Source of the DNA: Candidatus Roizmanbacteria bacterium GW2011_GWA2_35_19
GTDB taxonomy: Bacteria; Patescibacteriota; Microgenomatia; UBA1406; GWC2-37-13
Direction: 5' to 3'
Length of the DNA stretch: 42,340 nt
Assembly: GCA_000990565.1 (NCBI GenBank)
Contig: LBQC01000003.1
Coordinates: forward strand, 17,251 to 59,590
Within the stretch, counting starts at the first letter, position 1, and each line of letters starts with the position of its first letter. Under the pieces are notes generated by a model. The model saw only the letters and a list, made by a program, of their open reading frames with translations, searched no databases and was not told the origin of the DNA. Below are positions 1-42,340 of this stretch, piece by piece. A program made the translations under genes and the position numbers.

Positions 1-46
1 GTAACGGCCTTTGGCCTGGATTTCTCGCTAACGCTCGAAATGACGA
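1..46. repeat. Partial dispersed repeat at window edge
   Basis: The first bases combine an 'acggcctttggcct' segment with 'ggatttctcgctaacgctcg' and 'aaatgacg'. The same modules recur at 2248-2342, inside recJ (1604-1646) and at 28678-28787, so this is the cut-off end of a dispersed intergenic repeat. Confidence 0.6.
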
Positions 47-130
47 TGGTGTTTTTGTTTTTAAATAATTAAAGCCTTTTAGGCTTGAAATTTCATACCA
101 GCACCTTTGGTGGTAGTTGATTGTCTAAAC

Positions 131-202
131 ATGAAGGTAAATACTTATCAACTCATTACTCATCTTAATCTCTTTATTGAGGTTAGGACGCGGTGTGGTT
201 GA
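131..202 (+). other. Candidate 23-codon leader ORF
   Basis: An ATG at 131 opens a 23-codon frame ending VRTRCG and a TGA at 200-202. Its last codons (AGG ACG CGG TGT GGT TGA) lie on the 5' arm of a helix (190-200 with 221-231) that would compete with the terminator at 226-241. Ribosome position on this ORF could therefore decide which hairpin forms. No convincing -10 box or Shine-Dalgarno sequence precedes it, so translation is uncertain and it may be a chance ORF in a structured leader. Confidence 0.3.
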
Positions 203-231
203 TAGACTTAATTGTAAATTAACCACCCCGC
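190..231 (+). promoter_or_regulatory. Putative antiterminator helix
   Basis: Bases 190-200 (gcggtgtggtt) can pair with 221-231 (aaccaccccgc) at 10 of 11 positions, with one T-C mismatch. The 3' arm shares 226-231 with the terminator stem, so the two folds exclude each other. This is the arrangement of a transcription attenuator; a ligand or ribosome trigger is not evident. Confidence 0.35.
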
Positions 232-247
232 AACAGCGGGGCTTTTT
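226..247 (+). terminator. Rho-independent terminator
   Basis: The stem CCCCGC (226-231) / GCGGGG (236-241) has an AACA loop and is followed by CTTTTT. It ends only a few bases before the ATG at 254, which suits a regulated terminator in a leader better than one ending an upstream gene. Confidence 0.75.
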
Positions 248-253
248 AATTAT

Positions 254-502
254 ATGGAAAAAAAAGACCCTAATTATTGTCATGATCCTGAATTACGGAG
301 CGCAGCCAAATCATTAGGTGTGTTTGGTTGGGCGCTTCACACAGCATTATCTATAGGAGAAGGAGCATATAACAGTCTTGATAAAGCGTTTGATTTTCTA
401 GCTAGACAGGCAGAAAAGAGAAGACAAAATAAATTAAATCAACCAAAGAAACGATTAAGTAAAAGAGAAAAAAAAGAAATTTTAAGAAGGCACGGACAGT
501 AG
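254..502 (+). CDS. Small basic protein of unknown function
   Basis: I do not recognise this 82-residue protein. It has a mildly hydrophobic stretch at about residues 21-45 (LGVFGWALHTALSIGEGAY), followed by a strongly basic, probably helical tail rich in Lys, Arg and Gln. No signal peptide or clear membrane helix is visible. The start lies directly behind a terminator hairpin with no Shine-Dalgarno sequence, so expression would need read-through or antitermination. The 3' end overlaps the convergent recJ by 21 bases. The basic tail suggests contact with nucleic acid or membrane, but this is only inference, and the ORF could be spurious. Confidence 0.45.
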   Translation: MEKKDPNYCHDPELRSAAKSLGVFGWALHTALSIGEGAYNSLDKAFDFLARQAEKRRQNKLNQPKKRLSKREKKEILRRHGQ

Positions 503-2233
503 TTTTCCAATTAGCTTTTCATTTCCATTCCATCTATTTATTTCTAGATTGTAGATGATCTTAATCTCACTTCCCCGAGATAGGTCTTTAAATTTATCGG
601 CTTGGTTGAAGGCGAGGAATTCAATAGAGGTTTGGTTATGGGTTAATTGGTTATTTGGATCACGAATAAATAATTTCAGATGTTTTTGGGTTTTGCCAAG
701 AAGCGATGCGCCGATCAAAATTCCCTCAGAATAAAAGGTCGGCTTAGGATTTCCGATACCAAAGGGCTCAAGCGACTCTAGAGATTTAACTATCTCAATA
801 TTAATTTTTGAAATCGGTATTTTTATATCTGCCTCGATTTTTCTTTCAAGATCTTTATCTTTAATTAACTTATCCGCTAGATTGGATGCGGTCGCATTGA
901 AACTAGAAAGTTTATCTTTTGTAATTGTAAAGCCGGAAGCAGCGGCATGACCACCGACGTCAACAAGATGCTTTTTAAGACTACGGAGAAATTCGGTAAT
1001 ATGAAATCCGGGGATAGAGCGGGCCGATCCTTTATAATCATCTCCACTTTTAGTAAGTACAATCGTTGGTCGGTAATACTCCTCGGCGATTTTTGAAGCA
1101 ATCAAACCAATTATCCCTTCATTCCAATGATCGGAAGTAAGAATAATAATTTTTTCTTTGATTTCACCCCCGAGGTGTTTATCATATTTCGTTTTAGTCA
1201 CACCTCGGGGGTGTGCTTTAGCAAGTATTTCTTTCGCTTCCTTAACTGATTTTTCGACGAGCTCTTGGCGCTCAATATTGATGTTTCCTATTTTTTGAGC
1301 TAGCTCGTAAGCTTTTTTTTCATCGTTAGTGCAAAGAAGGCGGAGGGCTTCAATTGCATGACTCAATCTTCCGATTGCATTAATCCGTGGAGCAATCATA
1401 AAACCGATTTCATATGGAGTAATTTTTTTTCCTTCTATCCCTGATTGTTTAATAATGTGTTTGATTCCGAATCTTTTAACCTTGTGGAATGCCTCAAGCC
1501 CATACTTTACGACTGAGCGGGAAGTACCGGTCAAGGGGACAAGGTCGGCGACAGTACCGATTGAAGCCAAAGCTAAGTAATCAATTTCAAAATTATGTTT
1601 TAACGCTTCGCTAGATTTCTCGCTTGTCAAACTGGCTCGAAATGACACATAAATTTCCTTTGAGAAAAAGTATGAAACGCCGGAGCCGGAAAGGGCGGGG
1701 AGATGGAAAACCGCATCAGCCTTAGGAATTTTATCTCCTTTAAGATGATGATCAGTAATAATAACCTTAATCCCTTTCTTTTTGGCATATTCAACTTCCT
1801 TTACTTTTGTTATTCCATGATCGACACTTATTATTAAAGCGGGATCAAATTGTTTTATACAATTATCAATTCCGGTCATTGAAAATCCATATCCTTCTTT
1901 TTTCCGGTCGGGGACATATGGCATGACGCGAAATCCCAAAAGATGAAGAGTTTCCCAGAGAATCGCTCCCCCTGTTATTCCATCGGCATCATAGTCGGTA
2001 TAGACAACAGTCATTTGTTCGTTTTTTTTAACCTCTTTAAGTATTTTGATTACTTCGATTAATCGAAGTCGATATTTTTTGTCAAAATCAGAAAGACCTA
2101 TATCAAGGGGAGATTTGGGATTCAAAAAATCATCAATGTTTTTTATTTTACGACTGGAGAGGATGAGCTTAAGTAAAGTCTTTTGATCTAAAGTATCAGC
2201 TGGTTCGACTTCACATTTGAATAATGTTTTCAT
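482..2233 (-). CDS. recJ: Single-stranded-DNA-specific exonuclease RecJ
   Basis: RecJ degrades single-stranded DNA 5'-3' in recombination and mismatch repair. The DHH phosphoesterase core is intact: DYDADG (residues 80-85), VDHG (137-140) and DHH (161-163). These are followed by the DHHA1 part with PRINAIGRL (282-290), a VGGHAAASGF motif, and a C-terminal OB-like domain with GIGNPKP. The length of 583 is normal. Two stretches look inserted. Residues about 196-211 are encoded by a copy of the dispersed repeat (1604-1646). Residues about 341-357 are encoded by a perfect 14-base inverted repeat with its loop (1165-1213). Neither breaks the frame nor hits a catalytic motif. The gene converges on the small ORF at 254-502. 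Confidence 0.95.
   Translation of the reverse strand: MKTLFKCEVEPADTLDQKTLLKLILSSRKIKNIDDFLNPKSPLDIGLSDFDKKYRLRLIEVIKILKEVKKNEQMTVVYTDYDADGITGGAILWETLHLLGFRVMPYVPDRKKEGYGFSMTGIDNCIKQFDPALIISVDHGITKVKEVEYAKKKGIKVIITDHHLKGDKIPKADAVFHLPALSGSGVSYFFSKEIYVSFRASLTSEKSSEALKHNFEIDYLALASIGTVADLVPLTGTSRSVVKYGLEAFHKVKRFGIKHIIKQSGIEGKKITPYEIGFMIAPRINAIGRLSHAIEALRLLCTNDEKKAYELAQKIGNINIERQELVEKSVKEAKEILAKAHPRGVTKTKYDKHLGGEIKEKIIILTSDHWNEGIIGLIASKIAEEYYRPTIVLTKSGDDYKGSARSIPGFHITEFLRSLKKHLVDVGGHAAASGFTITKDKLSSFNATASNLADKLIKDKDLERKIEADIKIPISKINIEIVKSLESLEPFGIGNPKPTFYSEGILIGASLLGKTQKHLKLFIRDPNNQLTHNQTSIEFLAFNQADKFKDLSRGSEIKIIYNLEINRWNGNEKLIGKLLSVPS
1165..1213. repeat. Inverted repeat inside recJ
   Basis: The arm CACCCCCGAGGTGT (1165-1178) is perfectly complementary to 1200-1213, with a 21-base loop. 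It is far more GC-rich than the surrounding gene, and it encodes the AHPRGVTKTKYDKHLGG stretch of RecJ, between the DHH core and the DHHA1 region. Confidence 0.8.
1604..1646 (-). repeat. Dispersed repeat copy inside recJ
   Basis: Read on the minus strand, this segment begins GTCATTTCGAG and ends GAAATCTAGCGAAGCG. Both ends match the intergenic repeats at 2248-2294 and 28678-28725. Here it is translated in frame as roughly VSFRASLTSEKSSEA. Confidence 0.75.
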
Positions 2234-2247
2234 TTAAGTTTGTGCTT

Positions 2248-2342
2248 GTCATTCTGAGCCCCGACTAAGTCGGGGCGAAGAATCTAGCGAAGCGAATTAA
2301 AACGGCCTTTGGCCTAGATCCTTCACTTCGTTCAGGATGACA
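2248..2342. repeat. Composite dispersed repeat
   Basis: Between recJ and rmuC lies GTCATTCTGAG, then a palindrome (ccccgactaagtcgggg), GAATCTAGCGAAGCG, then acggcctttggcctagatcc, ending in cttcgttcaggatgac. The outer ends (GTCAT... and ...ATGAC) are inverted copies. Related copies occur at 1-46, 1604-1646 and 28678-28787. Confidence 0.75.
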
Positions 2343-2351
2343 AAGGTTAGA

Positions 2352-3092
2352 TCATTCTAGCACTTTTTCCTGTTTATCAGATAGTAAATTTGTCTGATAA
2401 TCTTTTTTGATTGCACTAAGCAAAGTGATCACCTGCTTTGCCTTCTCCTCAATTTTCTGACCCTCGAAAGACATCAGGATAGCCTTTATATATGCGTAAA
2501 AACTCATCGGCGAGACAGGCAGTACCATATGTGATCCAGCATAATCAAATATTTCATCAGTGCTTATTATCTCGTAATATACATTTTCAGAAGGGATATA
2601 CATAAGGGCGTAGTCAACAGTTTTTTCGTCGGGAAGAATATATTTTTTGGCAATATCTGAAATATGTTTTTTTACATCGGAAACAAATAACTTCTTATAA
2701 TCAATTTTTTCTTTTGGATCATCAGCTTTTAAATACTTTTTGAAATTCTCAAGCGGAAATTTAGAGTCAATCGGGATCATACCATTTGAGGTTACAATGA
2801 CTGCGTCGACTTTCTCTCCATTTTTAAATGTGTATTGAAGCTTATATGAGTCTTTGGGAAAATATTGCTTCAATAAATCTTGGGCAATTACGTATGCGGC
2901 CTTATCCAACCTAGTGTTGAAAGTATTCATCTGAGTAGATAATCTCTCGTCATTTGCAGTATTTGAAGTCTTAAGCCACTCAACCAATTCACTTGAAATT
3001 TTACTCTTTTCCTCAAGGCGGTTTAGCCAAAAGCGAATTATCATCAACGTAACTATAAAAAAAGAAATAGCAACAATTAAGGTAAGAGTCAT
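2352..3092 (-). CDS. rmuC: RmuC-type DNA recombination protein, short form
   Basis: RmuC proteins are membrane-anchored and have a nuclease-like fold linked to limiting DNA inversions. This copy has an N-terminal membrane helix (about residues 2-20), a short coiled region (about 25-70), then the RmuC domain. The family pattern is visible as VDAVI...IDSKFPLENF (about 93-118), KKHISDIAKKY and YALMYIPSE. At 246 residues it is about half the length of E. coli RmuC and lacks most of the coiled coil and C-terminus. A TATAAT box (3099-3104) lies 6 bases before the ATG, which supports this start and a leaderless transcript. It is separated from recJ by a repeat. Confidence 0.9.
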   Translation of the reverse strand: MTLTLIVAISFFIVTLMIIRFWLNRLEEKSKISSELVEWLKTSNTANDERLSTQMNTFNTRLDKAAYVIAQDLLKQYFPKDSYKLQYTFKNGEKVDAVIVTSNGMIPIDSKFPLENFKKYLKADDPKEKIDYKKLFVSDVKKHISDIAKKYILPDEKTVDYALMYIPSENVYYEIISTDEIFDYAGSHMVLPVSPMSFYAYIKAILMSFEGQKIEEKAKQVITLLSAIKKDYQTNLLSDKQEKVLE

Positions 3093-3098
3093 GAAGAT

Positions 3099-3104
3099 AT
3101 TATA
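3099..3104 (-). promoter_or_regulatory. -10 box for rmuC
   Basis: There is a perfect TATAAT on the minus strand, 6 bases upstream of the rmuC ATG at 3092. No good -35 box is visible 16-18 bases further upstream. The spacing would put the transcription start at or next to the start codon. Confidence 0.55.
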
Positions 3105-3146
3105 CTTAGAAAATTGATCTAATTAACCTAATTATTCTAATTGATC

Positions 3147-3172
3147 TAAATAAAACCCAATGACTAATTGGG
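3147..3172 (-). terminator. Terminator after the nusA-infB operon
   Basis: On the minus strand the stem CCCAAT / ATTGGG (3167-3172 with 3156-3161) has a 5-base loop and is followed by TTTTATTT. It lies downstream of the DHH gene and before the rmuC -10 box, so it likely ends the DUF4012-rplY-nusA-infB-DHH transcript. Confidence 0.6.
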
Positions 3173-3196
3173 ATTTGGAAATTTTTTGGTTAATTA

Positions 3197-3214
3197 CTTG
3201 CTTGCGCAAGCAAG
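3197..3214. repeat. 18-bp perfect palindrome
   Basis: CTTGCTTGCGCAAGCAAG reads the same on both strands. It sits between the DHH gene stop and the terminator and belongs to the same type of short palindromes as those at 16906, 20059 and 26679. Confidence 0.7.
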
Positions 3215-3236
3215 GGTCAATTAGAAATTAGTAATT

Positions 3237-4193
3237 TTATATGAGTCCGCCGTTTTTGAAGATTTTTGGTTTAAGCCAATCGGAAGGACTTTTTTGCTCA
3301 AACCCCTGTTGAGAGGGTTGCTTTTCCTGTTCAACTTTTTCAATCGGGGTGATAGGTTGTGATTCAATCGCTCCCGAAAAACTCATTTTCGGCGCCTGAG
3401 CTTGAGGCCTATTCTGTGAAAGTACCCGTTGATTGACTACGGGTGGGGCAGGCTTTTTAATAATTTTTTTTATTGCGCCGTGTCTTAACAAAGTGGCTAT
3501 ATTTTCGAAAGTGTCAGCATTTACAGAATATGAAGTGAAGTTATTAGTTGATGCAGCGATCCCTGAGTAGAGATTGGTCGCCATATCTTTATCTATTTCG
3601 ATTTTAAGATCTTCTAAAATTGAAAGAATTAGCTCTGAAACTGATGAAATAGTCTTATTAACAAAGTTTACTGTCCCAAAAAATGCATTAGTTAGATGTC
3701 TATCGATATTAATTATATCGTGACCGGTGAATTGATGCTGATTTTCTGTATAAATTGTTCCAAGACTATTTAAAGTAGGCGAGTCTACAACAATGATAAA
3801 GTCTACTGTTCCGCCGGTATATGAGTAATTTACCGCCTGAGGATCGAGTTTTGAAAACCCAGGTCGCGGGGTGATTACAAGATTAAAGTTTTCACCTTGG
3901 ATATTGTAATCAACCTTGTCAATTGAGCCGTCTGAATATGGAAATGAGATCATTAAGCTATCTCCTCCTGCCCCAATATTATTTTGGATTTTGTCAGCGG
4001 CAGTCATATCGGACACCGGCTTAGATGAGGAAGCAATGGATACATTTTTACCCATTTTAGTCAAACCTAAATAGAGTGAAGTTGAAGCGGCGATTGCATC
4101 AGTTGTTGGATTGTTTGGAAGTACAATTACCCCAGACACGCCTTTGTTTAGAACTTCATGAATTCGAGCCAATGTATTGTGGTTGTTATCCAT
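3237..4193 (-). CDS. DHH-family (NrnA-like) protein with degenerate active site
   Basis: The fold follows DHH/DHHA1 oligoribonucleases of the NrnA type, which often sit next to infB. Here the position is nusA-infB-DHH, with 4 bases between the infB stop and this start. The motifs are recognisable but altered. Motif I is NPTTDAIAAS (about residues 27-36) instead of the usual DPDAIGS. Motif II VDSP keeps its Asp. The DHH triad reads IDRH. The later TGxxxDTG motif is YSGIAASTNNF. Several metal ligands are therefore missing and hydrolysis is doubtful. The last ~75 residues are Pro/Gln-rich and likely disordered, ending in a PSDWLKPKIFKNGG motif. It may be a structural or RNA-binding remnant. Confidence 0.75.
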   Translation of the reverse strand: MDNNHNTLARIHEVLNKGVSGVIVLPNNPTTDAIAASTSLYLGLTKMGKNVSIASSSKPVSDMTAADKIQNNIGAGGDSLMISFPYSDGSIDKVDYNIQGENFNLVITPRPGFSKLDPQAVNYSYTGGTVDFIIVVDSPTLNSLGTIYTENQHQFTGHDIINIDRHLTNAFFGTVNFVNKTISSVSELILSILEDLKIEIDKDMATNLYSGIAASTNNFTSYSVNADTFENIATLLRHGAIKKIIKKPAPPVVNQRVLSQNRPQAQAPKMSFSGAIESQPITPIEKVEQEKQPSQQGFEQKSPSDWLKPKIFKNGGLI

Positions 4194-4197
4194 AATT

Positions 4198-5652
4198 CTA
4201 TAGGATAGATTTTACCATATCACCTATAGTAATGTCAAGTGGTGGAGAAAAGAGCATTCCGGCCTCTGACCCTTTTTTGACTTCTGAGATTTCCTTTGCC
4301 CTTATTTTGAGCGAAATTAGCTTCGTCTTTCCATATGGCTTTTCGTTTCTAAAGACCTCAATGGAATCGCCTAGATTGATTTTTCCCTTAGTAATTTTGA
4401 CGCCATATATAGTTTCCTTTTCAATTATAAATGTTGCAAGAACCTTGGCCTCACCTTTAAGGTTTTTTTCTTTTTCCTCTTTTTCTTTCAGTAAATCGGC
4501 AACTTCGATTAGTTCATCGAGGAGTTCATAAATTATATTATAGGTTTTAATAATAACCTTTTCCTGCTTAGCTAAATTGCGAGCTTCAGAGGAGGGAACT
4601 GTTGCAAATCCAATAATAATAGACTTGGTCGTTTTAGCCAAAAATATATCTGATTTATTAATTTCTCCAACGGCGTCAAGGACAAGATCGACGTTTTTAT
4701 TTTTTGAAAGTGATAGTTTAATTGCCTCAAGACTTCCATTGGAATCAGCCTTAATTATCAGAGATAATTTTTTTTCTAGAGACGGCATTTTAAGCATATC
4801 TTCGAGATTAATCATTTTAAGCGTCGAGTTTGAAGCCTCAGGCCCTTTACTTACTACTTCAATTTTTTTATCTGTAACTATTGCTCCAACCTCAGGCATA
4901 CCTTCAAATCCGCTCATTTCAAAAGGCATAGAAGGAATGACTCGGGGGATATCAAGGCCTAAATCATTAAATAGCGATCTTACCTTGATTTTTTTATCTT
5001 GACAGTATAAAACATCACCAACTTTTATAGAGCCATCTTTAATTATTAGGGATGGCATAATACCACGACGATCTTTTTTAGTTTCAATAATAAAAGCTTG
5101 AGGTGAATTTGATTCTTCGTATTCAAGTTTTAAATCAGAAACTATGAAAAGAATAGTTTCAAGAAGCTCTTTTATCCCTTTTCCGGTCTTAGCAGAAACT
5201 TCAGCGACTGGCACATTTCCACCTTTACTTTCAACTTGCACCTCATGCTTTAACAAGTCATTTTTTACCTTTTCGACATTTGTTTCGGGCAAGTCTATTT
5301 TATTAATAACGACGATAAAGGGAATACTGGCTGCTTTTATGTGTGATATGGATTCAATAGTCTGTGGCATTAAGGAGTCTTTTCCGTCTATAAGTAAAAG
5401 AGCGATATCGGCGATGTTGGCACCCCTTGCTCTTAGGCGTGAAAAAGCCTCATGCCCTGGGGTATCTATAAATGTGATTTTATTAGTTTTATATTCTTTA
5501 AAGTCGGTGGTTATTTCATATGCTCCAATCTTCTGGGTGATTCCGCCGTGTTCTTTCGAAGCAATACTGCTTTTACGGATATAGTCAAGTAGGGTAGTCT
5601 TACCATGGTCAACGTGACCTAAGATTGTTACAATTGGGGGACGGGTTTTCAT
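4198..5652 (-). CDS. infB: Translation initiation factor IF-2 (short form)
   Basis: IF-2 is the GTPase that places initiator tRNA on the ribosome. All G motifs are present: GHVDHGKT (residues 12-19), DTPGH, NKID and SAKTG. The switch I region has GGITQKIGAYEI. Domains II, III and the tRNA-binding C-terminal domain follow, ending in LDITIGDMVKSIL. At 484 residues it begins almost at the G domain and lacks the long N-terminal domains of E. coli IF-2 (890 residues). It follows nusA and precedes the DHH gene, the usual order of this operon in bacteria. Confidence 0.97.
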   Translation of the reverse strand: MKTRPPIVTILGHVDHGKTTLLDYIRKSSIASKEHGGITQKIGAYEITTDFKEYKTNKITFIDTPGHEAFSRLRARGANIADIALLLIDGKDSLMPQTIESISHIKAASIPFIVVINKIDLPETNVEKVKNDLLKHEVQVESKGGNVPVAEVSAKTGKGIKELLETILFIVSDLKLEYEESNSPQAFIIETKKDRRGIMPSLIIKDGSIKVGDVLYCQDKKIKVRSLFNDLGLDIPRVIPSMPFEMSGFEGMPEVGAIVTDKKIEVVSKGPEASNSTLKMINLEDMLKMPSLEKKLSLIIKADSNGSLEAIKLSLSKNKNVDLVLDAVGEINKSDIFLAKTTKSIIIGFATVPSSEARNLAKQEKVIIKTYNIIYELLDELIEVADLLKEKEEKEKNLKGEAKVLATFIIEKETIYGVKITKGKINLGDSIEVFRNEKPYGKTKLISLKIRAKEISEVKKGSEAGMLFSPPLDITIGDMVKSIL

Positions 5653-5780
5653 ATAATTAGCATATTATAAATCATTTGACGGTGGCTAATAGAGGATAGG
5701 TGATAGGTATAGAAGATTGAAAATAGAGGATAGAAAATCCACCTTCAAACCTCTATCCTCAATAAACTATCATCCACGGT

Positions 5781-6821
5781 CTATTTACTATCGTCTACAT
5801 TTTCTGTTACTTTGTTTTCAGAAGCGATTACAGGCGCAACTACAGCTTCAACTGTTTTCTCTGATTCTTTGGATTTAGTTTGGACTATATCTATTTCAAA
5901 CTCTGTCAATCTTGAGGCTAGGTTAACATTTATTCCTCCTCGACCTATGGCAAGAGGAGCCTCTTTTTCATCAACTGTTACTTTCGCCCGCTTTGTTTTC
6001 TCGTCTATCTCGACTTCCGTAATTTTAGCCGGAGATAAAGCCGCAATTAAAAAAAGTTTTTGATCAGCATTCCACTGGATAATATCAATTTTTTCCTGGC
6101 CACCAAGTTCATCAGTCACAGTCTGAACACGTACTCCTTTTTGTCCTACGCAAGCCCCAACTGGATCAACTCCACCAGTTGTTGTTGTCACCGCAATCTT
6201 TGATCTCTCTCCAGGCTCGCGGACGACTTTTTTTATTTCAACAGTGTTATTTGAGATTTCAGGAACTTCTCGCTTAAAAAGTTCCTCAATTAACCGAGGG
6301 TCAGCTCTTGAAATAATAATCCTAGGGTTTCCAAACTTATCTTGAGAAATTTCCTTTAAATAGACGAGTATATTATCATTAACTTGATATTGCTCGTTTC
6401 TGATCTGCTCTTCTTTAGGAAGGATGGCTTCGGTTTTTCCGATATCAACATAAGCGTTAAACCCGTCATATCTAATTACTCTACCCTTAAGAAGCGAGCC
6501 AATTTGAGATTGATAGTGGACTGCAACGGTCTTTTTTTCTGCCTCTCTTATTTTTTGCAAAATTACTTGTTTAGCTGTTTGGGCGGCGATTCTGCCAAAT
6601 CCAGGAGGCGTGATATCAACTTCATTTTTTAGTATTTTAGTTTCTCCAGTTTCTTTACTGACTTTTGCGGTCAGCTCTGATTCCATTTCTTTAGGATATT
6701 CTCTTTTGTAGGCAGCAACGATCGCTGCTTCAATCGAAGATAGGACGTCTTCAGGCGAAATTCCTCTCTCAGTTGCCACCTGATTTAAAGCTAATAAAAA
6801 CTCAGTTTTTATGATTGTCAT
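5781..6821 (-). CDS. nusA: Transcription termination/antitermination protein NusA
   Basis: NusA binds RNA polymerase and nascent RNA and controls pausing, termination and antitermination. The N-terminal domain (residues 1-100, with AAIVAAYKREYP), an S1 domain (about 105-170, GRVIRYDGFNAYVDIG) and two KH domains are visible. KH1 has VGACVGQKGVRVQTVTDELGG and KH2 has AIGRGGINVNLASRL. The acidic repeats of E. coli NusA are absent, as in most bacteria. A TAAAAT box (6829-6834) preceded by TG lies 7 bases before the ATG, so an internal leaderless promoter is likely in addition to read-through from rplY. An AT-rich gap of about 130 bases separates it from infB. Confidence 0.96.
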   Translation of the reverse strand: MTIIKTEFLLALNQVATERGISPEDVLSSIEAAIVAAYKREYPKEMESELTAKVSKETGETKILKNEVDITPPGFGRIAAQTAKQVILQKIREAEKKTVAVHYQSQIGSLLKGRVIRYDGFNAYVDIGKTEAILPKEEQIRNEQYQVNDNILVYLKEISQDKFGNPRIIISRADPRLIEELFKREVPEISNNTVEIKKVVREPGERSKIAVTTTTGGVDPVGACVGQKGVRVQTVTDELGGQEKIDIIQWNADQKLFLIAALSPAKITEVEIDEKTKRAKVTVDEKEAPLAIGRGGINVNLASRLTEFEIDIVQTKSKESEKTVEAVVAPVIASENKVTENVDDSK

Positions 6822-6828
6822 AAGGTTA

Positions 6829-6834
6829 ATTTTA
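6829..6834 (-). promoter_or_regulatory. Extended -10 box for nusA
   Basis: On the minus strand TGT-TAAAAT ends 7 bases before the nusA ATG. No -35 box is evident, but the TGn extension can replace it. Confidence 0.45.
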
Positions 6835-6842
6835 ACACAACT

Positions 6843-7565
6843 TTACTTTTTTGATTGAGCCTTGTCTCCCGGGTTTTCAGCCTTAGTATCAGCCGGTTTA
6901 GCATCAGCCGGTTTCTCGGAAGCTTTTTCGGCACCTTCGCCTTCTACTTCCTTTTCCGTCTCAGTTAGAACTTCGGTTGCGGCGGCTGTCGTGTCCGGAG
7001 TGACGCTCTCTTCCTTATGAGCAATTACTGAGATAACAACCTTGTCAACAGGAGTTTTAAATTCATAAGAATCAGATTTTATAAGATCAGACACTTTAAT
7101 TTCTTGGCCGAGCTCTTTAATTGCAGAAATATCTACCTCAATCGCTTGTGGGATATCGCTTGGTAACGCCTCAACAAGCAAGGTCTTAGATTGGGTCAAT
7201 AGCACCCCGCCAAGTTGTGAAACGGCAAGCGATACTCCAACCACCAAAACTGGGACTTCAGTTATCACCTTCTTTGTTAAATCGATTTTTCTGAAATCTG
7301 CGTGCAAGACATTATCTTTTACAGGATGTCTTTGTAGGTATTTAATGAGAGTGGGTATCTCGGATTTATCTAATTTCAGGTGCACAACTCCAGTTTCACG
7401 GGCTATTTTGTAAGTCTTGATAAAGTCTTTCAAGTTCACGCTTATCGAGGTAGATTTAAAATCAGGCCCGTAAACGTTTGCTGGAAGGATTCCACTTTTC
7501 CTCAATTGATTTAATTTTTTACCGAAAACATCCCTTTTTGCGACCTCAAGAGTAAGTTTTTTCAT
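6843..7565 (-). CDS. rplY: 50S ribosomal protein L25 (Ctc/TL5 type)
   Basis: L25 binds 5S rRNA in the large ribosomal subunit. The N-terminal 5S-binding domain spans about residues 1-95 (GKKLNQLRKSGILPANVYG near the start). The beta-rich TL5/Ctc C-terminal domain spans about 96-190. The last ~50 residues are a low-complexity tail of Ala, Glu, Lys and Asp. The ATG overlaps the stop codon region of the DUF4012 gene by 4 bases, so the two are translationally coupled. The length of 240 is usual for the Ctc type. Confidence 0.95.
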   Translation of the reverse strand: MKKLTLEVAKRDVFGKKLNQLRKSGILPANVYGPDFKSTSISVNLKDFIKTYKIARETGVVHLKLDKSEIPTLIKYLQRHPVKDNVLHADFRKIDLTKKVITEVPVLVVGVSLAVSQLGGVLLTQSKTLLVEALPSDIPQAIEVDISAIKELGQEIKVSDLIKSDSYEFKTPVDKVVISVIAHKEESVTPDTTAAATEVLTETEKEVEGEGAEKASEKPADAKPADTKAENPGDKAQSKK

Positions 7566-9379
7566 GGTTTTTCTTTTATCAACTCAACTAAAAATATTTT
7601 ATCCGTTGATAAATTGGTATTATAAATCATTTCCCTATCTTTAACAACAGGAGAAAAATTCTGATTCACAACGTATGTATCAGCAGATGTTTTCAGCACC
7701 AAAACAAAGTCAGAGTTAGATGCGCCGATCTGTTTTTGGATCACAAATTGATACATTTGCTGACCAGGTAAAATTTTTTCCTTTAAGAAATATTCAATCT
7801 TAATTTCAACAGATTTTTTTGGGGCTACTTCAAAAAAGAATCCAACCGTTTTATACCGATCATTTGCTTGATTGATTTCCTCAACTAATATGCCATCTCT
7901 AGTTACTTGATTGACAACTGCCTCTTTTGGGATAAGAACCTGAAAGTAATTTCGATAGTACCCGGCCGGAAAAATCTCGTCTGGGGAGCTGTTTTTGTAC
8001 TGAATCGAAAGAAGATGGTGAATCGTGCCATTCTCTTTAATATTAGTTTTTAGGGATAGGTCTCGGCTTATAAAATAATTAGCCTTATTAGCACCAACAT
8101 TTGTATCATACGGAAAAAGGTAATCTATAATACAATTTTTGGTGGCGATAGTACACTTAGGTTCAATGACGCGTCCTGACCAATATGAAGAATCAATGAA
8201 TGATTGAAATATTTGATCATCAAAATATACAACAATTTGCTTTTCATCAAGAGATTTTTTCAGGCCAATCCCAAATTTTTTTAAAGAAAAATCATCCATA
8301 TTTATATAAAGCTGATTAATTAAAGCAGTAAGGAAAGTTTTCTTTTGGGTAGAGCCGGGGAAAAATTTTTTTTCTACGTGAAGCTGCGTCTTTAAATAAA
8401 AATTTTGACTATTTATATATTCCCTATAATCTGGAAGATAGATGCTACCAAAGGCTTCAAGCAAATTTTCAATTGCGGAAGTTGTGACCAAGATGCCGCC
8501 ACTAATTTCGGTTAGATTAATTTCTTTTTCAAGAAATATTAATGCCTTTCGGTAATTATCTAAAAAATCAGGAGAATAATTTGAATCTCTTAAAAACCAA
8601 TGGGGGACTCCTAAATATTTTCTTAATGGTGCTGGAGGTTCTATGTGAGCAATTAATTGGCCGTCGGCATCATATACATCATGTACCTCTATTTTTGAAA
8701 TAGAATAATTACCTATTGTTACTATTCCAAAAGATCCCAAAAATCCTCCACCCGGCCGAAGCTCGCGATTATTAGCAAAAAAGATTAAGTATTTTCTCTG
8801 AACTGGATCCTTGATAATTCTTATTAAATACTTAAACATTTTATTCAACTTTGAAATTATGTCTTGGGATTGGATCATGTCTTGTTTTGTTTTTTTTGAA
8901 ATAAAAAAGTTTTTTGGAATTTTTTGACTAATTAACTTCATGTTTTCATCGACTGTGTTTAAACTTACTTCGAGTCTGTTGATACGCATATCAAGATCAC
9001 GATGGTCGATAGCACTTTTTTCTTGTTTAAAAATCAACGTTTGAATTTCTTTACCATTAATTATTGCGTCATTCGCCTCTCTGATTATTAAATGGGTACG
9101 AGTGCTAAGATCAATTAAATTATCTGGGTATAAAGCCAGCCCAAAAAGTAGAAAAACCGGTCGAGAATAGGCGTAAAGTCCCTTTGAAAGTGCTAGAGAA
9201 TTTTCACTTTTTTGTAAATATTCGTTCGCGTTTATTTCCTCGGCGGTTTTTAAGGAATTAAATGACTTCATTGTGTAAAAACCAGAGTATATAAGTGGGG
9301 GTATAAAAGATAGATAAAAAATAAGCAAAGAAATTAAAAAGGTCAAAATAATATGTTTTTTTGTAAAATATCTGCTCAT
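7562..9379 (-). CDS. DUF4012 membrane-anchored protein
   Basis: This is a DUF4012 protein, a family of unknown function frequent in CPR bacteria and Gram-positives. A membrane helix lies at about residues 10-30, followed by a helical region (about 35-175), then the DUF4012 core with FANNRELRPGGGFLGSFG, a VYDADGQL segment and PHWFLRDSNYSPDF. The rest should be outside the cytoplasm. The ATG at 9379 is the first start codon in this frame, but the frame stays open upstream to 9688 without any ATG, GTG or TTG. The natural protein probably starts at 9720 in another frame (see 9380-9720). The family call is firm; the N-terminus is not. Confidence 0.85.
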   Translation of the reverse strand: MSRYFTKKHIILTFLISLLIFYLSFIPPLIYSGFYTMKSFNSLKTAEEINANEYLQKSENSLALSKGLYAYSRPVFLLFGLALYPDNLIDLSTRTHLIIREANDAIINGKEIQTLIFKQEKSAIDHRDLDMRINRLEVSLNTVDENMKLISQKIPKNFFISKKTKQDMIQSQDIISKLNKMFKYLIRIIKDPVQRKYLIFFANNRELRPGGGFLGSFGIVTIGNYSISKIEVHDVYDADGQLIAHIEPPAPLRKYLGVPHWFLRDSNYSPDFLDNYRKALIFLEKEINLTEISGGILVTTSAIENLLEAFGSIYLPDYREYINSQNFYLKTQLHVEKKFFPGSTQKKTFLTALINQLYINMDDFSLKKFGIGLKKSLDEKQIVVYFDDQIFQSFIDSSYWSGRVIEPKCTIATKNCIIDYLFPYDTNVGANKANYFISRDLSLKTNIKENGTIHHLLSIQYKNSSPDEIFPAGYYRNYFQVLIPKEAVVNQVTRDGILVEEINQANDRYKTVGFFFEVAPKKSVEIKIEYFLKEKILPGQQMYQFVIQKQIGASNSDFVLVLKTSADTYVVNQNFSPVVKDREMIYNTNLSTDKIFLVELIKEKP

Positions 9380-9720
9380 TTTAGATAAAAAAACAGTTTT
9401 CTCAACATGTGGTTTATGAGCTTTTCCGTTGTCAAGATAAAGGTTAATTTCTTTTGTTTCTGAAAAAGTAAACCAGAGAATCTTATCTAAATCAGCCTCG
9501 CTTATTTGAGTTCCGGAAAAGGAAATGATTTTTAAAAATTTAATATTTTTAAGGTGCTTAATCTCCTTTTTACTATTTAAAAAGATGTGAACAATCTTTT
9601 TTTTAGGATGTGAAAACTTATTTAGATTCAGGATTTTTTCATCGACAAAAAAACAATAATCGAAATTATTAAGATTTTTCGGCCTAGTTTAACTTCAACG
9701 ATCTCGGTTTTCAATTCCAT
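9380..9720 (-). other. Frameshifted N-terminal part of the DUF4012 gene
   Basis: The DUF4012 frame continues upstream as protein-like sequence (for example FDYCFFVDEKILNLNKF, then KILWFTFSETKEINLYLD) back to a stop at 9689-9691, with no usable start codon. In the neighbouring frame an ATG at 9720 begins MELKTEIVEVKLG and hits a stop at 9628-9630. Joining the frames by a -1 shift near 9675-9684 (a run of five A next to GGCC) gives a continuous protein of about 719 residues. It would have a ~115-residue cytoplasmic domain before the membrane helix. A TACAAT box ends 6 bases before 9720. This is a lost base, an assembly error or programmed frameshifting. Confidence 0.7.
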
Positions 9721-9726
9721 GAGTTA

Positions 9727-9732
9727 ATTGTA
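9727..9732 (-). promoter_or_regulatory. -10 box for the DUF4012 gene
   Basis: TACAAT on the minus strand ends 6 bases before the ATG at 9720, the spacing seen at many genes in this window. It supports 9720 rather than 9379 as the true gene start. Confidence 0.45.
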
Positions 9733-9791
9733 TAAAATTTTGTTACCTTCCACAGATAAATCAGATTGTAATATTGTAAAATGTAACGTAT

Positions 9792-10715
9792 ATGTCAAAT
9801 AAGCAGGTATTGACTTACAGAAAAACAAACGCGGAATTTTATTTAGGTGATAGCGAAGAAATTTTAAAGGAAATACTTTCAAATAGCGTCGACTTAATAA
9901 TCACATCACCCCCATATTCTGATCAAAGAAAAGGAAGTTATGGAGGTATACATCCAGATAAATATGTAGAATGGTTTTTATCAAAGTCACAGGAATTATT
10001 AAGAGTACTAAAACCAACAGGTACATTCATACTCAATATAAAAGAAAAAGTTGTAAATGGAGAAAGACATACTTATGTTCTTGATTTAATAAAAGAGATG
10101 AAAAAGCAAGGTTGGTTATGGACAGAAGAATTTATTTGGCACAAGCGAAATTGTCATCCGGGAAAATGGCCTAATAGATTTAGAGACGCTTGGGAAAGAC
10201 TACTCCAATTTAATAAGCAAAGAAAATTCAACATGTATCAAGAAGCTGTTATGATTCCGATTGGAGATTGGGCAAAAACTAGACTGAAAAATTTAAGCGA
10301 AACTGATAAAAAAAGAGATAATTCTAGAGTAGGCAGTGGATTCGGAAAAAATATCTCAAACTGGGTCGGAAAAGAAGTAGTTTATCCTTCTAATGTTCTT
10401 CATCTTGCAACTGAAAGTTCAAATAAAAGTCATAGCGCAACATTTCCACTGAGCCTACCTTCGTGGTTCATTAAATTATTTACAAAAGAGGGAGATTTAA
10501 TCCTCGATCCATTTTTAGGAAGTGGTACCAGTTCAATTTCCGCTTCGTTTCTTAATAGGAATTCTGTTGGGATTGAAATTTTGTCAGAGTATTATAATAT
10601 AGCAATTGAACGGTTTAAAAATGAAACTGGTAAAAAAAATCTAAATGTTTCTAAAAAATTAATTAAAGTTGAAGAAAATTTCTCTGAAAATCAATTGCCG
10701 TTTACATATGTATAA
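9792..10715 (+). CDS. DNA methyltransferase, beta class (N4-cytosine type)
   Basis: This is a site-specific DNA methyltransferase that uses S-adenosylmethionine. Catalytic motif IV is TSPPY (about residues 38-42), the form typical of N4-cytosine enzymes. The SAM-binding motif I, DPFLGSGTS, comes late (about 237-245). The order IV...I defines the beta class, with the target-recognition region between. The specificity cannot be read from sequence. Its stop overlaps the start of a 34-codon frame that may be a restriction enzyme remnant, so it is probably an orphan of a former restriction-modification pair, or it has a regulatory role. No full restriction gene lies nearby. Confidence 0.92.
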   Translation: MSNKQVLTYRKTNAEFYLGDSEEILKEILSNSVDLIITSPPYSDQRKGSYGGIHPDKYVEWFLSKSQELLRVLKPTGTFILNIKEKVVNGERHTYVLDLIKEMKKQGWLWTEEFIWHKRNCHPGKWPNRFRDAWERLLQFNKQRKFNMYQEAVMIPIGDWAKTRLKNLSETDKKRDNSRVGSGFGKNISNWVGKEVVYPSNVLHLATESSNKSHSATFPLSLPSWFIKLFTKEGDLILDPFLGSGTSSISASFLNRNSVGIEILSEYYNIAIERFKNETGKKNLNVSKKLIKVEENFSENQLPFTYV

Positions 10716-10812
10716 TCTTAATCAAGAAGAATTACGGGTATTTATCTCCGAAAGAATTATTACTCCATTTTATGAAATTAGAATACAGAAATTAAAAGAA
10801 TTAACATTTTGA
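10708..10812 (+). pseudogene. Possible truncated restriction endonuclease stub
   Basis: A 34-codon ORF (begins MYNLNQEELRVFISERI, ends QKLKELTF) starts inside the last codons of the methyltransferase gene, with an 8-base overlap typical of coupled restriction-modification genes. It reads like the first helices of a larger protein and then stops. The next gene begins 34 bases later. I could not identify the family; the restriction link is inferred from position only. Confidence 0.4.
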
Positions 10813-10846
10813 TTTTGTTTCGAAGAAATCTTCGTGAGATAATATT

Positions 10847-11341
10847 ATGAAAAATAAAGCATTAATTATTCCTTATAGTGATCTAAAAATAAAAACATCA
10901 TTCTTTAAAAAATTCTTTAAAGACAAGAAAACAGTTTTAGTCGGTGGATGTTTTGATATTTTACATTTTGGTCATTTAAAATTTCTGAAGAACGCTTCAC
11001 TTTGTGGGAACTATTTAATAATCGTTCTTGAGTCGGACGAATTCATTAAAAAAAACAAACACAGGACTCCGGTGCATAATCAAAAGGAGAGGGCGGAAAT
11101 ACTCGCAAGCATCCGCGAAGTTGATATGATACTACTTTTACCAAAGTTTAATTTTGACGCAGAGTATTTTGAAATGGTTAGAAAAATTAACCCGGATTTT
11201 GTTGCCGTTACAGCAAATGACCCAAAAATTCTGTTGAAAAAAAATCAAATAGAGAAAATTGGCGGACAATTAAAAATTGTTGTTCCTGTGATAAAGGAAT
11301 TCTCAACCAAAAAAATTTATGAGACTTTTCTTAGCAGTTGA
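10847..11341 (+). CDS. Cytidylyltransferase-like nucleotidyltransferase (RfaE2 type)
   Basis: This small enzyme of the HxGH nucleotidyltransferase superfamily joins a nucleotide to a phosphorylated small substrate. The nucleotide-binding signature GGCFDILHFGHLKFL is at about residues 33-47, and a conserved Arg follows in NQKERAEIL (about 78-86). It resembles the RfaE C-terminal domain and glycerol-3-phosphate cytidylyltransferases, but the substrate cannot be assigned. The C-terminus overlaps the thpR start by 23 bases, so the two are cotranscribed. A small hairpin (cgaagaaatcttcg, 10821-10834) lies just upstream. Confidence 0.8.
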   Translation: MKNKALIIPYSDLKIKTSFFKKFFKDKKTVLVGGCFDILHFGHLKFLKNASLCGNYLIIVLESDEFIKKNKHRTPVHNQKERAEILASIREVDMILLLPKFNFDAEYFEMVRKINPDFVAVTANDPKILLKKNQIEKIGGQLKIVVPVIKEFSTKKIYETFLSS

Positions 11342-11861
11342 CTTACCAATAAAAGTTAAGGAGAGTATAAACCTTCAACTTACGCCATTAAAAAAAGAGT
11401 ACCCTCAGTTTCTTTGGAATAATTTTGAAAACTATCATATTACGATACACTTTTTTGGAGAAACTCAGAACGTCAACGAAATAAAAAAAAGAATTGAAGA
11501 TACGCTATTTGATCAAGAATCTTTCTACCTATATTCAGTGGGATGCGATCTTTTTATGAAAAATAGAATTACTTTATATGTGAATTTCAGAAGAGAAAAA
11601 AAGATAGAAAAACTAAGCGCGAGACTCAGGGGAAGTTTTATTAAGGACGCATCAAGTAATTTTAAATTTGTTCCTCATATAACAATCGCCCGCGCAAAAA
11701 TACCATCTAAACAACAATACTTTGTTCTAAAAAAAAGGTTGGAAAAACTTGATATTGAGTCCGTGTTTGAAGTAAAAAAAATTATTTTATTTGAAAGCTT
11801 GCTAGGTGGCCATGAAACTGTCTACAAAAAAATTAAATCCTTTCCACTTATAAAAGAATAA
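11319..11861 (+). CDS. thpR: RNA 2',3'-cyclic phosphodiesterase ThpR (LigT family)
   Basis: This is a 2H phosphoesterase acting on 2',3'-cyclic phosphates of RNA ends. The two catalytic His-x-Thr motifs are clear: YHITIHFFGE (about residues 41-50) and PHITIARAK (about 124-132). The MRLFLAVDLP start is typical of the family, and the length of 180 is normal. It overlaps the preceding nucleotidyltransferase by 23 bases in another frame. A strong terminator follows directly after the stop. Confidence 0.92.
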   Translation: MRLFLAVDLPIKVKESINLQLTPLKKEYPQFLWNNFENYHITIHFFGETQNVNEIKKRIEDTLFDQESFYLYSVGCDLFMKNRITLYVNFRREKKIEKLSARLRGSFIKDASSNFKFVPHITIARAKIPSKQQYFVLKKRLEKLDIESVFEVKKIILFESLLGGHETVYKKIKSFPLIKE

Positions 11862-11890
11862 CCCCGACCAAATCGGGGTTATTAGGTATT
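11857..11890. terminator. Bidirectional terminator after thpR
   Basis: AATAACCCCGA (11857-11867) pairs perfectly with 11873-11883 around a CCAAA loop. A T-rich tract follows on the plus strand (ggtattttattt) and an A/T-rich tract on the other side. It separates thpR from the convergent DUF5679 gene and can serve both. Confidence 0.85.
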
Positions 11891-11906
11891 TTATTTAAAC
11901 AAAATA

Positions 11907-12050
11907 TTATGCAGCTCCGATTCTATACATTCCGGTTCCGCATACTGGACATTTACCTTTCATTGCAGGCTTGCCATTTTTCATGGTAACTTTTTGCGCT
12001 TTATCATCCTCTCTTTTTGCTCTACATTTTACACAGTACATTGATGCCAT
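11907..12050 (-). CDS. DUF5679 small zinc-ribbon protein
   Basis: This 47-residue protein reads MASMYCVKCRAKRED... and ends KGKCPVCGTGMYRIGAA. The two pairs of cysteines (C6-x2-C9 and C34-x2-C37) form a zinc ribbon. The pattern YCVKCRAKRE...KGKCPVCGT matches DUF5679, a tiny family seen widely in CPR and Chloroflexi genomes. The function is unknown; zinc ribbons of this size often bind nucleic acid or ribosomes. The gene stands between a terminator and the 12071-12337 gene. Confidence 0.85.
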   Translation of the reverse strand: MASMYCVKCRAKREDDKAQKVTMKNGKPAMKGKCPVCGTGMYRIGAA

Positions 12051-12070
12051 ATATTAGTTTCACCCCCCTT

Positions 12071-12337
12071 CTATTTAATTAATTGAGAAAAAAATAATCC
12101 GGTTTCAATAATAAGAATAAACATGATTAAGAGAATGCTTTTTTTCAAATCTCCGTAAAAATACGGGCTGACCTTGGGCAAAATCCCGCTATTTGTATTT
12201 TCTGTTTTTGTAGAGATTTCTTTTATATCTGATTTTACATCAGTAATATTTATAACTGCAGGAGTCTGCGATTTAATCATTTGCAGCTGTTTTCTATATT
12301 GTGCAATAATCTTTTCTTTTCGAGTCTTCTTAGGCAT
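12071..12337 (-). CDS. Small C-terminally anchored membrane protein, unknown
   Basis: I do not recognise this 88-residue protein. It has a very basic N-terminus (MPKKTRKEKIIAQYRKQLQ), a polar middle and one hydrophobic helix near the C-terminus (about residues 67-84, SILLIMFILIIETGLFF). That suggests a tail-anchored protein facing the cytoplasm. It has a textbook promoter ending 8 bases before the ATG and is divergent from DUF4446, which supports it as a real gene. The basic N-terminus may touch nucleic acid or ribosomes; this is inference. Confidence 0.75.
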   Translation of the reverse strand: MPKKTRKEKIIAQYRKQLQMIKSQTPAVINITDVKSDIKEISTKTENTNSGILPKVSPYFYGDLKKSILLIMFILIIETGLFFSQLIK

Positions 12338-12345
12338 ACGGTATA

Positions 12346-12374
12346 ACTATAAAATGTCGAGGCCGAAATGTCAA
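12346..12374 (-). promoter_or_regulatory. Promoter of the 12071-12337 gene
   Basis: On the minus strand TTGACA (12369-12374), 17 bases, then TATAGT (12346-12351). The ATG at 12337 follows after 8 bases, so the transcript should be leaderless. Confidence 0.75.
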
Positions 12375-12392
12375 ATGCGCCTACATTTATAA

Positions 12393-12421
12393 TTGACAGA
12401 TTTTTTTTAAATAGTTAAAAT
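12393..12421 (+). promoter_or_regulatory. Promoter of the DUF4446 operon
   Basis: TTGACA (12393-12398), 17 bases, TAAAAT (12416-12421), then 7 bases to the ATG at 12429. The -35 and -10 match the arginine-leader promoter at 40738-40766. The transcript should be leaderless. Confidence 0.75.
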
Positions 12422-12428
12422 GTAATTA

Positions 12429-12875
12429 ATGTTAGTTAACGTAGTTTTAGTTATATTTTTTGTTTGGATTATATTTTTAACGGTGCTTTTACTAAAGCTC
12501 AGGAATCATTATTACAATCTTATTTCAAAAACTAAGAAGGAAAAGTTGGATGATATTTTAGATTTGCTTATATCAACTGATAAAAGAAATGAAACAGAAA
12601 TTAACCAATTAAAGCACGACCTTGCAAATCAAATTAAAGAATCGAAATTTCACATCCAGAAAATGGGATTAGTTAGATTTAATCCATTTGATCGGATAGG
12701 TGGCGAGCAAAGTTTTGTGATTGCGCTTACAGATAGAGAAAATAATGGTATAACCTTGAATTTTATATATACTAAAGAAGGGTTAAGAGTGTATACTAAA
12801 AGGGTTAAAAAGGGTAAGGGCGACGAGTATGAGTTATCTGAAGAAGAGGTTAAAGCAATTGAAAAAGCCTCATAA
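12429..12875 (+). CDS. DUF4446 membrane protein
   Basis: This is a DUF4446 family protein of unknown function. An N-terminal membrane helix (about residues 3-24) is followed by a basic linker and helices (about 25-75). The conserved block has VRFNPFDRIGGEQSFVIALTDRENNG and GLRVYTKRVKKGK. The bulk should face the cytoplasm. It begins a plus-strand run (DUF3048, winged-helix protein, secD, secF), so it may belong to the cell-envelope group. The length of 148 is typical. Confidence 0.88.
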   Translation: MLVNVVLVIFFVWIIFLTVLLLKLRNHYYNLISKTKKEKLDDILDLLISTDKRNETEINQLKHDLANQIKESKFHIQKMGLVRFNPFDRIGGEQSFVIALTDRENNGITLNFIYTKEGLRVYTKRVKKGKGDEYELSEEEVKAIEKAS

Positions 12876-12905
12876 ATAGTTACTTATTAATAGTTTAAAA
12901 GATCA

Positions 12906-14072
12906 ATGATGATTAATAAAAAATTAGGGTTGGCAATTACCTTTGTTGTATTTTTTTTATCAGCTTTTACATCTTTTGCGTTATTTAAAAAAGATGGAAG
13001 TATAAATATCCTATCTCCACTTTCAAATTATAGACCACCAAAATTAAATGGTAACGGGGCTCAAGTAACTAATGAACCAAAAACTGAAGAGTGTCCAATT
13101 AACGGAGAACTATTAACTAAAACGCAAAAAGAAAAATGGGAAAAAAGACGGCCGCTCGGTATTATGATTGAAAACCATAAAGAAGCAAGGCCACAGTCTG
13201 GACTATCATCAGCTGATGTCGTCTTTGAAACGGTTGCGGAAGGTGGAATTACTAGATTTTTGGCAGTTTTTTATTGTAAGGACACATCAATCGTAGGACC
13301 AGTTAGATCAGCCAGGATTTACTTCATAAAACTACTAGAAGCATTTGGAAAAAACCCCTTATATGCACATGTTGGAGGAGCTAATACTCCGGGTCCAGCT
13401 GACGCCCTTGGATATATAAAGGAAATTGAGTGGTCTTCATATAATGATCTGAATCAATTCTCGGTTCCTTTCCCTTATTTTTGGAGAGATTATGACAGGC
13501 TTCCAAATCGTGCGACTGAGCACACTGTATATTCTTCGCCGTCGAAGCTTTGGCAGTACGCGGCTGATAAGCGGGAGCTAACAGAAGTTGATTCTGACAA
13601 CGTAAGATGGGATAAAAGTTTTACACCTTTTAAAGTACAAGATGATGCAAAGACAGAAAGTAGGGGAGGAGTATCAAAAATAGATTTTGGTTTTTGGGAT
13701 AGTTTTGCCTCAGATTTTAATGTTGTTTGGAACTATGATAAAACCACAAATTCTTATAAACGAGAAAATGGAGGCACACCACACGAGGATAAAAACACCA
13801 ACAAACAATTAAGCACCAAAAATGTAATCATCATGTTTACTAAAGAATCACCAGCGAATGATGGATATGAGGGTGGGCACATTCTTTATAAGACGACTGG
13901 ATCAGGCGATGCTTTAATTTTTCAAAATGGTAAAGTGATAAAAGGCAAGTGGGCACGGGAAGATGATGAATCAATGATAAAATTTGCGGATGTTAGTGGT
14001 AGTGAGGTCTCAATTGTCCGGGGCCAGGTATTTATTGAAATCCTGCCAATCGGCAATAAGGTTACTTATTAA
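12906..14072 (+). CDS. DUF3048 (YerB-like) secreted protein
   Basis: This is a DUF3048 protein, related to Bacillus YerB. An N-terminal signal anchor (about residues 6-26) is followed by a low-complexity linker. The DUF3048 N-terminal domain has RPLGIMIENHKEARPQSGL, then ADVVFETVAEGGITRFLA and GPVRSARIYFIKL. The C-terminal domain lies from about residue 270. The family's role is unknown, but it acts outside the membrane. An ATG ATG pair makes residue 1 or 2 the start. It lies 30 bases after DUF4446 in the same run. Confidence 0.92.
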   Translation: MMINKKLGLAITFVVFFLSAFTSFALFKKDGSINILSPLSNYRPPKLNGNGAQVTNEPKTEECPINGELLTKTQKEKWEKRRPLGIMIENHKEARPQSGLSSADVVFETVAEGGITRFLAVFYCKDTSIVGPVRSARIYFIKLLEAFGKNPLYAHVGGANTPGPADALGYIKEIEWSSYNDLNQFSVPFPYFWRDYDRLPNRATEHTVYSSPSKLWQYAADKRELTEVDSDNVRWDKSFTPFKVQDDAKTESRGGVSKIDFGFWDSFASDFNVVWNYDKTTNSYKRENGGTPHEDKNTNKQLSTKNVIIMFTKESPANDGYEGGHILYKTTGSGDALIFQNGKVIKGKWAREDDESMIKFADVSGSEVSIVRGQVFIEILPIGNKVTY

Positions 14073-14086
14073 GTTTAATTTATTAA

Positions 14087-14662
14087 ATGCTATTACATAT
14101 CATTCCCTCAAAAGCTAGAAGAAAAATTCTTGAATGGTTTTTTCATCGTCCGGGTGAGAATTTTTATTTACGTAAAATTGTTCGGGAAATTGATGAAGAA
14201 GTAAATGCAGTTTCACGGGAATTAGACATTTTAACAGATGAAAAATTACTTCTCAAAGAAAGAAGATTAAATAAAATCTACTATTCCCTAAACAAGAACT
14301 ATCAATTTTATGATGAGTTTACGAGAATTTTTGCAAAGACAAATATAGTATCTTCGCTTATTACTAAGAACCTATCAAAAATTGGAAAAGTAAAATTTGT
14401 AACTCTTTCAATGAAGTTTCCTAAAAATATAATTATAAAAGAAGATGAGATATATTTACTCTTTGTTGGTATTATTGTTGTTGCTGAAGTTGAATCTATT
14501 GTTAAGGAAGGGGAGATAACTTTTGGCCGCCCGATTAATTATACGGTTATGACAGAAGATGAATTTGTTTTCCGTAAGAAAAATAACGATCCCTTTATTT
14601 GGAGATTTTTAAAGCAACCGAAGGTCATGCTAGTTGGGACCGAAGACGAACTTCTTAAATAA
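14087..14662 (+). CDS. Winged-helix protein with degenerate nucleotidyltransferase domain
   Basis: Residues 1-75 form an ArsR/MarR-like winged helix (ILEWFFHRPGENFYLRKIVRE, then a recognition-helix region). The rest follows the family in which such a helix is fused to a minimal nucleotidyltransferase domain: EIYLLFVG, GREITFGRP-like and NYTVMTEDEF motifs, and a DPFIWRFL end. In active relatives the strand before the LLxVG element carries a GS...D(I/L)D triad. Here it reads LSMKFPKNIIIKEDEIYLLF, without the Gly-Ser and the Asp pair. It is therefore probably a non-catalytic DNA-binding regulator. It sits just upstream of secD. Confidence 0.75.
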   Translation: MLLHIIPSKARRKILEWFFHRPGENFYLRKIVREIDEEVNAVSRELDILTDEKLLLKERRLNKIYYSLNKNYQFYDEFTRIFAKTNIVSSLITKNLSKIGKVKFVTLSMKFPKNIIIKEDEIYLLFVGIIVVAEVESIVKEGEITFGRPINYTVMTEDEFVFRKKNNDPFIWRFLKQPKVMLVGTEDELLK

Positions 14663-14664
14663 AT

Positions 14665-16017
14665 ATGCGAATTATAAAAACGATTTTCCTGATTTTTATA
14701 TCACTTCTAGTTATTTTAATCGATCTGCCTGAGAACTATAAAATTAAGATAAACATAGCCAAAAAAAATTTTGAATACACAATAAATCCTTTATCATTAA
14801 ACTTCAGTATTTTTGGAATGTTGATAAGAAAAGACTTCAAGACAAAACTCGGACTTGATCTTAAAGGAGGAAGTCATTTAGTATTTGAAGCCGATACAAA
14901 GAATATCAAGGCGGAAGATTTAACGGATGCCTTAAACTCAAGTCGTGATATTATTGAAAAAAGAGTTAATTTTTTTGGGGTATCTGAGCCAACTGTCTCA
15001 ACGATTAAATCGGGATCGAAGTACAGAATAAGCGTTGATTTACCGGGAATTGATAAGGTTGACGAAGCGATTGCGCTTATTGGTAAAACGGCCCAACTAA
15101 CATTTAGAGAAGAAGAAATAATAGATCCAAAAATTGCAACGACTACACCTGTACTTGATCGTTTAACTAAAGATACAGGTTTAACGGGTAAGCACATAAA
15201 AAAAGCCAATATAACTTTTGATTCTCAATCAGGGAAACCCCAGGTCGCCTTGGTTTTTAGTATTGAGGGATCAAAGATATTTGCAGAAGTTACAAAAAGA
15301 AATATCGGAAAACCAGTTGCAATCGTAGTTGATAATTTTATTGTATCAGCACCAGTTGTCCAGCAAGAAATCATTGAAGGTGATGCGGTTATTACGGGTA
15401 CCTTCACTGTTGATGAAGCAAAAAAATTGGCAATCGCGATAAATTCTGGGGCATTGCCGATGACAGTTCAGCTAGTTGAGCAAAAAAATATTGGCCCCTC
15501 ACTTGGAGCGCTTGAAGTCAAGAAAAGCGTATCAGCGGGAATGGTCGGCTTACTAATGGTCTTGGTATTTATGATTGGTTATTATGGCAAGCTTGGAATA
15601 ATTGCATCACTTGCCTTAATAATATATGGATTAATATCGATGGCAATATTTCGTATTATTCCTGTCGTCTTAACGCTTCCAGGGGTAGCTGGATTTATAC
15701 TATCGATTGGAATGGCAGTTGACTCAAATATTTTAATATTTGAGAGGGTCAAGGAAGAGCTACGAAGGGGGAGAGATTTTGAGATGGCAACCCGCTTAGG
15801 CTTCGGTCGGGCAATAGACGCAATAAAAGACGCCAACATAACAACTCTTACGGTTGCATTTATTTTATTTAACCCGCTTAATTGGGAATTCTTGCCGCAG
15901 TTTGGGATGGTGAGAGGATTTGCTTTAACACTTGCAATAGGAGTCGCAACCAGCCTATTTACTGGCATTGTAATAACAAAGAGATTAATTGATGTTTTTT
16001 ATAAACAATCAAAATAA
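14665..16017 (+). CDS. secD: Protein translocase subunit SecD
   Basis: SecD works with SecF at the Sec translocon to pull secreted proteins outward, using the proton gradient. The first membrane helix is at residues 3-20. The periplasmic-type P1 domain follows with LGLDLKGGSHLVFEAD (about 63-78), then a head region with IVSAPVVQQEI. Five membrane helices come from about residue 285, including VGLLMVLVFMIGYYG and MAVDSNILIFERVKEELRRG. At 450 residues it is shorter than E. coli SecD (615). The stop is 2 bases before secF. Confidence 0.97.
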   Translation: MRIIKTIFLIFISLLVILIDLPENYKIKINIAKKNFEYTINPLSLNFSIFGMLIRKDFKTKLGLDLKGGSHLVFEADTKNIKAEDLTDALNSSRDIIEKRVNFFGVSEPTVSTIKSGSKYRISVDLPGIDKVDEAIALIGKTAQLTFREEEIIDPKIATTTPVLDRLTKDTGLTGKHIKKANITFDSQSGKPQVALVFSIEGSKIFAEVTKRNIGKPVAIVVDNFIVSAPVVQQEIIEGDAVITGTFTVDEAKKLAIAINSGALPMTVQLVEQKNIGPSLGALEVKKSVSAGMVGLLMVLVFMIGYYGKLGIIASLALIIYGLISMAIFRIIPVVLTLPGVAGFILSIGMAVDSNILIFERVKEELRRGRDFEMATRLGFGRAIDAIKDANITTLTVAFILFNPLNWEFLPQFGMVRGFALTLAIGVATSLFTGIVITKRLIDVFYKQSK

Positions 16018-16019
16018 TT

Positions 16020-16892
16020 ATGGTTAACTTTTTAAAGTATAAATTTATTTATTTTCTTATTTCTTTATTTATTATTAGTGCGGGACTCTTTTCTATCGTT
16101 AAGTGGGGATATAGATATTCTATTGATTTTGTAGGTGGGACAAACATGCAATATCAACTGAGCAAAAGCGTAGACCTAAAAAAGATCAAGGAAATAATCA
16201 CTTCAAATAAAATCGAGACTAATGATATTGAAATCAATAATAACGTTCTGTCTATTAAGGCCAAGGTGGTCGATGAAAAAACGGAAGTGAGTTTCAAAAA
16301 AAATCTTGAAAGCAAATTAAATGTGGAAATAATTATTTTAAGATCAGAAACGGTTGGACCAATTCTTGGCCGCGAGACAATGACAAAAACTTTTATTGCC
16401 TCGCTTCTTGCTATCGTTGGGATTCTAATATATATGAGCATTGCATTTAAAGGTTTTAATTATGCACTTTCAGCTGTACTTGCAATGATTCATGATTTTC
16501 TTGTTGTCGTAGGAAGCTACTCACTAATGTCTCATTTTTATAAAGCAGAACTTGATATAATGTTTGTCACTGCAGTTTTAACAACAATGTCTTTTTCCGT
16601 TCACGATACGATAGTAATATTTGACAAAATTAGGGAGTACTTAAAAGATGAAGGTCGGGGCAATATTGAGTATTTTGCAAATAAAGCGCTGACCGAGACC
16701 ATGGTTAGATCGCTTAATAATTCGATGACAATCATATTTATGCTTTTAGCTTTAACTCTTATGGGTGGAGCAACTATTAGATTTTTTATAATAACATTGT
16801 TAATTGGGACTATTACAGGTACATATTCTTCTCCGTTTATTGCAACGCCGATCCTTGTCTGGTTAGAAAAAAAGAAACATAAAAATATCTGA
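16020..16892 (+). CDS. secF: Protein translocase subunit SecF
   Basis: SecF is the partner of SecD. A first membrane helix (residues 9-28) leads into YSIDFVGGTNMQYQ, the SecF counterpart of the SecD motif, followed by a short P1 head. Five membrane helices start at about residue 120, with HDTIVIFDKIREYLKDEGR in the conserved region. The length of 290 is normal. It closes the DUF4446-DUF3048-wHTH-secD-secF run, and a palindrome with a T-rich tail follows that could terminate it. Confidence 0.97.
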   Translation: MVNFLKYKFIYFLISLFIISAGLFSIVKWGYRYSIDFVGGTNMQYQLSKSVDLKKIKEIITSNKIETNDIEINNNVLSIKAKVVDEKTEVSFKKNLESKLNVEIIILRSETVGPILGRETMTKTFIASLLAIVGILIYMSIAFKGFNYALSAVLAMIHDFLVVVGSYSLMSHFYKAELDIMFVTAVLTTMSFSVHDTIVIFDKIREYLKDEGRGNIEYFANKALTETMVRSLNNSMTIIFMLLALTLMGGATIRFFIITLLIGTITGTYSSPFIATPILVWLEKKKHKNI

Positions 16893-16905
16893 GATTTGAG
16901 TTTTG

Positions 16906-16935
16906 TCCACCAGCTGGTGGATTGATTTTTCTTTT
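16906..16935 (+). terminator. Palindromic repeat, possible terminator after secF
   Basis: TCCACCAGCTGGTGGA (16906-16921) is a perfect 16-bp palindrome followed by TTGATTTTTCTTTT. The T-rich tail allows it to act as a terminator for the secF transcript. It also belongs to the window's family of short GC-rich palindromes. Confidence 0.55.
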
Positions 16936-17008
16936 GTAGCATATAGTCCATTGACATTTAGTTTAATTAATATAACAATTATAACGATTATAAATTTATA
17001 ACTTTTAT

Positions 17009-17512
17009 ATGAAGACAGTTAAAGATGAGGAAAAAAAGGCTGAGGTAGAAATGTGTCCAAAGTGTGGTGCTCCCCTTGGGGAAATTACAACGACCAAGAC
17101 CGGCCGTAAATTACAACGTTGTTCAACCGGAAGCTGGAATCCAGAAACGAAGACCACAGATGGATGTGTCTATGTAAAATGGTTACCAGTTGAGCCAATT
17201 AAATTGGATGAAAAATGCCCGAAATGCGGCTCACCGCTCATAATGTCAGTCACTAGATTTGGTAAAAAAATGAAAAAGTGCTCAACTTCAACATGGGATC
17301 CAAAGACTAAGACAGCTGGAGGATGTGATTTTATCGAGTGGATTAAGGGGACAACAGAACCGCTTGAAGAGGATTGTCCTAAGTGTGGATCGAAGCTCGT
17401 TTTATTCACAACCGCGGCTGGAAAAAAACTGAAAAAATGCTCAACTAATCAATGGGATCCGAAGCAGAAAATAGCAATAGGTTGCGATTTTGTTGAGTGG
17501 CAAAATTCCTGA
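17009..17512 (+). CDS. Three-repeat zinc-ribbon protein (topoisomerase C4 type)
   Basis: The protein consists of three tandem copies of a zinc-ribbon unit of about 50 residues. Each reads CPKCGxPL (or CPKCGSKL), then a GRKxxRCST-like part and a GCxxxxW end, with four cysteines per unit. They start at about residues 16, 71 and 122. The unit resembles the C4 zinc fingers found at the C-terminus of type IA topoisomerases, but no topoisomerase domain is attached. A single-stranded DNA or RNA binding role is likely, by analogy. It is followed by the hydrolase gene after 6 bases. Confidence 0.8.
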   Translation: MKTVKDEEKKAEVEMCPKCGAPLGEITTTKTGRKLQRCSTGSWNPETKTTDGCVYVKWLPVEPIKLDEKCPKCGSPLIMSVTRFGKKMKKCSTSTWDPKTKTAGGCDFIEWIKGTTEPLEEDCPKCGSKLVLFTTAAGKKLKKCSTNQWDPKQKIAIGCDFVEWQNS

Positions 17513-17518
17513 CGTTTT

Positions 17519-18139
17519 ATGAAAATAATTAGATTTCCTTTAGGCCAAATGCAGGCAAATTGTTATTTTGTGATTAATGGTAATAACTGCTTAATTGTTG
17601 ATCCGGCGGATGATGCACCTTTTATTCTTGAAGAAATTCAAAGAAGAAAGCTGAATTTATTAGGACTTTTAGCAACGCACGGTCATTTTGATCATTTAAT
17701 GGCAGTAGGGGAGATCCAACTTTCTTACAATATCCCTTTATATATTTTTAAGGGTGATCAATTTTTAATTGACAGATTAGAAGAAACTTCTGAATATTTT
17801 TTGGGTTATAAAACCAATATAATAAAACCTTTGAATATAAAGTTTTTCAAAGAAGGACCATTTTTAGAAAAAACATTTGGAATGAAAGTGATAAAGACCC
17901 CTGGTCATACACCCGGTGGATGTGTTTTTTATTTAGAAAAAGAAAATACTCTAATATGTGGAGATTTGCTTTTTAAAGGGGCAATTGGTAGATACGATTT
18001 CGCATATTGTAATAAAAAACATCTAAAAGAATCGCTTGCAAAAATACTAAAACTTCCTAAGGTAACAAAGGTTTTACCCGGTCATGGTGAAGAAACAATA
18101 ATAGAAAATGAACAATTAGCTACAACTTTAATTATTTAA
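17519..18139 (+). CDS. Metallo-beta-lactamase-fold hydrolase (glyoxalase II-like)
   Basis: This MBL-fold metalloenzyme resembles the glyoxalase II/YcbL group of hydroxyacyl-thioester hydrolases. The metal-binding motif THGHFDHL (about residues 53-60) is intact. The later ligands appear in GHTPGG (His, about 128-133), CGDLLF (Asp, about 150) and PGHGEET (His, about 190). The length of 206 fits the short forms without the substrate-binding C-terminal domain of true glyoxalase II. The substrate is unknown. The gene converges on cca with a 4-base overlap of ends. Confidence 0.88.
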   Translation: MKIIRFPLGQMQANCYFVINGNNCLIVDPADDAPFILEEIQRRKLNLLGLLATHGHFDHLMAVGEIQLSYNIPLYIFKGDQFLIDRLEETSEYFLGYKTNIIKPLNIKFFKEGPFLEKTFGMKVIKTPGHTPGGCVFYLEKENTLICGDLLFKGAIGRYDFAYCNKKHLKESLAKILKLPKVTKVLPGHGEETIIENEQLATTLII

Positions 18140-19467
18140 TTAATTAAAGCAGTTTGTTTTAGGAGCATTTTTCTTTCATTTTCAATTTTCTTCTCAACTA
18201 CAAGTTCAAATAATTTTGTAAGTATTATTCCTACTTTTGGCCCCGGCTTGATTTTTAGAATCTTCATAACATCCTCACCATTAATTTTAAGATCTTTAAT
18301 TGCAAATGGTTGCTTTTGAACTTCAATAAGCCTTTTTTTAAACAACTCATTTCTCCATGATGTGGGCTTAGCGCCAGATCCAATCCTGTCACCAGTTCGT
18401 AGATCGAGCATATCCTGGAGGTAATTTTTTCCGACGCTTTTTATAAATCTTCTTATTGCCTTATCAGTCTGAAGCTCAGATACGGTAAATTGATGCTCGG
18501 CAACAAGTGTAATTAATTTATCTTTTTCTACATTTGAAAGTTTAAAGCGACTAGCAATTTCTTCGGCCTGTCTTTTTCCAACTACTTCATGATTATAAAA
18601 TGTTATTTGGCCAGTAGTCTCTTCACGCCTAAAAGTACTAGCTTTTCCAATGTCATGAATTAATGTAGCAAATCTTGTAATTGGGTCTTTTGATGGGCAA
18701 TTTTTTAGAGCCATTACTAGGTGAGTCCCGACATCATATACATGATGACGATTTGGACTTTTTTGCGGGATCGTAAAGCAAATATCAACTTCTGGCAATA
18801 TATAACTTAGAAGTCCGGTATTTTTCAGGAATAAAACTCCTTCGGACGGAAAGTCACTTTTTAGTATTTTCAAAAATTCATCCCGAATCCGCTCCCATGA
18901 AATATTTGAAATAAGACCTGCGTTTTGCGAAATTGATTTTTTTGTTTTTTCTTCAATTAAAAACCCCAACTCTGCTGCAAATCTCACCCCTCTTAGCATC
19001 CTTAAAGCATCTTCTTTAAATCTTTCGTCTGCGTCCCTCACAGCCTTAATAAGCAAACCCTTCAAATCTTTTTGTCCGTCATAAGGATCAATAATTTTTT
19101 TACCATCATAGGCGATAGCGTTAACAGTAAAATCTCGTCGACCAAGGTCTTCTTCAACTGTTTTTGCCCAACTCAAGCTTGAGGGATGACGATTATCTTT
19201 GTATTTGCCTTCTTTTCGGAAAGGTGTCACCTCGAAGATCGTGATTAGTTTAGATGGAATTGAGACTGTGCCATAGTCGTTGTTATAAAATGAATCAGGA
19301 AATAGTTTTTGAATTTCTTCAGGTATAGCATTTGTTGTGAAGTCCCAATTTGTTACCTCTTTGTTTAAAAGTAAATTCCGGACAGCTCCACCAACTACAT
19401 ATATTTCATACTTATTTTTGTTAAAAATAGTCATGAAATCAGAAATGGCTTTAGGGAGTTTTATCAT
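18136..19467 (-). CDS. cca: CCA tRNA nucleotidyltransferase with HD domain
   Basis: This class II polymerase-beta-type enzyme adds or repairs the CCA end of tRNAs. The nucleotidyltransferase head (residues 20-150) is followed by the tRNA-binding domains and an HD domain (FATLIHDIGK, HHVYDVGTH). The GRRDFTVNAIAYD motif is intact. Two Asp positions are changed. The usual GGxVRD is GGAVRN (N31), and the catalytic DxD is N40-W41-D42, so one metal ligand is Asn. The codons read AAT clearly. The enzyme may be impaired, or may act only on part of CCA. A TATAAT box (19474-19479) lies 6 bases before the ATG. Confidence 0.92.
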   Translation of the reverse strand: MIKLPKAISDFMTIFNKNKYEIYVVGGAVRNLLLNKEVTNWDFTTNAIPEEIQKLFPDSFYNNDYGTVSIPSKLITIFEVTPFRKEGKYKDNRHPSSLSWAKTVEEDLGRRDFTVNAIAYDGKKIIDPYDGQKDLKGLLIKAVRDADERFKEDALRMLRGVRFAAELGFLIEEKTKKSISQNAGLISNISWERIRDEFLKILKSDFPSEGVLFLKNTGLLSYILPEVDICFTIPQKSPNRHHVYDVGTHLVMALKNCPSKDPITRFATLIHDIGKASTFRREETTGQITFYNHEVVGKRQAEEIASRFKLSNVEKDKLITLVAEHQFTVSELQTDKAIRRFIKSVGKNYLQDMLDLRTGDRIGSGAKPTSWRNELFKKRLIEVQKQPFAIKDLKINGEDVMKILKIKPGPKVGIILTKLFELVVEKKIENERKMLLKQTALIN

Positions 19468-19473
19468 GCAATA

Positions 19474-19479
19474 ATTATA
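19474..19479 (-). promoter_or_regulatory. -10 box for cca
   Basis: A perfect TATAAT on the minus strand ends 6 bases before the cca ATG at 19467. No -35 match is visible at the right distance. Confidence 0.55.
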
Positions 19480-19489
19480 ACAGGAGTGC

Positions 19490-20026
19490 TTAGAGCAAGA
19501 CCTTTATTTTCTGAACAATCTGATTATAATGTGTAGTTTTAATTATTTTTCGAGCTTCCTTAAAAGAAAACCAACCCGCGTCATAATATTCTTTTTTTAA
19601 GAAATTAAAATTAAGCCTCTCAATAAAGACGATGTACCAAAAATCATAATATCTTTTACAAGAATGTCTGGAATTTGGGTTTAGATCGGTTACTGATAGA
19701 TCAAAAAGAACAATTTCTTCCATAGTTAACTTATGATCAAGCTCTTCCTCAAACTCCCGCCTCACTGTCTCCTCTGGGTCCTCGCCGGCTTTTATGTGCC
19801 CACCCGGTGGAATCCAATCATTGGCTTTAATATGATGGCCGAGATACACAAGGTGATTAATTCTATCAACGGGGACAAAAAATGAGCATATGTGAGCGTC
19901 AAGATTAACTTCTTTTGTATGACGCGATGTTGAGTCAAAATAATCATGAAATTTTTGAACTACTTCTTCATCAATTGTAAATTTCTTCTTTAGTGAATAA
20001 ACAAGTTTTTTATAAATTTTGATCAT
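19490..20026 (-). CDS. Nudix hydrolase
   Basis: The Nudix box is complete: GGHIKAGEDPEETVRREFEEEL (G-x5-E-x7-REFEEEL, about residues 77-98). It positions the metal for hydrolysis of a nucleoside diphosphate linked to another group. An N-terminal helical region (about 1-45) precedes the fold. The substrate cannot be told from sequence. It lies 22 bases before cca on the same strand. A different, shorter Nudix enzyme is at 22060-22461. Confidence 0.88.
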   Translation of the reverse strand: MIKIYKKLVYSLKKKFTIDEEVVQKFHDYFDSTSRHTKEVNLDAHICSFFVPVDRINHLVYLGHHIKANDWIPPGGHIKAGEDPEETVRREFEEELDHKLTMEEIVLFDLSVTDLNPNSRHSCKRYYDFWYIVFIERLNFNFLKKEYYDAGWFSFKEARKIIKTTHYNQIVQKIKVLL

Positions 20027-20058
20027 ATTCTGATTATTCTGCCAATCCGAAAGTCAAC

Positions 20059-20078
20059 CCTGCCTGCCGGCAGGCAGG
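20059..20078. repeat. 20-bp perfect palindrome
   Basis: CCTGCCTGCCGGCAGGCAGG is perfectly self-complementary and is flanked by TCAACC on the left and GGTTGA on the right, which pair as well. It lies between the protease and Nudix genes. A decayed relative (CCTGACTGC/GCAGGCAGG) is inside epmA at 28054-28071. Confidence 0.8.
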
Positions 20079-20126
20079 CTCCGAGGTTGATAAAAGATTT
20101 GTAGGTAAATTATAGTCCTTTTAAAA

Positions 20127-21242
20127 CTACGGTGTAGGCTGTAAACATTTTGTAAAAGTCTCATACAAGGTTTCGCCAACACCGTTCCACCTACAATTAA
20201 ATTCTTTTAATTCTTTTTCAGTCAAAGGAATACCAAAAAAAAGCCCCTGATTTGGTCCGATAAAAACCTTATGACAAGATACATTGCAAATTACTTGAGA
20301 AGTTTTTTCTTTAATCCAATCAAGATAACTGGAAATTCTCGTATACAATTGTAGAGAAGTTCCGTTTATGCAAGCGGATCCGAATCCCCAGCTAGTAATT
20401 CCTATTTGTAACCATCGTGTTCCATTCCAGGAGATAAAAGGCCCTCCCGAATCACCGTGAGTAGGGCATACTCCCCCATAAACGTAACCAGCAGCAATTT
20501 GGGTATTCTTAATCTTATATTTGTCCGCTACCTCTTTAGAGCGAATAGGAATTACACCCTGATAAAGTGAATTAACCTTTGGGCCATTTTCCTCCGTTAG
20601 TCCATAGCCAAGAATTACTCCATATTGATACTTCTGAGTTTTACTTTTGATATTTTCTAAACTCAAATCATCGTTAAGAGATATTGTTTTAATAGTATTA
20701 AAAGATTTTACTGGTGATTCTAATTCAAGCAATGCAATGTCGTTTTCTAAGGTTGTACTATTAAAATTCTCGTGAATAATAATTTTTTTTAATATATAAA
20801 TATCTTTGTTTTGCCATGTTGCGATATTATTTAAACCTATAACTACTCCTAACTCACTTACATTATTTTTTCTTTCAAAAACGCAATGCGCGGCCGTTAA
20901 AACCCATTTTGGTGAAATCAATGAACCGCTACAAAAACTATAAGTCAATGGCTCAAAATTTTTCTTATCGAAAATATCAAACAAAATAACTGTAAATGGC
21001 CATTTTTTTGGGTCTAATACCGATGTTCCGCCAATAATATAGGAGCCTGATTTATCATTGGTATTACTGATTTCCGAAGCAGATGACCGATAAGAAGTTT
21101 TTATTAAAACGAGCTTACTCATAATTAAAATAAATAGTAGCAAAAGAATCGCAAATAGTATAAAAAATAATATTTTTTTATTAAAACAAAATTTTTTGTT
21201 CATATATTTAAAAATTAGAGAAATGTAATTTATTTTAGGCAA
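20127..21242 (-). CDS. Membrane-anchored trypsin-like serine protease (S1)
   Basis: This is a chymotrypsin-fold protease. A signal anchor is at about residues 20-45. The mature-like start is YIIGGTSVLDPKKWPF. The catalytic His is in LTAAHC, the Asp in NDIALLELESPV and the Ser in HGDSGGPF. The Cys pair FCSGSL/AAHC for the conserved disulfide is present. It should act outside the cell. The first ATG at 21242 lies inside nfo; the second Met (about 21203, MNKKFCFNKK) is the likelier start. Such S1 proteases are unusual for a reduced CPR genome and could have been acquired by transfer. Substrate unknown. Confidence 0.88.
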   Translation of the reverse strand: MPKINYISLIFKYMNKKFCFNKKILFFILFAILLLLFILIMSKLVLIKTSYRSSASEISNTNDKSGSYIIGGTSVLDPKKWPFTVILFDIFDKKNFEPLTYSFCSGSLISPKWVLTAAHCVFERKNNVSELGVVIGLNNIATWQNKDIYILKKIIIHENFNSTTLENDIALLELESPVKSFNTIKTISLNDDLSLENIKSKTQKYQYGVILGYGLTEENGPKVNSLYQGVIPIRSKEVADKYKIKNTQIAAGYVYGGVCPTHGDSGGPFISWNGTRWLQIGITSWGFGSACINGTSLQLYTRISSYLDWIKEKTSQVICNVSCHKVFIGPNQGLFFGIPLTEKELKEFNCRWNGVGETLYETFTKCLQPTP

Positions 21243-22063
21243 TTTTTTAAAGCATTAATATTTTTTTTATCCGGACCGTTACCATCAAAACCAGGTGTCT
21301 CAATTATAAACGGAAATTCTTTTGTTTTTGGATGATTTAATAAAGTCTTGAATTCGTCAATTCCAATCGTTCCTTTTCCAATATTTTCATGACGGTCTCG
21401 GCCGGATGAGAAAGGATCGCGACTATCATTAATGTGCCAAACTTCCAGTTTCTCAAGTAATTCAAGTTCATCAAGTTTTTCAATAAACTTATTCAACTCA
21501 CCTTCGTTTTTAAAACCATAGCCGTTTGAAAATAAATGACAAGTATCAAGGCAAAGACGGACCCGAGGATTATTTACATCTTTAACAATCTTTGAAATCT
21601 CATCCAGTGTCTGACCTATTTTTTTATTTCCTGCATTTTCAATAATAAATAAAGCGTCCTTGGGTGTCTTATTCAGAACTTCAATAATATTTGATATAAA
21701 TTTTTGATATTTAATATCTGATCTTTGATCTTTAAATGATCCAAGGTGAATAATTGATCCTTTAATTTTAAGACTAGGTGCGATATTCATTTCGGCAATT
21801 AGAGAAAGTTTAGATAAGTGACCAGTTTTACTGTCGTCAGCCAAGTTGACCAAATATGACGCATGGAAATATATAGGATCAATTTTAAGTCGAGATTTTA
21901 GATTGAGAAATTTTGAAACCTGCCCTTCATCGATTTTAGCGAAATTCCATCCGCGGGGAGACGAAGAAAAAATTTGAAGACAGTTTCCACCGATTGAATT
22001 TATTCTATTTAACGCTTCATGAAGTCCTCCTGCAATCGATTGATGAGCACCTAATTTGATCAT
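21230..22063 (-). CDS. nfo: Endonuclease IV (AP endonuclease)
   Basis: This zinc-dependent TIM-barrel enzyme nicks DNA 5' of abasic sites in base excision repair. The family motifs are present: LGAHQSIAGGLHEAL (start), HLGSFK, IENAG, CLDTCHLFSNGYGF, HINDSRDPFSSGRDRHENIGKG and a final IETPG. Together these carry the usual His, Glu and Asp zinc ligands. The length of 277 is normal. The start overlaps the Nudix gene by 4 bases, so the two are coupled. Confidence 0.96.
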   Translation of the reverse strand: MIKLGAHQSIAGGLHEALNRINSIGGNCLQIFSSSPRGWNFAKIDEGQVSKFLNLKSRLKIDPIYFHASYLVNLADDSKTGHLSKLSLIAEMNIAPSLKIKGSIIHLGSFKDQRSDIKYQKFISNIIEVLNKTPKDALFIIENAGNKKIGQTLDEISKIVKDVNNPRVRLCLDTCHLFSNGYGFKNEGELNKFIEKLDELELLEKLEVWHINDSRDPFSSGRDRHENIGKGTIGIDEFKTLLNHPKTKEFPFIIETPGFDGNGPDKKNINALKNCLK

Positions 22064-22461
22064 AAAATTTCAAGAATTCTTTTTTTAATATTAACCGGAA
22101 ATTCAAATTTTTCAACCTCAGATTTTTTGAGCCAGTGATAATCGGTAAGATTTTTTTCCAGTGTAACATTACACTGATAAGCTTTGCAGAGGAAGTGCTG
22201 GGCATGGTAGAAATAGCCCGAACTTTCAAATACATCTTCTCCGATCCATCTTACCGGTTTTATTTTGAGATTTACTTCTTCCAATGTTTCTCTAAGCAAG
22301 GCGTCTATTATTGGCTCATTTGGATCAACTTTTCCGCCAGGAATTGTCCAAAGCCCTCCGTCAATTTTTTCTTGCGGAGACTTTTTTACAATTAGTAATC
22401 GTTTTTCGCGATCTACAATAAAAGCTCCTACGGCCAAAACTATATGATATTTATCAAGCAT
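22060..22461 (-). CDS. Nudix hydrolase, MutT-like
   Basis: This compact 133-residue Nudix enzyme has the box GGKVDPNEPIIDALLRETLEEVN (about residues 41-63, G-x5-E-x7-RETLEEV). The WTIPGG approach and small size resemble MutT-type nucleotide-pool or mRNA-cap-type enzymes. The coupling to nfo suggests a DNA-damage or nucleotide-clean-up context, which is inference. A TATAAT box at 22468-22473 ends 6 bases before the ATG. Confidence 0.88.
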   Translation of the reverse strand: MLDKYHIVLAVGAFIVDREKRLLIVKKSPQEKIDGGLWTIPGGKVDPNEPIIDALLRETLEEVNLKIKPVRWIGEDVFESSGYFYHAQHFLCKAYQCNVTLEKNLTDYHWLKKSEVEKFEFPVNIKKRILEIL

Positions 22462-22467
22462 GGCTTA

Positions 22468-22473
22468 ATTATA
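22468..22473 (-). promoter_or_regulatory. -10 box for the Nudix-nfo pair
   Basis: TATAAT on the minus strand ends 6 bases before the ATG at 22461. No clear -35 match lies upstream. Confidence 0.55.
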
Positions 22474-22531
22474 TCATTGTATAACCGAGACCATATTTGC
22501 TTAATTTGTTGGAGCAAGATACAATATAATA

Positions 22532-23230
22532 ATGACTCGATTAATTATAAAAATACTCTCCTTAATTTTACTAGTTATAATCAGTTTTTACCTTGGATAT
22601 AGGTATGGATTATTAGTAAATTTTTCGAAAACTCCTGTCAAACCACCGCTAATAATTTACAAAAATCTATCAATTCCTACATCAATACCTTACAAGGAAC
22701 TGGATACGAGCAATTGGAAATCTTATCTCAATAGCGAATTAGGTTTTTCATTAAAATATCCAGAGAATTATTATTTAAGGGCATTTAAACAGGATCCAGG
22801 TCTTGGGGATGCGTACATTGTAGATATTAGATCAAACAAATCAATCGAAATATACGGTACAAAAAATAATGAATTGCAATTTTATATTTTTATAAACGAT
22901 AAAACCATAGAAGATAGGTTAGATAAATATGGATATTCAGACTCATCTCATAATATACCTTACGAAACACAATATTATCTAACAAGACAAAGTATAGGTA
23001 ATGAGTCATCTATTCGATGGAGAACAACGGGACCAAGTAATACAGGGTCATGGTTGAAAAGCAGTAATCCTAAAAGACCTGAGAATAATAGATTTATAGA
23101 AAACGAATCAGCATATGAGAAGATAATATTTTTTCATAAAAATTTAAAATTTACAATAATTAAAGCACCAGCAGACACACTTCTTCAAAATGAGTTTGAA
23201 GAAATTATTTCTTCATTTGAATTATTTTAA
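22532..23230 (+). CDS. Secreted/anchored protein, PsbP-like, unknown function
   Basis: An N-terminal hydrophobic helix (about residues 5-27) is followed by a Pro-rich linker and a globular part. That part opens with WKSYLNSELGFSLKYPENYY (about 62-81) and ends with IISSFELF. The 'LGFSLKYPE...ISSF' frame is typical of small extracellular PsbP/MOG1-fold proteins in CPR and Gram-positive bacteria, whose role is unknown. No lipobox Cys is visible. A TACAAT/TATAAT-like stretch (22520-22530) directly precedes the ATG. The gene is divergent from the Nudix gene. Confidence 0.7.
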   Translation: MTRLIIKILSLILLVIISFYLGYRYGLLVNFSKTPVKPPLIIYKNLSIPTSIPYKELDTSNWKSYLNSELGFSLKYPENYYLRAFKQDPGLGDAYIVDIRSNKSIEIYGTKNNELQFYIFINDKTIEDRLDKYGYSDSSHNIPYETQYYLTRQSIGNESSIRWRTTGPSNTGSWLKSSNPKRPENNRFIENESAYEKIIFFHKNLKFTIIKAPADTLLQNEFEEIISSFELF

Positions 23231-23254
23231 GACGGATTATTGAAATTCCCCTTA

Positions 23255-23329
23255 ACCCCTGCATAACCCTTACTTCCTCGCATGGTTTACATCCATGCCT
23301 CGGAAGGGCGGGTATACGGGGTCTGCGAG
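23255..23329 (+). ncRNA. Candidate structured RNA or complex inverted repeat
   Basis: Four nested complementary pairs surround one loop: ACCCC 23255-23259 with GGGGT 23318-23322; ACCC 23266-23269 with GGGT 23310-23313; TTCC 23274-23277 with GGAA 23302-23305; GCATGG 23280-23285 with CCATGC 23293-23298. In addition CTCGCA (23277-23282) is complementary to TGCGAG (23324-23329), allowing a pseudoknot or a switch. No T-tract follows, so it is not a simple terminator. It lies upstream of the hrcA promoter, outside the hrcA message. No known RNA family was recognised. Confidence 0.4.
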
Positions 23330-23364
23330 CATTTGAATAGATAACTGTGAATTTTAAAATACTC

Positions 23365-23394
23365 TTGACAAGTTAGCAGAGTATATGTTATATT
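23365..23394 (+). promoter_or_regulatory. Promoter of the hrcA heat-shock operon
   Basis: TTGACA (23365-23370), 18 bases, then TATATT (23389-23394) preceded by TG (extended -10). The hrcA ATG follows after 11 bases. The promoter overlaps the CIRCE-like operator almost completely. Confidence 0.7.
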
Positions 23395-23399
23395 GCTAA
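23373..23399 (+). promoter_or_regulatory. CIRCE-like operator (HrcA site)
   Basis: TTAGCA (23373-23378) and TGCTAA (23394-23399) form an inverted repeat spanning exactly 27 bases. That is the length and outer sequence of the CIRCE element TTAGCACTC-N9-GAGTGCTAA. The inner three bases of each arm differ (GAG and TAT). It sits between -35 and the start codon, so HrcA binding would block transcription, with HrcA autoregulating the operon. Confidence 0.75.
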
Positions 23400-23405
23400 T
23401 TACTT

Positions 23406-24146
23406 ATGGAAGATCTAACCCAGAGACAAGTAGATATTTTACGGGTGATCATCAAAGAATATTCTGAGAGTGGAGACGCTGTCGGAAGTGAGATCCTTGA
23501 AAAAAAATACAAGCTCGGGGTTTCACCAGCAACGATCCGTAATGAAATGGTCGAATTAGCCAAAAAAGGCTATCTGAAAAAGGCCCATTTTTCATCAGGT
23601 AGAATTCCTTCAGCAAAAGGATTTAGGTTTTTTATAAAGCACTTGATGAAGCAAAAAGAGATGTCGACAACCGACGAAGTATCATACAAAAATAGCATTT
23701 GGGATGAAAGGTCGGAAGCTCACCGATTACTTTCCCAGGCGACTAAAGTTTTATCTCAAAAAACTGGGCTTTTATCTTTAATCACAACAAATTATGGCGA
23801 TCTATATTATGCAGGAGTTGGTAATTTATTGTCTGAGCCGGAATTTTTTGATATCAATTTATCGCGAAGTTTATTTGGAAGACTGGATGAAGTTCCTTTT
23901 TGGTTTAGGATACTTAACGATTTTGATCAAATAGAAGAAGATGTCATGTGCATGCTTGGAGAAGAGGATTTTCATGACTCAGCTTTTGATTCTTGTGCCT
24001 CAGTTTGGGGAGAATTCCATGGCGCAAAAATTAAAGGGATGATAGGAGTTGTTGGACCCAAAAGAATGTATTATGAGGAAGTTATCCCGCAGATAAAATA
24101 TTTTTCAAATCTAATCGAGGAAATAATAAAAGAACAAAAATTATAA
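23406..24146 (+). CDS. hrcA: Heat-inducible transcription repressor HrcA (short)
   Basis: HrcA represses heat-shock genes by binding CIRCE. The N-terminal winged helix is clear: LTQRQVDILRVIIKEYSESGDAVGS and GVSPATIRNEMVELAKKGYLKKAHFSSGRIPSAKGFRFF (residues about 3-80). A shortened GAF-like regulatory domain follows, with a KGMIGVVGPKRMYYEEVIPQI end. At 246 residues it is about 100 shorter than Bacillus HrcA and lacks the insert domain. It heads the operon hrcA-grpE-dnaK-dnaJ, directly behind its own CIRCE-like site. Confidence 0.94.
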   Translation: MEDLTQRQVDILRVIIKEYSESGDAVGSEILEKKYKLGVSPATIRNEMVELAKKGYLKKAHFSSGRIPSAKGFRFFIKHLMKQKEMSTTDEVSYKNSIWDERSEAHRLLSQATKVLSQKTGLLSLITTNYGDLYYAGVGNLLSEPEFFDINLSRSLFGRLDEVPFWFRILNDFDQIEEDVMCMLGEEDFHDSAFDSCASVWGEFHGAKIKGMIGVVGPKRMYYEEVIPQIKYFSNLIEEIIKEQKL

Positions 24147-24158
24147 ATAAATAAATAT

Positions 24159-24674
24159 ATGGACGATAAAAAAAAGAAAAAAGAAACTAAAAAAATTGAT
24201 GACAAATTAGAATTAGAGTTGACACGACTTAAAAACCAAGTTGAAGAGTTTAAAAGTAAGTATCTGAGAGCATTGGCCGACTATCAAAACCTTGAAAAAA
24301 GAGTCAGTCAAGAAAGGGAGGGAATCATCAAGTCAGCTAATAACACCTTAATTCTAAAAATATTACCATTCTTGGATAATCTTGAAAAAGCCCAAGCTTT
24401 TGTCAATGATCCGGGACTTAAATTAGCCAAAGACAATTTATTTAATATTTTAAAAGAAGTAGGACTTCAAGAAATAGAAGTTATAAATAAAGAGTATGAT
24501 CCTTATACGGCCGAGGTAATTGATATGGTAGAAGGAAATAAAGAAAATATAGTAGCCGCAGTATTAAGAAAAGGGTATAGAATTAACAGCAAAGTTTTGA
24601 GGGTCGCACAAGTAAAAGTATCAAAGAAAATTGAAGTTCAAAATCCAAAATTAGAAGCAAATAAAAGTTTATAA
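24159..24674 (+). CDS. grpE: Nucleotide exchange factor GrpE
   Basis: GrpE releases ADP from DnaK. A charged N-terminus is followed by a long coiled coil (about residues 18-60, with KYLRALADYQNLEKRV) and a beta-rich C-terminal domain (about 110-160, with EYDPYTAEVIDMVEG and VLRKGYRINSKVLRVAQVKV). The length of 171 is usual. It lies 12 bases after hrcA and 34 before dnaK, in the same operon. Confidence 0.97.
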   Translation: MDDKKKKKETKKIDDKLELELTRLKNQVEEFKSKYLRALADYQNLEKRVSQEREGIIKSANNTLILKILPFLDNLEKAQAFVNDPGLKLAKDNLFNILKEVGLQEIEVINKEYDPYTAEVIDMVEGNKENIVAAVLRKGYRINSKVLRVAQVKVSKKIEVQNPKLEANKSL

Positions 24675-24708
24675 GTTTTAAATTTATTAAAAGTTTAATA
24701 TTAGTAAT

Positions 24709-26634
24709 ATGGGAAAAATAATAGGTATCGACTTAGGTACAACTAACTCTTGTGTTGCGGTTATGGAAGGTGGAAAGCCAAAAGTTATCCATTCTGTCGA
24801 AGGACGAAATGTAATTCCTTCAGTCGTTGACCCTGTTAAACGAGTGGTTGGAGATGTTGCTAAGAGACAGATGGTAGTGAACCAAAAAAACACAATTTTT
24901 TCAATCAAAAGATTGATGGGAAGAAGATTTAACGATCCATCAGTTGAATCTGATCGCAAATGGCTTCCATATACAATCAAAGAGGGAAGAGACAAAATGG
25001 CAGTAGTTACAATCGGCGGAAAAGATTATACACCTCAAGAAATATCTGCTCAAGTTTTACAAAAAATAAAAGCAGATGCTGAAGCTTATCTAGGGGAAAA
25101 AGTCGAGAAAGCTGTTATTACCGTACCTGCATATTTTGATGATTCGCAACGTCAGGCAACTAAACAAGCGGGAGAGATAGCCGGTCTTGAAGTTGTAAGA
25201 ATCATTAATGAGCCAACCGCAGCCGCGCTTGCTTATGGACTTGATAAAAAGCACGCTCATACAATTGCCGTATATGATTTAGGTGGAGGAACCTTTGATA
25301 TCACAATACTTGAGTTAGGTGAGGGAGTGTTTCAGGTAAAGGCAACCAATGGAGATACTCATTTAGGTGGAGATGACTTTGATCGTGTTATTTTGGACTT
25401 CATTGCTGATGAATTTAAGAAAGAACACGGCGTTGATCTAAAGAAAGATTCCCAAGCTCTTCAGAGATTAAGAGATGCCGCCGAAAAAGCAAAAATAGAA
25501 TTATCGACTTCTCTTGAAACTGAGATCAACCTGCCATTCATCACAGTTACCGATGGTCAGCCACAACACCTTGTGATGAAATTAACTCGGGCTAAATTAG
25601 AGTCCTTGATTGGGAATTTAGTGACAAAAACCTTTGGCCCGGTAAAAGATTGCCTAAAAGATGCAAAGGTCGACGTATCAAAAATTGATGAAGTTGTAAT
25701 GGTTGGCGGAATGACCAGAATGCCACTTGTTGTAGAAGAAGTAAAGAAATTTTTCAAAAAAGAACCAAATAGAGGAGTGAATCCTGATGAGGTCGTCGCA
25801 GTCGGAGCTGCAATTCAAGCAGGAGTACTAACGGGTGAAACAAAGGATGTTGTTCTATTAGACGTCACACCTCTCACGCTCGGGCTGGAGACACTTGGTG
25901 GGGTAATGACACCACTTATTGTCAGAAATACAACAATCCCATCGGCAAAGACAGAAACCTTTTCAACGGCCGGAGATAATCAGACACAAGTCGAGATTCA
26001 TGTTTTACAAGGTGAAAGACCTTTAGCTCGAGATAATAAATCGCTTGGACGTTTTGTTCTCGATGGTATTCCACCTGCGCCTCGAGGAGTGCCTCAGATT
26101 GAAGTATCATTTGATATCGACGCCTCAGGTATTTTATCGGTAAATGCAAAAGATAAGGCGACAGGAAAATCTCAAGGAATTAAGCTAACAGGATCAACGG
26201 GACTTACGAAAGAAGAAATAGAAAAGATGAAGGAAGAAGCTGAAAAAAACGCCGAAAAAGACAAGGAAGAAAAAGAAAAAATCGAAGCGAAGAATAAAGC
26301 TGAGAACATGATATATGTGGCTGAAAAATCGCTTAGAGACGCCGGCGAAAAGGCAGATAAAACAATTAAAGAAGAAGTCGAAAAGAAAATAAAAGAACTC
26401 AAAGACTCAATCAGCAAGGGAGACGTAAAGGACATTGAAGCAAAGACGCAAGATCTATCGACATCTCTTCAAAAGATCGGTCAAGCGATGTATAATCAAG
26501 ATCCCAAAGCTCAAAGCTCAAATGTCAAATCTGAAGAAAGCAAACCTGAAGAGAAAAGCGAAGAAAAAAAATCCTCCTCTGCTAAAGCTACGGAGGACAA
26601 GGGAAAGGTAGAAGAGGGAGAAGTCGTTAACTAA
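24709..26634 (+). CDS. dnaK: Chaperone DnaK (Hsp70)
   Basis: DnaK is the ATP-driven folding chaperone that works with DnaJ and GrpE. The ATPase domain (residues 1-385) has [14 protein letters not shown], the phosphate motif DLGGGTFD and the adenosine motif [11 protein letters not shown]. The linker [13 protein letters not shown] leads to the substrate domain and the helical lid. The C-terminal tail (from about residue 600) is low-complexity, Glu/Lys/Ser-rich, and contains [11 protein letters not shown], encoded by an inserted CCTCC...GGAGG repeat (26572-26597). The tail replaces the usual EEVD-like end. Length 641. Confidence 0.98.
26572..26597. repeat. Short repeat in the dnaK tail
   Basis: TCCTCC...CGGAGGACA brackets TCTGCTAAAGCTA, with CCTCC and GGAGG as inverted ends and an AGCT-like centre. 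It is translated as [11 protein letters not shown]. From memory the SAKATED peptide recurs in other CPR proteins; this was not checked here. Confidence 0.55.
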
Positions 26635-26648
26635 TTAAAAACAAATTG

Positions 26649-26735
26649 GATTCTGGACGCGTTCACTTTGTTCTCTTGCCAGAATGACGTCATTCTGGGG
26701 AGGAGACGGAGTCGACGAAACCAGAATCTTTTTGT
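26649..26735. repeat. Dispersed repeat pair with 20-bp palindrome
   Basis: Between dnaK and dnaJ, GATTCTGGACGCGTTC...CTTGCCAGAATGACG is joined head to head with a diverged copy ending ACCAGAATC. The junction CCAGAATGACGTCATTCTGG (26679-26698) is a perfect palindrome. Both ends of the left unit also occur inside argS (31554-31604). Confidence 0.75.
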
Positions 26736-26747
26736 TGTAAATACACA

Positions 26748-27617
26748 ATGACAAATTACTATGAAATTTTAGGAATCGCAAAAGGATCAACTGATCAAGA
26801 GATAAAAAGCGCTTATAAAAAACAAGCTCTTAAATGGCATCCAGATCGTAATAAGGCGTCCGACGCAACGGCTAAATTTAAAGAGATAAATAAGGCTTAT
26901 GAGGTGTTATCTAACCCTCAAAAAAAGCAGATGTATGATCAATATGGAGAGTCGGCTTTTGAAAGAGGGGGAATGGGTGGACAGGCAGGACAATCGGGAG
27001 GTCAATACTATCAACAAGGTCCTTTTAAGGTTTACACTGATTTTTCGGGAGGTGGTTTTGAAAATGTAGATTTTGGAGGATTTTCAGATCCCTTTGAAAT
27101 TTTTGAACAATTTTTTGGATTTCAATCTCCATTTTCACGCGGCGGACGAAGGCAAGCAAGGAGAGAAATTTTTCAAATCAATTTAACTTTCGATGAAGCG
27201 GTCCATGGAACTGAAAAACAAACTGTAATTAAAGGTGAGACAAAAAATATAAAGATACCAGCAGGAGTAGCCAATGGAATGACAATTAGATTTTCTGATT
27301 TTGATTTACAGGTACAAGTAAAACCTCATCCATATTTTAAGCGAGAAGGACAAGATATATATTTTGAAAAAGAAATATCATATCCATTCGCAGTTCTTGG
27401 AGGAAATATTGAAGTACCGACAATTGACGGAATGGTGAAGCTAAAAGTAAGGCCGGGTACGGAATCAGGAACAAGAGTAAGATTGCGTGGCCAGGGAGTT
27501 CCTAACCCTCAAACATATAACAAAGGTGATCAATATGTAATCTTTAAAGTTAGCATTCCATCGAGAGTTACCTCCCGCGGAAGAAAGCTCCTTGAGGAGC
27601 TTGAAAATGAGCTATAA
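26748..27617 (+). CDS. dnaJ: DnaJ/CbpA-type co-chaperone (no zinc finger)
   Basis: The J domain (residues 2-65) carries the HPD motif (KWHPDRNK) that stimulates DnaK ATPase. A Gly/Phe-rich linker (about 70-130) follows, then the C-terminal substrate-binding domains (FQINLTFDEAVHGTEKQ, HPYFKREGQDIYFEKEIS, GTRVRLRGQGVP). The four CxxCxGxG zinc motifs of type I DnaJ are absent, so it is a type II, CbpA-like form. At 289 residues its length fits. It is the last heat-shock gene of the operon, separated from dnaK by a repeat. Confidence 0.93.
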   Translation: MTNYYEILGIAKGSTDQEIKSAYKKQALKWHPDRNKASDATAKFKEINKAYEVLSNPQKKQMYDQYGESAFERGGMGGQAGQSGGQYYQQGPFKVYTDFSGGGFENVDFGGFSDPFEIFEQFFGFQSPFSRGGRRQARREIFQINLTFDEAVHGTEKQTVIKGETKNIKIPAGVANGMTIRFSDFDLQVQVKPHPYFKREGQDIYFEKEISYPFAVLGGNIEVPTIDGMVKLKVRPGTESGTRVRLRGQGVPNPQTYNKGDQYVIFKVSIPSRVTSRGRKLLEELENEL

Positions 27618-27618
27618 T
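27613..27618 (+). promoter_or_regulatory. Possible -10 box for epmA
   Basis: TATAAT overlaps the dnaJ stop codon and ends 7 bases before the epmA ATG at 27626. The spacing agrees with other genes of the window, but a TATAAT next to a stop codon can also arise by chance. Confidence 0.35.
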
Positions 27619-27625
27619 TCTTTTC

Positions 27626-28678
27626 ATGAAAATTAAGACTTCTTACAATAATATAATTAACTATAAAAAATATCTTAAAGTGACTGAAGCGGTTACGAAT
27701 TACTTAAATCAATCGGGGTATTTAAGGATAGAACTTCCGGTTTTGTCACCCTCTTTAATCCCAGAATCATACCTTGAAGTATTTAAGACAGAGTTCAAAT
27801 ATTTAGACAAAAAAGAAAATCTTTATCTGACTCCATCGCCGGAATTATTTTTAAAAAGATTACTCGCTTACGGAGTTGGCGACTGTTATTACCTTGGGAA
27901 ATCGTTTAGAAATAGCGATCCCCTTGCGACCCTTCACTCCTATGAATTTACGATGCTTGAATTTTACAAATTGGGAGTCGATTATATGGGAATTGCTGAC
28001 GAAGTGTTAAAAATGTTGCAGTACGTAAGCAACCAAGTCGAAAGTCAAAAGTCCCTGACTGCGCAGGCAGGAAAATTCAAAAGTGAAAGTCAAAATTTGA
28101 AAATTACATATCAAGATAAAACAATCTCATTTGAAAAGTGGGAGAAAATAACAGTTGCAGAAGCATTTAAAAAATACGCAGATATTTCTGAAAAGGAACT
28201 TTTTGATCAACAAATGTTTTTGACAAAAGCTCAAAAGAAAGGTTATCGAATAGACGGATTTAGCTATGGAGACGTATGGTCACAGATTTATACAATCGAG
28301 ATTGAGCCACATTTAGGAAATAAAGGCTATGCGACTTTAATCTATGATTATCCAAAAGAGTTTGCCGCTCTTGCTAAATTAAATAAAGACGGAAAAACTG
28401 CTCAAAGATTTGAATTTTATATCAGAGGTGTCGAGTTAGGTGACTGCTATACTGAACTTACCGATTGGAAAGAGCAAGAAAAAAGATTTAAGGAAGAAGA
28501 TAGATTAAGAAATAAATCCAGAAAAACTGCTCATCCAATTGACAATGAATACATAGAAGCGTTAAAATATGGGCTTGGTCATTGCTCTGGGATTGCGATT
28601 GGGATGGAAAGATTAGGAATGATATTTGCAGACGTAGTGTCAATAGATAGATTAAAATTAATTAACATTATTAATTAG
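27626..28678 (+). CDS. epmA: EF-P lysyltransferase EpmA (GenX/PoxA-like)
   Basis: This is a class II lysyl-tRNA-synthetase paralogue without the anticodon-binding domain. The catalytic core alone is present in 350 residues. Motif 2 is FRNSDPLATLHSYEFTMLEFY (about 92-112) and motif 3 is CSGIAIGMERLGM. In that motif the Ala of GIAIG aligns with the Ala of E. coli EpmA, where LysRS has Gly; this supports a role in EF-P modification rather than tRNA charging. The gene is followed by efp after about 120 bases. Residues about 143-150 (SLTAQAG) come from a repeat-like insertion. No EpmB is in the window. Confidence 0.85.
   Translation: MKIKTSYNNIINYKKYLKVTEAVTNYLNQSGYLRIELPVLSPSLIPESYLEVFKTEFKYLDKKENLYLTPSPELFLKRLLAYGVGDCYYLGKSFRNSDPLATLHSYEFTMLEFYKLGVDYMGIADEVLKMLQYVSNQVESQKSLTAQAGKFKSESQNLKITYQDKTISFEKWEKITVAEAFKKYADISEKELFDQQMFLTKAQKKGYRIDGFSYGDVWSQIYTIEIEPHLGNKGYATLIYDYPKEFAALAKLNKDGKTAQRFEFYIRGVELGDCYTELTDWKEQEKRFKEEDRLRNKSRKTAHPIDNEYIEALKYGLGHCSGIAIGMERLGMIFADVVSIDRLKLINIIN
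28054..28071. repeat. Decayed palindromic repeat inside epmA
   Basis: CCTGACTGCGCAGGCAGG is an 18-base near-palindrome with one mismatched pair, related to the perfect repeat at 20059-20078. It is translated in frame as part of SLTAQAG, in a loop region between motif 2 and the later core. Confidence 0.5.
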
Positions 28679-28787
28679 TCATTTCGACCCTGACTAAGTC
28701 GGGGGAGAAATCTAGCGAAGTGTAATTATCTTTGTTTACGTCCCGGCGTTACGTCGGGACTAGATCCCTCACTTCGTTCGGGATGAC
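28678..28787. repeat. Composite dispersed repeat before efp
   Basis: GTCATTTCGAC...ctgactaagtcggggg...GAAATCTAGCGAAGTG is followed by a second unit cgtcccggcgttacgtcgggac and ctcacttcgttcgggatgac. The arrangement and ends match 2248-2342. It fills the gap between epmA and efp. Confidence 0.75.
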
Positions 28788-28799
28788 AAAGGAAAAAAT

Positions 28800-29360
28800 A
28801 TGAAAACTAATGCTGGAAATTTAAAAAAAGGAGAATTTGTCAATCATTTAGGTGAAGTTTGGCAAGTACAAAAAGCTGACTTTTATTCTCCTGGGAAAGG
28901 CTCTGCTCTAATGAAGGCTAAAATAAAAAATTTAATTTCTGGAAAAAATATTGACTATGCCTACAAATCAAATGAGCAAGTAGACGTGCTAGATGTACAG
29001 TCTGTTGAAATGCAGTATTTATACAAGGATAACGAGAATCTTTATTTAATGGATGAGCGATCATATAACCAATTTAGCCTTCCTATTGCAATAGTGGGCG
29101 ATGTCTGCAAGTTTTTTAAAGAAGGCGATAGGATGTATGTATATTTACATGATGACAAGCCGTTATCCTTACGACCGCCGATGAGTGTCAAGCTTAAGAT
29201 CGTTGAAGCGGAGGATGCGGCCAAGGGCGATACGGTGTCTGGGGCAAAAAAACCAGTTAAGCTTGAAACTGGAGCAATGGTAATGGTCCCAATTTTTGTA
29301 AAAGTCGGCGAGACAATCAGCATTAACCCTGAAACTGGAGAATATACAGGAAGGGTTTAA
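28800..29360 (+). CDS. efp: Elongation factor P
   Basis: EF-P binds stalled ribosomes between P and E sites and promotes peptide bonds at polyproline stretches. Domain I has the modification loop YSPGKGSAL with Lys33 at the tip, the residue modified by EpmA-type enzymes. Domains II and III follow, ending in the conserved ETISINPETGEYTGRV. The length of 186 is typical. A weak AAAGGA Shine-Dalgarno-like stretch precedes the ATG. The neighbouring epmA supports lysine modification. Confidence 0.97.
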   Translation: MKTNAGNLKKGEFVNHLGEVWQVQKADFYSPGKGSALMKAKIKNLISGKNIDYAYKSNEQVDVLDVQSVEMQYLYKDNENLYLMDERSYNQFSLPIAIVGDVCKFFKEGDRMYVYLHDDKPLSLRPPMSVKLKIVEAEDAAKGDTVSGAKKPVKLETGAMVMVPIFVKVGETISINPETGEYTGRV

Positions 29361-29366
29361 TTCACT

Positions 29367-29996
29367 ATGACTACCGTTGGCGATATTCTTAAAAAAGAGA
29401 GACAAAACAAAGGGTTATTACTCAGCGATATTGAAAAGCAAATAAAAGTAAGAGAAAAATACCTTCGCGCTATTGAAGAAAATAACTGGGCATTTTTTTC
29501 TTCTAAGATTTATATCATTGGAATTTTAAAAAATTACTCTCGCGTACTTTCACTCGACCCAAAAAGAATATTGGCATTTTTTAGACGCGACTATGAGAAA
29601 AAAGAAGAAGTCAAATTTAAAAAAAGAGTTGCTTCTGGGTATTTAACGCCCGAATCAAAAAAATATTTTATCGCCGTGGCTATCCTTGCTGCTTTTTTGA
29701 TATTTATATACTTTAGCTATCAACTCAGCTTATATTTTTCTCCCCCAAAGATGTCAATTATCTCGCCCATTAAAACGAGCTTTACCACAGAAGACAGAAT
29801 CAAATTAATAGGAAAGACTGAGCGCGACGCAGCTGTAGTTATTTTTGGCGATAGAGTTTATCAGAATAAAGATGGTGTATTTGAGTACTCATTTCCGCTC
29901 AGAGAAGGAACAAACAAATTAACTATTGAATTAACTGGAGCAAACGGAAGAAAAACTATAATAGAAAAGATCTTCCAAAAGAAATCACCTAAATAA
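29367..29996 (+). CDS. RodZ-like helix-turn-helix membrane protein
   Basis: The N-terminal XRE-type helix-turn-helix (residues 3-70, GDILKKERQNKGLLLSDIEKQ and the YIIGILKNYSRVLSLDPKRIL stretch) follows the RodZ family. RodZ links the cytoskeletal protein MreB to the membrane. A basic juxtamembrane part, one membrane helix (about 97-117) and a short extracellular Ig-like domain (about 125-205, ISPIKTSFTTEDRIKLIGKT...) follow. The usual DUF4115 domain is replaced by that Ig-like fold. The gene lies 7 bases after efp, and its stop overlaps the convergent radA end by 8 bases. Confidence 0.82.
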   Translation: MTTVGDILKKERQNKGLLLSDIEKQIKVREKYLRAIEENNWAFFSSKIYIIGILKNYSRVLSLDPKRILAFFRRDYEKKEEVKFKKRVASGYLTPESKKYFIAVAILAAFLIFIYFSYQLSLYFSPPKMSIISPIKTSFTTEDRIKLIGKTERDAAVVIFGDRVYQNKDGVFEYSFPLREGTNKLTIELTGANGRKTIIEKIFQKKSPK

Positions 29997-31275
29997 GAGT
30001 TTTTAACTCTTTGATATTCTTCATCATTTTTGATGAAAATATCTTTTTGAACCCCAGTCTTCTTGCCTCTGTGATTATCTTTTCTTCAGCGACTGCCTTC
30101 CTAACTTCTCCTTGTAACCCAACCTCACCTGTAAAAATTGTATTCTTTGGGAGAGGCGTATTTTTGAAAGAAGAAATAAGGGAAGCAATTAATCCCAAAT
30201 CCGACGCAGTATTTTTGATGGTAACTCCGCCTATTACATTGACATAAATATCAAAACGGTCTAATGGTAAATTTAAAAATTTAGTAACGACTGCAAGAAG
30301 TAATTGGACTTTATTGAAATCTAAGCCCTTAACGACGCGGCGGGGGACAGCTAAAGCAGTCGGAACTACTAAAGTTTGAATTTCAAAAAAAAGAGATCTT
30401 TGACCCTCAGTTACGCCAATGACCGATTTTCCAGCGATTAAATTTTTCTCATTTTCAAGAAATACTAAAGGATTAGTAACTTCTTTGAGTCCACTCGGCG
30501 TCATTTCAAAAATACCTATTTCATCAGTGCTTCCGAATCGATTTTTTGAGGCTCTAATAAGCCTGTAATTTGAAATTTTTTCTCCCTCAAATGCAAGTAC
30601 ACAGTCAACAAAATGTTCTACGGTTTTAGGTCCTGCAATTTCTCCTCCTTTAGTGATGTGGCCGATTAAAATAACAGTAAGGTTATTAGTTTTGGCGAAG
30701 TTAACCAATAATTTTGTCACTTCCTTTAGTTGGCTCACACCAGAAGCAGCCCCTTCTATAGATTTAGAATAAATAGTCTGAATTGAATCAATAGCGATCA
30801 CTTCTGGCTTAACCTCTAAAGTTGACACAGATTCAATAATTCCCTCAACCTGTAGATCATTTGAAAATAAAAATTTATCTAGATTTATTTTTAACCGGTC
30901 AGCTCGACTTTTTACTTGCTCACCTGATTCTTCACCTGAAATATACAAAACATTAATATTTTTAAGGGCTTGTAAAATCAGAGTCGATTTTCCAATTCCA
31001 GGTTCACCGGTTAATAAAATTACTTCTCCAGGTACAAATCCGGATCCTAAAACTCGATCGAGTTCATAAAGACCAGTTTTAATCCTAGCTTGATTTTTAG
31101 ATGTGATTTTATTGAAAGGAGTTATGGTAATTTTTCGGGTGCTTTCGGATTTTTTTGAAGGATTTTTATTAAATTCAGGCTTATCAACTAGAGTGTTCCA
31201 TCCACCGCAATCAGGGCACTTGCCATACCAAGAGGCAGAGCCGTAACCACAATTTTTACAGACAAAAAATGCCAT
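29989..31275 (-). CDS. radA: DNA repair protein RadA
   Basis: RadA/Sms is a RecA-like ATPase that helps branch migration in recombination. It has an N-terminal zinc finger (CKNCGYGSASWYGKCPDCGGWNTL, C6, C9, C20, C23 approx.). The Walker A motif is GEPGIGKSTL (about 89-98). The RadA-specific KNRFGSTDE motif and a Lon-like C-terminal domain ending in GFKKIFSSKMMKN follow. The length of 428 is normal. It follows argS by 14 bases on the same strand. Confidence 0.97.
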   Translation of the reverse strand: MAFFVCKNCGYGSASWYGKCPDCGGWNTLVDKPEFNKNPSKKSESTRKITITPFNKITSKNQARIKTGLYELDRVLGSGFVPGEVILLTGEPGIGKSTLILQALKNINVLYISGEESGEQVKSRADRLKINLDKFLFSNDLQVEGIIESVSTLEVKPEVIAIDSIQTIYSKSIEGAASGVSQLKEVTKLLVNFAKTNNLTVILIGHITKGGEIAGPKTVEHFVDCVLAFEGEKISNYRLIRASKNRFGSTDEIGIFEMTPSGLKEVTNPLVFLENEKNLIAGKSVIGVTEGQRSLFFEIQTLVVPTALAVPRRVVKGLDFNKVQLLLAVVTKFLNLPLDRFDIYVNVIGGVTIKNTASDLGLIASLISSFKNTPLPKNTIFTGEVGLQGEVRKAVAEEKIITEARRLGFKKIFSSKMMKNIKELKTLI

Positions 31276-31289
31276 AATAATTTCTAATT

Positions 31290-32864
31290 TTACATTCGTT
31301 CAACCGTTTTAATTCCCAATAAATCCAACCCTTTCTTAATTATATTTGCGGTTGCGAGAGTAATTAACAATCGAATTTTTTTTATTTCTTCATCAGCTTT
31401 TAAAATGGGATTCTTTTGGTAAAACACATTATAAGATGAAGCCAGATCATAAATATAATTGGCAATATCATTAGGTGATAAATCTATGGCCGCCTTATTC
31501 ACAACCTCAGGAAATTTACTAAATTTCCTCATGAGATTTAATTCGTTTTCACCCATTCTGGCAAGTGACTGAGCGGAAAGCGAAGGAACGCGTCCAGAAT
31601 GACGGCGAAGAATACTTTGACAACGAACATATGTGTAGATTAAATATGGAGCTGAATTACCGTCAACGGCGATTGATTCTTCAAGATCGAAGGCGATTGC
31701 GTCGGTCACTGATTGTTTAAGGAATGAATATTTAACTGAAGCGACTGCAAGTACCTCAGCCGTTTCATCATCGCATTTAAATTTTTCTACAATCTTCTTC
31801 TTTGTTTCATCAATTAACCAAGGACCCTCAATAATATTACCAACCCGGGAAGACATCTTACCTTCCTTTAAATTAACCCAGTTATAGGCTAAATGGTATT
31901 GCTTATTTTTATATTTTTTTTCATTCAAGAGTTCCTCGACCTTGAAAGTTATCTTGAAGAAACTTGACTGCTCGGGGGTAACGCAATGGATATTTTTATC
32001 CAGTTCTCCAAAGTCAGAAAATTCTTTTTCAGCCAGGCCAAGTTCTTTTCCCTCATAAGTCGGAAACCCAAGCGAATTGATAAAAACCCGCGTATCGAGT
32101 CCATATTTTTTTCCATTAAAGACTATTGCCCCCTGGCTTTTTTCAAGAATCCCAGATTTTAAGGCCTGCATACATACTTCAGTTCCTCTTTCATAAAACT
32201 CGCTTTCAAAATACAATCGGTCAAAATGGCTATATACACGCTTATAAACTTCGTCAAAATAATCAAGACTCCATTTGCGAGTCTCTTCCCATAAAGGCAT
32301 TATTTCAAGGTCACGATCGTAAATCATTTTATTAATTTTTAAGATTTCTTCTTTAGCTTTTGGATCTACTTCGTAAGCGCGAGTTCCCTCGGTGTACATT
32401 TTTCCAATAAATTTTGTCTTATCTGATGTTGTTTTAAGTTTTTTCATTTCTAATTTTTTGTTTCTTACAGCGTATAAACATTTAGCTGTATGGAGGCCAA
32501 CATCGCCTTGATAATTGCTTCGAATGACTTTGTTACCTACTGCTTCAAGGATTCTGACAACTGTTTCACCGGTTGAAATATTACGAAGATGTCCGATATG
32601 AAATAGTTTTAGAGTATTAGGATGAGCAAATTCGACCATTACCTTTTTATTTGGCCCAAAATGATATTTGGAAAAATCAAATTTCTCTTTAGCGTATTCA
32701 TGTAGTTGACTAGTTAACTGCACTTTCGAAATCCAGAAGTTGATAAAGCCGGGCTTAACGATTTCAATTTTTTCGGCCGGTGGTTGAAGGTCGACTACAA
32801 TATTATCGACGGTAAGTTTTTTTAAAACTTCGTTCAAAGCCTTGAGTACTTGATCCTTTATCAT
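31290..32864 (-). CDS. argS: Arginine-tRNA ligase
   Basis: ArgRS is a class I synthetase that charges tRNA-Arg. The HIGH motif lies in LKLFHIGHLRN, and the KMSKS position reads KMSSR (EGKMSSRVG). A short N-terminal domain and the C-terminal anticodon-binding helical domain frame the core. The repeat at 31554-31604 adds about 17 residues (HSGRVPSLSAQSLARM) in the anticodon-binding domain. The frame also allows an upstream TTG at 32882; the ATG at 32864 (MIKDQVLKALNEV) fits the family better. It follows pfkB closely. Confidence 0.93.
   Translation of the reverse strand: MIKDQVLKALNEVLKKLTVDNIVVDLQPPAEKIEIVKPGFINFWISKVQLTSQLHEYAKEKFDFSKYHFGPNKKVMVEFAHPNTLKLFHIGHLRNISTGETVVRILEAVGNKVIRSNYQGDVGLHTAKCLYAVRNKKLEMKKLKTTSDKTKFIGKMYTEGTRAYEVDPKAKEEILKINKMIYDRDLEIMPLWEETRKWSLDYFDEVYKRVYSHFDRLYFESEFYERGTEVCMQALKSGILEKSQGAIVFNGKKYGLDTRVFINSLGFPTYEGKELGLAEKEFSDFGELDKNIHCVTPEQSSFFKITFKVEELLNEKKYKNKQYHLAYNWVNLKEGKMSSRVGNIIEGPWLIDETKKKIVEKFKCDDETAEVLAVASVKYSFLKQSVTDAIAFDLEESIAVDGNSAPYLIYTYVRCQSILRRHSGRVPSLSAQSLARMGENELNLMRKFSKFPEVVNKAAIDLSPNDIANYIYDLASSYNVFYQKNPILKADEEIKKIRLLITLATANIIKKGLDLLGIKTVERM
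31554..31604 (-). repeat. Dispersed repeat copy inside argS
   Basis: On the minus strand the segment starts GTCATTCTGGACGCGTTC and ends CTTGCCAGAATGGG. The 14-base TTCTGGACGCGTTC and the 12-base CTTGCCAGAATG ends match the intergenic repeat at 26649-26689, while the middle differs. Confidence 0.8.
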
Positions 32865-32885
32865 TGCTTTATATGATAGCAAAAC

Positions 32886-33710
32886 TTAAATATAATTAAC
32901 AGCTCCGTAATGTGAAGCTATTTTGCTAGCAAGTTTAGTTCCTACGAACATGCTTTTAGCAATATCTTTACTTTTTAAATATTCGCTGACAAAACCAGCT
33001 AAGTAAGCGTCGCCGCAACCAGTGGTATCAATTACTTTTCCAGGCAACGATTTTTGGATAAATACTTCATTGCCAAAAAAAGCTATACTACCATTTTTAC
33101 CTAAAGTTACTATTATGAGCTTATTTTTTTGTTTACTGAATTTTTTTATTTTATTGATCAACGATTTTTCTTTGATATTTAAACTTAAATAACAAATATC
33201 AAAATCATGTTGATATTTTTGAATAAACGAAAAGTCTTTGTTAAAATCAGATAGGTCTCTAAAATCAACGATTTTTATCCCCTTCGTTTTTATCTTTATT
33301 ACTTGATCAAACAGATTAATAATTTGTTTATACACAGTAGTCACAACGGCGTCTTGAGAAGAAATAAATTTTTTATCTTTATTTGTGAGCTGAAATTTAT
33401 CTAAAACACCATTATCATAATAAGTAAATATTTTCTCTCCGTTAATATTATTTTTAATATATTGGACAGCTGTTTTACCAGAAAATATATATAAATGATT
33501 GATAAATATTTGATTTTTTATTAAGCATTTTTTTGTAAAATCTGAATTCTGATCGTTTCCTAAAACTGATACAACAGACACATTATCGTCATTAGACGGA
33601 CTTTTATAATTAATCACAAAATTTAAGGCGCTACCTCCGGGGAAAATCTTTTTCAAATCAATATAAAAATCAACGCCTACATTTCCGGCATAGACAATAT
33701 TATTTTTCAT
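32886..33710 (-). CDS. PfkB-family carbohydrate kinase
   Basis: This is a ribokinase-like sugar or nucleoside kinase. The GGSALNFV motif near the N-terminus (about residues 20-27) contacts the substrate. The catalytic DTTGCGDAYLAGF near residue 230 replaces the common DTxGAGD with a Cys in place of Ala; the catalytic Asp remains. The length of 274 is in the low range. It overlaps the BtpA gene by 11 bases. The phosphorylated substrate is unknown; the BtpA-type neighbour hints at a sugar or nucleoside pathway. Confidence 0.85.
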   Translation of the reverse strand: MKNNIVYAGNVGVDFYIDLKKIFPGGSALNFVINYKSPSNDDNVSVVSVLGNDQNSDFTKKCLIKNQIFINHLYIFSGKTAVQYIKNNINGEKIFTYYDNGVLDKFQLTNKDKKFISSQDAVVTTVYKQIINLFDQVIKIKTKGIKIVDFRDLSDFNKDFSFIQKYQHDFDICYLSLNIKEKSLINKIKKFSKQKNKLIIVTLGKNGSIAFFGNEVFIQKSLPGKVIDTTGCGDAYLAGFVSEYLKSKDIAKSMFVGTKLASKIASHYGAVNYI

Positions 33711-34530
33711 GATTTTTTCTTAATTTATTAACTTGTTTCATAAAGCTATTTACTTGAGAGAAAATTATATTTCCCTCTTCTTTTTCAAAGGCGGTTCCAA
33801 TGATAGCACCATCAGCTTTAGATAATAAATTTGGAATATCCCTTTTAACTAAACCACTTCCAATTAAAACCGGTATATTACAGGCATTTTTTGCTTGAAC
33901 AGTATCTTTTACATCAGTAGGTAGGCCTGTTCTATTACCAGAAACAATAATCGCATCAGCTCCGTAAAATTCTGCCTGTTTAGCTGATAAATCTATTGTT
34001 TTTTTTGGTTCGAGCATAATCATATATTTAACGTGGATATCGGCAAGCAAAAGAATTTTTTCTGCATTTAGCATTTTTCGGTAGGATTTGACAGCTAAAG
34101 GATTTATATCAATGAGACCTCGGCAATTTGTGTTTATAGTTTTCCAAGTGTCAGGATCGCGCATAACTTTATCAACAAAAACGTTAAGTCTGACAAATTT
34201 AGCCCCAGTCGCCTTAGCAATGGCAAAATTAGCCTCCCAGTCAAGAAGTAAACAGGTAACCCCGATTGGAACTTTAGTTTGATTAACTGCCTGTTTGACC
34301 AAAACACTCATAGCCGATACTTGTGCCTTAGAGATTGTCATCGTGTGTGGTTTATCCGATGCGTTTTCAATCAGAATTCCGTCAACTTCGGACTTCTGAA
34401 AAATCTCGACAGACTTTTTTACCTGATCTAATAGAGAATCCATTTTAGAAAAACCTATTTCTCCTGGAAGAGGATCAAGATGAATGACCCCAATAATCGG
34501 AAACGCTTTAGGAAAAATTTGCTTAAACAT
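33700..34530 (-). CDS. BtpA/SgcQ-family TIM-barrel protein
   Basis: The protein follows the BtpA family: FPIIGVIHLDPLPGE near the start, EVDGILIENASDKP, then LRLNVFVD-like FVRLNVFVDKVMRDPD, ADAIIVSGNRTG and a final IPVLIGSGLVKRDIP...GAIIGTAFE. The barrel resembles phosphate-binding enzymes, and in some bacteria relatives accompany sugar-utilisation genes; BtpA itself was named for photosystem I assembly, which is irrelevant here. An earlier Met at 34572 would overlap the preceding gene by 38 bases. The Met at 34530 leaves a 4-base gap and is preferred. Coupled to the kinase. Confidence 0.8.
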   Translation of the reverse strand: MFKQIFPKAFPIIGVIHLDPLPGEIGFSKMDSLLDQVKKSVEIFQKSEVDGILIENASDKPHTMTISKAQVSAMSVLVKQAVNQTKVPIGVTCLLLDWEANFAIAKATGAKFVRLNVFVDKVMRDPDTWKTINTNCRGLIDINPLAVKSYRKMLNAEKILLLADIHVKYMIMLEPKKTIDLSAKQAEFYGADAIIVSGNRTGLPTDVKDTVQAKNACNIPVLIGSGLVKRDIPNLLSKADGAIIGTAFEKEEGNIIFSQVNSFMKQVNKLRKNHEK

Positions 34531-34534
34531 AAGA

Positions 34535-35748
34535 TTATTTTTGACTACTAGGTTTCCAGACATGGGAAACAACTGGTTTAATTTGTAACCAATCTTTTTG
34601 TTTTAAAACATGATTAAAAAGTGTCCGTCTTTTTGATAAAGATGGAGCAGCAGCATAAACCAACAGAGAAGGATTACCAACTTTGGCTTGAGCAAACTGC
34701 CCAAATAAAGATTGTAAATGTTCCTGCTGTAAAGACAAAAATGTTTGCCAGTCTCCTGCTTGAATTATAGGAAAGTAACTTTTTGCCATGGATTTTACAC
34801 CTTCTTCAGCCGCTATGGAGAATTTTTGAGCCAGTGGATCAATAAGGGTATTAATTACTGGTGTTCCATCTTTTTTAAATTGCTGTACCGAAACATGATT
34901 ACATACAGTTGCTTCCATAACATCAGCTAACGCTTCTAAATCAAATCTAACTGAATTATTCATTGTTAGTTTATTACTATTAGTTAATTCAGCCAAATAA
35001 TTTATATATGCTGGTACAGTATCTTCAAATTCTCCACCGCATAGATGACTGTAAAAAGCAACTGGAAGTAAAATGACGTTCGATGGAACAACTCCATCTA
35101 GAATAGGCGAAGGCATATGCCCATTTTGCCATAAAGCTCCAACATTACCAGCTTGGGCAATAAAAAAGATTTCTTACCCTGCTTTAAAGCATCAATCATA
35201 TAGGCATACTGAAGGGAATCGGCCACAACGATATGTTTTGAATTTCCTATCTGTTGTTGAATATAGGAAATTATTTGTTTGTAATGATTGGGAGTTTTTT
35301 CAACTAATGATCCAGTAGATGGGTCAATTTCATCTTTAATACCAAGGTTTAATCGGTTAATATGGACCGCTTTATTGACTTTAGGATCCAGGTCTAAGGC
35401 AGGAGATAAAACTTCAGCCGCCCACATTCCCGGGTATGAATCACGCGGTAACCACCATAATTGAGTTAAAGGATCAAATTGTTTTAGTGACTTGTAAGTT
35501 TGAAGAGCCATCACGCTCCATCCAACCACAAGGGGTCCAAGAATATTTTGATAAAATTCTTGGTAAACATCTAAATATGCTTGTTCACTAGTTATTGCTT
35601 TTCCCTCAAATAATTTAACTTGCGCTTGTGATTTAAATAAACTAGAGTATTTTAAAGAAGTTTCATCGCCAATAGAATAGGCGATAGCTTTTTGATACCA
35701 ATCTGCCATCTGATCTAAAGTAATTTTTGTTTCTATTTTTTCTTTCAT
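34535..35748 (-). pseudogene. Frameshifted gene of unknown function
   Basis: Two overlapping frames, 35098-35748 and 34535-35116, are parts of one gene. The first frame ends KKSFLLPKLVMLELYGK, which is not protein-like. In the second frame the sequence upstream of its Met reads FFIAQAGNVGALWQNGH and joins smoothly. One extra T in the run of six at 35162-35167 restores a protein of about 404 residues. The part IGPL-like ILGPLVVGW ... LWWLPRDSYPGMWAAE resembles a family I know only from glycan clusters; I give no function. A sequencing error or phase variation is as likely as true loss. Confidence 0.75.
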
Positions 35749-35770
35749 ATTTAATTGAGAAAATAATTTA

Positions 35771-35800
35771 AATAAAAACCCCGCCTTATTTCGGCGGGGT
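35771..35800 (-). terminator. Terminator of the arginine operon
   Basis: On the minus strand CCCCGCC/GGCGGGG (35793-35799 with 35779-35785) has a 7-base loop and is followed by TTTTTATT. It lies just after the M20 peptidase gene and before the frameshifted gene, so the two operons are separate. Confidence 0.85.
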
Positions 35801-35825
35801 AGATGTTAAAATAATTTAACTTAAA

Positions 35826-36866
35826 TCATCCCCATAGATTTTTCCTTAATAAATAAAAAATAACTTTTTGTAGATTCAAAAGATTATTAACAGCTATATA
35901 TTCTTTTACTGTATGCGCATTTTTTACACCATCGCCAAGATTGATTGTTTTTATTCCCTTTGAATTTAGAATATTTGCATCGCTTACAGCAGAATAAGTG
36001 AAGGGTGTTGGATTTAAATCTAAAGATTTATACATTTGAATTACCTGTTTCACTAAATCAGATGAGATTTTATGACTATATCCTGGAGCAAATCCAGAAA
36101 ATGTCAATAGGCCTTTCTTAAAAATAAACTTTATTTTTTCAATATGTTTTTCAAAAAGATTTTTTTGATAACTTCTGATTTCTCCTTTGAGTGTAAATTT
36201 ATCTGGAATAATGTTGATTCCAGTTCCTCCGTTAATCAAACCTACATTGATAGTAGTTTCACCATTATTAAGTTTTCCGATTTTAACTTCACTTAATGCA
36301 TTAATTGCTGGAATTAAAGCGTTAGTGCCTTTTTCAGGAGTCGAAGAGTGACTTGCTTTTCCGCTAAATTCTACCTCAAATAAACAGATATAAGGGGATC
36401 TCAATATTATTGATCCAATCGGTTTAATACTATCAAAAGTAAAACCAATTTTTGATTTTATCCAATCAAATGGGAATTTACTTAAACCGTTGCCGTTTTC
36501 TTCATCAACCGTAAAGAGGAGCTCGAAGGATTTTGAGTTAGGCGACTCTTCGACGGCGGCCATCAAAGCTGCGATGGCCGCTTTATTATCTGCCCCAAGA
36601 ATAGTTTTTCCTGAACTTTTAATTATGTCATTTTTAATAAATGGCTTTATATTTTTTCCTGGTTCGACCGTATCCATATGAGCGCAAAATAAAATCGGTG
36701 GGCTATTCTCTATTTTTTTTGCCAAAATGTTTCCAGCCGAGTCAACCTGGAAGCCTAAGCCCAGTTTATTCAGCCAATTTTTTACATATTCAATCATTCC
36801 CTGTTCGTGTCCAGAAGGGCTATCAATTTGTACCATTTCGATAAATTTGGATACAGCCTTATACAT
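35826..36866 (-). CDS. M20-family peptidase (PepT-like)
   Basis: This is a zinc peptidase of the M20 family, near tripeptidase T. The metal motifs are visible: CAHMDTVEPG (about residues 62-71), TILGADNKAAIAALM (about 92-106) and TVDEENGNG (about 125-133, with the catalytic Glu). The His of the last ligand site is in the C-terminal NAHTVKEYI. The lid domain includes ASHSSTPEKGTNAL. The ORF extends to an earlier Met at 36896, inside argH. The Met at 36866 starts one base after the argH stop and is preferred. A link to arginine-containing peptides is inference. Confidence 0.88.
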   Translation of the reverse strand: MYKAVSKFIEMVQIDSPSGHEQGMIEYVKNWLNKLGLGFQVDSAGNILAKKIENSPPILFCAHMDTVEPGKNIKPFIKNDIIKSSGKTILGADNKAAIAALMAAVEESPNSKSFELLFTVDEENGNGLSKFPFDWIKSKIGFTFDSIKPIGSIILRSPYICLFEVEFSGKASHSSTPEKGTNALIPAINALSEVKIGKLNNGETTINVGLINGGTGINIIPDKFTLKGEIRSYQKNLFEKHIEKIKFIFKKGLLTFSGFAPGYSHKISSDLVKQVIQMYKSLDLNPTPFTYSAVSDANILNSKGIKTINLGDGVKNAHTVKEYIAVNNLLNLQKVIFYLLRKNLWG

Positions 36867-36867
36867 A

Positions 36868-38868
36868 TTAACTTTTGATAAATTTATATACTTCATCTAG
36901 TAATTTTTCTTCTGATTCAACAAGCTTATTCTTTTGATCAGCTGTCCAATTATTTAGAATTATTAATTCTTTACTTAATTTGTTATTAATTTTTTGAACA
37001 TATTTTGGTCCAGCAGATCCTTCATGTTCATAGTGATCTAAAGCATTTTCTACATTAAAAACGTTATTAACAAGATCTGCGCTGAGAGGTAAATTTTTCC
37101 CAATTATTTCAATAATGGCCTTTTTTACTATATCGACTGTTATGGCCTGTACGTTTCCATTTACCAGACCGACTGTTTTGCCGACGATTTTGTGGGCAGT
37201 TCGGAAAGGTACCTGAAATTTTTTTACCAACTCATCAGCGAGCTTTGTTGGTAGACTAGAGATGACTCCTTTTTTCATCGCTTCAGGATTAGCAACGACT
37301 TTTGAAATCATCGCGTTGGTTATTGCGATCGTACTGAGAGCTTCATCAAGCGAAGCCATTATTGCAATTTTAGTTTCTGCTGAATCACGATTGTAACCCG
37401 ATGGGGTACCTTTCATAGCAACAATGTCGTGGACCAGATTAGCAATCAATTTTGAGCTTTTGCTTTTAATTTTTTCACAGATATCAGGATTCATTTTTTG
37501 TGGCATTATCGAAGAACCGGTTGTATATTCTTCGGAAATTGCCACATAATTTAATTCTGGCAAACTCCAAATGATGAGATCTTCCATCATTTTGGAAAGG
37601 ATTGTCATAATTATAGCCAACTGACTTATAATATTGGCGTCCTCTATACCACGGTTATTGATTGCGCTTAAACCATTATTAAGTGGCTTGGAAAATCCTA
37701 GAGCTTTAGCTGTGAGTTCCGGTTTGATTTTCCAGTTGACTCCGTAAGAGGCTCCGGCTCCAAGAGGGCAATAATCATATACCTCAAAAATAGTTTTCAA
37801 CACATCATTAATAAATAGAATTTGATCAAGATATGACTGCCACCAAAAGCCAAAACTTGATGGCATAGCGCTTCTCATGTGAGTAAATCCGGGCATGATG
37901 ATATCTTTATACATTTCTGCCTTTTTTAACAAGGTTTTCTCAAGCTTATTAAGCTCGTCAAAAATATCGACCAACGATTTTTTTGTAAAAAGCTTTTGAT
38001 CAACGATTGTTTGGTCATTTCGGCTTCTTGCTACATGAAACCAGCCCGCTTCGTCTCCAATCTTGTCAGTCAATTGTTTTTCCACGTTTTCATGGACGTC
38101 ACCAACTGAGGGATCGATAATATTTCCATAATGGGATTTTCCAAGTATTTCAAGTAACCCCTTTAAAATTTTTTTAGCAATTTGTTTTGGGACAATTCCA
38201 CATTTTGCCGTCATCAGATTATGAGCAATAGTTTCAATCACATAATACGGTGCCAATTTATTTTCAAGCACCGTCATCGTTGGGTCCATAATAAATTGAT
38301 CAGTGATTTTTGCCGGTCCTTTCGTATAGATCCCTTCATATATTTTTGTGTTTTTCATAATATTTTTATTTAAATTTTTAATAATTTTCAAATTCATACA
38401 TGTTTCAGGTTTTCCTTTAAGTAAATTCTTGACATAGTGTGGATATTTCATCTTAGTTGCTCCGAGTTTTTTTAAAGTTGAAATTGCTTTAATATTATCG
38501 CTTGAAATTATGGCAAATAAATCTGAGTCTGGATCGAGCGTATCGTGTAGGTTGCATACCAAATCAACCAGCTGCTTACCAATTCCATTATTTGGATATT
38601 TTGATATCCAGGATGAAAATTCATAACCTTTGATTGTATTTTTTACCATCCATGGATATAGTTTGGCAAAGCCTAGCAGTTGGTGTTGGTCATCCGTTAT
38701 AAGTACCGTCAGACCCTTGTCCATATAATCCACTAATTCTTTTTCAGAAAATTGCACCATATGCTCCTTATGACCATTTATAAACATTAAAATATCTTTT
38801 ATAATATTTTTCTTTTTTGACAACGAAATTATTTTTAATTGTTTTCCAGAAAATTCTAGTTTATTCAC
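36868..38868 (-). CDS. argH: Acetyltransferase-argininosuccinate lyase fusion
   Basis: The C-terminal ~495 residues are argininosuccinate lyase: the start TKIYEGIYTKGPAKI, then GDVHENVEKQL, HVARSRNDQ and the catalytic-loop signature GSSIMPQKMNPD. It splits argininosuccinate into arginine and fumarate. Residues 1-165 form a GNAT acetyltransferase with the acyl-CoA loop PNNGIGKQL (about 92-100), resembling the acetylglutamate synthase domain. A GNAT-lyase fusion is known as argH(A) in some marine gammaproteobacteria, but there the GNAT part is C-terminal. The gene overlaps argG by 4 bases. Length 666, frame unbroken. Confidence 0.93.
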   Translation of the reverse strand: MNKLEFSGKQLKIISLSKKKNIIKDILMFINGHKEHMVQFSEKELVDYMDKGLTVLITDDQHQLLGFAKLYPWMVKNTIKGYEFSSWISKYPNNGIGKQLVDLVCNLHDTLDPDSDLFAIISSDNIKAISTLKKLGATKMKYPHYVKNLLKGKPETCMNLKIIKNLNKNIMKNTKIYEGIYTKGPAKITDQFIMDPTMTVLENKLAPYYVIETIAHNLMTAKCGIVPKQIAKKILKGLLEILGKSHYGNIIDPSVGDVHENVEKQLTDKIGDEAGWFHVARSRNDQTIVDQKLFTKKSLVDIFDELNKLEKTLLKKAEMYKDIIMPGFTHMRSAMPSSFGFWWQSYLDQILFINDVLKTIFEVYDYCPLGAGASYGVNWKIKPELTAKALGFSKPLNNGLSAINNRGIEDANIISQLAIIMTILSKMMEDLIIWSLPELNYVAISEEYTTGSSIMPQKMNPDICEKIKSKSSKLIANLVHDIVAMKGTPSGYNRDSAETKIAIMASLDEALSTIAITNAMISKVVANPEAMKKGVISSLPTKLADELVKKFQVPFRTAHKIVGKTVGLVNGNVQAITVDIVKKAIIEIIGKNLPLSADLVNNVFNVENALDHYEHEGSAGPKYVQKINNKLSKELIILNNWTADQKNKLVESEEKLLDEVYKFIKS

Positions 38869-40079
38869 AACATTTCACCCCCTTTCTTATTTATTTTTGA
38901 GGCAATAATAGATTGGAGTCCGTAGAGCTTTATAAATCCATCAACTTCTTGTTTTGTCCAAGTTTTACTTTGGGCGTACATGGCAATTTTCGGATCGATT
39001 AGCGAATATTTTGATTTCACGGATACTGGTAAGGCATTACCATGTTCAATCTTCATCACGACTTTGCCACTAACATTTTTTTGATTTTTTTTAATAAAAG
39101 CTTTTAGAGAATCAATATATGGATCATAAAATTTTCCGTTAAAAATATTTTCTGTCATCTCTTTTGAAACCAGTTCGCCAAAATATATTTGTTGTTTTGA
39201 AAGGACATATTGTTCAAGAGCGAGGTGTGCTTTTATCAAAAATAAAATTCCCGGTGCTTCAAAAACTAGGTGTCCCTTGATACCGATCATGCAATCGCCG
39301 GTATAATATCCTTTACCAAACCCATATTTTCCGACTTCATGATTTAATATTTGAAGTATTTTAAAACCTTCAAGTTTTTTCCCATTAAGTTTTATAGGAG
39401 TTCCTTTATCGAAAACAATTTCAAAATAGGTTTTTTTATTTACATATTTTCCGGTTACCCATTGGAATATATTTTGATCGAGTTCAAGATTTTGGTCAAT
39501 TTCACTACCCGAATAGGTAATGCCTAGTAAATTAACATTAATAGAATATTTTTTATTGGAATCACCAATTACGAAACCATTTTTTTTAAGATATTTTTTC
39601 TCCTCTTCTCGATTGCCACCCATATCCTTGATTGGTTCAATCAAGGTAATATCTGGCGCAAGTATTTTTAAGGGAATATTGAATCTCACTTGATCGTTTC
39701 CCATGCCACTATTACCATTGGCAACATATTGAGCTTTTTCAAGGTTGGCAATTTCAATACATTTTTCAACAATCCCATATCTTTGAGAAGAGACGATATT
39801 AGGGTAAGATCCTTCATACAATCCATTTGTCATAATAATCCATTTAATAACCGAGTTAAAATATTGTTTTTTGTAATCAATTTGGTAATGTTTTTTTGCG
39901 CCCAGTGCTTTTGATTTTTCTTCAATACTTTTTAATTCATCGCTGGAGAATCCTCCTGAGTCAACGGTCGCAGTAATGACGTCAAATCCTTTTTCAATTA
40001 AATAAAGGACACAAAAAGAAGTGTCCAGACCTCCGGAAAAAGCAAGAATGACTTTTTTACTTATATTTTGATTTTTCAT
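38865..40079 (-). CDS. argG: Argininosuccinate synthase
   Basis: ArgG joins citrulline and aspartate with ATP to argininosuccinate. The ATP pyrophosphatase P-loop is SGGLDTS (about residues 15-21), followed by FDVITATVDSGG. Other family features are YVANGNSGMGNDQVRFN, IEPIKDMGGNREEEKKYL and the YSINVNLLGITYSGSEID region. The length of 404 is normal. It is coupled to argH. No argininosuccinate precursor genes (argF, carAB) are in the window, so citrulline may be imported or made elsewhere. Confidence 0.96.
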   Translation of the reverse strand: MKNQNISKKVILAFSGGLDTSFCVLYLIEKGFDVITATVDSGGFSSDELKSIEEKSKALGAKKHYQIDYKKQYFNSVIKWIIMTNGLYEGSYPNIVSSQRYGIVEKCIEIANLEKAQYVANGNSGMGNDQVRFNIPLKILAPDITLIEPIKDMGGNREEEKKYLKKNGFVIGDSNKKYSINVNLLGITYSGSEIDQNLELDQNIFQWVTGKYVNKKTYFEIVFDKGTPIKLNGKKLEGFKILQILNHEVGKYGFGKGYYTGDCMIGIKGHLVFEAPGILFLIKAHLALEQYVLSKQQIYFGELVSKEMTENIFNGKFYDPYIDSLKAFIKKNQKNVSGKVVMKIEHGNALPVSVKSKYSLIDPKIAMYAQSKTWTKQEVDGFIKLYGLQSIIASKINKKGGEML

Positions 40080-40104
40080 ATTATTATTTATATTTAATTA
40101 ATAA

Positions 40105-40530
40105 TTACTTGCTAAAAAGACAAATATTGTGATCAGCCTTAACTTTTTTCATGAATTTATCAAGGTGGTTAAAATATTTTGAATCAACATACATTTCAAT
40201 AGCTGTTAATCCAGCTAACTCTTCAGCTTGAAAATGATGATTTCCATATGTTGTCTTTGTTTTTTCGTGACCTTCTTGCCAACTTGTGGTTAGGTCTTTT
40301 ACAACAAACAAAATCGATAATGATTCTTTAACCGCGTCAATTCCTCCATCTGCTAGTTCCATATACATACCAACATTACTCGGGCTAGCCTTGTGTTTTT
40401 CAATATATGCTTGAAAAGCTGGTGATTTTAATATTTCAACTGGTAATAAAGCCCATTTTTTGCGACCATGTTCAACCGCAATTTGATTTCTATGATGTTG
40501 AAATTGTTTTAATTGTTTAAATGCTTTCAT
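40105..40530 (-). CDS. Unknown protein heading the arginine operon
   Basis: I do not recognise this 141-residue soluble protein. It has no signal peptide or membrane helix and is rich in His, Lys and aromatic residues (HHRNQIAVEHGRKKWALLP near the start, then TTYGNHHFQAEELAGLTAIEM). It lies directly before argG with a 25-base gap and behind a leader with two terminators, so its expression is tied to arginine genes. A regulatory or enzymatic role in this pathway is possible by position only. Confidence 0.7.
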   Translation of the reverse strand: MKAFKQLKQFQHHRNQIAVEHGRKKWALLPVEILKSPAFQAYIEKHKASPSNVGMYMELADGGIDAVKESLSILFVVKDLTTSWQEGHEKTKTTYGNHHFQAEELAGLTAIEMYVDSKYFNHLDKFMKKVKADHNICLFSK

Positions 40531-40554
40531 AATATTTATTTAAATTTATAATCT

Positions 40555-40583
40555 AAAAAAATCCCCCGGTTTCAATCGGGGGA
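40555..40583 (-). terminator. Second leader terminator (arginine operon)
   Basis: On the minus strand TCCCCCG / CGGGGGA (arms 40577-40583 and 40562-40568) is followed by seven T. It lies 24 bases before the ATG at 40530, after another terminator and the leader ORF. Confidence 0.85.
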
Positions 40584-40602
40584 GTTATGTGTATTTTCAG
40601 CC

Positions 40603-40637
40603 AAAAAAAATCCCCGGAGTTCTTTAGTCCGGGGGAT
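40603..40637 (-). terminator. First leader terminator (arginine operon)
   Basis: On the minus strand, a CCCCCGGA / TCCGGGG stem with an AGAACT-type loop is followed by eight T. It begins only about 20 bases after the leader ORF stop at 40655, the spacing expected for an attenuator. Confidence 0.85.
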
Positions 40638-40654
40638 TAATAATATTTTTTCTT

Positions 40655-40729
40655 TTAGGCCATGAAAATACTATCACTCCCAAAGAGTCGCCTTAAAGAC
40701 AACTTTGAAATAGATAGTAAGTTCTTCAT
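40655..40729 (-). CDS. 24-residue leader peptide with two arginine codons
   Basis: The ORF starts MKNLLSISKLSLRRLFGS and ends IFMA, with ATG at 40729 and TAA at 40655. Codons 13-14 are AGG CGA, a pair of arginines. A good promoter ends 8 bases before the ATG, so the message begins at the ORF. The ORF also contains complementary segments (TACTATC near its start and GATAGTA near its end; ACTC and GAGT between). Two terminators follow before the arginine genes. By analogy with other amino-acid leaders, arginine shortage would stall ribosomes on AGG CGA and favour read-through. Confidence 0.55.
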   Translation of the reverse strand: MKNLLSISKLSLRRLFGSDSIFMA

Positions 40730-40737
40730 ATTTATCG

Positions 40738-40766
40738 ATTTTATACTATGAGATATTCATTGTCAA
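40738..40766 (-). promoter_or_regulatory. Promoter of the arginine operon
   Basis: On the minus strand TTGACA (40761-40766), 17 bases, TAAAAT (40738-40743), then 8 bases to the leader ATG. The -35 overlaps the divergent -35 (40760-40765) of the transporter promoter, so the two promoters compete or are co-regulated. Confidence 0.75.
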
Positions 40767-40787
40767 TGGGCATTTTTCTGCTAAAAT
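40760..40787 (+). promoter_or_regulatory. Divergent promoter for the DMT transporter
   Basis: TTGTCA (40760-40765), 16 bases, TAAAAT (40782-40787) with TG one base upstream (extended -10). The first ATG of the transporter frame at 40786 would lie inside this box. If the promoter is right, the start is the ATG at 40798, 10 bases downstream. Confidence 0.55.
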
Positions 40788-40797
40788 GATAAGTTAT

Positions 40798-41667
40798 ATG
40801 TGGTTTTGGTTTGCAATCGGATCAGCGCTAACTTCGGCAATATCGGTAATTCTCAATAAAAAGGCATTAAAAAATATTGATACATCTCTCGTATCATGGT
40901 CGCTTTTTGCATTTTCTATACCCTTTTTAATCTACCCTGCCTTTAAAGATGGTTGGCCACAGGTAAATAATATGTTTTGGGTGGCAACTATTGCATCGAT
41001 AATTTCATTTGCATATGCAAAAACATTAGCACTAAAATCACTTAAAGGTAACTTAATGTCTGAGGTAGTCCCGCTAGCTTTTTTTGCTGTACTTTTTCAA
41101 TACGTTTTAGGTTTAATATTTTTTTCGGAAGTTCTAAAATTAACGTCCATTTTTGGTTTGGTGCTAATAATATTAGGAGGGTATCTACTTAAAGTTGAGG
41201 AAGCCAAAGAAGGGATATTTAAACCTTTTAAATTATTATTTACAAACAAAGGGGCGGTAATGTATCTGACTGCGATGGCAATCATGCCATTCACTTCTGT
41301 ATTTGATAAGACGGGTTTAATGAATATGAAAAATGTTAACCAATCTTTTTTGTTGTTATGGGAAAATGTTGCAACAACATTATTGATTGGATTTTACATT
41401 ACAAGGAAAAACCGCAATTGGATAAAAGAGGTTAAGAATAATTTTTTTACACTTTTTTTGAGCGGGGTGGTCTATGCCACTTTATCGTTATTTTACCTTT
41501 ACGGTATTACCGGGGGATCTTTAGCTCTTGTTTCAGGGGTGAAAAAACTAGAAGTTTTTTTTATTTTAGTTATCGGTTGGTTTTTATTTAAAGATAGGCC
41601 AAAAAGGGGAGTTTGGATAGGGAGTTTTATTATGTTGTTAGGTGTGATATTAATAAAAGTCGGCTAA
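40798..41667 (+). CDS. DMT/EamA-family transporter
   Basis: This is a drug/metabolite-superfamily permease with about ten membrane helices in two EamA halves. The first helix is FAIGSALTSAISVIL, and the second half starts near residue 155. A conserved-type end, WIGSFIMLLGVILIKVG, completes the protein. Small metabolites or amino acids are typical cargo; the substrate is not known. The frame is open from ATG 40786 (five residues longer), but that codon overlaps the -10 box. It is divergent from the arginine operon, so an amino acid is a reasonable guess. Confidence 0.85.
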   Translation: MWFWFAIGSALTSAISVILNKKALKNIDTSLVSWSLFAFSIPFLIYPAFKDGWPQVNNMFWVATIASIISFAYAKTLALKSLKGNLMSEVVPLAFFAVLFQYVLGLIFFSEVLKLTSIFGLVLIILGGYLLKVEEAKEGIFKPFKLLFTNKGAVMYLTAMAIMPFTSVFDKTGLMNMKNVNQSFLLLWENVATTLLIGFYITRKNRNWIKEVKNNFFTLFLSGVVYATLSLFYLYGITGGSLALVSGVKKLEVFFILVIGWFLFKDRPKRGVWIGSFIMLLGVILIKVG

Positions 41668-41709
41668 TTCAATTATTTAATTATTTAATTAATTAAAGCG
41701 ATTTGAGGG

Positions 41710-41738
41710 TTGAATTATTTTTAGAATTTGAATAAAAT
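41710..41738 (+). promoter_or_regulatory. Promoter of the PEGA-domain gene
   Basis: TTGAAT (41710-41715), 17 bases, TAAAAT (41733-41738), then 6 bases to the ATG at 41745. This is the same leaderless layout as at 12393 and 40738. Confidence 0.65.
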
Positions 41739-41744
41739 TAGCTA

Positions 41745-42340
41745 ATGAAAAATAAGCTCGTTCTATTGTTGGTTCTCATACTATTATTCGCCGGATTTGT
41801 GACGGTTAGGTTTTTTGTTTTTGATAAACAAAACGAGTACGGAAAATTAAAGATAACTTCATCACCTGGCGCGAGCGTCTTTATTAACAATATGATTATT
41901 GGAAAGACGCCTTTTGAGGATAAATATAAAATCGGTGAATATTTATTAAAGTTAATTCCTGAGGGGACTTCGACCGAGACCGCATCTTGGAATGGCAAAG
42001 TAATGATTAATAAAAACGCACTAACATATGTAAATCGAGAGCTTGGTAGTAGTGATATAACATCAGCCGGTGAAATTTTTTCGACTTCAAAAATGAAGAA
42101 AGCACCAAAAAACTCAGCACATGGCGAAATCTACGTTGAGACCGAGCCACAGGGGGCAATTGTCACGCTCGACAATGATGAGAAAGGGGTTGCGCCTCTC
42201 ATATTATCTGATGTTATAAAGGGAGATCATGAATTATCAGTTTTTATGCCTGGTTTTTTCAGGAGAACTCAGAAGATAAATGTTGACCCTGGCTATACGG
42301 TCAACGCGGCATTTAAACTGGCTATTGACCAGTCCCAGAC
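41745..42340 (+). CDS. PEGA-domain membrane-anchored protein (partial)
   Basis: The reading frame is open to the end of the window, so the C-terminus is missing. A signal anchor (about residues 4-22, LVLLLVLILLFAGFVTV) is followed by two PEGA repeats. The first begins GKLKITSSPGASVFINN (about 33-49). The second begins GEIYVETEPQGAIVTLDN (about 127-144). PEGA domains are beta-rich surface modules; the role of this protein is unknown. The start is supported by a promoter 6 bases upstream. Confidence 0.88.
   Translation, partial: MKNKLVLLLVLILLFAGFVTVRFFVFDKQNEYGKLKITSSPGASVFINNMIIGKTPFEDKYKIGEYLLKLIPEGTSTETASWNGKVMINKNALTYVNRELGSSDITSAGEIFSTSKMKKAPKNSAHGEIYVETEPQGAIVTLDNDEKGVAPLILSDVIKGDHELSVFMPGFFRRTQKINVDPGYTVNAAFKLAIDQSQ

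Follow-up and report, generated by a model that had tools for sequence, protein, structure and literature searches.

Transcription attenuators of the trp, his, leu and phe type are described from proteobacteria, and the trp type also from Actinobacteria (PMC1262725). The leader studied here has in common with them a leader peptide with adjacent cognate codons, alternative 1:2, 2:3 and 3:4 pairings, an intrinsic terminator, and biosynthetic or aminoacyl-tRNA synthetase genes as targets. It differs from them in its presumed arginine signal, in its host, which belongs to the CPR bacteria, and in what is probably an almost absent 5′ UTR before the AUG. Moreover, its 2:3 pairing overlaps the base of the terminator only, and its region 2 also complements a second terminator in eight leaders.

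Two consecutive Arg codons in a short ORF are shared with orf34/SpeFL, located upstream of Salmonella speF, where AGG CGG occupies codons 12-13, pausing at low arginine alters mRNA folding and replacement by Lys abolishes the arginine effect (PMC6386406). However, orf34/SpeFL controls ornithine decarboxylase via Rho, RBS sequestration and RNase G, using a 516-nt leader with a Shine-Dalgarno site and no intrinsic-terminator switch (PMC6386406). Its peptide is also unrelated; the HIRRTxHIMM core (PMC6386406) is absent from the CPR leader peptides. The mycobacterial poly-cysteine ORFs (Canestrari et al. 2020, via PMC9031893) are leaderless small ORFs with adjacent regulatory codons, in which the amino acid is sensed by ribosome speed, and in this the probably leaderless CPR leader resembles them. 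They differ from the CPR leader in responding to cysteine, in belonging to another phylum and in being described as acting on downstream translation. Of these two, orf34-speF is the nearest precedent for the Arg codons and the mycobacterial poly-cysteine ORFs for leaderless attenuating ORFs.

Members of the T-box family sense uncharged tRNA and control transcription or translation accordingly. T-boxes (RF00230) bind the tRNA directly, contain no leader peptide and are unrelated in sequence to the CPR leader, with which those of two related genomes (G051, G057) have the position before argH in common. A 2005 survey of Actinobacteria reports no RNA element linked to arginine operons in that group; for arginine outside it, T-boxes are cited. 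No arginine attenuator in CPR bacteria, or on argG or argS, turned up in our search of the open-licence literature, in line with an initial sequence-only reading of the locus, which knew of none described in the CPR.

Results

An arginine operon lies behind a leader ORF and two terminators

The window, i.e., the whole stretch of DNA analyzed, comprises 42,340 nucleotides. On its minus strand, between 40766 and 40555, the promoter, the 24-codon leader ORF, the AGG CGA codons and the two terminators were all found where the sequence-only reading had placed them, including its T-runs of seven to eight residues. The unknown gene, argG and argH that it had named downstream were identified as a 141-aa ORF without family match and, by Pfam and NCBIfam, as argG and argH. 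The features are as follows.

40738..40766, minus strand: sigma-70-like promoter, TTGACA at 40766-40761, 17-nt spacer, TAAAAT at 40743-40738
40655..40729, minus strand: leader ORF of 24 codons, MKNLLSISKLSLRRLFGSDSIFMA followed by the stop codon; homologous ORFs in 30 genomes
40713..40720, minus strand: region 1 (TTACTATC), predicted partner of region 2 when no ribosome is on region 1 (folding and cognate test)
40688..40693, minus strand: putative regulatory codons AGG CGA (Arg-Arg), with Arg-Arg in 33/33 leaders
40665..40681, minus strand: region 2 (GGGAGTGATAGTATTTT), putative antiterminator strand, beginning 6 nt past the Arg pair
40632..40646, minus strand: region 3 (ATATTATTAATCCCC), partner of region 2 by 2:3 covariation, overlapping the 5′ arm of terminator 1
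40602..40634, minus strand: terminator 1, hairpin 40634-40612 followed by T8
40579..40602, minus strand: region 5 (GGCTGAAAATACACATAACTCCCC), also complementary to region 2, together with the leader GGCC end, overlapping the 5′ arm of terminator 2
40555..40583, minus strand: terminator 2, hairpin 40583-40562 followed by T7
40105..40530, minus strand: 141-aa ORF, first gene past the terminators, no Pfam or NCBIfam match
38865..40079, minus strand: argG, argininosuccinate synthase (PF00764, PF20979)
36868..38868, minus strand: argH, argininosuccinate lyase (TIGR00838 above cut-off)
35826..36896, minus strand: M20 peptidase / ArgE-DapE-like deacylase, overlapping argH (TIGR01883 and TIGR01910, both below cut-off)
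40786-41667, plus strand: EamA transporter gene, divergent upstream neighbour

The window ArgH is 666 aa long and carries an N-terminal extension weakly resembling GNAT acetyltransferases; in relatives, a separate GNAT gene adjoins argH or the M20 gene. Downstream of the arg genes, also on the minus strand, is argS (31290-32882), encoding arginyl-tRNA synthetase; another terminator (35800-35778) precedes it. Two overlapping ORFs in different frames (35098-35748 and 34535-35116, minus), without Pfam match, resemble a single gene interrupted by a frameshift, either real or a sequencing error. For the divergent EamA gene, whose promoter (40760-40787) has a -10 box overlapping the annotated ATG, an almost leaderless start at ATG 40798 is more likely than the annotated one.

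In 19 kb, only four sites reach an 11/12 promoter match; the leader promoter is among them, and its -10 box ends 8 nt from the leader ATG. The leader RNA is predicted to fold much more stably than shuffled controls (z -5.2 for the whole RNA, about -4 for the leader hairpin alone), and the TACTATC with GATAGTA pairing proposed earlier is present as part of a longer hairpin. Both hairpins are strong intrinsic terminators, and the sequence-only reading had offered as its alternative that they simply insulate the operon. A purely insulating function, or the termination of an sRNA, without any regulation, would have little to act on here: the upstream gene is divergent, so that no transcription enters on the arg strand, and the promoter lies upstream of both hairpins. 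Given the -10 boxes upstream of the leader, transcription should start before the terminators. As region 2 in addition co-varies with the terminator arm (see below), we regard this as the least likely explanation of all.

The leader is conserved in Roizmanbacteria

Covariance models (R1, R2) were built from leaders found upstream of argG in genomes of the same group, and 33 homologous leaders from 30 genomes, nearly all Ca. Roizmanbacteria (CPR), were tabulated. The models matched in 29/72 genomes of the family and in 32/83 of the order, family included. Outside the order, a single match (G406) was obtained in a sample of 374 genomes of the class; named records with the leader core are nearly all Candidatus Roizmanbacteria. 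Further copies beyond the table occur in G038 and G020, with long insertions, and in G072, a near-copy of G021, while the leaders before argH in G077 and G078 had been overlooked by the covariance model. Two weak R2 matches (L080 and L081, G040) without an Arg-Arg ORF were taken as false. A core pattern that contains no Arg codon, GGGGARGGTARTRTT, has 22 sites in the 72 genomes, all within leaders, compared to one for the reversed-pattern control. Before argG and argH in relatives, the comparison in which the sequence-only reading could have failed, the ORF, an invariant Arg-Arg and the terminators are all conserved. Conservation in 33 leaders rules out chance.

The leader ORF and its Arg pair are conserved

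Arg-Arg is present at codons 10-14 in 33/33 tabulated leaders, while the adjacent residues vary. Eight codon pairs are used for it (AGG-CGA, AGG-AGA, AGG-AGG, AGG-CGT, CGA-CGA, AGA-AGA, CGT-AGG and CGT-CGT), so it is the amino acid that is kept and not the base string. In the window genes, AGG (3.9 per thousand codons) and CGA (4.4) are minor Arg codons compared to AGA (12.4), and RR occurs at 1.4 per thousand residues. Insertions and deletions in the leader ORF are multiples of three (3, 6, 18 nt and longer) and the stop codon is kept. In G038 (L039) and G020 (L047), a repeat-like insertion (ATCCTCCTTCG...) of about 18 codons is placed directly upstream of the Arg pair, in frame both times, and the resulting frames are open, reading MSKLLSITNSSN-ILLRSNELRMDSSFNKAS-RRLFGEGSIFMS and a similar ORF of 44 codons.

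These observations bear on two other explanations. The leader could be a structured RNA regulator, either a riboswitch or a leader that binds a protein, and the ORF incidental to it; the strong leader hairpin (z -4) and the conserved alternative structures would fit this idea. It leaves unexplained, however, why the frame is kept through insertions, why the Arg pair undergoes synonymous changes and why the stop codon is retained. The leader also lacks a conserved unpaired ligand-like core, and the Rfam search of the window returned no family at gathering score, the best sub-threshold match of leader type being His_leader with 25 bits versus a gathering score of 49. The CPR leader thus falls below the gathering threshold of the described Rfam leader families (His_leader, Phe_leader and others). 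T-box features, namely the GGUGGNACCGCG antiterminator bulge and stem I, were looked for in the window and are absent. An RNA regulator with an incidental ORF is therefore extremely unlikely.

Alternatively, the nascent chain could act as an arrest peptide that stalls the ribosome on free arginine or a related metabolite rather than upon codon starvation, as in TnaC or, for ornithine, SpeFL. Near relatives indeed have much peptide sequence in common (NSxSRRLFGEGSI). Diverged leaders, however, retain RR and the pairings with almost no other common peptide residue (MFYHTSAIVLRRPSLGGWNCMR, MEKILSQTLQSVRRSNRDSMFCG, MIILLSPLGFSIRRREKRESNMAKI), and the common GEGSI and MKILLS residues are encoded by the RNA-paired regions 2 and 1. 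The insertions of about 18 codons directly upstream of RR would moreover disrupt an arrest sequence. We consider an arrest peptide very unlikely.

The leader ORF is probably leaderless

The distance from the end of the -10 box to the leader ATG is 6-12 nt in 29/33 leaders, mostly 6-8 nt, with exceptions of 14, 23, 23 and 26 nt. Transcription usually starts about 7 nt past the -10 box. Taken together, this would leave a 5′ UTR of roughly 0-4 nt and no room for a Shine-Dalgarno site, suggesting that the leader ORF is probably leaderless.

Alternative pairings are conserved in the leader

To compare the leaders, four segments were defined in each: segment 1 before RR, segment 2 at ~6 nt past RR, segment 3 before and into the 5′ arm of the terminator and segment 4 as its 3′ arm. 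Duplex energies of matched (cognate) segments were then compared with those of swapped segments, which requires no alignment. Over the 33 leaders, cognate duplexes were stronger for 1:2 (z -7.9), 2:3 (z -3.6) and 3:4 (z -9.9), although shared ancestry is still contained in these z values. In the control pairings 1:3 (+0.5) and 2:4 (+0.8), cognate segments of the same leaders paired no more strongly than swapped ones.

On alignment A3, six 2:3 pairs were changed on both sides, compared to 0/500 shuffles, with A3 leaning towards the structure used to build it. Compensated 2:3 changes include GGGAGAGATAGT with ACTATCTTTCCC (G003), GGGATAGTAT with ATATTATCCC (G049) and GTGGAA with TTCTAC (G064). 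No covariation was seen in the MAFFT alignment A2, because region 3 is misaligned there; it was replaced by a model-based alignment and the alignment-free duplex test.

A terminator with at least T6 is located between the leader ORF and the first gene in 33/33 leaders. In folding predictions that place a ribosome at the stop codon, the terminator forms alone and 2:3 is lost. When the A site of a stalled ribosome is instead occupied by the first Arg codon, 2:3 is predicted to form; at a stage when region 4 has yet to be transcribed, its median energy is -18.3 kcal/mol versus -12.6 kcal/mol for the terminator. At equilibrium, folding of the stalled state leaves a shortened terminator next to 2:3 in many leaders (0.87 for the window terminator). 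Formation of 2:3 would remove a median of about 4/7 terminator pairs, two in the window and, judged by the best duplex, none in G003 and G005b. As the terminator is mostly kept at equilibrium, read-through must rest on kinetics and on the loss of pairs next to the U-tract. We infer that it proceeds in this way; equilibrium folding alone does not predict full antitermination.

In eight leaders, region 2 also matches a second terminator

Eight leaders including the window possess a second terminator, which is weaker in G039 and G037. Between the two terminators runs the sequence GGCC-AAAATAC-(N)-TCCCC, complementary to region 2 and the leader GGCC end. The resulting 2:5 duplex has an energy of -22.5 kcal/mol in the window and of -22.2 kcal/mol on average in the eight leaders, compared to -10.3 kcal/mol for shuffled sequence, while the evidence that cognate 2:5 duplexes exceed swapped ones is statistically weak (p 0.046, N 8). 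A GGCC also follows terminator 1 in many one-terminator leaders; pairing of this GGCC with the end of the leader is stronger for cognate than for swapped sets (p 0.005). A handover by 4:5 pairing, between the 3′ arm of terminator 1 and the 5′ arm of terminator 2, was dropped in favour of 2:5, as its cognate duplexes were no better than swapped ones. We suggest that region 2 may pass from the first terminator on to the second.

Target genes, ArgR and T-boxes

The genes behind the leaders comprise argG, argH, argS, GNAT+M20 pairs, an ATP-grasp protein (G047, G064) and several unknowns; argS follows the leader in G039, and in G077 with an ORF in between. Genes without a known arginine role stand behind L025, L046, L030, L050 and L075. 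The ATP-grasp protein (L030 and L050, from two genera) is about 450-460 aa long with only distant biotin-carboxylase-like matches, and is a candidate arginine-related ligase.

Among the short argG genes of the family, 20/23 belong to clusters with a leader before argG or argH, counting G019, in which both genes are on separate contigs. The remaining three loci have no intact leader. G051 and G057 contain T-box-like leaders upstream of argH instead (L106:204-404 in G051; L109:254-461 and L108:164-346 in G057), with E values of 1.5e-13, 1.9e-6 and 5.5e-6 and bit scores under the Rfam gathering score. In G056 (L107), a decayed leader upstream of argH, MFILSATTNLRKIAW followed by the stop codon, is devoid of Arg-Arg, argG is truncated and an internal stop interrupts the argH frame, suggesting joint decay of leader and operon, with an assembly error being possible. 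A search for the ArgR C-domain found none in the 72 family genomes and recovered 8/14 controls.

The family also contains a second argG type (e.g., L007-L010), whose open frame spans about 540-577 aa and whose identity to the window argG is 31-35%. No leader-model match was obtained for these 17 long argG genes, and no leader was seen in the four upstream regions inspected.

Discussion

The ORF, its Arg codons, the pairings, the terminators and the target genes, all read from sequence, argue with high confidence for a trp/his-type ribosome-mediated transcription attenuator sensing charged arginyl-tRNA. The amino-acid attenuation suggested by the sequence-only reading is thereby supported by a conserved ORF, by Arg-Arg with synonymous changes and by terminators in relatives. 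The analysis adds the proposed 1:2/2:3/3:4 switch, the probable leaderless start, the complementarity of region 2 to the second terminator, and argH, argS and GNAT+M20 targets.

The mode of action is inferred, from the physiological signal and ribosome stalling to read-through and the second handover. RNA polymerase would start at the leader AUG or a few nucleotides before it, and the leader ORF would be translated without a Shine-Dalgarno site. With ample Arg-tRNA, the ribosome would reach the stop codon and cover region 2, so that region 3 joins region 4, terminator 1 forms and transcription stops, with terminator 2 serving as a backstop. With scarce Arg-tRNA, the ribosome would stall at AGG CGA and mask region 1, leaving region 2 free, which begins 12 nt past the first Arg base, about the edge of a stalled ribosome. 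Before region 4 has been transcribed, region 2 would then pair with region 3 and take the basal terminator pairs by the U-tract, resulting in read-through. In two-terminator leaders, it may subsequently move to region 5 and disarm terminator 2.

Three aspects were not found reported in the open-licence literature searched and may be new: the CPR host, the probably leaderless ORF (ATG 6-9 nt past the -10 box in most copies) and the match of region 2 to the second terminator in eight leaders. A more far-reaching view, which we advance tentatively and hold to be somewhat short of an even chance, is that of a leaderless CPR arginine attenuator whose single mobile antiterminator strand acts on two terminators one after the other. 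Having opened terminator 1, this strand, joined by the leader GGCC end, would pair anew with a complementary copy ahead of terminator 2. The result would be a two-step low-leak arginine switch standing in for ArgR and exchangeable for the T-box of sister lineages.

CPR bacteria are largely uncultured and their gene regulation is very little known. A lineage-wide codon-level attenuator would imply that in these reduced cells ribosome and polymerase work in close enough coupling for the former to control the latter, and that leader ORFs are translated despite a nearly absent 5′ UTR. It would further imply arginine limitation as a selected signal in bacteria often taken as host-dependent. As a regulon marker, the leader turns the ATP-grasp protein of L030/L050, the GNAT+M20 pairs and several unknowns into candidates for arginine supply. 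Before one gene, argH, two different sensors of uncharged tRNA appear to have been exchanged, and Roizmanbacteria seem to measure arginine by the ribosome rather than by a repressor protein.
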